Part shown: one piece after another, positions 1-64,000 of the stretch
Numbering within the stretch: the stretch's first letter is position 1
Layout: every line of letters starts with the position of its first letter
Assembly: GCA_963575745.1 (NCBI GenBank)
Contig: CAUYUJ010015265.1
Location: 42,501-106,500, forward strand
Direction: 5' to 3'
DNA length: 64,000 nucleotides
DNA from: Prorocentrum cordatum
Taxonomy: Eukaryota; Sar; Dinophyceae; Prorocentrales; Prorocentraceae
The notes under the pieces: model-generated
Seen by the model: only the letters and a program-made list of their open reading frames with translations
Databases searched by the model: none
Told to the model about the DNA's origin: nothing
Position numbers and translations under genes: made by a program

Positions 1-977
1 GAGCTTCAGGGCAGCTACAGAGCTGGTAAGCACAGCTATCGCACTCAGAATTATCAGGCGCGTTCGCCTGTTGAATCCAGAGGTCTGAACTCGGTCTGCC
101 AGCCGAGCTAGGTCCGCAAACCTATTCGTATTCTTCGAGTCATCTTGATAGACGCTCTCGGTTTTATGTACTTAACTCGAGCTTTAGGGCAGCTAGAGTG
201 CTGGTAAGCACACCTATCGCACTCAGAATCATCACGCGCGTTCGCCTGTTCAATCCAGAGGTCTGAACTCGGTCTGCTAGCCGAGCTAGGTCTGCAAACC
301 TATTCGTATTATTCGAGTCATCTTGATAGACGCTCTCGGTTTTCTGTACTGAATTCGAGCTGTAGAGCAGCTACAGGGCTCATTGTGACAGACATCGATG
401 GGGAATCATCAGTCGCGTTCGTCTATTGAACCGAGAGCTCTGAACTCGGCCTGCTGCCCGAGCTAGGTTCGCGAAACTGTTCGTATTGTCCGAATGATCT
501 TGAGACGTGCTCTTAATTTTCTGCACTCAACTCGTGCTGGGGGAGGGCTACAGTGCTGCAGGTCACATATATCGATTTGCACACATCAGGCGCGTCTTTC
601 GGTCGATTCCAGAGCTCGGAACTCGGTCTGCTGCTCGAACTAGGTTCGCAAAACTATTATATTATTCGAGTCGATACTGTCGGTTTTCTGCACTTAACTC
701 GGGCTGTAGGGGGGCTTTAGGGCTGGAATCACATGAGTGGGTTGGCAGACATCAGACGCGCCCGCCTGTCGCATTCAGAGGTCTGAACTCGGTTTGATAC
801 TCGAACTGGGTTGCGAAACTGTTTGTTTTTTGTTAGCGTTATCTTGAGAGGTCTGAAATCGCTTGGGCTTGAGAAATAGTCGTTCTTTGGAGATTTTTCC
901 CACAGTATATATTGTCAGGAAGCTCTACGAGTCCCCCGGCGGTAAGAAAGGTTGACGGTTTACCGCCGGCGCCCAGT
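1..977 (+). repeat. Family A element, 5' end outside the window
   Basis: Five successive monomers of 166-178 bp, recognisable by TGAACTCGG at about 88, 264, 441, 618 and 784, run into the tail GGTCTGAAATCGCTTGGGCT. The terminal hairpin follows at 936-969 and the CCCAGT end at 977. The first base after it (978) resumes an older family A copy at TTCCCTTAGC, so this copy was inserted at the GAGCT/TCC position of that host. Confidence 0.85.
936..969 (+). repeat. Terminal hairpin, A-type (AA/TT stem), reference copy
   Basis: A perfect 10-bp stem, CCGGCGGTAA (936-945) with TTACCGCCGG (960-969), closes a 14-nt loop containing GGTTGACGG. The element end CCCAGT lies a few bases downstream. Similar A-type hairpins end elements at 2479, 6561, 7611, 8809, 12013, 25037, 31465, 35042 and elsewhere. 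The loop sequence GGTTGACGG is the part into which LINEs in this window have inserted. Confidence 0.9.
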
Positions 978-1194
978 TTCCCTTAGCAAGTTCTACCTCG
1001 CAGAGCTCTTCGGCATAACTCGTAGAGCTTCCCTTAGCAAGTTATACCTCGTAGAGCTCTTCGACGAGATGAGCTAAGAGGAATTCGGGCGCAGGGTGGA
1101 GCTAGTTGGCCGACCCGACCAAAAGAGACAATGTGTTAACCTGGGGTCGGTTTTTGGAACATTGTGCAAGATTTGACAATTCGTTTTCATAAGT

Positions 1195-2479
1195 ACTCGT
1201 AGAGCTTCCCTTAGCAAGTTATTGCTGGAAGCTTAAGTGTAATTCCGGCGCGCTGGAGAGCTAGTTGGCAAGAAAAATCTCGACGGACCTTTTGGTGACT
1301 TTTGGTCGGTTGAAAATTTTGTTCTCGAAATTTGACAATTCGTTAGAGCTCTAGTATTTTTTCCCGTGATATTCGATCTTATTTCCGCTCGCCATCTTGA
1401 TCTCAGCTCGATCGGGTAACTTTGAAGGCCAAAAAGCGTCCCGGCGGGAACGGCCGTTTCGAGTCATCTTGATACGCGCTGTTGGTATTTTGTACTCAAC
1501 TCGAGCTTCAGGGCAGCTACAGAGCTGGTAAGCACAGCTATCGCACTCAGAATTATCAGGCGCGTTCGCCTGTTGAATCCAGAGGTCTGAACTCGGTCTG
1601 CCAGCCGAGCTAGGTCCGCAAACCTATTCGTATTCTTCGAGTCATCTTGATAGACACTCTCGGTTTTATGTACTTAACTCGAGCTTTAGGGCAGCTAGAG
1701 TGCTGGTAAGCACACCTATCGCACTCAGAATCATCACGCGCGTTCGCCTGTTCAATCCAGAGGTCTGAACTCGGTCTGCTAGCCGAGCTAGGTCTGCAAA
1801 CCTATTCGTATTATTCGAGTCATCTTGATAGACGCTCTCGGTTTTCTGTACTTAACTCGAGCTGTAGGGCAGCTACAGGGCTCATTGTGACAGACATCGA
1901 TGGGAATCATCAGTCGCGTTCGTCTGTTGAACCGAGAGCTCTGAACTCGGCCTGCTGCCCGAGCTAGGTTCGCGAAACTGTTCGTATTGTCCGAATGATC
2001 TTGAGACGTGCTCTCAATTTTCTGCACTCAACTCGTGCTGGGGGAGGGCTACAGTGCTGCAGGTCACATATATCGATTTGCACACATCAGGCGCGTCTTT
2101 CGGTCGATTCCAGAGCTCGGAACTCGGTCTGCTGCTCGAACTAGGTTCGCAAAACTATTATATTATTCGAGTCGATACTGTCGGTTTTCTGCACTTAACT
2201 CGGGCTGTAGGGGGGCTTTAGGGCTGGAATCACATGAGTGGATTGGCAGACATCAGACGCGCCCGCCTGTCGCATTCAGAGGTCTGAACTCGGTTTGATA
2301 CTCGAACTGGGTTGCGAAACTGTTTGTTTTTTTGTTAGCGTTATCTTGAGAGGTCTGAAATCGCTTGGGCTTGAGAAATAGTCGTTCTTTGAGATTTTTC
2401 CCACAGTATATATTGTCAGGAAGCTCTACGAGTTCCCCCGGCGGTAAGAAAGGTTGACGGTTTACCGCCGGCGCCCAGT
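1195..2479 (+). repeat. Complete family A element (A2), about 1,285 bp
   Basis: It starts at ACTCGTAGAGCTTCCC and ends at CCCAGT (2479). In order it contains the 5' hairpin (AGCTTCC with GGAAGCT), a conserved leader with GATATTCGATCTTATTTCCGC, then five monomers, the GGGCTTGAGAAATAG tail, the inverted head copy and the terminal hairpin at 2438-2471. It sits in B2 between CATAAGT and TGATTTTTTT with no duplication longer than one T. Confidence 0.85.
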
Positions 2480-2527
2480 TGATTTTTTTCTACCTACAAT
2501 AAGCATGACGCATCTGCTGGTAAAATT

Positions 2528-3625
2528 AACCTCGTAGAGCTCTTCGACGAGATGAGCTAAGAGGAATTCGGGCGCAGGGTGGAGCTAGTTGGCCGACCCG
2601 ACCAAAAGAGACAATGTGGTAACCTGGGGTCGGTTTTTGGAACATTGTGCAAGATTTGACAATTCGTTTTCATAAGTTGGATTTTTCCTACCTACAATAA
2701 GCTATGGCGCATCTGCTGGTAAAATTTTCAGGGCTCTAGAAGCAATATTACTATCAAAAGACTTGCGGGAACCGACTTTGCCCGCAGTACAGTTTGGCAG
2801 GTGACGGTGGTTGGCTTTACTTAACTCGAGCTGTCAGCAATCTACAGACCTCTCACGCACACCAGTCGATGCAGAATGATCTGACGCGTCACACTGGAAG
2901 CTCGAGAGTTCCTAGAAATGGCTGAGTCAGGAGTTATGATCGAAATACCGTCTCTATGTATGCGTGTTGCGAACGGTGTTTCGATGATAATTCGAGCTGA
3001 GTGCATGCTATGCATGCCAGGTGCATTCCAATCGAAGCAGCGACATGCGAGACATCGAATGAGCCTCGAGAGTGCCCAAATTGATTAGAATTTTCAAAAT
3101 TAATGAAAAATATCGATTTGTACAATTTTACATTTTTTGTGTCGGATGATTTTTTTCTAATTTATATAATGATCGATCTATGGGTGACCTAGAGAGTTCT
3201 GGTGCATTTTTGTCGACGCAGAATGGTCTCGCGCTCTCACTGAGAGCGCGAGACTTCATATGAATAGCTTCGCTGGGAGTGAGAACTTTGGTCCAGCCGG
3301 CCGAGGCGGACAATGTGACAACTTTTGGGTGGTTTTGCAATTTTTTGAAAGATATTTGACAATTCATTTTGAAAAAGCAGATTTTTACTCCGAGCATTGA
3401 GATATAAACTTCGTTCCCTGATCAGCTCGGCATCTAGAGTCATTTTCAGTACCAGTTCACTTGAAGGAACCGACTTCATGTTGACTCCGAAAAAATCTCA
3501 ACTTGAAGTTTTTGTAGAAAAGCTCCCAGAAGCTCCCGCTTTGATGCTGAGCTTTCTCACGGATTCAAGGAGCTCTACGAGGTTCCCGGCGGTGACCAGG
3601 TTGACGGTTCACCGCCGGCGCCAGT
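2528..3625 (+). repeat. Complete long family B element (B3), about 1,098 bp
   Basis: It begins AACCTCGTAGAGCTCTTCG and ends CGCCAGT. It is inserted into its own sister copy B2 at the matching internal site, which produces an apparent 900-bp tandem duplication (2725-3624 against 3625-4520). Some short open frames occur in its AT-rich interior (about 2934-3479), but the same frames recur only because the copy is repeated. I do not call them genes. Confidence 0.85.
3586..3618 (+). repeat. Terminal hairpin, B-type (GA/TC stem), reference copy
   Basis: The stem is CCGGCGGTGA with TCACCGCCGG around a 13-nt loop CCAGGTTGACGGT. Compared with the A-type hairpin both arms change together (AA/TT to GA/TC), so pairing is kept. 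The same form ends B copies at 4521, 9146, 26338, 45556 and 45945. Confidence 0.9.
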
Positions 3626-4542
3626 TTTCAGGGCTCTAGAAGCAATATTACTATCAAAAGACTTGCGGGAACCGACTTTGCCCGCAGTACAGTTTGGCAG
3701 GTGACGGTGGTTGGCTTTACTTAACTCGAGCTGTCAGCAATCTACAGACCTCTCACGCACACCAGTCGATGCAGAATGATCTGACGCGTCACACTGGAAG
3801 CTCGAGAGTTCCTCGAAATGGCTGAGTCAGGAGTTATGATCGAAATACCGTCTCTATGTATGCGTGTTGCGAACGGTGTTTCGATGATAATTCGAGCTGA
3901 GTGCATGCTATGCATGCCAGGTGCATTCCAATCGAAGCAGCGACATGCGAGACATCGAATGAGCCTCGAGAGTGCCCAAATTGATTAGAATTTTCAAAAT
4001 TAATGAAAAATATCGATTTGTACAATTTTATATTTTTTGTGTCGGATGATTTTTTTCTAATTTATATCGATCTATGGGTGACCTAGAGAGTTCTGGTGCA
4101 TTTTTGTCGACGCAGAATGGTCTCGCGCTCTCACTGAGAGCGCGAGACTTCATATGAATAGCTTCGCTGGGAGTGAGAACTTTGGTCCAGCCGGCCGAGG
4201 CGGACAATGTGACAACTTTTGGGTGGTTTTGCAATTTTTTGAAAGATATTTGACAATTCATTTTGAAAAAGCAGATTTTTACTCCGAGCATTGAGATATA
4301 AACTTCGTTCCCTGATCAGCTCGGCCATCTAGAGTCATTTTCAGTACCAGTTCACTTGAAGGAACCGACTTCATGTTGACTCCGAAAAAAATCTCAACTT
4401 GAAGTTTTTGTAGAAAAGCTCCCAGAAGCTCCCGCTTTGATGCTGAGCTTTCTCACGGATTCAAGGAGCTCTACGAGGTTCCCGGCGGTGACCAGGTTGA
4501 CGGTTCACCGCCGGCGCCAGTTGCTGGAAGCTTAAGAGTAAT

Positions 4543-5517
4543 ACCTCGTAGAGCTCTTCGAAGCAGAGCTAAGAGGAATTCGGGCGCAGGCTGGAGCTAG
4601 TCGGCCGACCGCGCATTAAGAGACAATGTGTACCTCGTAGAGCTCTTCGGCATCGATGAGCTAGAGGAATTCGGGCGCGGGGTGCAGCTAGTTGGCCGAG
4701 CCGGCCCCGACGGACAATGTGCGAACTTTGGGTCGGTTGGACGAACTTTGTGAAAGATTTGAACATTCGTTTTGAGATCTGGTATTTTTCGCATCTGTAG
4801 TGGGTTCTTTCGCGTTCGCGAATCAATTCTTAGGTCTGTAGGTGTAGTATTGCTATCAAAACACTTGGCGAAACCATCTTTGGATAAAACATAAAAACGT
4901 GATTTTCGAGTTTTCTCGGATTTCTTCCAGACTCTACCTGCATATGTAACGAGCAGGGCCGCGCGAGAAAAGAGCTCTACGAGGGCTCCGGCGGTAACCT
5001 GGTTGACGGTTTACCGCCGGTCCCAGTTAACTTTGGGTCGAGTTTCTAATGTTTGTGCAAAATTTAAAAATTCGTTTTGAGAACGGGTATTTTTCTCACG
5101 TGTAGTAGGTTATGCCGCGACTGACAGTTAAATTCTCAGGTCCGTAGCTGCAATATTACTATCAAAACACTTGCTGGAACCGACGGCCGTTTCGAGTCAC
5201 CTTGACGCGCATTAACGGTTTCTGTATTTATCTCGGGATATAGGACAGCTGCAGAGCTGATGCTTACAGAACCAATTAGGAATCATGAGGCGCGTTCATC
5301 TGTTTGATTTACAGCTCTGAACTCGGTCTGCTGCTCGAGCTGGGTCCGCAAACTTATTTGTATTCTTCGAGTCATTTTGACGAGTCTTCTCCATTTTCTG
5401 TACTGAACTGGCAATCTCTTGAAACAAAAATCTGAATGTAGTAGACAGCGCCGCGCAAGAAAGCTCTACGAGGCTCCCGGTGGTAACCTTGTTGACGGTT
5501 TACCGCCGGCTCCCAGT
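4543..5517 (+). repeat. Chimeric B/A element (B4) in pieces: 4543-4631 and 5028-5517
   Basis: It has a B head and B body to about 5183 (ACTTGCTGGAACCGAC). From about 5184 (GGCCGTTTCGAGTCACC) it is family A monomer sequence up to a hairpin and CTCCCAGT at 5517. There is no terminal hairpin at the B-to-A switch, so this junction is not a nesting boundary. It looks like a recombinant or deletion chimera. B5 interrupts it after CAATGTGT. Confidence 0.7.
4632..5027 (+). repeat. Complete family B element (B5), 396 bp
   Basis: It runs from ACCTCGTAGAGCTCTTCGGC to GGTCCCAGT. An AA/TT hairpin sits near its end at about 4989-5020. It is inserted in B4, which resumes at 5028 with TAACTTTGGGTCG. Confidence 0.85.
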
Positions 5518-6600
5518 TCCGGGGAGCTGGAGAGCTAGTTGGCAAGAAAAATCTCGACGGACCTTTTGCTGACTTTTGCTCGGTTGAAAATCTTGTGCTC
5601 GAAATTTGACAATTCGTTTGAGCTCTAGTATTTTTTCGCATGATATTCGACCTTATTCCTGCTCGCCATCTTGATCTCAGCTCGATCGGGTAACTTTGAA
5701 GCCAAAAAGCAGGCAGGCGGGAACGGTCGTTTCGAGTCATCTTGATACGCGCTGTCGGTTTTCTCAGATAACTCGAGCTTCAGGAGAACTACAGAGCTGG
5801 TCAGCACAGCTAATGCATCCAGAATGATCAGACGCGTTCGTCTGTTGAATCCAGAGGTCTGAACTCGGTCTGCTAGCCGAGCTAGGTCCGCAAACCTATT
5901 CGTATTATTCGAGTCATTGTAGCAGACGCTCTCGGTTTTTCGTATCTAACTCGATCTCTAGGGCAGCCACAGAGCTGATAATCACAGGCGCGTCCGTCTG
6001 TTGAATCAAGAGCTCTGAACTCGGTCTGCTCCCCGAGCTAGGTTCGCGAACCTGTTGATATTGTTCGAGTCATCTTGAGAAGTGCTCTCGGTTTTCTGTA
6101 CTTAAATCGTGCTGTGGGAGGGCTACAGTGCTGCTGGTCACAGGAATCGATTTCGAGACATCAGGCGCGTCCGTTCGTCGAACCGAGAGCTCCGAACTCG
6201 GTCTGCTGCTCCAACCAGATCCGCGAAACTGTTGTATTATTCGAGTCCCTGAGAGGTACTCTCGGTTTTCTGTACTTAACTCAGCTGTATGGGAGGCTCC
6301 ACAGCTGGTAACACAGGAATCGATTTGCAGACATCAGACGCGTCCGCCTGTCGCATTGAGAGGTCTGATCTCGGTTTCATATTCGAGCTCGATTGGAAAA
6401 CTGTTCGTTTGTTTTGTTAGAGTTATCTTGAGAGGTCTATAATCGCTTGGGCTGAAAAACTAGTCGTTCTCTGAAATTCTTCTCCACATTATATATTGTC
6501 AGGAAGCTCTACGAGTCTCCCGGCGGTAAGAAAGGTTGACGGTTTACCGGCGGCGCCCAGTCGATGAGCTAGAGGAATTCATGCGCGGGGTGGAGCTAGT

Positions 6601-8809
6601 AACTCGTAGAGCTTACCTTAGCAAGTTATTGCTGGAAGCTGAAAGTACTTCTGGGGCGCTGGAGAGCTAGTAACTCGTAGAGCTTCCCTTAGCTAGTTAT
6701 AGCTGGAAGCTAAGAGTAATTCCGGCGCGCTGGAGAGCTAGTTGGCACGAAAAATCTCGACGGACCTTTTGCTGACTTTTGGTCGGTTGAAAATTTTTCT
6801 CGAAATTTGACAATTCGTTAGAGCTCTAGTGTTTTTTCCCTTGATATTCGACCTTATTCCCGCTCGCCATCTTGATCTCAGCTCGATCGGGTAACTTTGA
6901 AGGCCAAAAAGCAGGCAGGCGGGAACGGCCGTTTCGAGTCATCTTGATACGCGCTGTCGGTTTTCTTAAGATAACTCGAGCTTCAGGACAGCTGCAGAGC
7001 TGGTCAGCACAGCTAATGCATTCAGAATGATCAGGCGCGTTCGCCTGTTGAATCCAGAGGTCTGAACTCGGTCTGCTAGCCGAGCTAGGGTCGCAAACCT
7101 ATTGGTATTGTTCGAGTTATCTTGAGAAGTGCTCTCGGTTTTCTGTACTCAAATCGTGCTGGGGGAGGGCTAGAGTGCTGCTAGTCACAGGAATCGAGTT
7201 CGAGACATCAGGCGCGTCCGTTCGTCGAACCGAGAGCTCCGAACTCGGTCTGCTGCTCGAACGAGATCCGCGAAACTGTTGTATTATTCGAGTCATTCTG
7301 AGAGGTACTCTCGGTTTTCTGCACTTAACTCAGGCTGTATGGGGGGCTGCAGAGCTGGTAATCACAGGAATCGATCTGCAGACATCAGACGCGTCCGTCT
7401 GTCGCATTCAGAGGTCTGAACTCGGTTTCATACTCGAGCTCGATTAGAAAACTGTTTCTTTGTTTTGTTGAGTCATCTTGAGAGGTCTATAATCACTTGG
7501 GCTGAAAAACTAGTCGTTCTCTGAAATTCTTTCCCACATTATAAATTGTCAGGAAGCTCTACGAGTCCCCCGGCGGTAAGAAAGGTTGACGGTTTACCGC
7601 CGGCGCCCAGTTGGCAAGGAAAATCTCGACGGACCTTTTGCTGACTTTTGGTCGGTTGAACAATTTCTTCTCGAAATTTCACAATTCGTTAAGCTCTAGT
7701 ATTTTTTCCCATGATATTCGACCTTATTCCCGCTCGCCATCTTGATCTCAGCTCGATCGGGTAACTTTGAAGGCCAAAAAGCGTCCTGGCGGGAACGGCC
7801 ATTTCGAGTCATCTTCATACGCGCTGCCGGTATTTTGTACTTAACTCGAGCTGTAGGACAGTTACAGAGCTGGTAAGCACAGCTAACGCACTCAGAATTA
7901 TCACGCGCGTTCGCCTGTTCAATCCAGAGGTCTGAACTCGGTCTGCTAGACGAGCTAGGTCCGCAAACCTATTCGTATTATTCGAGTCATCTTGTTAGAC
8001 GCTCTCGGTTTTATGTACGTAACTCGAGCTTCAGGGCAGCTACAGAGCTGGTAAGCACACCGGTCGCATTCTGAATCATCATGCGCGTTGGCCTGTCGAA
8101 TGCAGAGGTCTGAACTCGATCTGCTAGCCGAGCTAGGTCTGCAAACGTATTCGTATTATTTGAGTACTCTTGATAGCGCTCGGTTTTCTGTACTTAACTC
8201 GAGTTGTAGGGCAGCTAGAAGGCTCATTCTGACAGACATGGATGAGGAATCGTCAGTCGCGTTCGACTATTGAACCGAGAGCTCTGAACTCGGCCTGCTG
8301 CCCGAGCTAGGTTCGCGAAACTATTCGTATTGTCCGAATGATCTTGAGAAGTACTTCAATTTTCTGGGCTAAACTCGTGCTGGGGGAGGGCTACAGTGCT
8401 GCGATTCACTTATATCGATTTGCACAGATCAGGCGCGTCTTTCGATCGATTCCAGAGCTCGGAACTCGGTCTGCTGCTCGAACTAGATTCGCAAAACTAT
8501 TATATTATTCGAGTCGATACTGTCGATTTTCTGCACTTAACTCGGGGGGGCTTCAGGGCTGGGAATCACATGAGTGGATTCGCAGACATCAGACGCGCCC
8601 GCCAGTCGCATTCAGAGGTCTGAACTCGGTTTGATCCTCAAACTGGGTTGCGAAACTGTTTGTTTTTTGTTAGCGTTATCTTGAGAGGTCTGAAATCGCT
8701 TGGGCTTAAAAAATAGTCGTTCTTTGGAGTTTTTCCCCATATATTGTCAGAAAGCTCTACGAGTCTCCCGGCGGTAAGAAAGGTTGACGGTTTACCGCCG
8801 GCGCCCAGT
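6601..8809 (+). repeat. Family A element (A3) in pieces: 6601-6671 and 7612-8809
   Basis: The head AACTCGTAGAGCTTACC runs to GGAGAGCTAGT, is interrupted by A4, and resumes at 7612 with TGGCAAGGAAAATCTCG. The total is about 1,269 bp with six or so monomers. It is itself inserted in B1 after GTGGAGCTAGT. Confidence 0.85.
6672..7611 (+). repeat. Complete family A element (A4), about 940 bp
   Basis: Both ends are intact (AACTCGTAGAGC and CGCCCAGT). It is shorter than A2 and A3 because it has fewer monomers, showing that monomer number varies among copies. It is inserted in A3 at the GCTAGT/TGGC site. Confidence 0.85.
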
Positions 8810-9241
8810 TGCTCGACCCGACCAGAACGGACAATGTGGTAACTTTTCGGTGGTTTTGCACATATTTGAAAGATATTTGACCATTTATTTTGAGAAACCA
8901 GATTTTTCGCACCTGTAAACGACTATAAGGGCTTCTCCGTCTTAATATGAGCTCTCTAGATGCACTTTTACTATCAAAACACTTGGCGCAACCAACTTTA
9001 TGTCGACATGGAAAAAACATTTTTCTTTTTTCCGAGAAATGCTTCCAGAAGCCCTTTTTTTTTGATGCTGAGCAATCTAACGCGTGCTAGGAGCTCTACG
9101 AGGTTCCCGGCGGTGACCAGGTTGACGGTTCACCGCCGGCGCCAGTTGCTGGAAGCTTAAGAGTAATTCCGGAGCGCTGGAGAGCTAGTTGGCAAGAAAA
9201 ATCTCGACGGACCTTTTGCTGACTTTTGGTCGGTTGAAAAT

Positions 9242-9638
9242 ACCTCGTAGAGCTCTTCGTCATCGATGAGCTAGAGGAATTCCGGCGCGGGGTGGAGCTA
9301 GTTGGCCGACCCGACCAGAACGGACAATGTGGTAACTTTTGGGTGGTTTTGCGATTTTTTGAAAGATATTTGACCATTTATTTTGAGAAAGCAGATTTTT
9401 CGCACCTGTAAACGAATATGAGGGTCTCTCTGTCTTAATATGAGCTCTTTAGATGCACTTTTACTGTGAAAACACTTGGCGCAACCAACTTTATGTCCAC
9501 ATGGAAAAAATCATGTTTTCTTTTTTCCGAGAAATGCTTCCAGAAGCCTTCTTTCGATGCTGAGCACTCTTAGGAGTGCTAGGAGCTGTACGAGGTTCCC
9601 GGCGGTGACCAGGTTGACGGTTTACCGCCGGCCCCAGT
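9242..9638 (+). repeat. Complete family B element (B6), 397 bp
   Basis: It runs from ACCTCGTAGAGCTCTTCG to CGGCCCCAGT, inserted in A0 between GGTTGAAAAT and TTTGTTCTCG. The host sequence GAAAATTTTGTTCTCG is intact in many other A copies, so insertion added no more than one T. Its hairpin is an intermediate type (GGTGA with TTACC, one G.T pair). Confidence 0.85.
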
Positions 9639-10898
9639 TTTGTTCTCGAAATTTGAACATTCGTTAGAGCTCTAGTATTTTCTCCCATGATATTCGATCT
9701 TATTCCCGCTCGCCATCTTGATCTCAGCTCGATCAGGTAACTTTGAAGGACAAAAAGCGTCCCGGCGGGAAGGACCGTTTCGAGTCATCTTGATACGCGC
9801 TGTCGGTATTTTGTACTTAACTCGAGCTGTAGGGCAGCTACAGAGCTGGTAAGCACAGCTATCGCACTCAGAATGTTCACGCGCGTTCGCCTGTTGAATC
9901 CAGAGGTCTGAACTCGGTCTGCCAGCCGAGCTAGCTTCGCAAACCTGTTCGTATTATTCGAGTCATCTTGGTATACACTCTCGGTTTTCTGTACACAACT
10001 CGACCTTTAGGGCAGCTACAACGCTGGTAAGCACACTTATCGCACTCAGAATCATCACGCGCGTTCGCCTGTCGAATCCAGAGGTCTGATCTCGGTCTGC
10101 TAGCCGAGCTAGGTCCGCAAACCTATTCGTATTATTCGAGTCATCTTGATATACACTCTCGGTTTTCTGTACTCAACTCGAGATGTAGGGCAGCTACAGG
10201 GCTCATTCTGACAGACATTGATGGGGAATCATCAGTCGCGTTCGTCTATTGAACCGAGAGCTCTGAACTCGGCCTGCTGCCCGAGCTAGCTTCGCGAAAC
10301 TGTTCGTATTGTCCGAATGATCTTGAGACGTGCTCTCAGTTTTCTGCACTCAACTCGTGCTGGGGGAGGGCTACAGTGCTGCAGGTCACAGATATCGATT
10401 GGCACACATCAGGCGCGTCTTTCGATCGATTCCAGAGCTCGGAACTCGGTCTGCTGCTCGAACTAGGTTCGCAAAACTATTATATTATTCGAGTCGATAC
10501 TGTCGATTTTCTGCACTTAACTCGGGCTGTAGGGGGGGCTTCAGGGCTGGGAATCACATGAGTGGATTCGCAGACATTAGACGCGCCCGCCTGTCGCATT
10601 CAGAGGTCTGAACTCGGTTTGATACTCGAACTGGGTTGCGAAACTGTTTGTTTTTTTGTTAGCGTTATCTTGAGAGGTGTGAAATCGCTTGGGCTTAAAA
10701 AGTAGTCGTTCTTTGGAGTTTTAGCCTACAGTATATATTGTCAGGAAGCTCTACGAGTCCCCCGGCGGTAAGAAAGGTTGACGGTTTACCGCCGGCGCCG
10801 AGTCATTTCAGGCGGCCTGGCAGAGGTCCCCGTGCGGCGTTCCGCGCTTGGCTTCGCTCTCCGGGTTTTGGACGCTTACAAGTGGACGCTTACAAGTG

Positions 10899-12013
10899 AC
10901 TCGTAGAGCTTCCCTTAGCAAGTTATTGCTGGAAGCTTAAGAGTAATTCCGGGGAGCTGAAGAGCTAGTTGGCAAGAAAAATCTCGGACCTTTTGGTGAC
11001 TGTTGGTCGGTTGAAAATTTTGTTCTCAAAATTTAATCATTCGTTAGAGCTCTAGTATTTTTTCCCATGATATTCGATATTATTCCCGCTCGCCATCTTG
11101 ATCTCAGCTCGAGCGGGTATCTTTGAAGACCAAAAAGCAGGCAGGCGGGAACGGCCGTTTCGAGTCATCTTGATACGTGCTGTCGGTTTTCTCAAGATAA
11201 CTCGAGCTTCAGGATAACTACAGAGCTGGTCAGCACAGCTAATGCATTCAGAATGATCAGGCGCGTTCGCCTGTTGAATCCAGAGGTCTGAAATCGGTCT
11301 GCTAGCCAAGCTAGGGTCGCAAACTTATTCGTATTATTCGAGTCATTGTAGCAGACGCTCTCGATTTTTTGTACTTTTCTCGATCTTTAGGGCAGCCACA
11401 GAGCTGATAATCATAGAAATCGATTGAGAATTATCAGGCGCGTTCGTCTGTTGAATCAAGAGCTCTGAACTCGGCCTGCCCCCCGAGCTAGTTCGCGAAC
11501 CTATTGGTATTGTTCGACTCATCTTGAGAAGTGCTCTCGGTTTTCTGCACTTAAATCGTGCTGGGGGACGGCTAGAATGCTGCTCGTCACAGGACTCGAT
11601 ATCGAGACATCAGGCGCGTCCGTTCGTCCAATCGAGAGCTCGAAACTCGGTCTGCTGCTCGAACGAGGTCCGCGAAACTGTTGTATTATTCGAGTCATCC
11701 CGAGAGGTGCTCTCGGTTTTCTGCACTAAACTCAGGCTGTATGGGGGGCTGCAGAGCTTGTAATCACAGGAATCGTTCCGCAGACATCAGACGCGTCCGC
11801 CTGTCGCATTCAGAGGTCTGAACTCGGTTTCATACTCGAGCTCGATTGGAAAACTGTTCGTTTGTTTTGTTAGAGTCATCTTGAGAGGTCTATAATGGCT
11901 TGGGCTGAAAAACTAGTCGTTCTCTGAAATTCGTTTCCACATTATATACTGTCAGGAAGCTCTACGAGTCCCCCGGCGGTAAGAAGGTTGACGGTTTACC
12001 GCCGGCGCCCAGT
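10899..12013 (+). repeat. Complete family A element (A5), about 1,115 bp
   Basis: It starts at ACTCGTAGAGCTTCCC and ends at CGCCCAGT. Five to six monomers and a standard terminal hairpin are present. The left flank is CGCTTACAAGTG and the right flank is TCCGAAGCGC, both family D. Confidence 0.8.
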
Positions 12014-13450
12014 TCCGAAGCGCTGGAGAGCTCGAAAAAAAAAACTGAACTTGACTCGCTGAGCTTCCCCAAGCTAGTTGCTGGAAGCTTAAGAGTAATT
12101 CCGGCGCGCTGGAGAGCTAGTTGGCTCGAAAAAAAAAGAACTGAACTTTTCACAACTTTTGGTCGGTTGAACATTTTGTTCTCAGAATTTCAACATTCGT
12201 TAGAGCTCTAGTATTCTTTCCTGTGATAGTCGATCTTATTCCCGCTCGCCATCTTGATCTCAGCTCGATCGGGTACCTTTTACTGCCAAAAAGCACACTG
12301 GCGGGATCGGTCGTTTCGAGTCATATTGATACGCGTTGTCGGTATTTTGTAGTTAACTCGAGCTGTAGGGCAGCTAGAGTGCTGGTAAGCGCACCTATCG
12401 CTCTCAGAATCATGAGCCGTGTTCGCCTGGTGAATCCATAGGTCTGAACTCGGTCTCCTAGCCGAGCTAGGTCCGCAAACCTATTTGTAGTATTCGAGTC
12501 GACTTCATACGTGTTGTCGATATTTTCTACTTAACTCGAGTAGGGCAGCCGCAGTGCTAATAATCACACCTATCGCACTCAGAATCATCAGGCGCGTTCG
12601 CCTGTTGAATACATAGGTCTGAACTCGGTCCGCTAGCCGAGCTAGGCGCAAATCTATTCGTATTATTCGAGTCAACTTGCTACGGGTGGGTATTTTGTAA
12701 TTAATTCGGTGCAGGGCAGCTACAGAGCTGGTAAGCATCTATCGCATTTAGAATCATCAGGCGCGTTCGCCTCTTGACTCCAGAGGTCTGAACTCGGTCT
12801 GGGTCCGCAAATCTATTTGTAGTATTCGAGTCACCTTGACAAACACTCTCGCTTTTCTGTACTTAACTCGAGCTCTAGGGCGGCTACAGAGCCTATAGTC
12901 ACAGAAATCGATCAGGAATTATCGGCGTTTGTGTGTTGTATCGACAGCTCTGAACTCGGTCTGCTGCCGAGCTAGGTTCGCGAAACTATTCGTATTGTCC
13001 GAATCATCGTGAAAAGTCCTCTCGATTCTCTGCACTCAACTCGTGCTGGGGGAGGGCTACAGTGCTGCGGGTCATAGAAATCGATTTGCACATATCAGGC
13101 GCGTTCGTTGGTCGATTCGAGAGCTGAGAACTTGTCTGCTGCTCGAAACAGGTCCGCGAAACTATTGTATTATTTGAGTCATCCTGAGAGATGCTGTCGG
13201 TTTCCTGCACTTAACTCGGGCTTTAGGGGGGCTGCAGTGCTGGTAATCACAGGAGTCGATTCGCAGACATCAGACGCGTCCGCCTGTCGCATTGAGAGTT
13301 CTGAACTCGGTCTGATCGAACTGACTTGCGAAACTGTTTCTTTTTTTGTTAGAGCCATCTTCAGAGGTGTGAAATCGCTTGGGCTGAAAACTAGTCGCTT
13401 TTCCCACACTATATGCTGTGAGGAAGCTCTACGAGTCCCCCGGCGGTAAG

Positions 13451-13459
13451 AAAGGTTGA
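13451..13459 (+). repeat. Target-site duplication, left copy
   Basis: AAAGGTTGA directly precedes the LINE and recurs at 19272-19280 directly after its A-rich tail. Both are part of the A6 hairpin loop. A 9-bp duplication is typical of target-primed reverse transcription. The exact length is uncertain by a few bases because the tail is also A-rich. Confidence 0.7.
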
Positions 13460-13973
13460 GGAAGCGGAGTTTACCTCCCGCTCTCCCTCGGCCTTGTCCC
13501 GCCGGGGGGCTCACTCGAGCTGCATCGTGCAGTCAGGCAGCCTGCCCCTGGCCCGCCGCGCGGGGGGCGCGTGGCGATCGGGCCACTTCGGCGACTTCGG
13601 CTGCCTGCACTTGTTTGCGGCATTTGTTTGCTTCCCGAGGCAAGCAGGCCGCCTGCACTTGTTTGCGGCATTTTGCCGCGTCGAGCTGGACGGGACGAGC
13701 CAGAGTCAATCGATCGATTTGGACCGCTGGGGAGCCAACTTCGGACATTGGGAGTGGGAGTATCTTGCCAGACAGGTTGGTAGAGCTCGACACGACGATA
13801 AGGATTCTCTAGTCGACATACCATCTGGGCCACCTGATCTCTCTCCCACTTTACCTCACCATCCTGTTGCCCCATATAACTTTCATCAGTTGAGTGCACA
13901 TCTCAAACGTACTCGAGAAGATCGATCGTTCTGTGCGAAGTGGAATATCCCTTGTAATATCTCAGACGGCAAG

Positions 13974-14846
13974 ATGGCTGCCTCATCAGCTGCTGCGGTC
14001 CCCGAGGTTTTCGCTATGGACGCCACTGATATGCCCGTTCCAGGAGCCAAGGAGGAGGAGGTCCCAGAGGGAAAACGGGTCAAAATTCAGACGGTTGAAG
14101 GCCTCGAGGAGGCCATGACAAAGGGGATGGACAAGATCACGACGCTTGTTGCATCTCTGGGAGGTAAGATGACGGAGGGCTTCCAATCAACACATCGAAG
14201 CATCACGGATCTCGGCACCCAGCTCAATGCTCGTGTTGATTCGGTGGAGAAAAATGTACAGCAGGCGATGACGGACATAGATGCTATTACTAAGAAGGTT
14301 GAGGATCAGAGGCTCCAGATAATCCAGCTCCAGCAGGCTCCTGCAGGTGGGGCCCCCAGAGCAGGCACCTCTACGACAGCGTCCTCGGCGGAAACTCGGC
14401 AGTCAGTGCAGAATTTCACCCCATCGTTCGTCGAGCTCAAGGGATGGGTGACGGACTGGAGGGATGCAGAGAAGCGTCAGGAGGAGATGTTATCACAGCA
14501 GGCGTTGAATTCACTGCTGAATGAGGTCCTGGCTGGAGAATGGTTCAGTGGTGTGAAGGAGTTTCTGGACCTGAACCAATCCAAGAGGTTCAACACAGGT
14601 AGAGAGGCGTGGGGGTATTCGCGTGCTCGGCTCTATTTCCAGAATGGGGTTACCAGTGACCAGCTGTGGGATCTTCGTCGTCGACTCGTTGCCGCGATCG
14701 CCGACAACAAACTCCAGCACGCTCCCAGGGCCCTCAAGGTCCACGTGGAGGCCCCCCCCCTGGAAGAAGCCCCATCTGGATGCCGCTGGGATCTTTCAGG
14801 CCAAGTTCAAGAGTTTCAAGAAGCATCATTCGAATCTCAGGGCTGA
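13974..14846 (+). CDS. LINE1 ORF1, coiled-coil protein, frame break near its end
   Basis: The first in-frame ATG is at 13974; the frame is open upstream to 13494 without an ATG. The early part is acidic (MDATDMPVPGAKEEEVPEGK). Heptad-rich sequence follows (KMTEGFQSTHRSITDLGTQL through QRLQIIQLQQA), predicting a coiled coil, which ORF1 proteins of LINEs use for trimerisation and RNA binding. Next comes an Ala/Thr/Ser linker. No zinc knuckle is visible. A C9 run (14752-14760) shifts the frame. The continuation lies in the +1 frame and reads on with plausible sequence (AKFSLQNGWEITRAMNQ) to TAG at 15019-15021. The break may be a real mutation or a homopolymer error. The role is inferred from position and the coiled coil. 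Confidence 0.65.
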   Translation: MAASSAAAVPEVFAMDATDMPVPGAKEEEVPEGKRVKIQTVEGLEEAMTKGMDKITTLVASLGGKMTEGFQSTHRSITDLGTQLNARVDSVEKNVQQAMTDIDAITKKVEDQRLQIIQLQQAPAGGAPRAGTSTTASSAETRQSVQNFTPSFVELKGWVTDWRDAEKRQEEMLSQQALNSLLNEVLAGEWFSGVKEFLDLNQSKRFNTGREAWGYSRARLYFQNGVTSDQLWDLRRRLVAAIADNKLQHAPRALKVHVEAPPLEEAPSGCRWDLSGQVQEFQEASFESQG

Positions 14847-15051
14847 GACGGGACCACCGATTACGTTCATGTGGGGCTCCAGTGACCACTTACCACCTCC
14901 AGGGAAGATTGTGGCCAAGTTCTCTCTGCAGAATGGCTGGGAGATCACTCGTGCAATGAATCAGCTTGAGCCAGGGATCAACATTGATGAGTTGCGAGCG
15001 AGGATTTCCAGTACGAACTAGAGGTGCCACGACACCATTGCGTCATGGAAT

Positions 15052-18000
15052 GTGCGTCGGGCAGGTGCAGAGAACGGCCATGACATAATTAATTCACTAC
15101 GTCGTTTAGATGTGGGACTCGCGGGGTTGTGCGAGTGTCAGTTCCTTTCAGTTCGTGATCTCAGCATGCGAGGTTACACAATTTTTCGGAGTACTTGTCG
15201 GAAGGCTGCGGTGATTATGTCTAAGTCTTGGAGAGACTCGCTCAGAGCCACATATCGTGGCAAAGGTTTTGTCATTTGTAGTTATTCTAGTGTTACGGTT
15301 ATTGTTGCATATATGCCACATGAGAGTATCAATGCCCTTACGGAAGAACAGTATGAGCATGATGTGTATGAGCAGATATTGTTTGATATATCCCAAGTGC
15401 TTCGCACACATAGGTCTAAGTTCCCGAAGCAGCCGCAGGACCTGGTCTTCTTGACAGATGCTAACGTCGAACTCGAGCCAGATTCGGAGGTCAACGGCTT
15501 TAGAGTTACTGGATCAGGGCTTCTGGAGGCGTCTGGGATTGCTGGGGAGTCTACGGAGATTGATACTGGGATGGAGGAGGGAGCGGATGACGGCAACCCG
15601 TATATGACTCAAACAAAACGTGGTGCACGCAAAGCCAGACCTCATAGGCTTGTCTCGGGCTTCGAAATTCGACGGGCGTCTAGGTTGCAATCGATGAGGA
15701 GGGCCCTACTGGACTTCTGCGGGCTCTGGGGCATCAGGATGGAGAACACATTCGGGCAGAGGAGGGTTACTTTCAAATCAGGTACGGGGGTGGAGAAGGT
15801 GCTCGACTATGTTGGTGTCAGCCGTCGTTTACACAGGCAGGAGCTCACCGTTGGCTGGATGCTGCCTTCGGAAGTCGGCCACGCCTGGACGGAGCACCCT
15901 TGCAGCAGATACGAGCGTGCGCTGTCTGACCACGCCTGCATAGTTGTTCGCTTGTCTTGTGCACCGTCTGCGAAGAGACGGACCCAGCCTGCTCGAAAAT
16001 TCATCCACTTGCAACCGGTGTCACAGCTGGAGTTTGCGAAGAACATGGACGATCGGGGCAGTCGTTACCGTGCTCTGTGCCAGGAAAATGCTGACCCAGA
16101 GGATCGACAGGAGATGTTGGATACGCTGGGACCTGACCTCATAAAGGCCGCCGAGGAGACCCCCCAGAAAGATATCAATCCCAGGAATAATGTGCCAAAG
16201 AAATCCGAGATCCACTGGGCCGCCCAGGCAAGTAAACGTGAAGCTCTTCGTCGGGGGGATAGAGAGGAGGCTAAACGGTGCTCAAAGATTGTGAGGAGAG
16301 AAAGAAGGAGGCTAGAGGCAAGAGTACAGAGGTGGAGGACGGAAATGAACACGAGGAGGAGGAGGAGGGCCAAGACGGAGACGTTGATCCTTGCCAACGG
16401 GATGGAGTCTCAGAACCGCGAGGAGTGGGGGGACGAGATATTGGGGCACATGAAGTCTAAGGTGGAGGACCCCGAGGCCAGAGAGGTGACCCTGCGTGAG
16501 CTTCAGTCGCTGCGTGGTCTATGTTCGGGAAGCGGATCCTCAGAGGTGTTCTCGATGTCGCTCCTGCTGCGGGCGAGGGCGAAGCTGTCCACGGGAAAGG
16601 CCCCAGGTCCCGACAACGTGACTGTCACGATGTTGAAACAGCTCTCGTGGGCATCTGTGCGACGTGTACTGGTGAGCTTCCAAGGTGTGTATTCCAGAAG
16701 GTTATGTTGTCCCGACAGTTGGCGTCAACTAGCTGCCACACTCATGCCAAAAGAAATGGACATACAACATCTGACAGATACACGTATGCTATGTCTACAG
16801 TCGTGTCTTATGAAATGGTACATGACATGTATTGTGATGTTGATTGAGAAGAGGATTGAGGAGCACCGACACTATGTATGCCTGTACGGATTCAGATCGG
16901 GACGCAAAACATCGGAAATCACCAGCGTTGCCAAGAGGCTCAGCCAGCACTCCGCTGTCTGGGGCAAAGGAGACAGTTTGTGGCTTGCCAATCTTGATAT
17001 CTTACAAGCTTTCGATAATGTTACTCCGTGCCTCGCCATGCGCTGTCTTCGTGCTCTTGACATACCTGCTGATCTCATTGTGGCGTTGATTGAACCCATG
17101 ATGGATAATCAGTGCGTGGCCAGCTTCGAGGGCATCGAGGCATCGTCAGCGGTCTATTGGGACAAATCTATTCGAACGGGAGGAGTAGAGGGACCTATGA
17201 TTTTTCTGGCAGTTTCTATTGTACTCTGGAGAGATGTTATCGACAGATGGAGGCAAGAAACGCAGTACGGCATCAAATTGGAAAATGATGAGCGCATGTT
17301 CAATGGTGAGCGTATGACCCACAGTTTCTGGGCAGATAATCTTTTGTTGTATGCGAAGACCCGCACTGACCTTGAGTTGATGGTGCGTGACATGAGTATC
17401 CCCCTGATGAATGCAGGAATGACCTGGAAGCCGAAATCTTTGATGTATATTTACTTTGGTGCGCCGCCTGGCATCCCGCCGTCCCCTGAGCAGGATATCC
17501 GTGTGCTGGTGCCGTCTAGTGACGCCGCTCTTGGGACCCGAGAAGTGGTCCTACCGCGTGTTCAAGCGTTTGAGATCCTGGGAGCCACTCTGGAGGAGAC
17601 CTGGAAGGACCACTCGGACTCAGAGGCCATGCTCCAGAAAGCCCAGAGGATGTTCTTTGGGGAAATCGCGTATTACCGCTGTTCTGGGATTGACTTGGCT
17701 GAAAGATTTACTCGCTATCAAGCTAAAGTGATTGCTGCATTATTATTCAACTGTGAGGGCAGAACGCCCGACTATTCTACCATTGCTGCTGTTCACTATT
17801 TTGAAGGCAGATGTCTAGCTATAATGTCAGGTATACGCAAGCGGAGAACTGAAGGCTGGTCTGAGTTTCAACGTAGGCGATACAAAGCGGGACGACAGAG
17901 TTTTGCTGGACTTGGATTCCGAAGTGCGGTGCAGATATGGATATTTCGTTGTTGGGATTGGGCTAAGGATGTCTCAGTTGCTGCAAGTATTCGTATGAGG

Positions 18001-19194
18001 AGATACACAACACACACTGAGGAGGAGGAGGGAGAGACGGTACCAAATCGGCGTCAGAGGAAAACTCGGGCGATGGCGGCGGCGGCGACTTCTCAAACAT
18101 ATCATGTATCTCAGATATCCCAGATGTCGAGTGGCTGTCGCCGGCGTACACCAGATGATCAGCCTGCCATACCTGAGGAGTCGGACATGTCACGTGAATG
18201 GATGATATCTAGGCTGGCCATGTTACATGGAAGGGGGAAGTGGACGGAACATCGTGACACATGTATTCTAGCAATGCCTGTAAAAGATAGGAAGCAGCTG
18301 ACACGCATGAACATAGGCGGCCGCCCCCGTGGACATACTGCGTGGGACTGGTGCTTGTGCGATCTCTTTGGTTGTGAGTGGTACCTCTCATTCGACAGTT
18401 CCGCTGGGTCCCGTGAGAAATACTGCAAGCATTTGCTGACTGTGATTGGTATGCAACACTTGTTCGACTTGTTTGTTCTACCCAGGCCGCCTGGTGTGAG
18501 ACATGTGAAGGCAGAGGAGGAGGAGGAGAGTGAGATGAATGAGAGGATGAGCAAACGTATTGCCGCAAATTTTGAGAATGAAACGGAGTGGAGGTGTGAG
18601 AATATTGAGCGTCTTGGGATGGAGATCTTGGGAGATAGTAAGACTGTTGTAAACTGGATGTGTGGTGAGTGGCAGATTCGCAACAAGCAGTATGTACGAC
18701 TGGTGGGAACACTACAAAATACGGTATCGATGCTGTCTGGATGGGGACTGACCTCACCTGCATCGGGACAGAATCTGTATAAGCATTTCTTTCGTGAGGG
18801 TAATGAGCGTGCGGATAAATTGTCGTGGGAGGCCAGAGGTGGCCAAACTATTACTCGCTGGTTTGCATATGATAAGTTCCTCAGTACTCGTAAGACTGCT
18901 CTCCGTGGTGCATTCGATGGGGGTGTCAGTAATGAAGGATGTGGAGGTGGGTGGTGGCTTCAGATTGGCGTTGTAGGTAGGGGTTCCAGCGTGCAGGTTG
19001 ATTTTCCCATCTCCTCCTCCTCCTCCTCCTCTTCCTCCTGCACCAGCTCGCACAGCTTCCATTGGCACGATGTGGCCGAGGAGGCGATGAGCTTGCCTCC
19101 TGGTAGCACGGTAACCTGCTGTGAACTAGCTGCCTGCGCTGCCCTGACGAGAGCTGCTGCTAAGGTGGCGTGCGCTCTGCTACGACCTACCTAA
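15052..19194 (+). CDS. LINE1 ORF2: endonuclease / reverse transcriptase / permuted RNase H
   Basis: The polyprotein has about 1,380 residues counted from a GTG at 15052. The frame opens directly after the TAG at 15019-15021 and no ATG precedes the endonuclease start (ASWNVRR), so the true start is unclear. The endonuclease has catalytic Glu at about 28 (GLCECQ), TDAN, LDYVGV and SDH (292-294). RT motifs are GKAPGPDNV, SWRQL, YGFRSGR, motif A LDILQAFD (Asp649), RTGGVEGPM, and motif C FWADN (760-763), where Asn replaces the usual second Asp. The C-terminal RNase H shows GDS (Asp1195), NERAD (Asp1255), FDGG (Asp1289) and CELAA (Glu1358), that is, canonical motifs in the order 3-4-1-2. A TCC microsatellite encodes a serine run near 19010-19040. 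Confidence 0.85.
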   Translation: MRRAGAENGHDIINSLRRLDVGLAGLCECQFLSVRDLSMRGYTIFRSTCRKAAVIMSKSWRDSLRATYRGKGFVICSYSSVTVIVAYMPHESINALTEEQYEHDVYEQILFDISQVLRTHRSKFPKQPQDLVFLTDANVELEPDSEVNGFRVTGSGLLEASGIAGESTEIDTGMEEGADDGNPYMTQTKRGARKARPHRLVSGFEIRRASRLQSMRRALLDFCGLWGIRMENTFGQRRVTFKSGTGVEKVLDYVGVSRRLHRQELTVGWMLPSEVGHAWTEHPCSRYERALSDHACIVVRLSCAPSAKRRTQPARKFIHLQPVSQLEFAKNMDDRGSRYRALCQENADPEDRQEMLDTLGPDLIKAAEETPQKDINPRNNVPKKSEIHWAAQASKREALRRGDREEAKRCSKIVRRERRRLEARVQRWRTEMNTRRRRRAKTETLILANGMESQNREEWGDEILGHMKSKVEDPEAREVTLRELQSLRGLCSGSGSSEVFSMSLLLRARAKLSTGKAPGPDNVTVTMLKQLSWASVRRVLVSFQGVYSRRLCCPDSWRQLAATLMPKEMDIQHLTDTRMLCLQSCLMKWYMTCIVMLIEKRIEEHRHYVCLYGFRSGRKTSEITSVAKRLSQHSAVWGKGDSLWLANLDILQAFDNVTPCLAMRCLRALDIPADLIVALIEPMMDNQCVASFEGIEASSAVYWDKSIRTGGVEGPMIFLAVSIVLWRDVIDRWRQETQYGIKLENDERMFNGERMTHSFWADNLLLYAKTRTDLELMVRDMSIPLMNAGMTWKPKSLMYIYFGAPPGIPPSPEQDIRVLVPSSDAALGTREVVLPRVQAFEILGATLEETWKDHSDSEAMLQKAQRMFFGEIAYYRCSGIDLAERFTRYQAKVIAALLFNCEGRTPDYSTIAAVHYFEGRCLAIMSGIRKRRTEGWSEFQRRRYKAGRQSFAGLGFRSAVQIWIFRCWDWAKDVSVAASIRMRRYTTHTEEEEGETVPNRRQRKTRAMAAAATSQTYHVSQISQMSSGCRRRTPDDQPAIPEESDMSREWMISRLAMLHGRGKWTEHRDTCILAMPVKDRKQLTRMNIGGRPRGHTAWDWCLCDLFGCEWYLSFDSSAGSREKYCKHLLTVIGMQHLFDLFVLPRPPGVRHVKAEEEEESEMNERMSKRIAANFENETEWRCENIERLGMEILGDSKTVVNWMCGEWQIRNKQYVRLVGTLQNTVSMLSGWGLTSPASGQNLYKHFFREGNERADKLSWEARGGQTITRWFAYDKFLSTRKTALRGAFDGGVSNEGCGGGWWLQIGVVGRGSSVQVDFPISSSSSSSSSCTSSHSFHWHDVAEEAMSLPPGSTVTCCELAACAALTRAAAKVACALLRPT

Positions 19195-19271
19195 GATGGT
19201 GGGGGCTCAGTTGCACTGCTCCGCCGATTCGGATTCGGATTCTAGTGGCGGACCGCAAACCGCAAAAAAAC

Positions 19272-19280
19272 AAAGGTTGA
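19272..19280 (+). repeat. Target-site duplication, right copy
   Basis: AAAGGTTGA follows the tail CGCAAAAAAAC and leads straight into CGGTTTACCGCCGG, the right arm of the A6 hairpin. Confidence 0.7.
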
Positions 19281-20641
19281 CGGTTTACCGCCGGCGCCCA
19301 GTTTCACAACTTTTGGTCGGTTGAAAATTTTGTTCTCGAAATTTGAACATTCGTTAGAGCTCTAGTATTTTTTCCCGTGATATTCGATCTTATTCCCGCT
19401 CGCCATCTTGATCTCAGCTCGATCGGGTATCTTTTACTGCCAAAAAGCACACTGGCGGGATCGGCCGTTTCGAGTCATCTTGATACGCGTTGTCGGTATT
19501 TTGTACTTAACTCGAGCTGTAGGACAGGTACAGAGCTGATAAGCACAGCTATCGCACTCAGAATCATCAGGCGCTTTCGCCTGTTGAATCCATAGGTCTG
19601 AACTCGGTCTGCTAGCCGAGCTAGGTCCGCAAACCTATTCGTATTATTCGAGTCAACTTGATACACGTTGTCGGTATTCTCTACTTAACTCGAGCTGTAG
19701 GGCAGCTACAGTGCTGGTGAGCACGCCTGTCGCACACAGAATCATCAGGCGCGTTCGTCTGTTGAATCGATAGGTCTGAACTCGGTCTGCTAGCCGAGCT
19801 AGGTCCGCAAACCTATTCGTATTATTCGTGTGAACTTGATACGCGTTGTCGGGATTTTCTACGAACCTCGAACTGTAGGGCAGCTACAATGCTGGTAAGC
19901 ACACCTATCGCACTCAGAATAATCAGGCGCGTTTGCCTGTTGAATCAATAGGTCTGAACTCGGTCTGCTAGACGAGCTAGGTCCGCAAACCTTCGTATTA
20001 TTCGAGTCAACTTGATACGCGTGATGGGTATGTTGTACTTAATTCAGCTACAGCTGGTAAGCACACCTATCGCACTCAGAATCATCAGGCGCGTTCGCCT
20101 CTTGACTCCAGAGGTCTGAACTCGGTCTGCTAGCCGAGCTAGGTCCGCAAACCTATTCGTATATTCAATTCATCTTGACAAACGCTCTCGGTTTTCTGTA
20201 CTTAACTCGAGCTGGGCAAGGGCTACAGTGCTGCGGGTCCTAGAAATCGATTAGCACACATCAGGCGCGTTCGTTGGTCGATTCGAGAGCTCAGAACTTG
20301 GTCTGCTGCTCGAAACAGGTCTGCGAAACTATTATATTATTCGAGTCATCCTGAGAGATGCTGTCGGTTTTCTGCACTTAACTCGGGCTGTAGGGGGGCT
20401 GCAGGGCTGGCAATCACATGAGTCGATTCGCAGACATCAGACGCGTCCGCCTGTCGCATTGAGAGATCTGAACTCGGTCTGATCAGACGCGTCCGCTTGT
20501 CGCATTCAGAGGTCAAAACATATTCACTATGAGTCAGAATGTTGGTAGGTGCTCTTGGTTTTCTCAACTTAAGTCGAGCTTGGAAGCTCTACGAGTTCCC
20601 CGGCGGTAACCAAGGTTGACGGTTTACCGCAGGCGCCCAGT

Positions 20642-20945
20642 TTGGGTGGTTTTGCAATTTTTTGTAAGATATTTGACAATTCATTTTAAGAAAGCAGATT
20701 TTTTCGCACTGTTGGGGGTTTTGCGCGTCCGCAGTAAAATTTACCAGTCATAGAAGCAGTATTACTATCGAAACACTTGGAGAACCATCTTCATGTAAAA
20801 ACAAAACCACGATTTTTCGCGTTTTTTCTTTCTCGCCTCAGAAGCTTTCTACTTATGTGTTCCGACGATCGCTGTGCAGAAAAAGGAGCTCTACGAGGGT
20901 TCCCGGCGGTAACCAGGTTGGACGGTTTTACCGGGCGGTTCCATT
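20642..20945 (+). repeat. Family B 3' portion with a degraded terminal hairpin
   Basis: B body sequence starts at TTGGGTGGTTTTGCAATTTTTT, the resumption of a host whose head is upstream of the window. The hairpin at about 20905-20940 has extra single bases in several runs (TTGGACGG, TTTTACC, GGGCGG) and lacks a clean CCAGT. Single-base expansions in homopolymers could be sequencing error or decay. The GC-rich block begins here. Confidence 0.65.
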
Positions 20946-21235
20946 TTAAGACGAGGGCAGGACACGCGAAACGCGGAGAAGTGCGCTCTTTGCGCGACGA
21001 GACGGCGCCGCCGCGCGAGTGTCTTGCGCTTGGGTTTATTTCGGGTTTTTGGACAACAACAGGTGCGTAAACTGCGCACGTAAGCGCGCCCGGGAAGGAC
21101 AAGATCCTGAGCGCGCGCGGTCCCGGGGGAGGAACCGGCTCTAGGGGGCGAGACCTGGGCGCGCGCGTTCGCGGCCCTGAGCAGGGCGTTAAAAGGCTCC
21201 GAGAGAGGGGAAGGAAGGAAGGAAGGAGCACACGG

Positions 21236-23329
21236 ATGGAGGGGCAGGAGAAGAGAAAAGCGGGAGAGAGAGAGGAAGAGAGCACGGGCAGGGGGGCGGG
21301 CGAGAAGACGGCGGCGGCGACGACGACGACGACGAACCGCCCGCGCCGCCGGCTCGCCAGCCCTGCGCCCCGCCCCGCGCGGCCGCCCCCGGGACCCCCG
21401 CGCGCGCGCGCGGGGGCGGGGGCGCGCCGGGCGGGCGGGCGCGGGCGCTTGGGCGGCCGCGGCGCGCAGACACACGCGCGCCACACACACGCACAGACAC
21501 ACACACACACACACGCGCACGCACGCGCACACACCGGATTGGACGGTCGCCCCCAAGGCGGCCGTCCTTTCCCCCCGGGGACGGCGGTCCTTCCCAATCC
21601 CATGGGAGACCGTCGTCCTCAGCCCTGCCATCCCCTTGGCAGGGTGGCGCTAGGCGCAGGCTCTAGGAGCGCACTTCCCTCCCCGACGGCTGGGTTTTCC
21701 CCCAGCCGGCCCGGGGGTGTGACAGGGAATGAGGTAGTACTTGGTGAACTGCCGGTGAGACTGGGTATCCCCCAGTCTCATTTCAGCCTGGGCGCTAAGC
21801 GCAATTCGAGCCTCCGGGCAGGTAATGTGGGTTTGGGGTTGGGGGCGGCGGGGCCGGGGCCGGGGCCGGGGACCCAGGGGTCGGGCCCGGGGGGCCAGGG
21901 GCCGGGGCCAGGGGCAGGGGCGGGGCCCAGGACGCAGGGGGGTGCGCGCTGGAAGGGGGAAACGCTCGCGAATTTTTCGCGGGCGTTTTCCTGTCCAGCG
22001 CGTGATTCCGAGGGCGGCGTTGATTTCTTTGGAAATCCACGCTGGGAGGGGGAAACGCTCGCGATTTTTTCGCGGGCGTTTTCTTGCCCGGCGCGCGGTT
22101 TTCCGAGTGGCACGGAGGTTTCTGGAAACGGGCGCTCGGATGGGGAAACGCTCGTGAAATTTTCGCGGGCATTTTCCCGTCGGGCGCCCGTTTCCCGGAT
22201 TGGCGCGCCTTTTTCTGGAAAACCGGGTTGTGAGGGGGAAACTGACGCGGATTTTCCGTGCGGGTTTCCCGCTCCGGCGTTTTTATTGGACGATTCGGCC
22301 GACGGCGGTGGCGGCGGCGGCACCATCGGGCCCGGAGGCGTCAAAAATCGTCCCCGGGGCGTCAAAAATCGTTCCGCAGGCGTGCGAAAACGGCCCGCGG
22401 ACGACGGCGAGGAGGGAGAGGAGGAGGACGACGTGGAGAAAATGGGCGACAGAGGCGTCCAAAACGCCTCCCCGGAGGCGTGCAAATGGTTCCGCGGAGG
22501 CGTCGAAAACCGGTTGGGGGGAGATGATTTCTACGAGCGTGTTCTCGCCGGGGAAATTTCCGCGTTCGCTGCTAGCGACGACGAAGGCGACGACGACGTC
22601 TGCCGCTTCCCTGTCCGGGTTTCCGCTATAGCCATGGCTTTGGCCGAGATGGAGGAGGAGGAGGAGGAGGAGGAGGAGGAGGAGGAGAAGGAGGAGGAGG
22701 AGGAGGAGGAGGAGGAGGACGAGGGGGAGGGGGAGGGGGAGGGAGAGGAGGAGGAGGACGAGGAGGAGGAGGAGAAGAAGGCGGAGGAGGAGGAGGAGGA
22801 GGAGGAGGAGGAGGAGAGGGAGGAGGAGGAGGAGGAGGACGAGGGCGCCGACGACGACGACGACGACGACAACGACGGCGACGACCGGGACCGGGACCGG
22901 GACCGGGACCGGGACCGGGACCGGGACCGGGACGCGGTCGGAGACGGGACCTCGGCGGGGAGCGGTCCCGGTTCTCGGAGGCGGTGCGCGGAGCTCCCGG
23001 CGCCGGCCCGGGAGTCGCGCGCATGGGATGACCGGGTGGAGGAGTGTTTGCACGCAGAGCGCGACGTGATCCACGAGGAGGTCGTCGATGATTCCGCGTT
23101 GGAGGCGGCGGAGCGCGAGCAGAAATCGCTCTGGAAAGCGTGCCGCGCGTCGTGCCGGCGGGTTCGGTGTGCGCGGCGGGAGGCGGAGTGGGCGCGGCGG
23201 ACGGAGGCGGCGGCCGAGCGGTGCTGTGGAGGGCTACAGTGTTGCGGGTCACAGGAATCGATTCGCACACATCAGGCGCGTCCGTCGGTCGATCCCAGAG
23301 CTCGGAACTCGGTCTGCTGCTCGAACTAG
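21236..23329 (+). CDS. Uncharacterised low-complexity open frame, possibly not a gene
   Basis: It is an open frame of 697 codons. In order it encodes a basic start, Ala/Pro/Gly-rich stretches, Gly-Pro repeats, four 31-residue repeats with core GETLxxFSRAFS (about residues 240-365), several GVKNR-like short repeats, a Glu/Asp-rich run of about 90 residues, an Arg-Asp dipeptide run and a more ordinary helical segment (ARESRAWDDRVEECLHAE). The last 35 or so codons lie in family A repeat DNA, so the annotated end is accidental. Such bias can keep a frame open by chance, and the opposite strand is also open in places. The 93-bp period (divisible by 3) is the best argument for coding. No known domain is recognised. 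Confidence 0.3.
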   Translation: MEGQEKRKAGEREEESTGRGAGEKTAAATTTTTNRPRRRLASPAPRPARPPPGPPRARAGAGARRAGGRGRLGGRGAQTHARHTHAQTHTHTHAHARAHTGLDGRPQGGRPFPPGTAVLPNPMGDRRPQPCHPLGRVALGAGSRSALPSPTAGFSPSRPGGVTGNEVVLGELPVRLGIPQSHFSLGAKRNSSLRAGNVGLGLGAAGPGPGPGTQGSGPGGQGPGPGAGAGPRTQGGARWKGETLANFSRAFSCPARDSEGGVDFFGNPRWEGETLAIFSRAFSCPARGFPSGTEVSGNGRSDGETLVKFSRAFSRRAPVSRIGAPFSGKPGCEGETDADFPCGFPAPAFLLDDSADGGGGGGTIGPGGVKNRPRGVKNRSAGVRKRPADDGEEGEEEDDVEKMGDRGVQNASPEACKWFRGGVENRLGGDDFYERVLAGEISAFAASDDEGDDDVCRFPVRVSAIAMALAEMEEEEEEEEEEEEKEEEEEEEEEDEGEGEGEGEEEEDEEEEEKKAEEEEEEEEEEEREEEEEEDEGADDDDDDDNDGDDRDRDRDRDRDRDRDRDAVGDGTSAGSGPGSRRRCAELPAPARESRAWDDRVEECLHAERDVIHEEVVDDSALEAAEREQKSLWKACRASCRRVRCARREAEWARRTEAAAERCCGGLQCCGSQESIRTHQARPSVDPRARNSVCCSN
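21470..21534. repeat. CA/CG dinucleotide-rich microsatellite
   Basis: Alternating purine-pyrimidine sequence (ACACAC interspersed with GCGCAC) lies in the GC-rich block. This type of sequence can adopt Z-DNA; no function is evident. Confidence 0.8.
21623..21780. repeat. Cluster of three strong hairpins
   Basis: Perfect stems are CCCTGCCA/TGGCAGGG (21623-21630 with 21637-21644), CGGCTGGG/CCCAGCCG (21687-21694 with 21701-21708) and TGAGACTGGG/CCCAGTCTCA (21756-21765 with 21771-21780), with loops of 5 or 6 bases. The last two share a CTGGG/CCCAG core. Their arms differ from the array hairpin, so they are not copies of it. Confidence 0.8.
21950..22320 (+). repeat. Four tandem 93-bp repeats, each with an internal palindrome
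   Basis: The core GGGGAAACGCTCG (or a close variant) recurs at about 21958, 22051, 22144 and 22237, exactly 93 bp apart. Units 1-3 contain an imperfect inverted repeat (GGAAACGCTCGCGA with TCGCGGGCGTTTTCC). The unit equals 31 codons in the + frame. The fourth unit is more diverged. Confidence 0.8.
22650..22935 (+). repeat. GAG/GAC and GGGACC microsatellites
   Basis: (GAG)n with interruptions runs to about 22840, GAC repeats follow to about 22880, then CCGGGA hexanucleotide repeats to about 22930. In the + frame these give poly-Glu, poly-Asp and Arg-Asp runs. Confidence 0.9.
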
Positions 23330-23670
23330 GTCCGCGAAAGTATTGCATTATTCGAGTCATCCTGAGAGATGCTGTCGGTTTTCTGGACTTAACTCGGGCT
23401 GTAGGGGGGCTGCAGGGCTGGTAATCAGAGGAGTCGATTCGCAGACACCAGACGCGTCCGCCTGTCGCATTCAGAGGTCTGAACTCGGTTTGATACTCGA
23501 ACTGGGTTGCGAAACTGTTTTTTTCGTTAGAGTCATCTTGAAAGGTCCGAAATCGCTTGGGCTGAAAAAGTACTCGTTCTCTGGAGTTTTCTCTACGCTA
23601 TATACTGGCAGGAAGCTCTACGAGTCCCCCGGCGGTAACAAAGGTTGACGGTTTACCGCCGGCGCCCAGT
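23221..23670 (+). repeat. Family A 3' portion after the GC-rich block
   Basis: It starts inside a late-type monomer (GAGGGCTACAGTGTTGCGGG) and runs through the last monomer, tail and hairpin to CCCAGT at 23670. Its 5' part is not adjacent on the far side of the GC-rich block, which ends in a family B sequence, so the block is not a simple insertion into this copy. Confidence 0.75.
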
Positions 23671-26000
23671 TATTGCTGGAAGCAAAGAGTAATTCCGGCG
23701 CGCTGGAGAGCTAGTTGGCTCGAAAAAAAAGAACTGAACTTTTCACAGCTTTTGGTCGGTTGAAAATAACTCTTCCCTTAGCAAGTTATTGCTGGAAGCT
23801 TGAGAGTAATTCCGGAGCGCTGGAGAGCTAGTTGGCAAGAAAAATCTCGACGGACCTTATGCTTCTTTTTGGTCGGTTGAAAATTTTGTTCTCGAAATCT
23901 GACCATTCGTTAGAGCTCTAGTATTTTTTCCTGTGATATTCGATCTTATTCCCGCTCGCCATCTTGATCTCAGCTCGATCGGGTACATTTTACTGCGAAA
24001 AAGCGTCCCGGCGGGAACGGCCGTTTCGAGTCATCTTGATACGCGTTGTCGGTATTTTGTTCCTAACTCGAGCTGTAGGGCAGCTACAGAGCTGGTGAGC
24101 ACACCTATCGCGTTCAGAATTATCAGGCGCGTTCGCCCGTTGAATCCAGAGGTCTGAACTCGGTCTGCTAGCCGAGCTAGGTCCGCAAACCTATTCGTAT
24201 TATTCGAGTCGTATTGACAGACGCTCTCGGTTTTCTGTACTTAACTCGAGCTGTACGGCAGCTACAGAGCTGTTAAGCACACCTATCGCATTCAGAATTA
24301 TGAGGCGCGTTCGCCTGTTGAATCGAGAGGTCTGAACTCGGTTTGCTAGCCGAGCTAGGTCCGCAAACCTATTCGTATCATTCGAGTCGTCTTGACAGAC
24401 GCTCTCGATTTTCTGTACTTAACTCGAGCTGTAGGGCAGCTACAGGGCTCAATGTCGCAGACATCGATGGGGAACCATCAGTCGCGTTTGTCTATTGACC
24501 GAGAGCTCTGAACTCGGCCTGCTGCCCGAGCTAGGTGCGAAACTATTCGTATTGTCCGAATCATCTTGAGAAGTGCTCTCAATTTTCTGCACTCAACTCG
24601 TGCTGGGGGATGGCTACAGTGCTGCGGGTCACAGATATCGATTTGCACACATCAGGCGCGTCTGTTGGTCGATTCCAGAGGTCGGAACTCGGTCTGCTGC
24701 TCGAACTAGATCCGCGAAACTATTCTAAAATTCGAGTCGATACTGTCGGTTTTCTGCACTTCACTCGGGCTCTAGGGGAGCTGCAGGGCTGGGAATGTGG
24801 ATTCACAGACATCAGACGCTCCCGCCTGTCGCATTCAGAGGTCTGAACTCGGTTCGACATTCGAACTGGGTTGCGAAACTGTTTGTTTTTTGGTTAGAGT
24901 CATCTTGAGAGGTCTGAAATCGCTTGGGCTGAAAAACTAGTCGTTCTTTGGAGTTTCTATTCACACTATATACTGTGAGGAAGCTCTACGAGTCCCCGGC
25001 GGTAAGAAAGGTTGACGGTTTACCGCCGGCACCCAGTTTTGTTCTTCAAATTTGTCAATTCGTTTGAGCTCTAGTATTTTTTCCCGTCATATTTGATCTT
25101 ATTTCCGCTCGCCATCTTGATCTCAGCTCGATCGGGTGAATATTACTATCGAAAAGCACACTGGCGGGATCGGCCGTTTCGAGTCATCTTGATACGTGCT
25201 GACGGTTTTTTGAACATAACTCGAGCTTTTAGGGCAGCTACAGAGCTGGTAAGCACAGCTAATCGATCCAGAATGCTTAGGCGCCTTGGCCTCTTGAACC
25301 CAGAGGTCTGAACTCGGTTTGGTAGCCGATGTAGGTCCGCCAACCTATTCGTATTAGGCGAGTCATTGTAGCCGACGCTCTCGGTTTTCTGTACTTTTCT
25401 CGAGCTGTAGGGCAGCTACAGAGCTGATAGTCACAGACATCGATTGGGAATCTTTGGGCGCGTTCGTCTCTTGAATCGAGAGCTCTGAACTCGGCCTGCT
25501 GCCCGCGCTAGGTCGGCGAAACTATTCGTATTGTTCGGGTCATCTTGAGGAGTGCTCTCGGTTTTCTGTACTTAACTCGTGCTTGGGGAGAGCTAGAGTG
25601 CTGGTGACATAAATCGATTCAGAGACATCAGCAATGTGCGTCTGTCGAATTCAGAGCTCGGCACTCGGTCTGCTGTTCGAACCAGGTTCGCGAAACTATT
25701 GTATTATTCGAGTCATACTGTCGGTTTTCTCCCTTAACTCGGGCTGTAGGGGAGCTGCAGGGCCAGTCAGAGGAGTCGATTCGCGGACATTTGACGCGTC
25801 CGCCGGTCTGAACTCGGTTTTCATACTCGAGCTGGGTTGGCAAACTGTTGTTTTTTGGCAGTCATCTTGAGAGGTCTGAAATCGCTTGAGCTCAGAAACT
25901 AGTCGTTCTCTAGATTTTCCTTCCATACTTTATACTGTCAGGAAGCTCTACGAGTTCCCCGGCGGTAACCAAGGTTGACGGTTTACCGCCGGCGCCCAGT
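23671..26000 (+). repeat. Family A element in pieces: 23671-23767 and 25038-26000
   Basis: It resumes at TATTGCTGGAAGC, is interrupted after GGTTGAAAAT by A7, and resumes with TTTGTTCTTCAAATTTG. This is the same internal site (GGTTGAAAAT/TTTTGTTC) used by B6 in A0. It ends CGCCCAGT at 26000. Confidence 0.8.
23768..25037 (+). repeat. Family A element (A7), about 1,270 bp, head with a short deletion
   Basis: The head reads AACTCTTCCCTTAGC, lacking GTAGAGC of the standard head. All other parts are present, including the terminal hairpin and ACCCAGT. Confidence 0.8.
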
Positions 26001-26338
26001 TGGTCGACCCGGCCAGAAAGGACAAAGTGATAACTTTTCGGTGGTTTTGCAATTTTTTAAAAGATATTTGACAATGTATTTTGAGAAAGCAGATTTTTCG
26101 CACCTGTAAACGACTATGAGGGCTTCTCTGTCTAAGTGTGAGCTCTGTAGGCGCAGTTTCACTATAAAAACACTTGGCGGAACCATCTTCATGTCGACAC
26201 GAAAAAATTAATTTTTCTTTTTTTTCGAGAAATGCTTTCAGAAGCTCTCTCTTTCGACTCCTAGCACTCTTACGCGTGCTAGGAGCTCTACGAGGTTCCC
26301 GGCGGTGACCAGGTTGACGGTTCACCGCCGACGCCAGT
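26001..26338 (+). repeat. Family B 3' portion
   Basis: B sequence from TGGTCGACCCGGCCAG to a GA/TC hairpin and CGCCAGT. The head is not found immediately upstream and probably lies to the left of the array section visible here. Confidence 0.75.
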
Positions 26339-26552
26339 TAGAAGCCGGACGGTGGTGGTGGACCGAAACTGGTGGGTTTCTGCCAGCGCTTCCACAGCGC
26401 TGGTGGTGAGCTTCCCAGAGCTCTCCAGGAAAGATTTCCCGTCCCCAAAGGGTCTCTTCGCACTCCGAGTTTTGGACGCTACCAAGTTGCCAGGAAGCTC
26501 TACGACTCCCCCGGCGGTAAGGAAGATTGACGGTTTACCGCGGGCGCCCAGT
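26339..26552 (+). repeat. Family D fragment with terminal hairpin
   Basis: GC-rich sequence containing GAGTTTTGGACGCTACCAAG leads into the standard inverted head copy (GGAAGCTCTACGA) and hairpin. D therefore shares the terminal module of A. Confidence 0.7.
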
Positions 26553-26599
26553 AACTCGTAGAGCTTCCCATAGCAAGTTAATGCTGGAAGCTTGAGAGG

Positions 26600-28186
26600 A
26601 ACTCGTAGAGCTTCCCTTAGCAAGTAATTTCTGGAAGCTTAAGAGTAATTCCGGGGCGCTGGAGAGCTAGTTGGCAAGAAAAATCTCGACGGAGCTTTTG
26701 CTGATTTTTGTTCGGTTGAAAATTTTGTTCTCGAAATTCAAGAATTCGTTTGAGCTCTAGTTCTTCCCATGACTGCAACCGGCGGTAAACCGTCAACCTG
26801 GTCACCGCCGGGAACCCCGTAGAGCTCTTTTCTTGCACGGCGATCGTCGGAACACATAGAGTAAGATTCTGGAGCGAGAAACAAAAAAACTCGAAAAATC
26901 ACGTTTTTCTGTTTTTGTTCAACGTCGGTTCCGCCAAGTGATTTGATAGTAATCCTGCACCTATAGACCTGAAAATTTTACTGGCAGACGCGAAATAACC
27001 CACTACAGGTGCGAAAAATCTGCTTTCTCAAAATGAATTGTCAAATATCTTTCAAATATTCGCAAAACCACCCAAAAGTCATCACTTTGTCCTTTCTGGC
27101 CGGGTCGACCGACTAGCTCCACCCTGCGCCGGAATTCCTCTAGCTCTTCGATGCCGAAGAGCTCTACGAGGTTTATTTGATCTTATTCCCGCTCGCCATC
27201 TTGATCTCAGCTCGATCGGGTACCTTTTACTGCCAAAAAGCGTCGCGGCGGGATCGGCTGTTTCGAGTCATCTTGTCACGCGGTGACGGTTTTCTCAAGA
27301 TAACTCGAGCTTCAGGACAGCTACAGAGCTGGTAAGCACAGGTAATCGATTCAGAATAATCAGGCGTGTTCGTCTGTTGAATCCAGAGGTCTGAACTCGG
27401 TCTGCTAGCCGAGCTACGTCCGCAGACCTATTCTTATTATTCGAGTCATCTTGTCAGACGCTCTCGGTTTTCTGTATTGAACTCGAGCTACAGGTCAGCT
27501 ACAGAGCTGATGCGTACAGAATCTGATACATAATCATCAGTGGCCGTTGTCTGTTGGATCTAGAGCTCGAAACTATTCGTATTGTTCGAGTCGCCTTCAG
27601 AGATGCTGTCGGTTCTCTGCACTTAACTCGGGCTGTAGGGGGGCTGCATGGCTGGTAATTAATGGAATCGATTCGGAGACATCAGGCGCGTCCGTTTTTC
27701 GAATCCAGAGCTCCGAATTTTGTCTGCTGCCCGAACTAGGTCCGCAAAACTATTCGTATAGTTCGAGTCATCCTGAGAGATGCTGTCGGTTCCCTGCACT
27801 TAACTCGGGCTGTAGGGGGGCTGCAGGGCTGGTAATCACAGGAATCGTTTCAGAGACATCAGACGCGATCGCCTGTCGCATGCAGAGGTCTGAACTCGGT
27901 CTGATACTCGAGCTAGGTTTGCCAAACTATTCGTATTGTTCGAGTCATCTTGAGAGGTGCTGTCGACTTACACGCGTAACTCGGGCTGTAGGAGAGCCAC
28001 AGAGCACGTACAGAAGACAATCCAGAAGCATCGGGGGCGTTCGGCTGTTGCATCCGAGAGGTTTGAGATTGCTTGGGCTGAACAACTATTTTTTTCTGTG
28101 CAATTCTTTCCGACATTATGTGTTGTCAGGAAGCTCTACGAGTCCCCGGCGGTAACAAAGGTTGACGGTTCACCGCCGGCGCCCAG
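26600..28186 (+). repeat. Family A element (A9) carrying an inverted B copy
   Basis: The pieces are 26600-26771 and about 27173-28186. The leader is interrupted at GTTCTTCCCATG by a minus-strand family B element and resumes with TTATTTGATCTTATTCCCGC. It ends with GCGCCCAG; its hairpin is a mixed type (GGTAA with TCACC, one mismatch). Confidence 0.75.
26772..27172 (-). repeat. Complete family B element, inverted, about 401 bp
   Basis: Read on the minus strand it starts at 27172 with ACCTCGTAGAGCTCTTCGGC and ends near 26772 in a hairpin plus CAGT. It is the only complete inverted copy in the array. Both ends obey the same terminal rules, so the element and not a larger block was inserted in reverse. 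Confidence 0.85.
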
Positions 28187-29264
28187 CAATTCCGGGGGCG
28201 CTGGAGAGCTAGTTGGCAAGACAAATCTCGACGGACATTTTGACGACTTTTGCTCGGTTAAAAATTCTGTTCTCGAAATTCAACAATTCGTTAGAGCTCT
28301 AGTATTTTTCCCGTGATATTGGATCATATTCCCGCTCGCCGTCTTGATCTCAGCTCGATCGGGTATCTTTTACTGCCAAAAAGCACTGCGGCGGGATCGC
28401 CCGTTTTGGGTCATCTTGTCACGCGCTGACGGTTTTCTCAAGATAACTCGAGCTTCAGGACAGCTACAGAGCTGGTAAGCACAGCTAATCGATTCAGAAT
28501 GATCAGGCGCGTCCCAGAGGTCTGAACTCGATCTGCTAGCCGAGCTAGGTCCGCAAACCTATTCGTATTATTCGAGTCATCTTGACAGACGCTCTCGGTT
28601 TTCTGTACTCAACTCGAGCTACAGGACAGCTACAGAGCTGATGCGTACAGAATATGACTCAGAATCATCATTGGCCGTTGTCTGTTGAATCCAGAGCTCT
28701 GAAGTCGGTCTGCTGCCCGATCTAGAATTGCCAAACTATTCGTATTGTTCGAGTTATCTTGAGAGATGCTGTCGGTTCTCTGCACTTAACTCGGGCTGTA
28801 GGGGGGCTGCATGGCTGGTAATCAGGGGAATCGATTCGGTGACATCAGGCGCGTCCGCTTGTGGAATTCGGTTTCCTGCACTTAACTCGGGCTGTAGGGG
28901 AGGCTGCAGGGCTGGTAATCACAGGAATCGATTTAAAGACATCAGACGCGTCCCACTATTGCATTCAGAGGTCTGAACTCGGTCTGATACTCGAGCTAGG
29001 TTGCCAAACTAGTCGTATTGTTCGAGTCATCTTGAGAGGTGCTGTCGATTTACGCACGTATCTCGGGCTGTAGGAAAGCTACAGAGCTGGTACAGAAGAC
29101 AATCCAGAAGCATCGGGGGCGTTCGGCTGTCACATCCGGTCTGAAATTGCTTGGGCTGAAAGATTATATTTTCTGTGATTTTTTTTCGACATTATATGTT
29201 GTCAGGAAGCTCTACGAGTCCCCCGGCGGTAACAAAGGTTGACGGTTTACCGCCGGCGCCCAGT

Positions 29265-30175
29265 TTTGGTGACTTTTCTTCACTTGAAGATTATGTTCTC
29301 AAAATCTGAACATTCGTTAGAGCTCTAGTATTTTTTCCCGTGATATTCGATCTTATTCCCGCTCGCCATCTTGATCTCAGCTCGATCGGGTGAATATTAC
29401 TATCGAAAAGCACTGTGGCGGGATCGGCCGTTTCGAGTCATCTTGATACGCGCTGACGGTTTTCTGAAATAACTCGAGCTTTAGGACAGCTACAGAGCTG
29501 GTAAGCACAGCCAATCGATGTAGAATAATTAGGCGCGTTCGCCTGTTGAATCCAGAGGTCCGAGCTAGGTCCGCAAACCTATTCGTATTATTCTAGTCAT
29601 CTTGACAGGAACTCTCGGTTTTCTGTACTTAACTCGAGCTGTAGGACAGCTACAGAGCTGATATTCAAGAAACCGATTCAGAATGATCAGTTGCGTTTGT
29701 CTGTCGATTCCAGAGCTCTGAACTCGGTCTGCTGCCCGATCTAGAATCGCGAAACTATTCGTATTGGTCGAGTCATCTTGAGAAGTGCTCTCGGTTTTCT
29801 TCACTCAACTCGCGCTGTCACAGGAATCGATTTGGAGACATCAGGCGCGTCCGCCTGTCGAATCAAGAGCTCGGAACTCGGCCTGCTGCCCAAATCAGGT
29901 CTGCGAAACTACTGTATTGTTCGAGTCATCCTGAGAGGTGCTGTCGGTTTTCTGCACTTAACTCGGGCTGTAGGGGAGCTGCAGGGCTGGTAATCACAGG
30001 AGTCGATTCGCAGACATCAGACGCGTCCGCCTGTCGCACTCAGAGGTCAACAAATATTCACTATGAGTCGGAATGTTGGTAGGTGCTGTCGGTTTTCTCA
30101 ACTTAAGTCGAGCTAGGAAGCTCTACGAGTCTGCCGGCGGTAACCAAGGTTGACGGTTTACCGCCGGCGCCCAGT
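29265..30175 (+). repeat. Family A 3' portion
   Basis: It resumes at TTTGGTGACTTTTC and runs through leader, monomers and hairpin to CCCAGT at 30175. Confidence 0.75.
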
Positions 30176-30278
30176 TTGGACGCTACCAATTCCGGCGCGC
30201 TGAAGATCTAGTACTTTGTAGAGCTCTTTGGCAGCGATGAGCTAGAGAAATAACTCGTAGAGCTTCCCTTAGCAAGTG
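30176..30278 (+). repeat. Stack of three truncated heads (D, B, A)
   Basis: A D fragment (TTGGACGCTACCAATTCC) runs to 30212. A diverged B head (ACTTTGTAGAGCTCTTTGG) covers 30213-30251; its continuation TCGGGCGCAGGGTGG is at 35043. A family A head covers 30252-30278 and continues at 31466. The stacking records three successive insertions. Confidence 0.75.
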
Positions 30279-32661
30279 ACTCGTAGAGCTTCCCTAAGCT
30301 ATCAGCTCGAAGCTTAAGAGTAATTCGGACGTACTGGCGGGCTAGTTGGCTCGAAAAATCTCGACGGAACTGTTGGTGACTTTTGCTCAGTTGAAGATTA
30401 TGTGCTCAAAATTTGAACATTCGTTAGAGCCTTAGTATTTTTTCCCGTGATATTCGATCTTATTCCCGCTCGCCATCTTGATCTCAGCTCGATCGGGTGA
30501 ATATTACTATCGAAAAGCACACTGGCGGGATCGGCCGTTTCGAGTCATCTTGATACGCGTTGTCGGTATGTTGGACTTAACTTGAGATAGAGGACAGCTA
30601 CAGAGCTGTTAAGCACAGCTAATCGATTCAGAATGATCAGGCGCGTTCGTCTGTTGCATCCAGAGGTCTGAACTCGGTCTGCTAGCCGAGCTAGGTCCGC
30701 AAACTTATTCGTATCATTCGAGTCATCTTGACAGGCGCTCTCGGTCTTCTGTAATAAACTCGAGCTATATGACAGCTGCAGAGCCGATACTTACAGACAC
30801 CGATTCAGAATCATCAGTCGCGATCGTCTGTTGAATGCAGAGCTCTGAACTCGGTCTGCTGCCCGATCCAGAATCGCGAAATTCTCCGTATTATTCGAGT
30901 CATCTTGAGAGGTGCTGTCGGTTTTCTGTACTTAACTCGGGCTGTAGGGGGCTACAGTGCTGGTAGTCACAGGAATCGATTTGGAGACATCTGGCGCGTC
31001 CGCCTGTCGAATCCAGAGCTCGGAACTCGGCCTGCTGCCCGAAAGAGGCCCGCGAGACTGTTCGTATTGTTCGAGTCATCCTGAGAGGTACTGTCGGTTT
31101 TCTGCGCTTAACTTGGAGTGTAGGGGGGCTGCAGAGCTGGTAATCACAGGAATCGATTCAGAGACATCAGACGCGTCCGCCTGTTGCATTTAGAGGTCTG
31201 AACTCGGTCTGATACTCGAGCTAGGTTTCCCATACTATTCGCATTGTTCGCACGTAATTCGGGCTGTAGGAGAGCTACAGAGCTCGTGCAGAAGACAATC
31301 CAGAAGCATCGGGGGCGTTCGGCTGTTGGATCGAGAGGTCTGAAATCGCTTGGGCTGCAACAACTATTTGTTCTCAGCAATTTTTCTCGACATTATATAT
31401 TGTCAGGAAGCTCTACGAGTCCCCCGGCGGTAACAAAGGTTGACGGTTTACCGCCGGCGCCCAGTTCTTGCTGGAAGCTTAAGATTAATTCCGGGGCGCT
31501 GGAGAGCTAGTTGGCAAGAAAAATCTCGACGGACCTTTTGGTGACTTTTGGTCGGTTCAAAATTTTGTTCTCGGAATTCAACAATTCGTTTGAGCTCTCG
31601 TATTTTTTCCCGTGATATTGATCTTATTCCCGCTCGCCATCTGGATCTCAGCTCGATCGGGAACCTTTTACTGCCAAAAAGCAGGCAGGCGGGATCGGCC
31701 GTTTCAAGTCATCTTGATACGCGATGACGGTTGTCTGAACATAAGTCGAGCTTTAGAACAGCTACAGAGCTGGTAAGCACAGCTAATCCATTCAGAATAA
31801 TCAGGCGCATTCGCCTGTTCAAGCCAGAGTCTGAACTCGGTCTGCTAGCCGAGCTAGGTCCGCAAACCTTTTCGTATTATTCGGGTCATCTTGACAGACG
31901 CTCTCGGTTTTCTGTACTTAACTCGAGCTACAGGACAGCTACAGGGCTGATGCGTACAGAATCTGATTCAGAATCATCAGTGGCCGTTGTCTGTTGAATC
32001 CAGAGCTCTGAACTCGGTCTGCTGCCCGATCTAGAATCGCGAAACTATTCGTATTGCTCGAGTCATCTTGAGAGATGCTGTCGGTTCTCTGCACTTAACT
32101 CGGGCTGTAGGGGGGGCTGCATGGCTGATAATCACTGGAATCGATTCGGAGACATCAGGCGCGTCCGCCTTTCGAATCCAGAGCTCCGAACTCTGTCTGC
32201 TCCCCGAACTAGGTCTGCGAAACTATTCATATTGTTCGAGTCATCCTGAGAGGTGCTGTCGGTTTCCTGCACTTAACTCAGGCTGTAGGGGGGGCTGCAG
32301 GGCTGGTCATTAGAGGCATCGATTCAGAGACATCAGACGCGTCCGCCTGTCGCATGCAGAGGTCTGAACTCGGTCTGATACTCGAGCTAGGCTTGCCAAA
32401 CTATTCGTATTGTTCGAGTCATCTTGAGAGGTGCTGTCGATTCACGCACGTAACTCGGGCTGTAGGAGAGCTACAGAGCTCGCACAGAAGACAATCCAGA
32501 AGCATCGGGGGCGTTCGGCTGTTGCATCCGAGAGGTTTGAAATTGCTTGGGCTGAAAAACTATTTCGTCTGTATATTTTTTTTCGACATTGTATGGTGTC
32601 AGGAAGCTCTACGAGTCCCCCGGCGGTAACAAAGGTTGACGGTTTACCGCCGGCGCCCAGT
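30252..32661 (+). repeat. Family A element (A13) in pieces: 30252-30278 and 31466-32661
   Basis: The head to AGCAAGTG is interrupted by A12 and resumes with TCTTGCTGGAAGCTTAAG. The total is about 1,223 bp. It ends CGCCCAGT. Confidence 0.85.
30279..31465 (+). repeat. Complete family A element (A12), about 1,187 bp
   Basis: It runs from ACTCGTAGAGCTTCCC to CGCCCAGT. Five to six monomers and a tail beginning GGTCTGAAATCGC are present. Confidence 0.85.
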
Positions 32662-33916
32662 AACTCGTAGAGCTTCCCTTAGCAAGTAACTCGTAGAGCT
32701 TCCCTTAGCAAGTTGTTGCTGGGAGCTTAATTGTAATTCCGGGGCGCTGGTGATGACTTTTGGTCGGTTGAAATTTTTGTTCTCGAAATTCAACCATTCG
32801 AGAGCTCTAGTATTTCTTCCCGTGATATTCGATCTTATTCCCGCTCGCCATCTTGATCTCAGCTCGATCGTTACCTTTAACTGCCAAAAAGCACACGGGC
32901 GGGATCGGCCGTTTCGAGTCATCTTGATACGCGGTGACGATTTTCTCAAGATAACTCGAGCTTCAGGACAGTTACAGTGCTGGTAAGCACAGCTAATCGA
33001 TTCAGAATGATCAGGCGCGTACGCCTGTTGAACCCACAGGTCTGAACTCGGTCTGCTAGCCGAGCTAGGTCCGCAAACCTATTCGTATTATTCGAGTCAT
33101 GTTCACAGACGCTCTTGGTTTTCTGTATTTAACTCGAGCTACAGGACAGCTACAGAGCTGATACGAGAATCATCAGTGGCCGTTGTCTGTTGAATCCAGA
33201 GCTCTGAACTCGGTCTGCTGCCCGATCTAGAATCGCGAAACTATTCGTATTGATTGAGTCATCTTGAGAGATGCTGTCGGGTCTCTGCACTTAACTCGGG
33301 CTGTAGAGGGTCTGCATGGCTGGCTATCAATGGAATCGATTCGGGGACATCAGGCGCGTCCGCCTGTCAAATCCAGAGCTCCGAACTCTGTCTGCTGCCC
33401 GAACTAGGTCCGCAAAACTATTCGTATTGTTCGAGTCATCCTGAGAGGTGCTGTCGGTTTCCTGCACTTGACTCGGGCTGTAGGGGGGGCTGCAGGGCTG
33501 GTAATCAGAGAAATCGATTCAGAGACATCAGACGCGTCCGCCTGTCGCATGCAGAGGTCTGAACTCGGTCTGATACTCGAGCTAGGTTTGCCAAACTATT
33601 CGTATTATTCGAGTCATCTCGAGAGGTGCTGTCGATTTACGCACGTAGCTCGGGCTGTAATGGAGAGCTACAGAGCTCGTGCAGAAGATAATCTAGAAGC
33701 ATCGGGGGCGTTCGGCTGTTGCATCCGAGAGGTCTGAAATTGCTTGGGCTGAAAAAAATATTTTTTCTGTGTATTTTTTTCGACATTATATGTTCTCAGG
33801 AAGCTCTACGAGACCCCCGGCGGTAATTAAGGTTGACGGTTTACCGCCGGCGCCCATTGTTGCTGGAAGCTTAAGAGTAATTCCGGGGCGTTGGAGGGCT
33901 AGTTGGCAAGAAGAAT
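32662..33916 (+). repeat. Family A element (A14) in pieces: 32662-32687 and about 33858-33916
   Basis: Its head abuts the end of A13 directly. It is interrupted after AGCAAGT by A15 and resumes with TTGCTGGAAGCTTAAG. It then meets the head of A16 at 33917. Its remaining 3' part is not found immediately after A16, which suggests loss or rearrangement linked to the duplication at 33,999-38,376. Confidence 0.65.
32688..33857 (+). repeat. Family A element (A15), about 1,170 bp
   Basis: The head AACTCGTAGAGCTTCCC and a standard hairpin are present, but the final bases read CGCCCATT instead of CGCCCAGT. Confidence 0.8.
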
Positions 33917-35042
33917 AACTCGTAGAGCTTTCCTTAGCTAGTTCCTCGAAGCTTAAGAGTAATTCCGGCGCGCTGGAGAGCTAGTTGGCAAGAAAAATCT
34001 CGACGGACCTTTTGCTGACTTTTGGTCGGTTGAAAATGTTGTCTTCGAAATTTAACCATTCGTTCGAGCTCTAGTATTTTTTCTGACCATATTCGATCTC
34101 ATTTCCGCTTGCCATCTTAATCTCAGCTCGATTGGGTAAATATTTGTACCAAAAAGCGTCGCGGCGGGATCGGCAGTTTCGAGTCATCTTGATACGCGTT
34201 GTCGGTGTTTTGTACTTAACTCGAGCTGTAGGGCAGCTACAGAGCTCATCCTCACAGAAATCGATTGCGAATCATCAGGCGCGTTCGTCTGTTCTATCTA
34301 GAGGTCTGAACTCGGTCTGCTGCCCGAGCTAGGTTCGCGAAACTATTCGTATTATTCAAGCCATCTTGAGAGGTGCTCTCAGTTTTCTGCACTTAACTGG
34401 GGATGTAGGGGGCTACAGGTCTCGTGCTCACAGGAATCGATTCGGAGACATCAGGCGCGTCCGCCTGCCAAATCGAGAGCTCAGGACTCGGTGTGCTGCC
34501 CGAGCTAGGTCCGCAAAACTATTCGTATTCTTCGAGTCATCTTGAGAGGTGCTGTCCGTTTTTGCACTTAACTCGAGCTGTTAGGGGGCTCCAGGGCTGG
34601 TAATCACAGGAGTCGATTCGAAGACATCAGTCGCGTCCGTCTGTCGCATTGAGAGCTCCGAACACGGTCTGCTGCCCGAGCTAGGTGCGCGAAACTATTC
34701 GTATTGTCCGAGTCATCTTCAGAGGTGCTGTCGGTTTGCTGCACTTGACTCGGACTGTAAGGGGGCTGCAGGGCTTCGGAGACATCAGGCGCGTCCGCCT
34801 GTTGCATTGAGAGGTTTGAACTCGGTCTGATACTCGAGCTAGATTCGCGAAACTATTTGTGTTATTCGAGTGATCTAGAGAGGTGCTGTCGATTTTCGCA
34901 CGTAACTCGGGCTGCAGGAGAGCCACGGAGCGCTGAAAAACTATTCCTTGTCTGCAATTCTTTTCGATATTATATATGGTCAGGAAGCTCTACGAGTCCC
35001 CCGGCGGTAAGAAAGGTTGACGGTTTACCGCCGGCGCCCAGT
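33917..35042 (+). repeat. Family A element (A16), about 1,126 bp
   Basis: Complete ends. From 33999 onward it is part of the left copy of the 2,189-bp duplication. The following bases (35043) resume a family B host at TCGGGCGCAGGG. Confidence 0.8.
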
Positions 35043-36187
35043 TCGGGCGCAGGGTGGAGCTAGTAACTCGTAGAGCTTCCCTTAGCATGTTATTACTGGA
35101 AGCTTAAGAGTAATTCCGGGGAGCTGGAGAGCTAGTTGGCAAGAAAAATCTCGATTGACCTTTTGCTGATTTTTGGTCGGTTGAAAATTTTGTTCTCGAA
35201 ATTCAACAATTCGTTAGAGCCCTAGTATTTTTTCCCATGATATTCGATCTTTTTCCCGCTCGCCATCTTGATCTCAGCTCGATCGGGTACCTTTTACTGC
35301 CAAAAAGCAGGCAGGCGGGATCGGCCGTTTCGAGTCATCTTGACACGCGATGACGGTTTTCTGAACATAACTCGAGCTTTAGGGCAGCTACAGAGCTGGT
35401 AAGCACAGCTAATCGATCCAGAATGATCAGGCGCTTTCGATTGTTCAATCCAGAGGTCTGAACTCGGTCTGCTAGCCGAGCTAGGTCCGCAAACCTATTC
35501 GTATTATTCGAGTCATCTTGACATAAGCTCTCGCATGTCTGTACTTAACTCGAGCTATAGGACAGCTACAGAGCTGATACTTACAGAAACCGATTCAGAA
35601 TCATCAGTCGCATTTGTCTGTTGAATCCAGAGCTCTGAACTCGGTGTGCTGCCCGATCTAGAATCGCGAAACTATTCGTATTATTCGAGTCATCTTGAGA
35701 AGTGCTCTCGGTTTTCTGCACTCAACTCGGGCTGGGGGGGCTCCAGTGCTGTTGGTCACAGGAATCGATTTGAAGACATCAGGCGCGCCCGTCTGTCGAA
35801 TCTAGAGCTCGGAACTCGGTCTGCTGCCCGAACTAGGTCCGTGAAACCATTGTATTGTTCGAGTCATCCTGTGAGGTGCTGTCGGTTTTCTGCACTGAAC
35901 TCGGGCTGTAGGGGGGCAGCAGGGCTGGTAATCACAGGAGTCGATTCGCAGACATCAGACGCGTCCGCCTGTCGCATTCAGAGGTCTGAACTCGGCTTGA
36001 TACTCGAGCTGGGTTGCCAAACTATTCGTTTTGTTCGAGTTATCTTGAGAGCTGCTGGGGGTGTCTGAAATCGCTTGGGCTGAAAAACTATTCGTTCTCT
36101 ACATTTTTTCAACGTTATATATTGTCAGGAAGCTCTACGAGTCCCCCGGCGGTAAGGAAGGTTGACGGTTTACCGCCGGCGCCCAGT
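33999..36187 (+). repeat. Left copy of a 2,189-bp near-identical tandem duplication
   Basis: It begins CTCGACGGACC inside A16 and ends at the CCCAGT of the next family A element (35065-36187). The content is the A16 3' part, a 22-bp B piece (35043-35064) and a complete A element. The next copy begins at 36188 with the same CTCGACGGACC. Only scattered differences are visible. Confidence 0.85.
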
Positions 36188-38376
36188 CTCGACGGACCTT
36201 TTGCTGACTTTTGGTCGGTTGAAAATTTTGTCTTCGAAATTCAACCATTCGTTTGAGCTCTAGTATTTTTTCTGACCATATTCGATCTCATTTCCGCTTG
36301 CCATCTTAATTTCAGCTCGATCGGGTAAATATTTTTACAAAAAAGCGTCGCGGCGGGATCGGCAGTTTCGAGTCATCTTGATACGCGTTGTCGGTATTTT
36401 GTACTTAACTCGAGCTGTAGGGCAGCTACAGAGCTCATTCTCACAGAAATCGATTGCGAATCATCAGGCGCGTTCGTCTGTTCTATCTAGAGGTCTGAAC
36501 TCGGTCTGCTGCCCGAGCTAGGTTCGCGAAACTATTCGTATTATTCGAGCCATCTTGAGAGGTGCTCTCAGTTTTCTGCACTTAACTGGGGCTGTAGGGG
36601 GGCTACAGGACTCGTACTCACAGGAATCGATTCGGAGACATCAGGCGCGTCCGCCTGCCAAATCGAGAGCTCAGAACTCGGTGTGCTGCCCGAGCTAGGT
36701 CCGCAAAACTATTCGTATTCTTCGAGTCATCTTGAGAGGTGCTGTCCGTTTTTGCACTTAACTCGAGCTGTTAGGGGGCTCCAGGGCTGGTAATCACAGG
36801 AATCGATTCGGAGACATTAGTCGCGTCCGTCTGTCGCATTGAGAGCTCTGAACTCGGTCTGCTGCCCGAGCTAGGTCCGCGAAACTATTCGTATTGTTCG
36901 AGTCATCTTCAGAGGTGCTGTCGGTTTTCTGCACTTGACTCGGACTGTAAGGGGGCTGCAGGGCTTCGGAGACATCAGGCGCGTCCGCCTGTTGCATTGA
37001 GAGGTCTGAACTCGGTCTGATACTCGAGCTAGATTCGCGAAACTATTTGTGTTATTCGAGTGATCTAGAGAGGTGCTGTCGATTTTCGCACGTAACTCGG
37101 GCTGCAGGAGAGCCACGGAGCGCTGAAAAACTATTCCTTGTCTGCAATTCTTTTCGATATTCTATATGGTCAGGAAGCTCTGCGAGTCCCCCGGCGGTAA
37201 GAAAGGTTGACGGTTTACCGCCGGCGCCCAGTTCGGGCGCAGGGTGGAGCTAGTAACTCGTAGAGCTTCCCTTAGCAAGTTATTGCTGGAAGCTTAAGAG
37301 TAATTCCGGGGAGCTGGAGAGCTAGTTGGCAAGAAAAATCTCGACGGACCTTATGCTGCTTTTTGGTCGGTTGAAAATTTTGTTCTCGAAATTCAACAAT
37401 TCGTTAGAGCCCTCAGTATTTTTCCCATGATATTCGATCTTATCCCCGCTCGTCATCTTGATCTCAGCTCGATCGGGTACTTTTTATTGCCAAAAAGCAG
37501 GCAGGCGGGATCGGCCGTTTCAAGTCATCTTGACACGCGATGACGGTTTTCTGAACATAACTCGAGCTTTAGGACAGCTACAGAGCTGGTAAGCACAGCT
37601 AATCGATCCAGAATGATCAGGCGCGTTCGATTGTTCAATCCAGAGGTCTGAACTCGGTCTGCTAGCCGAGCTAGGTCCGCAAACCTATTCGTATTATTCG
37701 AGTCATCTTGACATAAGCTCTCGCATGTCTGTACTTAACTCGAGCTATAGGACAGCTACAGAGCTGATACTTACAGAAGCCGATTCAGAATCATCAGTCG
37801 CATTTGTCGGTTGAATCCAGAGCTCTGAACTCGGTCTGCTGCCCGATCTAGAATCGTGAAACTATTCGTATTATTCGAGTCATCTTGAGAAGTGCTCTCG
37901 GTTTTCTGCACTCAACTCGGGCTGGGGGGGCTCCAGTGCTGTTGGTCACAGGAATCGATTTGAAGACATCAGGCGCGTCCGTCCGTCGAATCGAGAGCTC
38001 GGAACTCGGTCTGCTGCCCGAACTAGGTCCGTGAAACTATTGTATTGTTCGAGTCATCCTGAGAGGTGCTGTCGGTTTTCTGCACTTAACTCGGGCTGTA
38101 GGGGGGCTGCAGGGCTGGTAATCACAGGAGTCGATTCGCAGACATCAGACGCGTCCGCCTGTCGCATTCAGAGGTCTGAACTTGGCTTGATACTCGAGCT
38201 GGGTTGCCAAACTATTCGTTTTGTTCGAGTTGTCTTGAGAGCTGCTGGGGGGGTCTGAAATCGCTTGGGCTGAAAAACTATTCGTTCTCTATATTTTTCA
38301 ACATTATATATTGTCAGGAAGCTCTACGAGTCCCCCGGCGGTAAGGAAGGTTGACGGTTTACCGCCGGCGCCCAGT
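36188..38376 (+). repeat. Right copy of the 2,189-bp tandem duplication
   Basis: Same order: A 3' part (36188-37232), B piece (37233-37254), complete A element (37255-38376). After its CCCAGT a third start of the same unit (CTCGACGGACC) occurs at 38377 but is soon truncated. Confidence 0.85.
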
Positions 38377-38583
38377 CTCGACGGACCTTTTGCTGACTTT
38401 TGGTCGGTTGAAAATTTCGTTCTCGAAATTCAACCGTTCGACTGTTGCATCGAGAGGTCTGAAATCGCTTGGGCTGAAAAACTACTCGTTCTCTGCAATT
38501 TTTTTCGACATTATATATTGTCAGGAAGCTCTACGAGTCCCCTGGCGGTAAGAAAGGTTGACGGTTTACCGCCGGCGCCCAGT
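38377..38583 (+). repeat. Monomer-less family A derivative, 207 bp
   Basis: The leader CTCGACGGACC to CAACCGTTCG joins directly to ACTGTTGCATCGAGAGG of the tail. Intact copies carry GTTCG at both places, so all monomers were probably lost by a deletion at this microhomology. The terminal hairpin and CCCAGT are intact. Confidence 0.8.
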
Positions 38584-39654
38584 TTCGTTCTCGAAATTCA
38601 ACCGTTCGTTAGAGCTCTAGTATTTTTTCCCGTGATATTCGATCTTATTCCCGCTCGCCGTCTGAATCTCAGCTCGATCGGGTAGCTTTTACTCGGGTGG
38701 GATCGGCTGTTCCGAGTCATGTTGATACGCGCTGTCAGTTTGTTGGACTCAACTCGAGGTACAGGACAGCTACAAAGCTGGTAAGCACACCTCATCGATT
38801 CAGAATGATCAGGCGCGTTTGTCTGTTGCATCTAGAGGTCGGAACTCGGTCTGCTAGCCGGGCTAGGTCCGCAAACCTATTCGTATTATTCGAGTCATCT
38901 TGACAGACGCTCTCGGTTTTCTGTACTAAACTCGAGCTATAGGACAGCTACAGAGCTGATGCTTACAGAAACCGATTCAGAATCATCAGTCGTGTTTGTC
39001 GGTTGAATGGAGAGCTCTAAACTCGGTCTGCTGCCCGATCTAGAATCGCGAAACTATTCGTATGGTTCGAGTCATCTTGAGAGGTGCTCTCGGTTTTCTG
39101 TTCTCAACTCTGGCTGTAGGGGGCTACAGTGCTGGTGGTCACATGCATCGATTTGAAGACATCAGGCGCGTCCGCAGCTCGGGCTCGGTCTGCTGTGCGA
39201 ACTAGGTTCGCGAAACTATTCGTATGTTTCGAGTCATTATGAAGAGGTGCTCTCGGCTTTTCTGCACTTAACTCGGGCTGTAGGGGGGCTGCAGGGCTGG
39301 AAATCACAGGACTCGATTCGGAGACATCAGACGCGTCCGCCTGTCGCATTCACAGACTGAACTCGGTCTGACACTCGAGCTGGGTTTGCCAAAATATTCG
39401 TATTGTTCGAGTCATCTTGAGAGGTGCTGTCGATTTACGCACGTAACTCGGGCTGTAGAAGAGCTACAGAGCTCGTACAGAAGACAATCCAGAAGCATCA
39501 GGGGCGTTGGGCTGTTGCATCGAGAGGTCTGAAATCGCTTGGGCTGAAAAACTATTCATTATCTGCAATTTTTTGTCGACATTATATATTGTCAGGAAGC
39601 TCTACGAGTCTCCCGGCGGTAAGAAAGGTTGACGGTTTACCGCCGGCGCCCAGT
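38584..39654 (+). repeat. Family A 3' portion
   Basis: It resumes at TTCGTTCTCGAAATTCAACC, repeating bases already seen in the preceding derivative, and runs through the monomers to CCCAGT at 39654. Confidence 0.75.
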
Positions 39655-39743
39655 TCCGGCGCGGGGTGGAGCTAGTTGGTCGACCCGGCCCGGGCGGACA
39701 AATTTATGACTTTTGGTCGGTTTTGCGAAAATTTAAAAGATAT

Positions 39744-40959
39744 AACTCGTAGAGCTTCCCTTAGCATGTTGTTGCTGGAAGCTTAAGAGTAATTCCGGGG
39801 CGCTGGAGAGCTAGTTGGCAAGAAAAATCTCGACGGACCTTTTGCTGACTTTTGGTCGGTTGAAAATTTTGTTCTCGAAATTCAACAATTCGTTAGAGCT
39901 CTAGTATTTTTTCCCATGATATTCAATCTTATTCCCGCTCGCCATCTTAATCTCAGCTCGATCGGGTACCTTTTACCGTCAAAAAGCAGGCAGGCGGGAT
40001 CGGCCGTTTCGAGTCATCTTGACACGTGATGACGGTTTTCTGAACATAACTCGAGCTTTAGGGCAGCTGCAGAGCTGGTAAGCACAGCTAATCGATGCAG
40101 AATGATCAGGCGCGTTCGCCTGTTGAATCCAGAGGTCTGAACTCGGTCTGCTAGCCGAGCTGGGTCCGTAAACCTATTCGTAATATTCGAGTCATCTTCA
40201 CAGACGCTCTCGGTTTTCTGTACTTAACTCGAGCTACAGGACAGCTAAATAGCTGATGCGTACACAAACCGAGTCAGAATCATCAGTGGCAGTTGTCTGT
40301 TGAATCCAGAGCTCTGAACTCGGTCTGCTGCCCGATCTAGAATTGCGAAACGATTCGTATTGTTCGAGTCATCTTGAGAAGTGCTCTCGGTTTTCTGCAC
40401 TCAACTCGGGCTGAGGGGACTAGACTGTTGGTGGCCACAGGAATCGGTTTGAAGACATCAGACGCGTCTGCCTGTCGAATCCAGAGCTTGGAACTCGGTC
40501 TGCTGTTCGAACTATGTTCGCGAAACTATGGCATTGTTCGAGTCATCCTGAGAGGTGCTGTCGGTTTTCTGCACTTAACTCGGGCTGTAGGGGGGCTGCA
40601 GGGCTGGTAATCACAGGAGTCGATTCGCAGACATCAGATGCGTCCGCCTGTCGCATTCAGAGGTCTGAACTCAGTTTGATACTCGAGCTGGGTTGCCAAC
40701 CTATTCGTTTTTAGAGTCATCTTGAGGGGTGCTGTCGATTTACGCACGTAACTCGGGCTGTAGGAGACCTACAGAGCTCGTAAAGAAGACAATCCAGAAG
40801 CATCGGGGGGCGTTCGGCTGTTGCATCGAGAGGTGTGAAATCGCTTGGAATGAAAAACTATTCGTTCTCTGCAATTCTTTTCCACATTCTATATTGTCAG
40901 GAAGCTCTACGAGTCCCCCGGCGGTAAGAAAGGTTGACGGTTTACCGCCGGCGCCCAGT
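39744..40959 (+). repeat. Complete family A element (A17), about 1,216 bp
   Basis: It runs from AACTCGTAGAGCTTCCC to CGCCCAGT with about six monomers and a standard hairpin. Confidence 0.85.
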
Positions 40960-41189
40960 TCAACCATTTATTTTGAGAAAGCAGATATTTGCGCGTCGCA
41001 GTGGCATTTAAACTCCTCTCTGACAGCAGCTCAGCTCTCCCGATGTATTTTCTAGTTGACTTCCGGGAACTGAGCGAATGTGAACAGCGAAAAAATTAAA
41101 AATAAAGATTTTCGAAAAATCTGTATTTTTCATTCTACTTCGATTCTGAGGACTCTCCCCAGTGTGAGAAGCTCTACGAGGTTCCCGGC

Positions 41190-43624
41190 TCCCGTTCTGT
41201 GTGGTGATCCTGGTCGAACAATTTGTGTCTCGGGCTGGCCTCATGGGACCCCTGGGCATCTACGGCTTCCAGGAGGGACGTAGGACGGTGGAAATTGTGG
41301 GGGCCCTCAAGGCTCTGGCTCAACATGGGGACATCTGGGGAAAGGATCAGACGGTCCATATATTGTTAACGCCGATATCAGACAAGCGTTCGACCATTGC
41401 AGCCTTCAAAATGCCAAGCGAGCTATGTGCCATGCCAATATTCCTGCCTATCTCCAGTATGCTTTGCTTTCACCGCTGGTTTGCACTACGGGGTCGTTAG
41501 TTGTCGAGGGTATGGCCATTCACGACATCAACTGGGACGTCTGTATACGGACGGGCGGCCCTGGGGGGCCTCTTCTCTTTAACCTTATCATATGTGCCAT
41601 GTGGGGACCTATATTTCGGGATTGGGACAGTAGAGGAGTGGGGTATGTGCTGGAGGGCGTCTGTGGTGAGTATGAGCGACGGACAATCGTGAACCACTTT
41701 GTGTGGGCGGACAACTGCTACCTTGTCTCTGCCTCCTCAATTGTGTTGGCTCAGATGATGCCCGATCTAACACTACCACTACATGACTGGGGGATGAGAT
41801 GGAAGGAGAGCAGCCTGTTGTACATGACATGTGGGGAAAATGCGAGAGTGGACGGTGACGGACATATACTTGCCAGCGAGGATTTGTGTATACCTGCGTG
41901 CTCGAGATATCAGGACTTTAGACTTCGACGTGTGTGCAGAATGAAAGTATTGGGTCATGAGATTTTCTCCACCTACCTAGTGCCCGCTCATCCTGATGTG
42001 GAATATCGCATCAAGGAGGCTCGTGCTTGTTTCATTGGACAGTCGGATTTCTTTCGTAACAGAGCGGTAGCTGTTCGTGATAAGTTTTGTCGTTATCAAG
42101 ACAAGGTGCAGAGTATGGCGTTGTATTGTCTAGAGACATGTACTGCTGATACTTCCTCGCTACACATGCTCAATGCCTTCGAGGGATGGTGTTTGTGCCG
42201 TATGTTTCGACGGCCGAGGAGGGAGGAGGAGACTATGGCGGACTGGGACCGACGACGGTACCACGAGGCCAGAGAGCAATTTCGATCTTATGGATTTGCG
42301 AGTTTGGTGCAGCGATTTCTCCGTATGGTGTGGAACTCCGCTAAGGATGCTGCAGATTTCATTTCTATATTGTGTACTGCTTCTCATGAGGAAATATCTT
42401 CGACGCAACGTACGTGGAGAGATCACCACATGACTACGGTTGCATACGGCCCACTGTGGGACAGGCTCAGGACGGATGCGTCTGAGTGCCTGCGGGGTAT
42501 GTTTCACTTCCAGGAGGCTTCGCAGCTAAAAAGGAGACATGTTAGCTCAGGTCGAGCTATTGGCCAGAGATGCTGGCTATTTTCTTTCTGCGAATTCTAC
42601 GGACTCAAATGGTGGGAGTCCTTTGTGCCGACAGATGCTGCGTATGTTCAGTTCTGCGAACACATGTGTACACGGACGATGCTGAGTTATTTTCAGAAAA
42701 GGAAAGGGTACGGTACAACAGGTGGGGCCCTGCAGGAGGTACATATTATCACACAAAACGACCTACACACCTATGGGGCCCAAGAGGGCACTGCGGCTTT
42801 CAACGACAAGCTGGCCAAACGTATTGCGTTACAACATATGAAGGAGGTTGAGTACGACCTCGACTCATTTGGGATCCCTGTGTACATTTCTGGGGACAGT
42901 CTTCTGGTGGTGTCTTGGCTGCAGGGTGTCTGGAGGGTGCTTAATCGTACTTATCAGGATAGGATCAACAGAATGATAAACCAACTTGACAACATGTGTC
43001 AGAGGTTTGGAATTAGGCCTGCCTGTCATGGGAGGGACATTGTCGACCACACATATAGGGAATGGAACACGCGTGCAGATGTACTCACTCATGCGGCCCG
43101 TGTCGGGCCATCAGTGATTCGAGATAGGATAGGGCTTTACGCCCCTCAGTTACAACAGGTGTTTCGCGTTTGTGCCATCAGAGCTGGATTCGATGGTGGT
43201 GTCTCTTGCGACGGCGTGGGGGTCGGGTGCTGGATAGATGTTGGACGGGTTTCGAGGCTCTCAAGGCAGCCACTCAGCCATGAGATTATTTGGACGGAGG
43301 TGTATAGTGCGGCACTCTCGAATGATCCAACTTCAACAGTGACTGATGCCGAGATCTCGGCCGTTGAGCATACGATGATAATCTTGCCGCGGGTTGTAAA
43401 AGCGTATTTCGGACAGGATATGATGTGATTTTGATTGTGCTCACTCACGCCATGCCTTTGTTTGTCGTGTGTGTGTGCTTGACCTCTCATCCTCCTAATA
43501 AGAGTTGGCTTTCGCCTCTGATCGTTTGGATCGGTGAGGCTTCCGCCTACTCCCGATGCGCCCGCTCCTTGCTTCCGACCAGGCTGGAAAGCCTGCACAG
43601 TCGACCGCAAAGTCCGCAAAAACT
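41190..43624 (+). mobile_element. 5'-truncated LINE (LINE2), about 2.4 kb
   Basis: It begins within the reverse transcriptase region and ends with the tail GACCGCAAAGTCCGCAAAAAC, close to that of LINE1. The 3' junction is at AGGTTGACGG of a B-type hairpin. The 5' junction lies 8-10 bases further left (CCCGGC), so a few target bases were lost rather than duplicated. 5' truncation is usual for LINE insertion by target-primed reverse transcription. Confidence 0.85.
41201..43428 (+). pseudogene. LINE2 RT / permuted RNase H, frameshifted and truncated
   Basis: The first part (41201 to about 41363) reads IYGFQEGRRTVEI in one frame. Motif A (NADIRQAFDHC) then follows in the frame that continues as a 667-codon open reading frame from 41425 to 43428, so there is a one-base slip near 41,360. 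The later part has RTGGPGGPLLFNL and motif C VWADN (93-97), again Asn for the second Asp. The C-terminal RNase H is in permuted order: GDS (Asp491), NTRAD (Asp552), FDGG (Asp590), DAEIS (Glu643). It is only distantly similar to LINE1, so the shared order is not recent copying. Confidence 0.8.
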
Positions 43625-43652
43625 AGGTTGACGGTTCACCGCTGGCGCCAGT

Positions 43653-43793
43653 TGGCAAGAAAAATCTCGGCGGACTGTTTTTTCGACATTTGCTCGGTTG
43701 AAGAATATGTTTTCGAAATTCAACAATTCGTTTGAGAGCTCTACGAGGGCCCCGGCGGTAACCTGGTTGACGGTTTACCGCCGGTTCCCAATA
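43653..43793 (+). repeat. Short family A deletion derivative
   Basis: A leader (TGGCAAGAAAAATCTCGG to CGTTTGAG) is joined directly to the terminal AGCTCTACGAGGG and hairpin. Both parents have GAGCTCTA at this point, so this is another microhomology deletion. The last bases read TTCCCAAT. Confidence 0.7.
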
Positions 43794-44895
43794 TGTTCTC
43801 GAAATTCAACAATTCGTTTGAGTTTTAATCTTTTTCCCCGTGATATTCAATATTATTCCCGCTCGCCGTCTCAATCTCAGCTCGATCGGGTACCTACTAC
43901 TGCCAGAATAGATGTGGGGGGGATCGGCCGTTTCGAGTCGTCTTGACAGGTGCTGTCGGTTTTCTGTCTCCACTCGAGCTGTAGGGAAGCTACAGAGCTG
44001 GTACGTACGCGTAATCGATTCAGAATCATCGGGCGCGTTCGTCTGAAGCATCTAGAGGTCTGAACTCGGTCTGCTACTCGTGCTAGATCCGCGAAGCTAT
44101 TCGTATTATTCGAGTTCTCTCGGCAGGTGCTGTCGGTTTTTGTATTCAACTCGAGCTGTAGGGAAGCTACAGAGCTGGTACCCACACGTAATCGATTCAG
44201 AATCATCGGGCTTTCGTCTGAAGCATTCAGAAATCTGAACTCGGTCTGCTACTCGAGCCAGGTCCGCAAAACTTTTCGTATTTGACAGTTTTTTTTCTCG
44301 AAATGGTGGTGAATTCCTTCACTTAACTCGAGCTGAAGATGAGCTGGAGAGCTCTTCGGCACAGAAATCGGAAGAAAATCATCGGGCGCGCTATTCTGAA
44401 GTATCTAGATTGGCTTGGGCCTGTTATGAGCTGACGCCGAACAACTAGTCATGTTCCGCCTTGTTTCTGGTGATGCAATTGGTTTTCTTGACTGAAATCG
44501 AGGTGCAGATGAGCTTCGGAGCTCTTAGGCATAGCAATGGGAAGAGAATCGTCGTACGCGCTATTTGAAAGTATCTAGGCACCCGAGCTCAGTCTGCTAT
44601 TAGCGCTAGGGCTGAACACCTATTCGTTCTCTGCTACTGTCTTGGAAACGGATTGTCTTTCTTGGTTTTACTCGTGCTGCAGATGAGCTACAAAGCTGTT
44701 CAGCACAGCAATGGGGAGGGAATCGACAGCGGTGCTAGTCAAATGTATCTAGACGCCTAAGATCAGTCTGCTATCAGCGCTCGGGCTGAAAAACTATTCC
44801 TTCCCTGCTAATTATTTGAAGATAGTATATGGCAAGAAAGCTCTACGAGTCTCCCCGCGGTAACCAAGGTTGACGGTTTACCGCCGGCGCCCAGT
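43794..44895 (+). repeat. Family A 3' portion with diverged monomers
   Basis: It runs from ATGTTCTCGAAATTCAAC to CCCAGT at 44895. The last monomers differ from the main type (CGAGCTGAAGATGAGCTGGAG), a subfamily also seen at 47,500-48,500 and 50,940-51,240. Confidence 0.75.
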
Positions 44896-45083
44896 TCGGC
44901 GGACCTAGCTCAGACTTGGTAGCGTCCAAAACCCCATGTGCATACAGGCAACTCTGGAAAGCTTTCTTGGCGAGCTCTGGGAAGCTTTCCTGAAGCGTTT
45001 CTCAAGCGCTGCCAGGCACGCTTCCACGCGTGCCTGCACGCGTGCAAGCACGCGTGAACGCGTGCCGGAACTGCTCCCGGACC
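44896..45083 (-). repeat. Inverted family D-like fragment
   Basis: GGTAGCGTCCAAAAC here is the reverse complement of the D motif GTTTTGGACGCTACC. The segment also holds six closely spaced ACGCGTG or similar words (45,020-45,065). It lies just upstream of a 5'-truncated retroposon copy. Confidence 0.55.
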
Positions 45084-45157
45084 GGCTCTTCTATGTACCT
45101 CGTAGAGCTCTTCGGCATCGATGAGCTAGAGGAATTCCGGCGCGGGGTGGAGCTAGT

Positions 45158-45556
45158 ACCTCGTAGAGCTCTTCGGCATCGATGAGCCAGAGGAAGTCCG
45201 GCGCGGGGTGGAGCTAGTTGGTCGACCCGGCCAGAAAGGACAAAGTGATGACTTTTGGGTGGTTTTGCAGATATTTAAAAGATATTTGACAATTCATTTT
45301 GAGAAAGCAGATTTTTCGCACCATTGAACGGATATGAGGACCTCTGCGTCTTAATATGACCTCTGTAGGCGCCGATTTACTATTAAAACACTTGGAGGAA
45401 CCAACTTCATCTCGACATGAAAAAAATCAATGTTCAATTTTTCGAGGAATGCCCTCCAGAAGCTCTCTCTTGCGACTCTGAGCACTCTCACGCGTCGAAG
45501 GAGCTTTACGAGGTTCCCAGCGGTGACCAGGTTGACGGTTCACCGCCGGCGCCAGT
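45158..45556 (+). repeat. Complete family B element, 399 bp
   Basis: It runs from ACCTCGTAGAGCTCTTCGGC to CGCCAGT. The left hairpin arm has a change (CCAGCGGTGA). Confidence 0.85.
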
Positions 45557-45873
45557 TGGTCGACCCGGCCAGAAAGGACCAAGTGTTAACTTTTGAGTGG
45601 TTTTGCGAATATTTGAAAGATATTTGACCATTTGTTTTGAGGAAGCAGATTTTTCGCACCTTCAAACGAATATGAGGGCCTCTCCGTCTTAATATGAGCT
45701 CTGTAGGCGCACGTTTACTACCAAAACACTTGGGGGAACCAACTTTGTGTCGACATGAAAAAAATGAATCTTCAATTTTTCGAGAAATGCCTCCAGAAGC
45801 TCTAACTTTCGACTCTGAGCACTCTCACGCGTCAAAGGAGCTCTACGAGGTTCCCGGCGGTGACCAGGTTGAC

Positions 45874-45914
45874 CCAGTTGACCCAGCTGAAGCATCGGTC
45901 CGAAAACCCAAAAA
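45874..45914 (+). mobile_element. 41-bp retroposition stub in a hairpin loop
   Basis: The insert ends TCCGAAAACCCAAAAA, resembling the LINE tails here, and is flanked by ACCAGGTTGAC at 45863-45873 and 45915-45925. An 11-bp target duplication plus an A-rich tail indicate an extremely 5'-truncated target-primed insertion at the same loop used by the long copies. Confidence 0.75.
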
Positions 45915-45945
45915 ACCAGGTTGACGGTTCACCGCCGGCGCCAGT

Positions 45946-46421
45946 CAAAATCGGCCCATCCATCTACTTGCGATCCTCCCCAACCTCCGTCCTCTTTTCA
46001 CGATTCAGTTTCTTCCGCTCTACCCGCCCCAATTGTGCCCTTCTTGCCCGAAGGCGACAAGGAGATGGAGGTGGATGAGATGCATAACAATCAATCAGAG
46101 TGCGATGAGGACGCTGATTCGGATGCGGCCTTCCACGCATGGGATAAAATGGCCACCCAGCGAGAGAGGGCAAATTTCTACTTGAAGCAGGCTGCTCTGC
46201 ACCGTCTGTGTGAGGCTTTGCACCGTGATGGGGAGGAGGACGCGGACATCCAGAGATTCTGGGAGCAGCGCCGGTTGGACAAGATAAGGATGCACCGTAT
46301 TGCAGGGTGGTGCTTCGGACATTGGCGGTGCTTGACATTCTACTCAAGTAGTGCTCAACGGTTGACGGAACAATGTTTGCAGAGCCACATTAGGAACCTC
46401 CGTGTAACCTTTAGGCCTTAA
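45946..46421 (+). pseudogene. Truncated copy of the 583-codon retroposon protein
   Basis: It encodes the C-terminal 160 or so residues of the protein described at 51986-53683 (shared stretches such as STCDPPQPPSSFHDSVSSAL and RIAGWCFGHWRCLTFYSS). The upstream coding part is missing because of 5' truncation. A few substitutions separate the copies. Confidence 0.75.
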
Positions 46422-47006
46422 CTGTGGCCTTACCTGGCGCTTGCGATCGTGATGGATGGAGGATCCAACTTGCTGTTCAAGCTTTCAACTTTAACTTTAA
46501 CTTTGCTTCGCCTGTGTTATACAACGTAAACATGAACTAGTCGGCCTCCACGGTTTCTTCGTTGGAGGACGGTCTGTGGAAGGATTTGCTGCTGATCGGC
46601 TGTTGCCTTGATCAAAGCAGAGAAACGGCATTGTATAGCCGTGGAACACGTTTTGGGTAGCGTCTCAACCAGCTCTTACACCATCCTTTAGCCAGCTCCA
46701 ACACCTTTGCGATTTCACATGTTGTGGATGGATTGCGTTTGTTCTCCTTCTTGTCATCACGTTGCAGTTTTTTCATGTGAACATCGCGGTGTGTAGCATT
46801 CCGATGCCTATGCCATTCTGGCTCGGCAGTGTGATGATAAGAGTTGCTTTCACTCTTTGCTCCTGCATCCTTTTCCGATGCCTATGCCTCCGTGGCTCGG
46901 CAGTGTGGTGATAAGAGATGCCTTCTCTAGCTACCCTGTGCTCCGTTTGGGAGTCTTAGGGCTCAGCTGTCACAGCTGTCCGCGCTCTGACTCAAACTCA
47001 AAAACC

Positions 47007-47033
47007 AAGGTTGATGGTTTGCCGGCTGCCAGT
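47007..47033 (+). repeat. Right half of an array hairpin after a retroposon
   Basis: AAGGTTGATGGTTTGCCGGC and CTGCCAGT remain. The matching left half is not found at the 5' side of the retroposon, so target sequence was lost or rearranged. Confidence 0.7.
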
Positions 47034-48824
47034 TGGCCCATCCAGCCGGGGCGGAAAATTTGATGACCTGGGATTGGTTTTCGGAAGATTCTGAGATATT
47101 TGGAAACCATTATTCTTGTAACATGGAGTGGGTTGTGCCGCGTTTTCCTGATCAATTATCAGGTCTATAGCTGCGATTTGACTCGTAGAGCTCTTCGCTA
47201 AGAGCGTTCGCGGCGAAGCTAGACGACTAATTCCGGCGCGCTGGGGGGCTAGTTCGCAAAAATAATCTCGACGAGGTGCTGCATAATTTTGCTCGGTTTA
47301 AATTCTATTTCTCGAAATGAGCAGTTCGTTAGAGCTCTAATATTTTTCTCCTCATATTCGATCTTATTCCCGCTCGCCATCTCAATCTCAGCTCGATCGG
47401 GTACCTATTATTATAAAGCGCTCAGGCTGGATCGGCTGTTTCGTGTCATCTTGTCAGGTGCTGTCGATTTTCTGTACTGAACTCGAGCTGTAGGATAGCT
47501 ACAAAGCTGGTAGGCACACCTAATCGATCTAGAATCGTTTGGCGCGTAAATCTGAAGCATCTAGATGTCTGAACTCAGTCTGCTACTAGAGCTAGGTCCG
47601 CGAAGCTATTCCTACTCTACTAGCGTTTGGAGATGATGATGATTCACTTGGCTTAACTCGAGCTGCAGATAAGCTGCAGAGCTGTTCGGCACAGCAATCG
47701 GAAAGACATCATCAGGCGCGCTGGTTCAAAGTATCTAGACGTCTGAACTCGGTCTGCTATCTTGGCTGGGTCAGAAACACGATTCGTACTCTGCAAATTT
47801 TTAAGAGATGATCACGGTTTTCTTGACTTACCTCGAGTTGCATCTGAGCTACAGTGCTGTTTGGCACACTAATCGGAAGGAAATCATCAGGCGCGCTAGC
47901 TTCAAATACCTAGACGCCTCAACTCGGTCTGCTATCAGAGCTGGGTCCGAACAACGATTCGTATTCTGTTAAAATTTGGGATGGTGGTGGATTTCTTGGC
48001 TAAAATGGAGCTGCAGACGAGCTAGAGAACTTTTCGGCGCAGCAATGAGAAGGAAGTCGTAAGACCCGGTAGTCGAAAGTATCTAGACGCCTGAACTTGG
48101 TCTGCTATTTGAGCTGGGTTGGAACAAATATTCGTATTCGATTTTTTTAGAGATGGTGATGGTTTTCTTGATTCAACTCAAGCCGGAGATGAGCTGCGTA
48201 GCTGTTTGTCACATAATTCGAAAGGGAACCATAAGTAGTCTAAAGTATCTAGACACCTGAATCTGATCTGCTATCAGAGCTGGGTCAGAAAAACTATTCG
48301 TATTCTGCTAAATTTGAGACAGATGATCGTAACCTTCTTGACGTAGCTCCAGCTGCAGAAGAGCTACATAGCTGTTCGGCACGGAATCGGAAGGAATTTA
48401 TCATACGCGCTAGTTTCAAGTATCCAGATGCCCGAACTCGTCACGCTTTTAGAGTTCGAACCAGAAAACTATTCGTACTCTTATTAATTCTTCCAGAGAT
48501 GCTTTCTCCTCACTCCTTCTCCTTCTCAACGTTCTCCTCTTATGAGACCGCGCCCTCGCGCGCGCAATGCGAGATTGCCGCGCCCGCTTTGCACGAGGAA
48601 GCTCTACGAGTTCCCAGCGGTAACCAAGATTGACGGTTTACCGCCGGCTCCCAGTTACTGTTAAAAAGCGTGGAGGAACCATTGGCCGTCGTAATGTATT
48701 TTTCGAAATCATAAAGCATATAGTATATTTTTTGGAGCTGATATTTACTCGAGCTGTCTCGTCGGAATCGAACGTACTTTCGTGATTTTAGAGCTCTACG
48801 AGGGTCCCGGCGGTAACCTGGTTC
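47034..48824 (+). repeat. Family B element interrupted by A19: 47034-47180 and 48656-48824
   Basis: Its hairpin left side (CCCGGCGGTAACCTGGTTC) ends at 48824 where LINE3 begins. The right side resumes at 50904. The B sequence here is diverged (GTTGTGCCGCGTTTTCC). Confidence 0.7.
47181..48655 (+). repeat. Complete diverged family A element (A19), about 1,475 bp
   Basis: The head ACTCGTAGAGCTCTTCGC is intermediate between A and B heads. Monomers are of the subfamily with GAGCTGCAGATAAGCTGCAG. It ends with CTCCCAGT. Confidence 0.75.
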
Positions 48825-48858
48825 GCAGGTCGCCTGTTCCATTGCCCGCTCACAGCCG

Positions 48859-50103
48859 GTGCCCTCTGGAGAGGGAGCTGCCCACGCTCTCAGAGGCGAG
48901 CCACTTGCCGTCTCAAAGGGGAGGAGGGCCTTTCGAGACTCCCGACGTGCGCTTATGATGTGCAATGTTGGCTGGGTCACGGCTCGCGACACAATAACAG
49001 AGGTTCTACGACAACACGGCAACAGGGCCTTATCTAGTTCGGGCAAGCGGCTTCGTGGAGGCCCTGTGTCTGTGGGCGGTCGGTCTTGGCAGTTCCCCTA
49101 CATTCAGTTCTTTGGGGAAAAGTGGTGGGAGTCTGTACGGGGCGATTGGGTTCAGTTCTTGGAGGTATGGAAGCAACTCCTTACACAATACAACAAAACT
49201 AAGGTCTATGATTACTTTGTGGTGTCTTGGAAGGGTTCTCCTAATGGACCTCGAGGCCCCCCTGAGGCTCGAGAGAAGGCCGATACTGAGGCGGTCGACA
49301 TCGCGACCAACCCTCTGCACCCCAAGTACGACCCCAAAGAGTCCGCCAAGCTTGCAATACGTTATGCTATGATCCAGGAACGTGCGACTGTGTGGGATAT
49401 ATCCTCAGAGGGTTTTGCTGCTGAGTTCAAGGGTGACTCATTACTTATCTGCTCCTGGCTACAGGGGAAATGGAGATGTGAGAATCGTGGCTACTGCAAG
49501 AGGACAGCTGCCATGATTGATTGTACCTTTGAGCTCGCTGCGTGTTTCAATCTGAGGCCTGCTGCCTTGGGACGTGAGATATGGAGACATGAATTCAGGG
49601 AGGACAATACACGAGCGGATGAATTGACGCATGAGGCCAGATGTGGCCGCACATTCTACAGAACTCATTGTTATCTATATCCATTCGAAACTTATCTCTT
49701 ACCGTTCGCTATCAGGGGAGGCTTTGATGGCGGGGTTGACCAGCAAGGATCAGGATGTGGTTTCTGGCTTCAGATCGGCTTAATCAATACTCAGTGCAAT
49801 CCCAGTGAGATAGGCATCGCTTCCGCGAGAACCGTGGGCCCCTTCCCTGCTGGGCATGAGTTTGCTGTTTCTAGTGCCGTGCCCCTCGTTTGGAGGGATG
49901 TGGCCGAGGCCGCGTGGCTCCTTGAAGGAGCTACAGTCACAGAATGTGAACTGTCGGCAGCCGAAGCGCTGCTCAGCGCTGCCCGTGTGCTTCTGCGGGA
50001 CCGGTCCTCGCCCAGCTGCACTCAGCTGGGAACGCGAGTCCAAACAAACAAACAAACCTGGTTCGGAGGGAGTTCGGCAGGATGTCAAAACAGTGGACAC
50101 TAA
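48859..50103 (+). CDS. LINE3 partial ORF2: connector and permuted RNase H
   Basis: The frame of about 414 codons is open to 50103, but its true start is lost through 5' truncation. The connector segment FGEKWWESV matches LINE2 FYGLKWWESF. The RNase H motifs are GDS (Asp193), NTRAD (Asp254), FDGG (Asp290) and ECELS (Glu364), in the same 3-4-1-2 order as LINE1 and LINE2. The frame is intact over the whole domain, consistent with recent insertion. No RT catalytic box is present, so this copy cannot be autonomous. Confidence 0.8.
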   Translation: MPSGEGAAHALRGEPLAVSKGRRAFRDSRRALMMCNVGWVTARDTITEVLRQHGNRALSSSGKRLRGGPVSVGGRSWQFPYIQFFGEKWWESVRGDWVQFLEVWKQLLTQYNKTKVYDYFVVSWKGSPNGPRGPPEAREKADTEAVDIATNPLHPKYDPKESAKLAIRYAMIQERATVWDISSEGFAAEFKGDSLLICSWLQGKWRCENRGYCKRTAAMIDCTFELAACFNLRPAALGREIWRHEFREDNTRADELTHEARCGRTFYRTHCYLYPFETYLLPFAIRGGFDGGVDQQGSGCGFWLQIGLINTQCNPSEIGIASARTVGPFPAGHEFAVSSAVPLVWRDVAEAAWLLEGATVTECELSAAEALLSAARVLLRDRSSPSCTQLGTRVQTNKQTWFGGSSAGCQNSGH

Positions 50104-50154
50104 AGTGACACAAATTGGCGGAGGCGCTTTTCTTTGATCTTTCTGATCGTTACT

Positions 50155-50545
50155 CATATGAATTCATGCAAGCTTTCGACGATGACAAGGAGACGTTCAA
50201 CATTGAGTCATTGATAACTGATAATTGTTAATTCGTTGCATGAGGTCTTACTTTTCCTTGCCTCGAGTGGAGTGCATAATCCAGTGTGTATCCCGCAATT
50301 CATGCAAGTTCGATGACGACAAGAAGACGTTCAACATTGAGTTTTCCATAACTGATCATTGATAATTCATTGCATGAGGTCTTACTTTTCTTTGCCTCGA
50401 GTGGTGTGCAGAATGCATTGTGTTTCCTTCAATTCATGCAAGTTCGAGGATGACAAGAGAACGTTCAACATTGAGTCATTGATAACTGATAATTGATACT
50501 TCATTGCATGAGGTCTTACTTCTCTCTGCCTCGAGTGGAGTGCAG
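50155..50545 (+). repeat. Three tandem repeats of about 134 bp in the LINE3 3' region
   Basis: AATTCATGCAAG starts a unit at about 50160, 50298 and 50431. Each carries ACGTTCAACATTGAG and TTGCATGAGGTCTTACTT. The region holds no convincing coding frame. LINE1 and LINE2 lack it. Confidence 0.85.
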
Positions 50546-50935
50546 AATTCATTGTGTATCCTGAGAAGACTCGTTTGGAGTGCCGTACTTCCTTTTGTAT
50601 TCGATTGCCTCAGCCACCCTGGCTCGGCAATCTCGGCACTACTGTTCACTTTTCGGCCTCGTTTGGAGAGCTTGACGTTGCGTGACGGGGCCCTTGTTAG
50701 TGGGGCCGCAGGTGTTCGAATCCGACATGCCTGCGCCACGCTGGCTCGGCACGTGTCATTCTAGATGCCTCAGCAGATCCTTGCCCGCGTCCTTGTTTTT
50801 GTGCTCTTGTAAGCTCAACGAGCGTCGCAGTTTTCTTGGCTTCTTGTGAGCCCGCTCGCTGCCCCGTGAGGGCCTGATTAGCGAGACCGCAAACCGCAAA
50901 AAAAACCTTGTTCACGGTTTTTTGCCGGCTCCCAG

Positions 50936-51395
50936 TTGGCTCACCTGGAGCTGGAGATAAGCTGCAGGGCTGTTCGTCACAGCAATCGGAAGTAATTAAT
51001 CAGAAGCGCTAGTCTTGAGTATCTAGACGCCCGAACTCGGTCTGCTACCAGAGCTGGGTCGGGAAAACTATTCGTACTCTGCTCAATTTTTGGAAGATGA
51101 GGTGCTTTCCTCGAGATGACTCGATCTGATGGCACATCAGTCGAAGGAAATCATCATACGCGCTGTCTCAAGTATCCAGATGCCCGAACTCGTCGCGTTT
51201 CCAGAATTGGAACCCAGAAGTATTCATACTTCTCAAATTTTTTAAGAGATGACTTTCTTGATCTTTCCCCTCCTTCTCCATGTAACTGCACCCTCGCGCG
51301 CGCGGAATACGAGATTGCCGCGCCCGTATTGCACGAGGAAGCTCTACGAGTTCCTGGCGGTAACGAAGGTTGACGATTTACCGCCGGCTCCCAGT
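50936..51395 (+). repeat. Family A 3' portion, diverged monomers
   Basis: It resumes at TGGCTCACCTGGAGCTGG and ends TCCCAGT at 51395 after a hairpin with one substitution in the loop side (GACGATTTACC). Confidence 0.7.
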
Positions 51396-51812
51396 TTTAA
51401 ATATTCTGAGAGTTAATCATTCGTTTTGAGAACCAGTATTTGTCTCACGCGTAGTGGGCTATGCCGCGTCTGCCTGTCGGCATCGATGAGCAAGAGGAAT
51501 TCCGGCGCGGGGTGCAGCTAGTTGGCCGACCCGGCCCGGGCGGACAATGTGATGACCTGGGGTCGGTTTTTCGAAGATTCTGAGAGATTGTGAAATTCGT
51601 TTTGAGAACCCGTATTTTTCGCACCTATAGTGGGTTATGCCGCGTCTGCCAGTGGAATTCTCAGGTCCGTAGCTGCAGTATTTCTATGAAAACATTTGAA
51701 GCATCCGACTTTGGATGAGAACCAAACATTCCCCCCCCCCGAGGTTTTCAGCTCACGCTTGAGGAAGCTCCTTGCATGTGTTCCGACCAGCGCCGCGCGA
51801 GAAAAGAGCTCT
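51396..51812 (+). repeat. Family B element, disrupted at its 3' end by a retroposon
   Basis: B body, with an inner B start lacking its first bases (TCGGCATCGATGAGC at about 51478) and a C11-12 run near 51730. It stops at AAAAGAGCTCT. The expected ACGAGGGTCCCGGCGGTAA is missing, so the retroposon insertion deleted about 19 target bases. Confidence 0.7.
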
Positions 51813-54085
51813 CCGTAGCCATTTTGGCTCAAGGCTCAAGCCGCATCGCGCGGACAGGAGATTTTGCCCCGCCAGATTTCGCTTCCCTCGTACATATCTG
51901 TGTACCCAACGGGTGATCTGCCGGCGTTGGATTGATTTCTCTGTCTGATCAGTTGTTCTTGCGTGCCCCTTCCTTGTGCGGCATCATGACAGCGCAATTT
52001 TGTTCGATTAGTTCTGTTTCGACCAGTTGGAAAAGAAAAACGAGGAGAATCAAACTGGCGATTTGTAGACAAGCTGTATTTGATGTTATGCAGTTTAATG
52101 CTCGTGATCCATATTTTGTGGCTGATCCGAATACCTTCCCCGCGTTTGGCTGGTTTGATAACCTCGATGATTGTGCGCGAAACCCATGCCCGTTTCAGGG
52201 GAACTCGGAGGAGCAGGTCAATATATTGTTGAGTTCCTTATCGGTGCCAGAGCCGAAGACCAGTGAGAAAGACAAGAAATCGGACTTGCATCTGATTGGT
52301 GAAGTTGCTTATGTTGATTCGCATGACCTTTGGTCGCCGGCTGGGTCTGATTATTCGCAGAGACAGGAGAAGGAGGTTTCGTCACATCATGATGTTCCCG
52401 ATTCAAATGTTCCCGCTGTTGACCCAGGTGTTCTAAAAGAGGAGTTGCATGATGAGGAGTTGCAGGATGCGGGGTTGCAGAATGCGGAGTTGCTGAATGA
52501 GCAGTTGCATTATTCTCATCATACATATTATATGGCTTCACGCTCTGAAGTGTGCCACACTTCAGCTTCTGACGCAGACCCGGCTCGCCGTGGAAAGGAT
52601 TGGCAGGGGGATCTTAAGGATTTCAAGGACGAGGAGGAGGAGAATGTTCATGTTGAATATGTGGAGAGTTCTACGACAGTTGCTGCTGAAGAAGCGTCGC
52701 TTGCTTCTCAATCAAATGATGCTGTACTGCACGCATTTCCTTTGGATTATTCTTTGCACTCAGCTCCTTTGGATTATTTTCTGCACTCAGTTCCTGTGGA
52801 TTATTCTCGAGTGCAAAGGGAAGGTGGAGGCCCCGAGGCGCTGCCGTTGGCATCCTCGAAAACCCACGGAGAGTGCGAAGTTGACCAGCGTAAAGATAAC
52901 TGTGCCTCTTCTTCCCGGCTCTGTTCAGATGAGTTGCAGAGTAATCGATCTAAGTGTCAGGCTGCCAGGGACTGGGCCCGTGCCAATGACGATGCAGTTG
53001 CTCTTTGGCGGGAATTCGAACGGCTCCCGAAAGATGAGTTTCGGATCGAGGCGCTCAGGGCATACAAACTTCGAATGGGAATTGAGAGTCCCGAGGAGGC
53101 GCCGACTCCTGAGGAGGATGCTGGCCGTGGGAAAGGCCAGAGGCACCGCAGAAACAGGAGGCGGGCAAGGGCGAAGGCTCAGGCAGTTCTAATTGGCTCT
53201 TCTATGCCAAAGTCGGCCCATCAATCTACTTGCGATCCTCCCCAACCTCCGTCCTCTTTTCACGATTCAGTTTCTTCCGCTCTACCCGCCCCAATTGTGC
53301 CCTTGTTGCCCGAAGGCGACAAGGAGACGGAGGTGGATGAGTTGCATAACTATCAATCAGAGTGCGATGAGGACGCTGATTCGGATGCAGCCTCCCACGC
53401 ATGGGATAGAATGGCCACCCAGCGAGTGAGGGCAAATTTTTACTTGAAGCAGGCTGCTCTGCAACGTTTCTGTGAGGCTTTGCGCCGTGATGGGGAGGAG
53501 GACGCGGACATCCAGAGAACCTGTGGGCTGTGTCGGTTGGACAAGATGAGGATGCACCGTATTGCAGGGTGGTGCTTCGGACATTGGCGGTGCTTGACAT
53601 TCTACTCAAGTGTTGCTCAACGGTTGATGGAACAACGCTTGCAGAGCCACATTAGGAACCTCTGTGTAACCTTTTGGCCTTAACTGTGGCCTTAACTGGC
53701 GCCTGGCGCTGGATATACAACGTAAACATGAACTAGTCGGCCTCCACGGTTTCTTCGTTGGAGGGCGGTCTGTGGAAGTATATGCTGCTGATCGGCTGTT
53801 GCTTTGACCAATGCAGTAAAACGGCATTGTATGGCCGTGGAACACGTTTTGGGTAGCGTTTCAACCAGCTCTTACACCATTCTCTAACCTGTTCCAACGC
53901 CTTTGCATTCTCACATGTTGTGCTGCATCCTTTTCCTTGTTCCTGCATCCTATTCCGATGCCTATGCCTCAGTGGCTCGGCAGTGTGATGATAAGAGGTG
54001 CCTTCTCTAGCTACCCTGTGCTCCGTTTGGGAGTCTTAGGGCTCAGCTGTCACAGCTGTCCGCGCCCTGACTCAAACTCAAAAAC
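51813..54085 (+). mobile_element. Retroposon with a 583-codon open frame and array-hairpin target
   Basis: The unit is about 2.27 kb, running from CCGTAGCCATTTTGG to the tail GACTCAAACTCAAAAA. It encodes one long protein without endonuclease or RT motifs. It is followed by CCTGGTTGACGG, the same hairpin loop position used by the LINEs. A truncated second copy is at 45,084-47,006. It is probably mobilised in trans by a LINE of the kind seen here; this is inferred from the shared junction and tail style. Confidence 0.7.
51986..53683 (+). CDS. Uncharacterised protein of the retroposon
   Basis: The first ATG is at 51986 (GIMTAQF); the frame is open from 51932. No family is recognised. Visible features are short internal repeats (ELHDEELQDAGLQNAELLNE and three copies of an LHSxPLDYS-like unit), an acidic DEEEEN patch, a basic stretch (GQRHRRNRRRARAKA) that could bind nucleic acid or act as a nuclear signal, and a conserved C-terminal third with YQSECDEDADSD, a CGLC pair and RIAGWCFGHWRCL. 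The C-terminal third is preserved in the truncated copy. It could be an ORF1-like RNA-binding protein or a captured host transcript. Function unknown. Confidence 0.6.
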   Translation: MTAQFCSISSVSTSWKRKTRRIKLAICRQAVFDVMQFNARDPYFVADPNTFPAFGWFDNLDDCARNPCPFQGNSEEQVNILLSSLSVPEPKTSEKDKKSDLHLIGEVAYVDSHDLWSPAGSDYSQRQEKEVSSHHDVPDSNVPAVDPGVLKEELHDEELQDAGLQNAELLNEQLHYSHHTYYMASRSEVCHTSASDADPARRGKDWQGDLKDFKDEEEENVHVEYVESSTTVAAEEASLASQSNDAVLHAFPLDYSLHSAPLDYFLHSVPVDYSRVQREGGGPEALPLASSKTHGECEVDQRKDNCASSSRLCSDELQSNRSKCQAARDWARANDDAVALWREFERLPKDEFRIEALRAYKLRMGIESPEEAPTPEEDAGRGKGQRHRRNRRRARAKAQAVLIGSSMPKSAHQSTCDPPQPPSSFHDSVSSALPAPIVPLLPEGDKETEVDELHNYQSECDEDADSDAASHAWDRMATQRVRANFYLKQAALQRFCEALRRDGEEDADIQRTCGLCRLDKMRMHRIAGWCFGHWRCLTFYSSVAQRLMEQRLQSHIRNLCVTFWP

Positions 54086-54312
54086 CTGGTTGACGGTTTA
54101 CCGCCGGCTCCCAGTGCCGCGTCTGCCCGCCGAATCCTCAGGTCCGTAGTTGCAATATTATTGTCAAAAGACATGGAGAAACCGTCTCTGTATAAACCGA
54201 AAAATGTATTTTGCAAGTTTTCGCGCTGAGTCCGGAGGTGTCCTCCTGGCAATCTGAGCTCTACGTGGGTCCCGGCGGCAACCTGGTTGACGGTTCACCG
54301 CCGGCTCCCAGT
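54086..54312 (+). repeat. Hairpin right half (54086-54115) and a family B 3' portion (54116-54312)
   Basis: TGGTTGACGGTTTACCGCC follows the retroposon tail. B then resumes at GCCGCGTCTGCCCGCC and ends with a hairpin whose left arm is changed (CGGCGGCAA) and CTCCCAGT. Confidence 0.7.
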
Positions 54313-54899
54313 TAAAGTCGGCTGGGTAAATATTGTGAGGGATTTGTCAGTTCGTGTTGACCATCCGTTCCGCACTTGTATTGGGTTAGGCCGCGTCTGC
54401 CTGTGAAATTCTCAGGTGCGTAGCTGCAGTGTGGCTATTCACTTGGCGGGGCCGTCGGTCGTCTGAATGCATTTTTCAAGATAAACATGGTTTCGCGAAT
54501 TTAGCTTATCAAGCAAGAAGCGATCCTGACATCTCTGATTTGCATTTGGATTCAGCAGATGATTTCGCGCTTGCTGGTTAAATTCTCAGGTTTGTAGCTA
54601 CAGTGTTACTATCAAATTATTGGAGGAACCGTCGCCGTCGGGATGCAATATTTCAAATACTGGAAACATCAATCTGAATCGGCAGAAGCTTGTCATACGA
54701 GGTGTATCAGGAGATATTCTTGAACTCCGTCATACATGTGCATGGAGTTGTGTGCGTGATAGCTGTTCCCTGTACTAAACTCGAGCAGGTCGAGAAACAT
54801 AATTATTCGCACCTGTAGTGCGTCCGCCAGTGAATTTCTCAGGCCCCTAGTTACAGTATAACTACCAAAAGACCTAGGGAAACAAACTTCGTATCATAC

Positions 54900-54940
<41 letters not shown>

Positions 54941-54947
54941 GTAGTTG

Positions 54948-54984
<37 letters not shown>

Positions 54985-55107
54985 TGCGAGTTTTCAAGCC
55001 AACACTCGAGGAAGCGTTCTTCCCGGAATCTGAGCCCTAATTCGCGTGTCCAAAGCTCTACGATGGTCCTGGCGGTTACCTGGTTCACGGTTTACCGCCA
55101 GATTCTG
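54313..55107 (+). repeat. Degenerate B-like sequence, last of the array
   Basis: Three diverged B-body passages are recognisable (GGGTTAGGCCGCGTCTGCC, TTAAATTCTCAGG, ATTATTCGCACCTGTAG). It closes with a decayed terminal module at about 55,053-55,107 (CTGGCGGTTA with TTTACCGCCAG). No gene is seen. Confidence 0.65.
54903..54982. repeat. TA-dinucleotide microsatellite
   Basis: (TA)n is interrupted once by GTAGTTGTATG. It lies inside the degenerate B-like sequence. Confidence 0.95.
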
Positions 55108-55884
55108 TAATTAAGCATTCTGGCTTTTCTAGCTTCTCATGCGCCCCTTCCCAGCAACCGACACACTCGTGTTCCGCGTTCCCTTTCACTGCCCGGGTGT
55201 TCTCGAAGATCCCAAGGTGCCGCCTCGAGCCTGGCGCTAAAACTTTCTGATCTGCATTCTTAGCCCGATCCCATTCTATCGTCCATGTCCAAGTCTCATG
55301 TGGAAAAGACGTTAGCAGACAATTATTTCACTGTTCTGCCGTGTCCCCAATCGCCCATACATACGTGAAAGGCGGTCTCACCTCACATTAGTAGAAACTT
55401 TCGATAGCGCTCGCCATCCTGAATGCGCGACACCTGCGTCGCTGTGCGGGCGCTTCTTTCAATGCGAGCCCGAATCGCACTTGTGGAAATCTGTTCAAAC
55501 TCTGGTGACGCCACCCATGCAGTGATACTTGCCCGTTGATCCCACAACTTCTGGGATGGGGTTCCTGGCTGGAACAGAATGCGCAGCCGTCTGAATCCGA
55601 AGGCTTTGCTCGAGTTCTCCCTATCAGATGCCTCCTGACGAATCGAACTGTCAACCTCCGTCTCTCTTTTGCTTCAGCTTTCTGCATAAGTGATGATACT
55701 CTCTGGCTGGTGGGTCCAGCTTCTTTGGACTATCCCGATAGTTGGAGATGCGGCGACCATTGGCGTTTCTGGAACGCTGCGCAGACAACTTGCCGAGCAC
55801 TTAGCTGATGCCTCTGAATCTGCTACACATGGGGCGCGGTTCGCCTGCATGTCTCTTCCCTGCCTCGACAACGCTGCTAGCCTC
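55108..55884. other. Non-array flank, no supported gene
   Basis: Composition is more balanced and no array motifs are found. Short open frames on both strands show no recognisable domain. This is where the nested array stops. Confidence 0.5.
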
Positions 55885-55945
55885 TCCACAACTGGGAGCC
55901 GACGGTAAACCGTCAACCAGATTACCGCCGGGACCCTCGTAGAGC
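55885..55945 (-). repeat. Isolated inverted terminal module of an array element
   Basis: On the minus strand it reads GCTCTACGAGGGTCCCGGCGG, then the loop GGTTGACGG and CGGCTCCCAGTT. The right arm has one change (TTTACCGTCGG). No matching head is found to the right, so only the 3' end is preserved. Confidence 0.75.
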
Positions 55946-56916
55946 AACTGCTCCCGAGTGCCAATTTGTTTCACCTCGCTTCTAACGTGCTGGATGTTCC
56001 AAGACACTGCATGTAATCGTACTTGGATGGTCTTGTTCGTTTGTTTCCGCCTCCAGAGAGCTGCTCCATCGGATTCTTCTTTTCGACTTATTCTTCGTCA
56101 GAGTCCTCTGCGCTGTTGAGATCCTCTTTTCGAGATCTACCTGGCGTGCGTCTCTCCTTCCTGGCCGTGGCCTCCTCAGCTGAAGCACTGCCCTGTCCTG
56201 CCATCTCTGCTTCGATGATGCAACCTCAAGATATAATCTCGAAAGTACAGTATCGAACAATATCAGGAAGCAATATAAAGAGCACAGCATCGAACAAGGT
56301 CAAAGCAGACGAATGCCGCGCAATCTGAAGATATACTGCAGCTTGGATTCACGCCAATCACGTTACACAAAGCTTTCTATATAGCATCACAAGACAACCG
56401 GGAAATTCACAACCAAAAGAAAATGTGCTGCAAGTGGTGCTACACAAGAAAGGCAGCGTCTCAACACCGCGCGTCATGCGAATAGCAAAACACAACAACT
56501 CTCGGCAAAATGCCGCTCGAGGTGACCCCGGACGACGGCGCTCAGCCTCCAGATCCCGATGGTGGAGGAGACCCTGTTTTTTTGCGCTTTTGCGGGCAGC
56601 GTCACCACGTCCGACGTGGCTACCCGAGACGCACGAGCACTTGCCTGGCCTCTTGGAGGCTTTTTAAAGCAGAGAGTTCAGCGTCGGATATCGTACAGTC
56701 GGGAGGCAGAACGAGGGCAGCCTCGCACGCGCCTCCCCAAACGAGAGAGTCACGCTCTGCGGAAAAGCTTGCACACAGGGGTGTGTTAGGATAGTTAAAG
56801 AGGGGGTGCGCAGAGGAGGGAGTCAGAGCAGCCTAGATAATATCCGATGCCAACACCATGCTTGTCAACGCCTCCGTCGTGCTGTCCTCAGAGGGCGACA
56901 TTGAAGCAATGTTTCT
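55946..56916. other. Low-information stretch, no supported gene
   Basis: Short open frames on both strands (for example near 56,023-56,328 and 56,510-56,794) have no recognisable family. A minus-strand LINE relic begins just to the right, and part of this stretch may be its decayed 3' region. Confidence 0.4.
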
Positions 56917-57602
56917 CTAACGGGCGACGATTGCGCGCAAATTCCACCCCGGATGTCGCCGCAGATCCCACGGCTGTGACTGCGGCTTCCTGCCGCCGAC
57001 AATCTTCAACAGAGAACTTCCCTCGAAGGCGTGCACTCTGTGAATCGACTCCTTATCCCCCGTACAACTTTCAGCATTATAGAGGAGAGTGGCTTGTATC
57101 ACACTGCAGAAACGCTTGAAACGCTTGATCAGGGGAACGCTGTGCTCTCTAAAATACCTTCATACCTGAGTTGACCATGAAAGGCCTTTCTCGCCGCCGG
57201 CAATCGGTTCTCAACATCTGTATGTCGGTTCGAATGGCACTCGACAGAAACCGAACTACCCATAACAGTCAACCCATATTGACTTTCCTGAAAGGTACAT
57301 CGTCTCCATCAAGTCGTAAATACAGCAGGGGATGCAGCGCCGAAGCCGATCACCTCGAGAGATTCCTTCTTCCAACTGAAACCCCATGCTTGAAAGCGTT
57401 GAGTCAAGCCTACGATTTGCCTCTGGAGCAGATCTGGGTCCGAGCCGAGAATATCAACGTTGTCAGCATAGATCATGTGATTTATCAGTGGCTGTTTTGT
57501 CGTGCGGTTTGGGTCGTCCGCGCCGGAGCGTGAGCGCGCGATGCGCGCGCGTGGTTCGGGTTGAAATATGATGCGAAGATCCTGCCGCAGCTGCTTTTGC
57601 AA
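56917..57602 (-). pseudogene. Minus-strand LINE reverse transcriptase relic
   Basis: Reading leftward, motif C appears as MIYADNVDIL (YADN codons at 57460-57471), followed by AWGFSWKKESLEV. After a break, the thumb/connector signature appears as QATLLYNAESCTGDKESIHR and HAFEGSSLLKIVGG (57,102 to 56,990). These segments lie in different frames with stops between, so the copy is dead. As in the + strand LINEs, Asn stands where the second Asp of the catalytic box is usual. Sequence to the right (57,600-58,490) may be its upstream part, but I cannot assign motifs there. Confidence 0.55.
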
Positions 57603-58549
57603 CCTTATGTCGCGATCTTAGACCCCTGAAGTTTCGCGTTGAATGGTTGCAGTTCTGATCCCGTTCTAGTATTTCAACCAGAGGCTGTCTGATCCAAACG
57701 GTTTTCAATCCTTCAATCATGTTCGATCCGAGCAGGCCCTGCCTGGCATGAGCAACGGTCGCTTATTCGGGTTCAACGTGAGCAGACGCTGTGGTTGGAT
57801 GGTGTTGTACTTTTGGAGAGTGTCGGAACTAATCGTTGTGACATCGTAAATGGTGTGTTCGAATTAGCGAGCTCTAGGCGGCTCTGCTGCTTTGGAGTAT
57901 CAGAGGCTGACAGCTCAAGGGTGGCTTGTGCTCGTGGCCAGAATTTGCCTTTACACGCTGATTTGGTGATAGTGTAGGCAGAATGGGGAAATGCGTAATC
58001 AGGCAGGCTATCAATTCGGGTCGGTCGTGCCCGCAGGGAGATATTGAGGGGGGTAGGAAGGGGCACTATATCGCGGTCGACAGTGCAGGCGTATTCTCTT
58101 CCAGGTGGCATCGGGGCCTCATCAGGCTACCTGGTCCGCAACGCCCGCGACGAAGTCGAAGACGTTCGCTGTGTTCCCCGGCAATGAGCGCCCAATCGCT
58201 CCAGGTAGAGCCATGCAACCTGCCCGAAAAGACTTTTCTGCGCTTGCCACAATGGCATGCCACTGTAGGCGCTTCTCGTTGCCAGAATCCTCGGTCCCTT
58301 CAGGGCTTCGCAGAAGGGTCAGCAACTTCCAGCTGAAGTGCCCCGAGTCGGGAATTTTGACGACGAGCAGTGCCAGGAGCAATTTGAAAAACGCCCCGTG
58401 CTCGACGATCTGCGCTGACCCTTCTGCAGGAATCCATGAAAATGCACTGGCTGTTGCCGAGCAGGAGAAGGGCAGGTGCATGACCAACCCAGCGTGAATG
58501 CTAGCGCGACAAGGGACAGCGAACCATCACATCCGTCCAACACTGGCAT
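57603..58549. other. Unassigned flank, possibly the 5' part of the minus-strand LINE relic
   Basis: Minus-strand open frames occur at about 57,773-58,111 and 58,122-58,487, but show no motif I can name. No array elements are present. Confidence 0.3.
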
Positions 58550-59322
58550 AGCGCATTAGGTAGCTGTCCAAATCACCGTCGTTGCCTCTGGTCGGGCTGG
58601 CGCCTCGGGATCACATTGTGCGCGCGCCGTAACCATGACATGGGTGCGAGACACTTGAGAGAGGCAGGAGGTGGGATGGGGGATGGAAGAAGGAGGCAGA
58701 CTAGGACGGGCGGGAAAGGACGAGAGCAAACCCATATTTTATCAGCGATGCTGCAATCCACTTCCGCCCCAAGTCCCCTATGCCGTATCCCCTATCCCCA
58801 AGTCGCCTGAACCTCCTGACTGCCAAACCAGCACCCTCTGTGTTTGCCCCAGGCGGGCTCCTCGTTCTGATGAGGAGCTCCCTTGCGTCCTCCTATCAAG
58901 CAGTAAGGCATGCGACTAGGTGTCATCATATAGCTCAAAGCGGCGTCCAGCCAAATTCCCCATATGCTGAAGGACTGCCCCTCCTCTTGCGTGGGGGCGA
59001 GAGTTCTTTTTTGATTTCCCCCCTCCCTTCTATGCTTCATTTTGTCGCAGTTCCCAACAACATCACAAACGGTGGAGAAGTCTCAGGCACAACGTCCGGC
59101 CCGCGCCATTTTCACGCATGGGGGTTCGGCAGGGGGGGTGATGCGGAAGGCAATGGGGTGGGTGCGGAGGAAGAGGCATGGGCGGGGGAGGGGTGGCGAA
59201 GGGGGGGGGGAGGAGGAGGAGGGGGGCGAGCTCTGGAGGGGCTGTGGCCTAGATGCTCCGTCAGGCCCCGCGTGCAGGGGCCTGGGGGTCTCGGCGCGGC
59301 CAGCGCCGCCTCCAGGTCAAGC

Positions 59323-59950
59323 ATGCCCCGCTGGCTCCAGGAGGAGGCCGATGGCGACATCCTCTTCATCCAGGAGACGGGGGTCGCGCCAGGCGCCAGG
59401 GTGGGGGTCGAGCAGGCCTGCCGTCGCGGGGGCTGGTGGGCTCCTTTCACGGAAGCCAGGCGCACAGAGCGCGGAGGGTTGTCCTGTGGCGTGGGCGTCG
59501 CCTGCCGCGAGCATCTGGGCATCGGCTGGCCGCTTGCTGGCCCGCCGCTGCCAGCTGACCACATGGTAGCCCTCTGGATCAGCGCTGTGGTGCCAGGCGG
59601 CTTCCTCGCGGTCTCGCTCTACCTTGTGTCGGGCAGGAGGCTGGGCCCTGGGGTCAAGGTGCTACTGGCGCAGCTTGGCAAGTACCTCGAGGCGGTGCGG
59701 GTCCCGTATTGTCGGTGGCGACTGGAACTGCGCGTCGCAAGAGTTGGAGGCGTGGGGCTGGCCAGAACGCGTCTCGGGCTTCGTGTCCAGCTCGGGCGCG
59801 TCTACCTGCAGAGTGGGAGGCGGCGCGGAGATGGACTTCTTCGTGGCGGCAGGCGGCCTTGGAGCTTCGGTTCGGGGGGTTGAGCGCTTGGACAGCCTCC
59901 CGAACCCGCGCTACTCCGTGAGACCGCAGCTGGATGGTGCCAGGGTGCAG
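59323..59950 (+). pseudogene. Endonuclease (EEP family) domain of the GC-rich LINE, frameshifted
   Basis: The first frame gives MPRWLQEEADGDILFIQETG, with the catalytic Glu motif, then GGLSCGVGVACREHLG. After a slip at about 59,700 a second frame gives IVGGDWNCAS, the DxN metal-site motif, and DFFVAAGG. The order and spacing fit an apurinic-type endonuclease as in LINEs. The slip and later stops show it is not functional as read. Confidence 0.6.
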
Positions 59951-61770
59951 GAGAAAGCGCTTTACCACAGGGCGCCCCGCGCCTACCCAGCTGAGAGGCC
60001 AGTTGGGCCACGGCGAGCGCCGCCCTGCTGGGGGGGTCTACTGCAGGACTTGGTCGAAGCGATCGGGGCCAAGGCGCAGACCTCGGCAGGCCGAGAGCCT
60101 AAGGCGCACGTCGGGGAGCGTGCCCACTCAATCGTGGGACCGCCGACTGGTGGATGAGCCCTGGCGTTTGAGGCCCGCCCTCTGAGGCCCCCGACGGGGG
60201 GGTGGTCGTTGCCCTCAGAGTCGTTGCGGGGAGCTGCCTCGGGGCGCGTTGGAGATAATCTGCCCGCCGTGCCGCTGGAGGGCGTGCTGGAGAATGACTT
60301 CGGCGACCCGCGCCCTGGAAGCCGCGACGGGCCGAAGGTGCATGTCGTGTGTCAGGTGACCCGTGAGGGGGGCCTTTCCGCGGGGTGCGCTGAAGGGAAG
60401 TTGGCAGTTGCTTCTGGGAGCGCGCTCACCCCTCCAGAGAAGGTCGAGACGCCGCCCCAGTCGCAACACCGCGCAGGACCCGGGTCAGGCTGTCCTGGGG
60501 CTGGCACCCACGGGGCAGCATCTTGGGGTGGGGATTCGCTGGATGGGGGGGGGAGCACGGCCACGCGTGCTACGACGTCCTTTCCAGCTGCCCTTTGGTG
60601 TTGGGGCCTGCCTACGCGCCGCCGATGGGCGGCGAGGCCTCGATCAGGGCGCTGTGGGACGACTTAGACGAGAGGGCTGGAGAGCAGTTGTGACTGGCCT
60701 ACACGGAGAAGTCACCGTGGACGCGCAGGTTGTCGGTGTTGAGCCGGTGTTGATGGGCCGGGCTGGGGGTTCCTCCGCCCCGTCTGCGGGCGTCAGCCCA
60801 AAGGGCGGACAGGCCGAGAGGCCGCTCGGGCAGCTTGGCCGTGGGGGCCTTCCCGAGGTCCATTCCGATGGGTGTAGCCTTCATGTTAAATTGGGTGATG
60901 CCGTGGCCACGTTTGCGGAGGAGACGGGCGCGAGAGGCAGGGACTGCGACCGATGTGGAGGAGGTCGTGGGGAAGCAGGGTCCCTGGGCTTGGCCTCGGC
61001 GGGGTGGGCCAGATACTCGTGTCCAACAGCCGCATGGAGCTGCCGAGCGTCCTGATGGCCATGCTTGGGAAGGATTTGGCACCGCCACTCTGGGCGAGCT
61101 TTACGAGCGCGTCGCAGGCTTGCTAGATGAGGGCATCGCTGGTGTCCTCGATTGGCAGGGGTGGGAGGAGCAAGCTCAGCGCGGAGGGCGTGGCGCGCAG
61201 CCTAACTTCGTGGAGCATGAGATCAGCTTCGCGCGGCGGGGGGCATATGCCAGGGGGTGTCCGCAGGTGCAGGTCTGGCGAAGTGTTACCACAACGTGCT
61301 GGGAGCTGCTGGCCAGCAGGGGTAGGTTGAGGATGCCGCATCTCATTCCGCGCGAGCTCACCGCCCAGGCCGTGCTGCAAGCGGAGCTAGGGGGGCTGGC
61401 TAGCTAGGACCTAGTGGGGGACATCGGCCTCGAGGCGACACAGAAGGCGCTACAGCAGAAGGACCTGGCGCAGCAGCTCCGCTCGGTCGGGGCCTGACCT
61501 TCGGCGAGCTCCAGGCGCTGGAGGGCTACGCGCGCCAGGCGGCCCAGGCCTTCGACCAGAAGGCAGCCGAAGCCCGCGTCGAGGCCTGGCGGGAGTGGGC
61601 GCAGGCGGCCGTTCGAGATGGTGATGGAGCAGCGTGGGGCTTCTGCCGAGCCCCCATGGCCCGGGCGGCTGGCCGGGTAGCCGCGGGCCAACCTGCCAGC
61701 ATAGCGGGCACGCTGCAGGGGATCACAGAGGAGTACCAGCAGGTGCGGTGCCACGGCGCGGAGGATTTCG

Positions 61771-63465
61771 ATGTCGAGCAGATGCTGCCTGAGGGTGTGC
61801 TGGAGTAGGCGCCGCGGCCACCAGCGCCGCGGGACATCCTGGGCGCCGCGCGGTCCTTCAAGAAGAGCGCTGCGGTGGGGGATCGACAGCCACAGGCCGC
61901 CCGACTTAAGCTGGCTCTCCGATGACAGCATCCTGGCGCCGTGCCTGCATCTCGTCGAGGCGGGTGCCCGGTTCGCCGCGCAGATCGCGGAGGTTTTTAT
62001 TTTTCTGGCCAAGCCTGGCGGTGGCTGGAGACCGATCGGGTTCATCGCGTCGCTGGTCAGGCTGCTGGGCAAGGTGCGACGCCAGGAGGCGAAGCGTTGG
62101 GGGAAGGCGACGGACTGGGGCTACTTCTTTGGCGGTACGGGGAAGTCCTGCGGGGATGCGGTGTGGCTCCAGAGCTTCGATGCGGACCGGTCCAAGGCCC
62201 TGGGGTTGGTCTCCATCTCTGGGTTGCTCGACCTCAGCAATGCGTGCGAGAGGGTCGCGCACCGCCAGATGGTTCGCGCGGCAAGCAGGGAGGGCCTCCC
62301 GCTGAGGAGGATCACGATCCTGCTCCAGCTCTACGGGGGCAAGCGGAGGCTGTGCTTGGACCGCTGGAAGACGGAGGCGTTCCAGGTAGCCCTACAACGT
62401 TTGGCAGGGTGCTCCTTCGCGACCACGCTCCTGCGGGTCGTCCTCATCCAGGTGCTCGGCGCGATGCTGAAGGCCTGGCAGTCGGTGAAGGCCTACGCGG
62501 TGGTGGGCGACATCGCACTGGCGGTCCACGCTAAGAGGGCGCAGGCTGAACACATATTGGTCGGGGCCACGCACGTGCGGTGCCAGAGCCTGGGGGGCAT
62601 CGGCTTCAAGATCTCGGCGACCGAGGTCCAGATCCTCAGCTCTGATTGGGAGGTTGCTTGTCGCGTGGAGGACGGGCTCAAGCGCTGGCAGTTGAGGCGC
62701 GTGAGGGCCGCGAAGAACATGGGTGTGGACTTCGTGATGTCCAAGGGGGCGTCTTGGCGGGTGCTGCGCCAGAGGGTCAACCGTCTCAGGCGGCGAGCAG
62801 GACGCTACATGGCCTTGCGAAAGGCAGGGGCCAAGAGGCTCTCCCAGGTGTCCAGGACGGGCGGTCAGGCCTCGATTTGGCACGGCGCCAGGTTCAGTGG
62901 GGTACCTCCGCGGGCGCTGCAGCGTGCTCGCTCGGTGAACTGGAAGGCCCTGACGGGCGATATAGGCAGCATGTCTCGGACGGTGCTGTTCGCGCTGCAG
63001 GAAGGCCGAGCCTGGAAGCATGACCCCGCGTACGCCGCGCAAGAGCTTCCCTTCGGAGCGCGGGCGAAGGCCGCCTTCCTGGGGCACAGGCCCGCGGCGG
63101 CTTTCAAGAAGGTGCTGGAGGTGAAGCCCGACAGCTGTGGCGACGTCGCGGGTCCAGCGGGGGCAGTCTGCCTCTCGCTGGAGCGCCGTGGCCGGGCTTT
63201 GGGGGGGCGAGCGGGGCCGCGTCATGGACCCGCAGTTCCTCGGCCCGCACGTGACTGCCAGCTTGGTGGAGGCTGGGGTCTACCGCTACCTGGTGAGGCA
63301 GGTGGCAACGCACGAGGGTTTCGAGCAGCTGGAAGGGAGGGCGCCCGACCAGGAGCCTCTCCGTGCCGCGCTGGCGGGGCTTCGCCGCGGCGGCAAGCAG
63401 TTGGAGGCAGAGCTGCTGGAGGCCCACGTCGCAGGGGGGCTCGTAACGCAGAGCGACCTCGATGA
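61771..63465 (+). pseudogene. Reverse transcriptase-like region of the GC-rich LINE
   Basis: It has KPGGGWRPIGFIASL, motif A LLDLSNACERV (Asp codon 62230-62232), a motif B-like GCSFATTLL, and a motif C-like VVGDIAL (Asp codon 62509-62511) in which Ile replaces the second Asp. Helix-rich connector sequence follows. Near a G7 run (about 63,198) the plausible reading moves to another frame ending at 63469. Residues expected for catalysis are partly changed, consistent with decay, although a substituted motif C also occurs in the unrelated LINEs of this window. Confidence 0.55.
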
Positions 63466-63469
63466 ATAA

Positions 63470-64000
63470 CGGGCGGCGCTCAGCCCGCTTTGCCAGTGGT
63501 GCGAGGGGGCGACGGGCACGGCGCACCACCGCCTCCTCACTTGTTCCGCGATCGTGACGTGGGCGACCGGGCTGGGGTTCCAGAACGTGGCGGTCGCTGG
63601 GAGAAGAGCGCCAGAGAACGACCTCGGGATGGCACGTGGCCTCATCAACTAGGGGATCGACCAGGCGCCGCCGCCCAGCGTGGACCAGAACTGCCACAGG
63701 GCTGGGCTGGCGCACCACGTGTGCTTCAGTGGCGTGATATGCATCGACGGCTCGGCGATGTGTCCCGAGTTGCCCAGGCTCACTCGCGTGAGGTGGTCGG
63801 CCGTGATGGTGGACGGTGTCGGCTCGGTCCTCGGCGGCATGTGCTGTTGCGCGCCTGGGTGGGTCCAGGTGAGTGGCTGCGCCGAGCTGTGCGCCCTGAA
63901 CCGAGTGCCGCTGGAGGTGAGTGTCGAGCCATTGGCCATCTACACGGACTGCAAAGGGGCCAGGGGCGACTTCGTGAGAGGGCCTTCCATTGCTGCGGGC
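63470..64000 (+). pseudogene. Zinc-knuckle-like motif and RNase H (normal order), partial
   Basis: After a TAA at 63467 the same frame reads LCQWCEGATGTAHHRLLTC, a C-x2-C-x7-H-x4-C-like motif often seen between RT and RNase H. After a TAG near 63,650 it reads CIDGSA (Asp codon 63745), CAEL (Glu codon 63884) and IYTDCKG (Asp codon 63947). This is the standard D-E-D order of RNase H; the final Asp motif lies beyond the window. Two in-frame stops make it a pseudogene. Confidence 0.6.

Follow-up and report, generated by a model that had tools for sequence, protein, structure and literature searches.

A probable circularly permuted archaeal-type RNase H domain at the C terminus of LINE ORF2 proteins in Prorocentrum cordatum

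Introduction

Does a dinoflagellate LINE protein end in a ribonuclease H whose two halves have exchanged places? The RNase H of other LINEs has been proposed to remove the template RNA after target-primed reverse transcription. The order b1-b2-b3-aA-b4-a-b5-a of canonical RNase HI and of the Pfam family RVT_3 is not that of the LINEs described here, where the four catalytic acids had been read in an earlier note in the order 3-4-1-2. The DNA analysed, hereafter the window, comprises 64,000 nucleotides of Prorocentrum cordatum contig CAUYUJ010015265.1 and contains three LINE copies with this ending (LINE1 to LINE3). The conserved residues of RNase H are D-E-D-H/R-D, Arg being the variant in the archaeal-like RNase H of plant L1 and of Utopia elements according to the available part of PMC4640811.

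Results

LINE copies

LINE1 ORF2 is an open reading frame of 1380 amino acids on the plus strand (15052..19194) that contains a reverse transcriptase and, at its C terminus, the putative permuted RNase H. The reverse transcriptase was recognised in a Pfam scan as RVT_1 at 16756..17433 of the plus strand, residues 569-794 (E 9e-12, 45.6 bits against a cut-off of 29.6), and in the PDB this stretch matched 8c8j weakly (E 0.065). LINE1 ORF2 thus has the reverse transcriptase of a LINE (non-LTR retrotransposon). The likeness of its N-terminal part to an endonuclease is at the level of a motif alone, SDH at residues 292-294, which we take to be an AP-type endonuclease motif; the region gave no profile match in Pfam and no relative in the PDB. 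LINE2 (41425..43428, plus strand; part of the reverse transcriptase and the RNase H region) and LINE3 (48859..50103, plus strand; the RNase H region) are ORF fragments that align with LINE1.

The usual catalytic box of reverse transcriptases is YxDD. The box reads WADN in LINE1 (17326-17340) and LINE2 (41704-41715) and YADN in a fourth copy, a frame-broken reverse transcriptase fragment akin to LINE2 on the minus strand (56953-57497), so that the second Asp is replaced by Asn in all three copies of the enzyme.

Order and spacing of the catalytic residues

The C-termini of LINE1, LINE2 and LINE3 have in common the motif order GDS, RExNxRAD, FDGG and T(V)TxxE(L/I), which corresponds to the catalytic order 3-4-1-2. 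In LINE1, profile and predicted structure together place an N-terminal half (b4, helices, b5 and aE; GDS to RExNERAD) at 18589..18852 and a C-terminal half (b1, b2, b3 and aA; FDGG to TVTCCEL) at 18889..19176, both on the plus strand. The codons of the four acids are, in chain order and on the same strand, Asp1195 (18634..18636; third in the canonical catalytic order, at the end of b4), Asp1255 (18814..18816; fourth, aE), Asp1289 (18916..18918; first, b1) and Glu1358 (19123..19125; second, residue 5 of the last helix), all of them within the interval 18628-19190 to which the earlier note had assigned the domain. The corresponding plus-strand halves are found at 42850..43116 (GDS Asp491 to RAD Asp552) and 43165..43404 (FDGG Asp590 to TVTDAEI Glu643) in LINE2, and at 49390..49656 (GDS Asp193 to RAD Asp254) and 49699..50001 (FDGG Asp290 to TVTECEL Glu364) in LINE3. 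All twelve residue positions were as first read, and the order is indeed shared despite low similarity: identity to the C-terminal region of LINE1 is 28% in LINE2 and 32% in LINE3, and the four acids are invariant. The order D-E-D-D was present in 16 of the 17 canonical domains compared, the other one (L008) being without the last Asp.

The further claim that the spacing inside each half fits the canonical fold held in part. The distance between the third and fourth residues (D3-D4) is 60-61 amino acids in all three copies, against 49-70 in 17 canonical domains. The distance between the first and second (D1-E2) is 53 in LINE2, within the canonical range of 38-57 (n = 17), and falls outside it in LINE1 (69) and LINE3 (74). 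In the AlphaFold2 models the excess in these two copies separates b2 from b3 as an insert of low confidence, which in LINE1 is Ser-rich, is encoded by a TCC codon repeat (18985..19050, plus strand) and has a pLDDT below 50 (model residues 166-187). From the RAD Asp to the DGG Asp the distance is 34 in LINE1, 38 in LINE2 and 36 in LINE3.

The GDS-RAD half

The profile of a ten-row alignment of these LINEs and their relatives (A3) gave six PDB matches at an E limit of 10. The five top-ranked ones are RNases HI, and the stretch aligned runs from GDS to RAD (3u3g, E 0.021; 4e19, 0.093; 4h8k, 0.12; 3aly, 0.62; 2ehg, 0.67). When compared by hhalign with a reference alignment of canonical RNase H (17 sequences, of which 15 came from phage and plasmid records), this half scored 67.2, and chance is excluded since the maximum of 300 column shuffles was 22.2. 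With the LINE1 model as a Foldseek query, S. tokodaii RNase HI (3aly) was found at rank 6 (E 0.11, probability 0.99; 73 columns, rmsd 2.1, 26% identity). The RNase H matches of the structure searches cover part of the domain, namely the second half at 19-26% identity, and none spans it whole; a PDB search with the single sequence P0001 gave no RNase H match. The GDS-RAD half is clearly the second half (b4-aE) of an archaeal-type RNase H. The invariant Arg of RE is the archaeal-type fifth residue, since D-E-D-R-D is described for archaeal-like RNase H in the available part of PMC4640811.

The region upstream of GDS

If the domain were in canonical order, a DGS strand should precede GDS. Such a strand was looked for in all three copies and was not found, and the permutation reading holds in this respect. 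No DG occurs in the 394 amino acids searched upstream of GDS in LINE1 or in the 191 searched in LINE3; in LINE2 a VDGDG occurs at residues 142-146, some 346 amino acids before GDS. The upstream region (LINE3 residues 30-186, seven-row alignment) scored 11.6 against canonical RNase H, where 100 shuffles had a mean of 10.6 and a maximum of 17.7. A canonical first half upstream of GDS was rejected on the grounds of this score, which is within the shuffle range, and of the missing DG in LINE1 and LINE3.

The models have a helix just upstream of b4, at low to moderate confidence, in LINE1 (model residues 7-31, window about 18508-18582) and LINE3 (model residues 15-29, about 49333-49377). Since it sits about where canonical helix A would, it is tempting to speculate that it may be what remains of helix A after loss of a first copy of the domain. 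The hhalign match (slice 140-269) does not extend into it.

The C-terminal half and the exchange of halves

The earlier note had proposed to compare profile searches in the native order with searches in which the halves were put into canonical order. The matches became both better and longer on this exchange. In the native order the hhalign score against canonical RNase H was 68.1 over template positions 69-134, with the match ending at b4, and with the halves swapped it was 74.5 over 43-134, with the match running through canonical helix A. In the PDB profile search, the match to 3u3g rose from 20.8 bits (E 0.002) to 25.7 bits (E 7.6e-5) and then started at helix A. The hhalign alignment of the swapped order places the CEL Glu of T.T..E on the catalytic Glu of TNNvAEY, unlike that of HMMER, where it lies three residues before the catalytic Glu. 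A rotation scan by hhalign (39 rotations of the alignment in steps of five columns) gave scores of 73-75 for rotations from column 80 to 175, in which the C-terminal helix stands mostly or wholly before b4 and the N-terminal half is almost intact, and of 42-70 for the remaining rotations. When the full alignment was used in its native order and alternative alignments were allowed, canonical 68-134 was matched first (67.2) and then, weakly (16.2), 43-63 at the C terminus, which is the inverted order.

With the C-terminal half replaced by shuffled columns, the real joined score was matched in 3 of 300 trials (maximum 79.2), and 41 of the 300 alignments reached upstream of template position 60. 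Removal of the b2-b3 insert before joining the halves raised the score to 79.4, reached by one of 300 shuffles (maximum 83.4). The C-terminal half alone scored 15.3, which lies near the 95th percentile of its 300 shuffles, and 19.5 without the insert, a value that two of 300 shuffles reached. In neither order did hhalign align the strands b1-b2, which include the DGG Asp.

Pfam RVT_3 stayed below its cut-off of 21.6 in every copy, with at most 14.6 bits in native and 16.0 in swapped order (swapped and native, respectively: LINE1, 16.0 and 14.6; LINE2, 12.0 and 11.9; P0005, 15.3 and 13.3; P0007, 15.0 and 13.3), and it did not match LINE3 or P0004 in either order. Two of the ten members of A3 matched it at E <= 1, the best at 0.055. 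The homology of the C-terminal half to RNase H thus has much weaker support than that of the N-terminal half, and its putative assignment as the canonical first half (b1-aA) draws less on profile statistics than on its motifs, their conservation and the predicted structure.

Predicted structures

The AlphaFold2 models of LINE1 (pTM 0.74) and LINE3 (pTM 0.71) agree in the order of their elements, which is the permuted one, and place the acids where they would be expected within those elements. They contain the elements from which an RNase H sheet (order 3-2-1-4-5) would be built. D49 follows directly after b4 in both models, D109 (LINE1) and D110 (LINE3) are in aE, D143 and D146 are in b1, and E212 and E220 are residue 5 of the last helix. 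Block-mean pLDDT is 71-96 for most secondary-structure elements of both halves and moderate around b5.

Relatives and conservation

LINE3 was searched against about 5.8 billion proteins, with scoring of the 7992 candidates that shared most words. Among these were four metagenome relatives (P0004-P0007), 43-54% identical to LINE3 and devoid of any precomputed Pfam domain. All four keep the Asp of GDS, RAD and DGG, and the Glu is present in all three that reach that far; P0006 ends upstream of it and was for this reason left out of alignments A4 and A5. An alignment-based search (7991 candidates scored) added three more relatives, all partial. A3 and A6 include P0008, a piece of 97% identity, as well as P0009 and P0010, which are partial; none of the three was counted as independent full support. 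P0009, which is 83% identical, carries the label of the green alga Pyramimonas in EukProt; this may be contamination, or it may reflect transfer between algae or a wider spread. With the C-terminal region of LINE1 as the query, none of 2256 candidates was a homologue at E <= 0.001. Searches of viral contigs with P0003 and A7, and of GTDB genome contigs with A7, gave no relative.

Five columns of A3 with at least six letters are acidic in every lettered row. In the numbering of the LINE3 model these are Glu104 of RE (8 rows), Asp110 of RAD (9 rows, including the doubtful P0010), Asp146 of DGG (9 rows), a D/E column at 203 in strand b3 (8 rows) and Glu220 of the last helix (8 rows). The GDS Asp (49) is D in eight of nine lettered rows, the exception being an Ala in P0010, a short piece whose initial residues seem non-homologous. 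The Arg of RE is invariant, and the five columns of this Arg and the catalytic acids (Asp, Glu, Asp, Asp) are invariant in the six complete sequences.

Discussion

The confirmed order of the motifs and the tests described above support the permutation reading. We consider it probable that the last ~190 residues of the LINE ORF2 are one archaeal-type RNase H domain (D-E-D-R-D) that has been circularly permuted. Our confidence is held down because the HMMER register is off and pLDDT is moderate around b5. The four acids would form a single two-metal site within one chain, and the conservation of the catalytic residues makes it likely that the permuted enzyme is active. The best reading of the homology, order and conservation over seven diverged sequences (six for the Glu) is that the permutation is old and maintained. 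On balance we also favour, with more reserve, the wider proposal that a whole lineage of dinoflagellate (perhaps other algal) LINEs has an active RNase H that goes back to a single ancient permutation and has since been kept by selection.

The main alternative is that a genuine but incomplete second half of RNase H (b4-aE) is followed by an unrelated b-b-b-a domain in which an Asp and a Glu happen to look catalytic, giving a dead enzyme or a module that binds hybrids. The modest scores of the C-terminal half on its own, the HMMER alignment three residues out of register and the failure of Pfam to detect this half all fit such a composite. We regard it as improbable. It is also conceivable that the halves complement each other in trans, with the C-terminal half of one ORF2 pairing with the N-terminal half of another in a domain-swapped dimer. 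LINE proteins may work as dimers during integration, and the linker and termini would be compatible with such an exchange. The single-chain models, with their pTM of 0.71-0.74 and well-predicted elements in both halves, speak against it, as does the nearly constant spacing between the RAD and DGG Asp, which is consistent with a connection inside one fold, and we hold a dimer of this kind to be very unlikely.

Practically no weight can be given to the idea that the order arose artificially in degenerate copies, through misassembly, recombination or the frame chosen. It is true that LINE2 and LINE3 are fragments and that the window is rich in repeats, but the order in LINE1 is not an artefact of frame since its ORF2 is one uninterrupted frame of 1380 codons, and the same order recurs in all three copies, diverged as they are, and, up to the point where they end, in four proteins that come from other data sets. 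These independent copies effectively refute the artefact, and the earlier view of the order as an old trait is supported.

If the domain is indeed permuted, the chain would run through canonical b4 (GDS), the helices, b5 (RE) and aE (NxRAD), and would then cross from aE to b1, the next Asp following 34-38 residues on, before completing b1 (FDGG), b2, b3 and aA (T.T..E). Since b1-b2-b3-aA come last, helix A would be the final structured element of the protein. The enzyme would presumably hydrolyse the RNA template within the RNA:DNA hybrid that target-primed reverse transcription leaves behind, and so enable second-strand synthesis. The permutation would most likely have arisen by tandem duplication of the domain followed by loss of the outer halves (b1-aA of copy 1 and b4-aE of copy 2), before the lineages of LINE1, LINE2, LINE3 and the metagenome relatives split.

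The archaeal-type RNases HI (S. tokodaii 2ehg/3aly; LC11-RNase H1 3u3g/4h8k; H. salinarum 4e19; Pfam RVT_3) have in common with these LINEs the pattern GDS-x-L-V ... G-x-W/Y ... RExNxxAD, with Arg for His, and their helix A with T...E matches the C-terminal half of the LINE domain once the halves are swapped. Whereas canonical RNase H reads D-E-D-D, these LINEs read D-R-D and then D-E, and the b2-b3 insert is longer in LINE1 and LINE3. The CinA C-terminal, TolB N-terminal, Ham1 and PqiC domains (SCOP c.51-like, CinA/TolB-N/ITPase) were also among the closest systems compared. Plant L1 and oomycete Utopia non-LTR elements likewise have an archaeal-like RNase H with Arg for His within a LINE protein; the oomycete Utopia domain lies upstream of the reverse transcriptase, whereas the present one is C-terminal and permuted, and the available part of PMC4640811 mentions no permutation in the plant L1 or Utopia RNase H. 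Another system compared likewise combines reverse transcriptase and RNase H in one element; the alignment legend of the paper on it lists the conserved residues as D-E-D-H/R-D, and its available part does not mention a permuted domain.

A permuted catalytic RNase H in a retroelement or other mobile element was not found among the papers listed by our full-text searches, which covered a minority of the subscription journals, and the earlier statement that no permuted LINE RNase H is well described agrees with this. The nearest case is reported by CIRPIN (PMC12667903, available part), in which two RNase H-like domains of AFDB clusters form a pair related by circular permutation, and from which it appears that the RNase H-like fold tolerates permutation in nature. 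That pair is structural, comes from a large-scale screen and, in the same part of the text, is not accompanied by mention of retrotransposons or catalytic analysis. Within their available parts, Majorek et al. 2014 (PMC3985635) does not contain the string 'permut' and the Symbiodinium LINE paper (PMC5890265) does not mention a permuted RNase H. The phrase 'circularly permuted' in PMC5408684, as far as that text is available, refers to a scaffold and not to a domain, and this candidate was discarded. An archaeal-type RNase H in permuted form seems to be new for LINEs. If true, it would be a natural test case for a two-metal nuclease that tolerates a cut of the chain between aA and b4, and would mean that the domains of LINE ORF2 can be rebuilt through duplication and loss. 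Surveys of the gain and loss of RNase H in LINEs that use linear profiles would then undercount, because no scanned copy reached the Pfam cut-off. Since a permuted domain is invisible to annotation, rotated copies may be present in LINEs that are recorded as having no RNase H.

Other features of the window

Satellite-like arrays of about 178 bp (TTCGAGTCATCTTGA...) are found many times within 1-48440, one of them beginning at 19469, right after LINE1. A GGA triplet repeat (22651-22844) lies within an acidic ORF at 21236-23329. An exact copy of the 21-nt dinoflagellate spliced leader, at 51813..51833 of the plus strand, points to a dinoflagellate as the most likely host. It lies some 100 bases ahead of an ORF of 583 codons (51932-53683), and the two together may be the mark of a retrogene. 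By eye, the ORFs at 58780-59883 and 61771-63465 resemble endonuclease and reverse transcriptase pieces of a different type of LINE.
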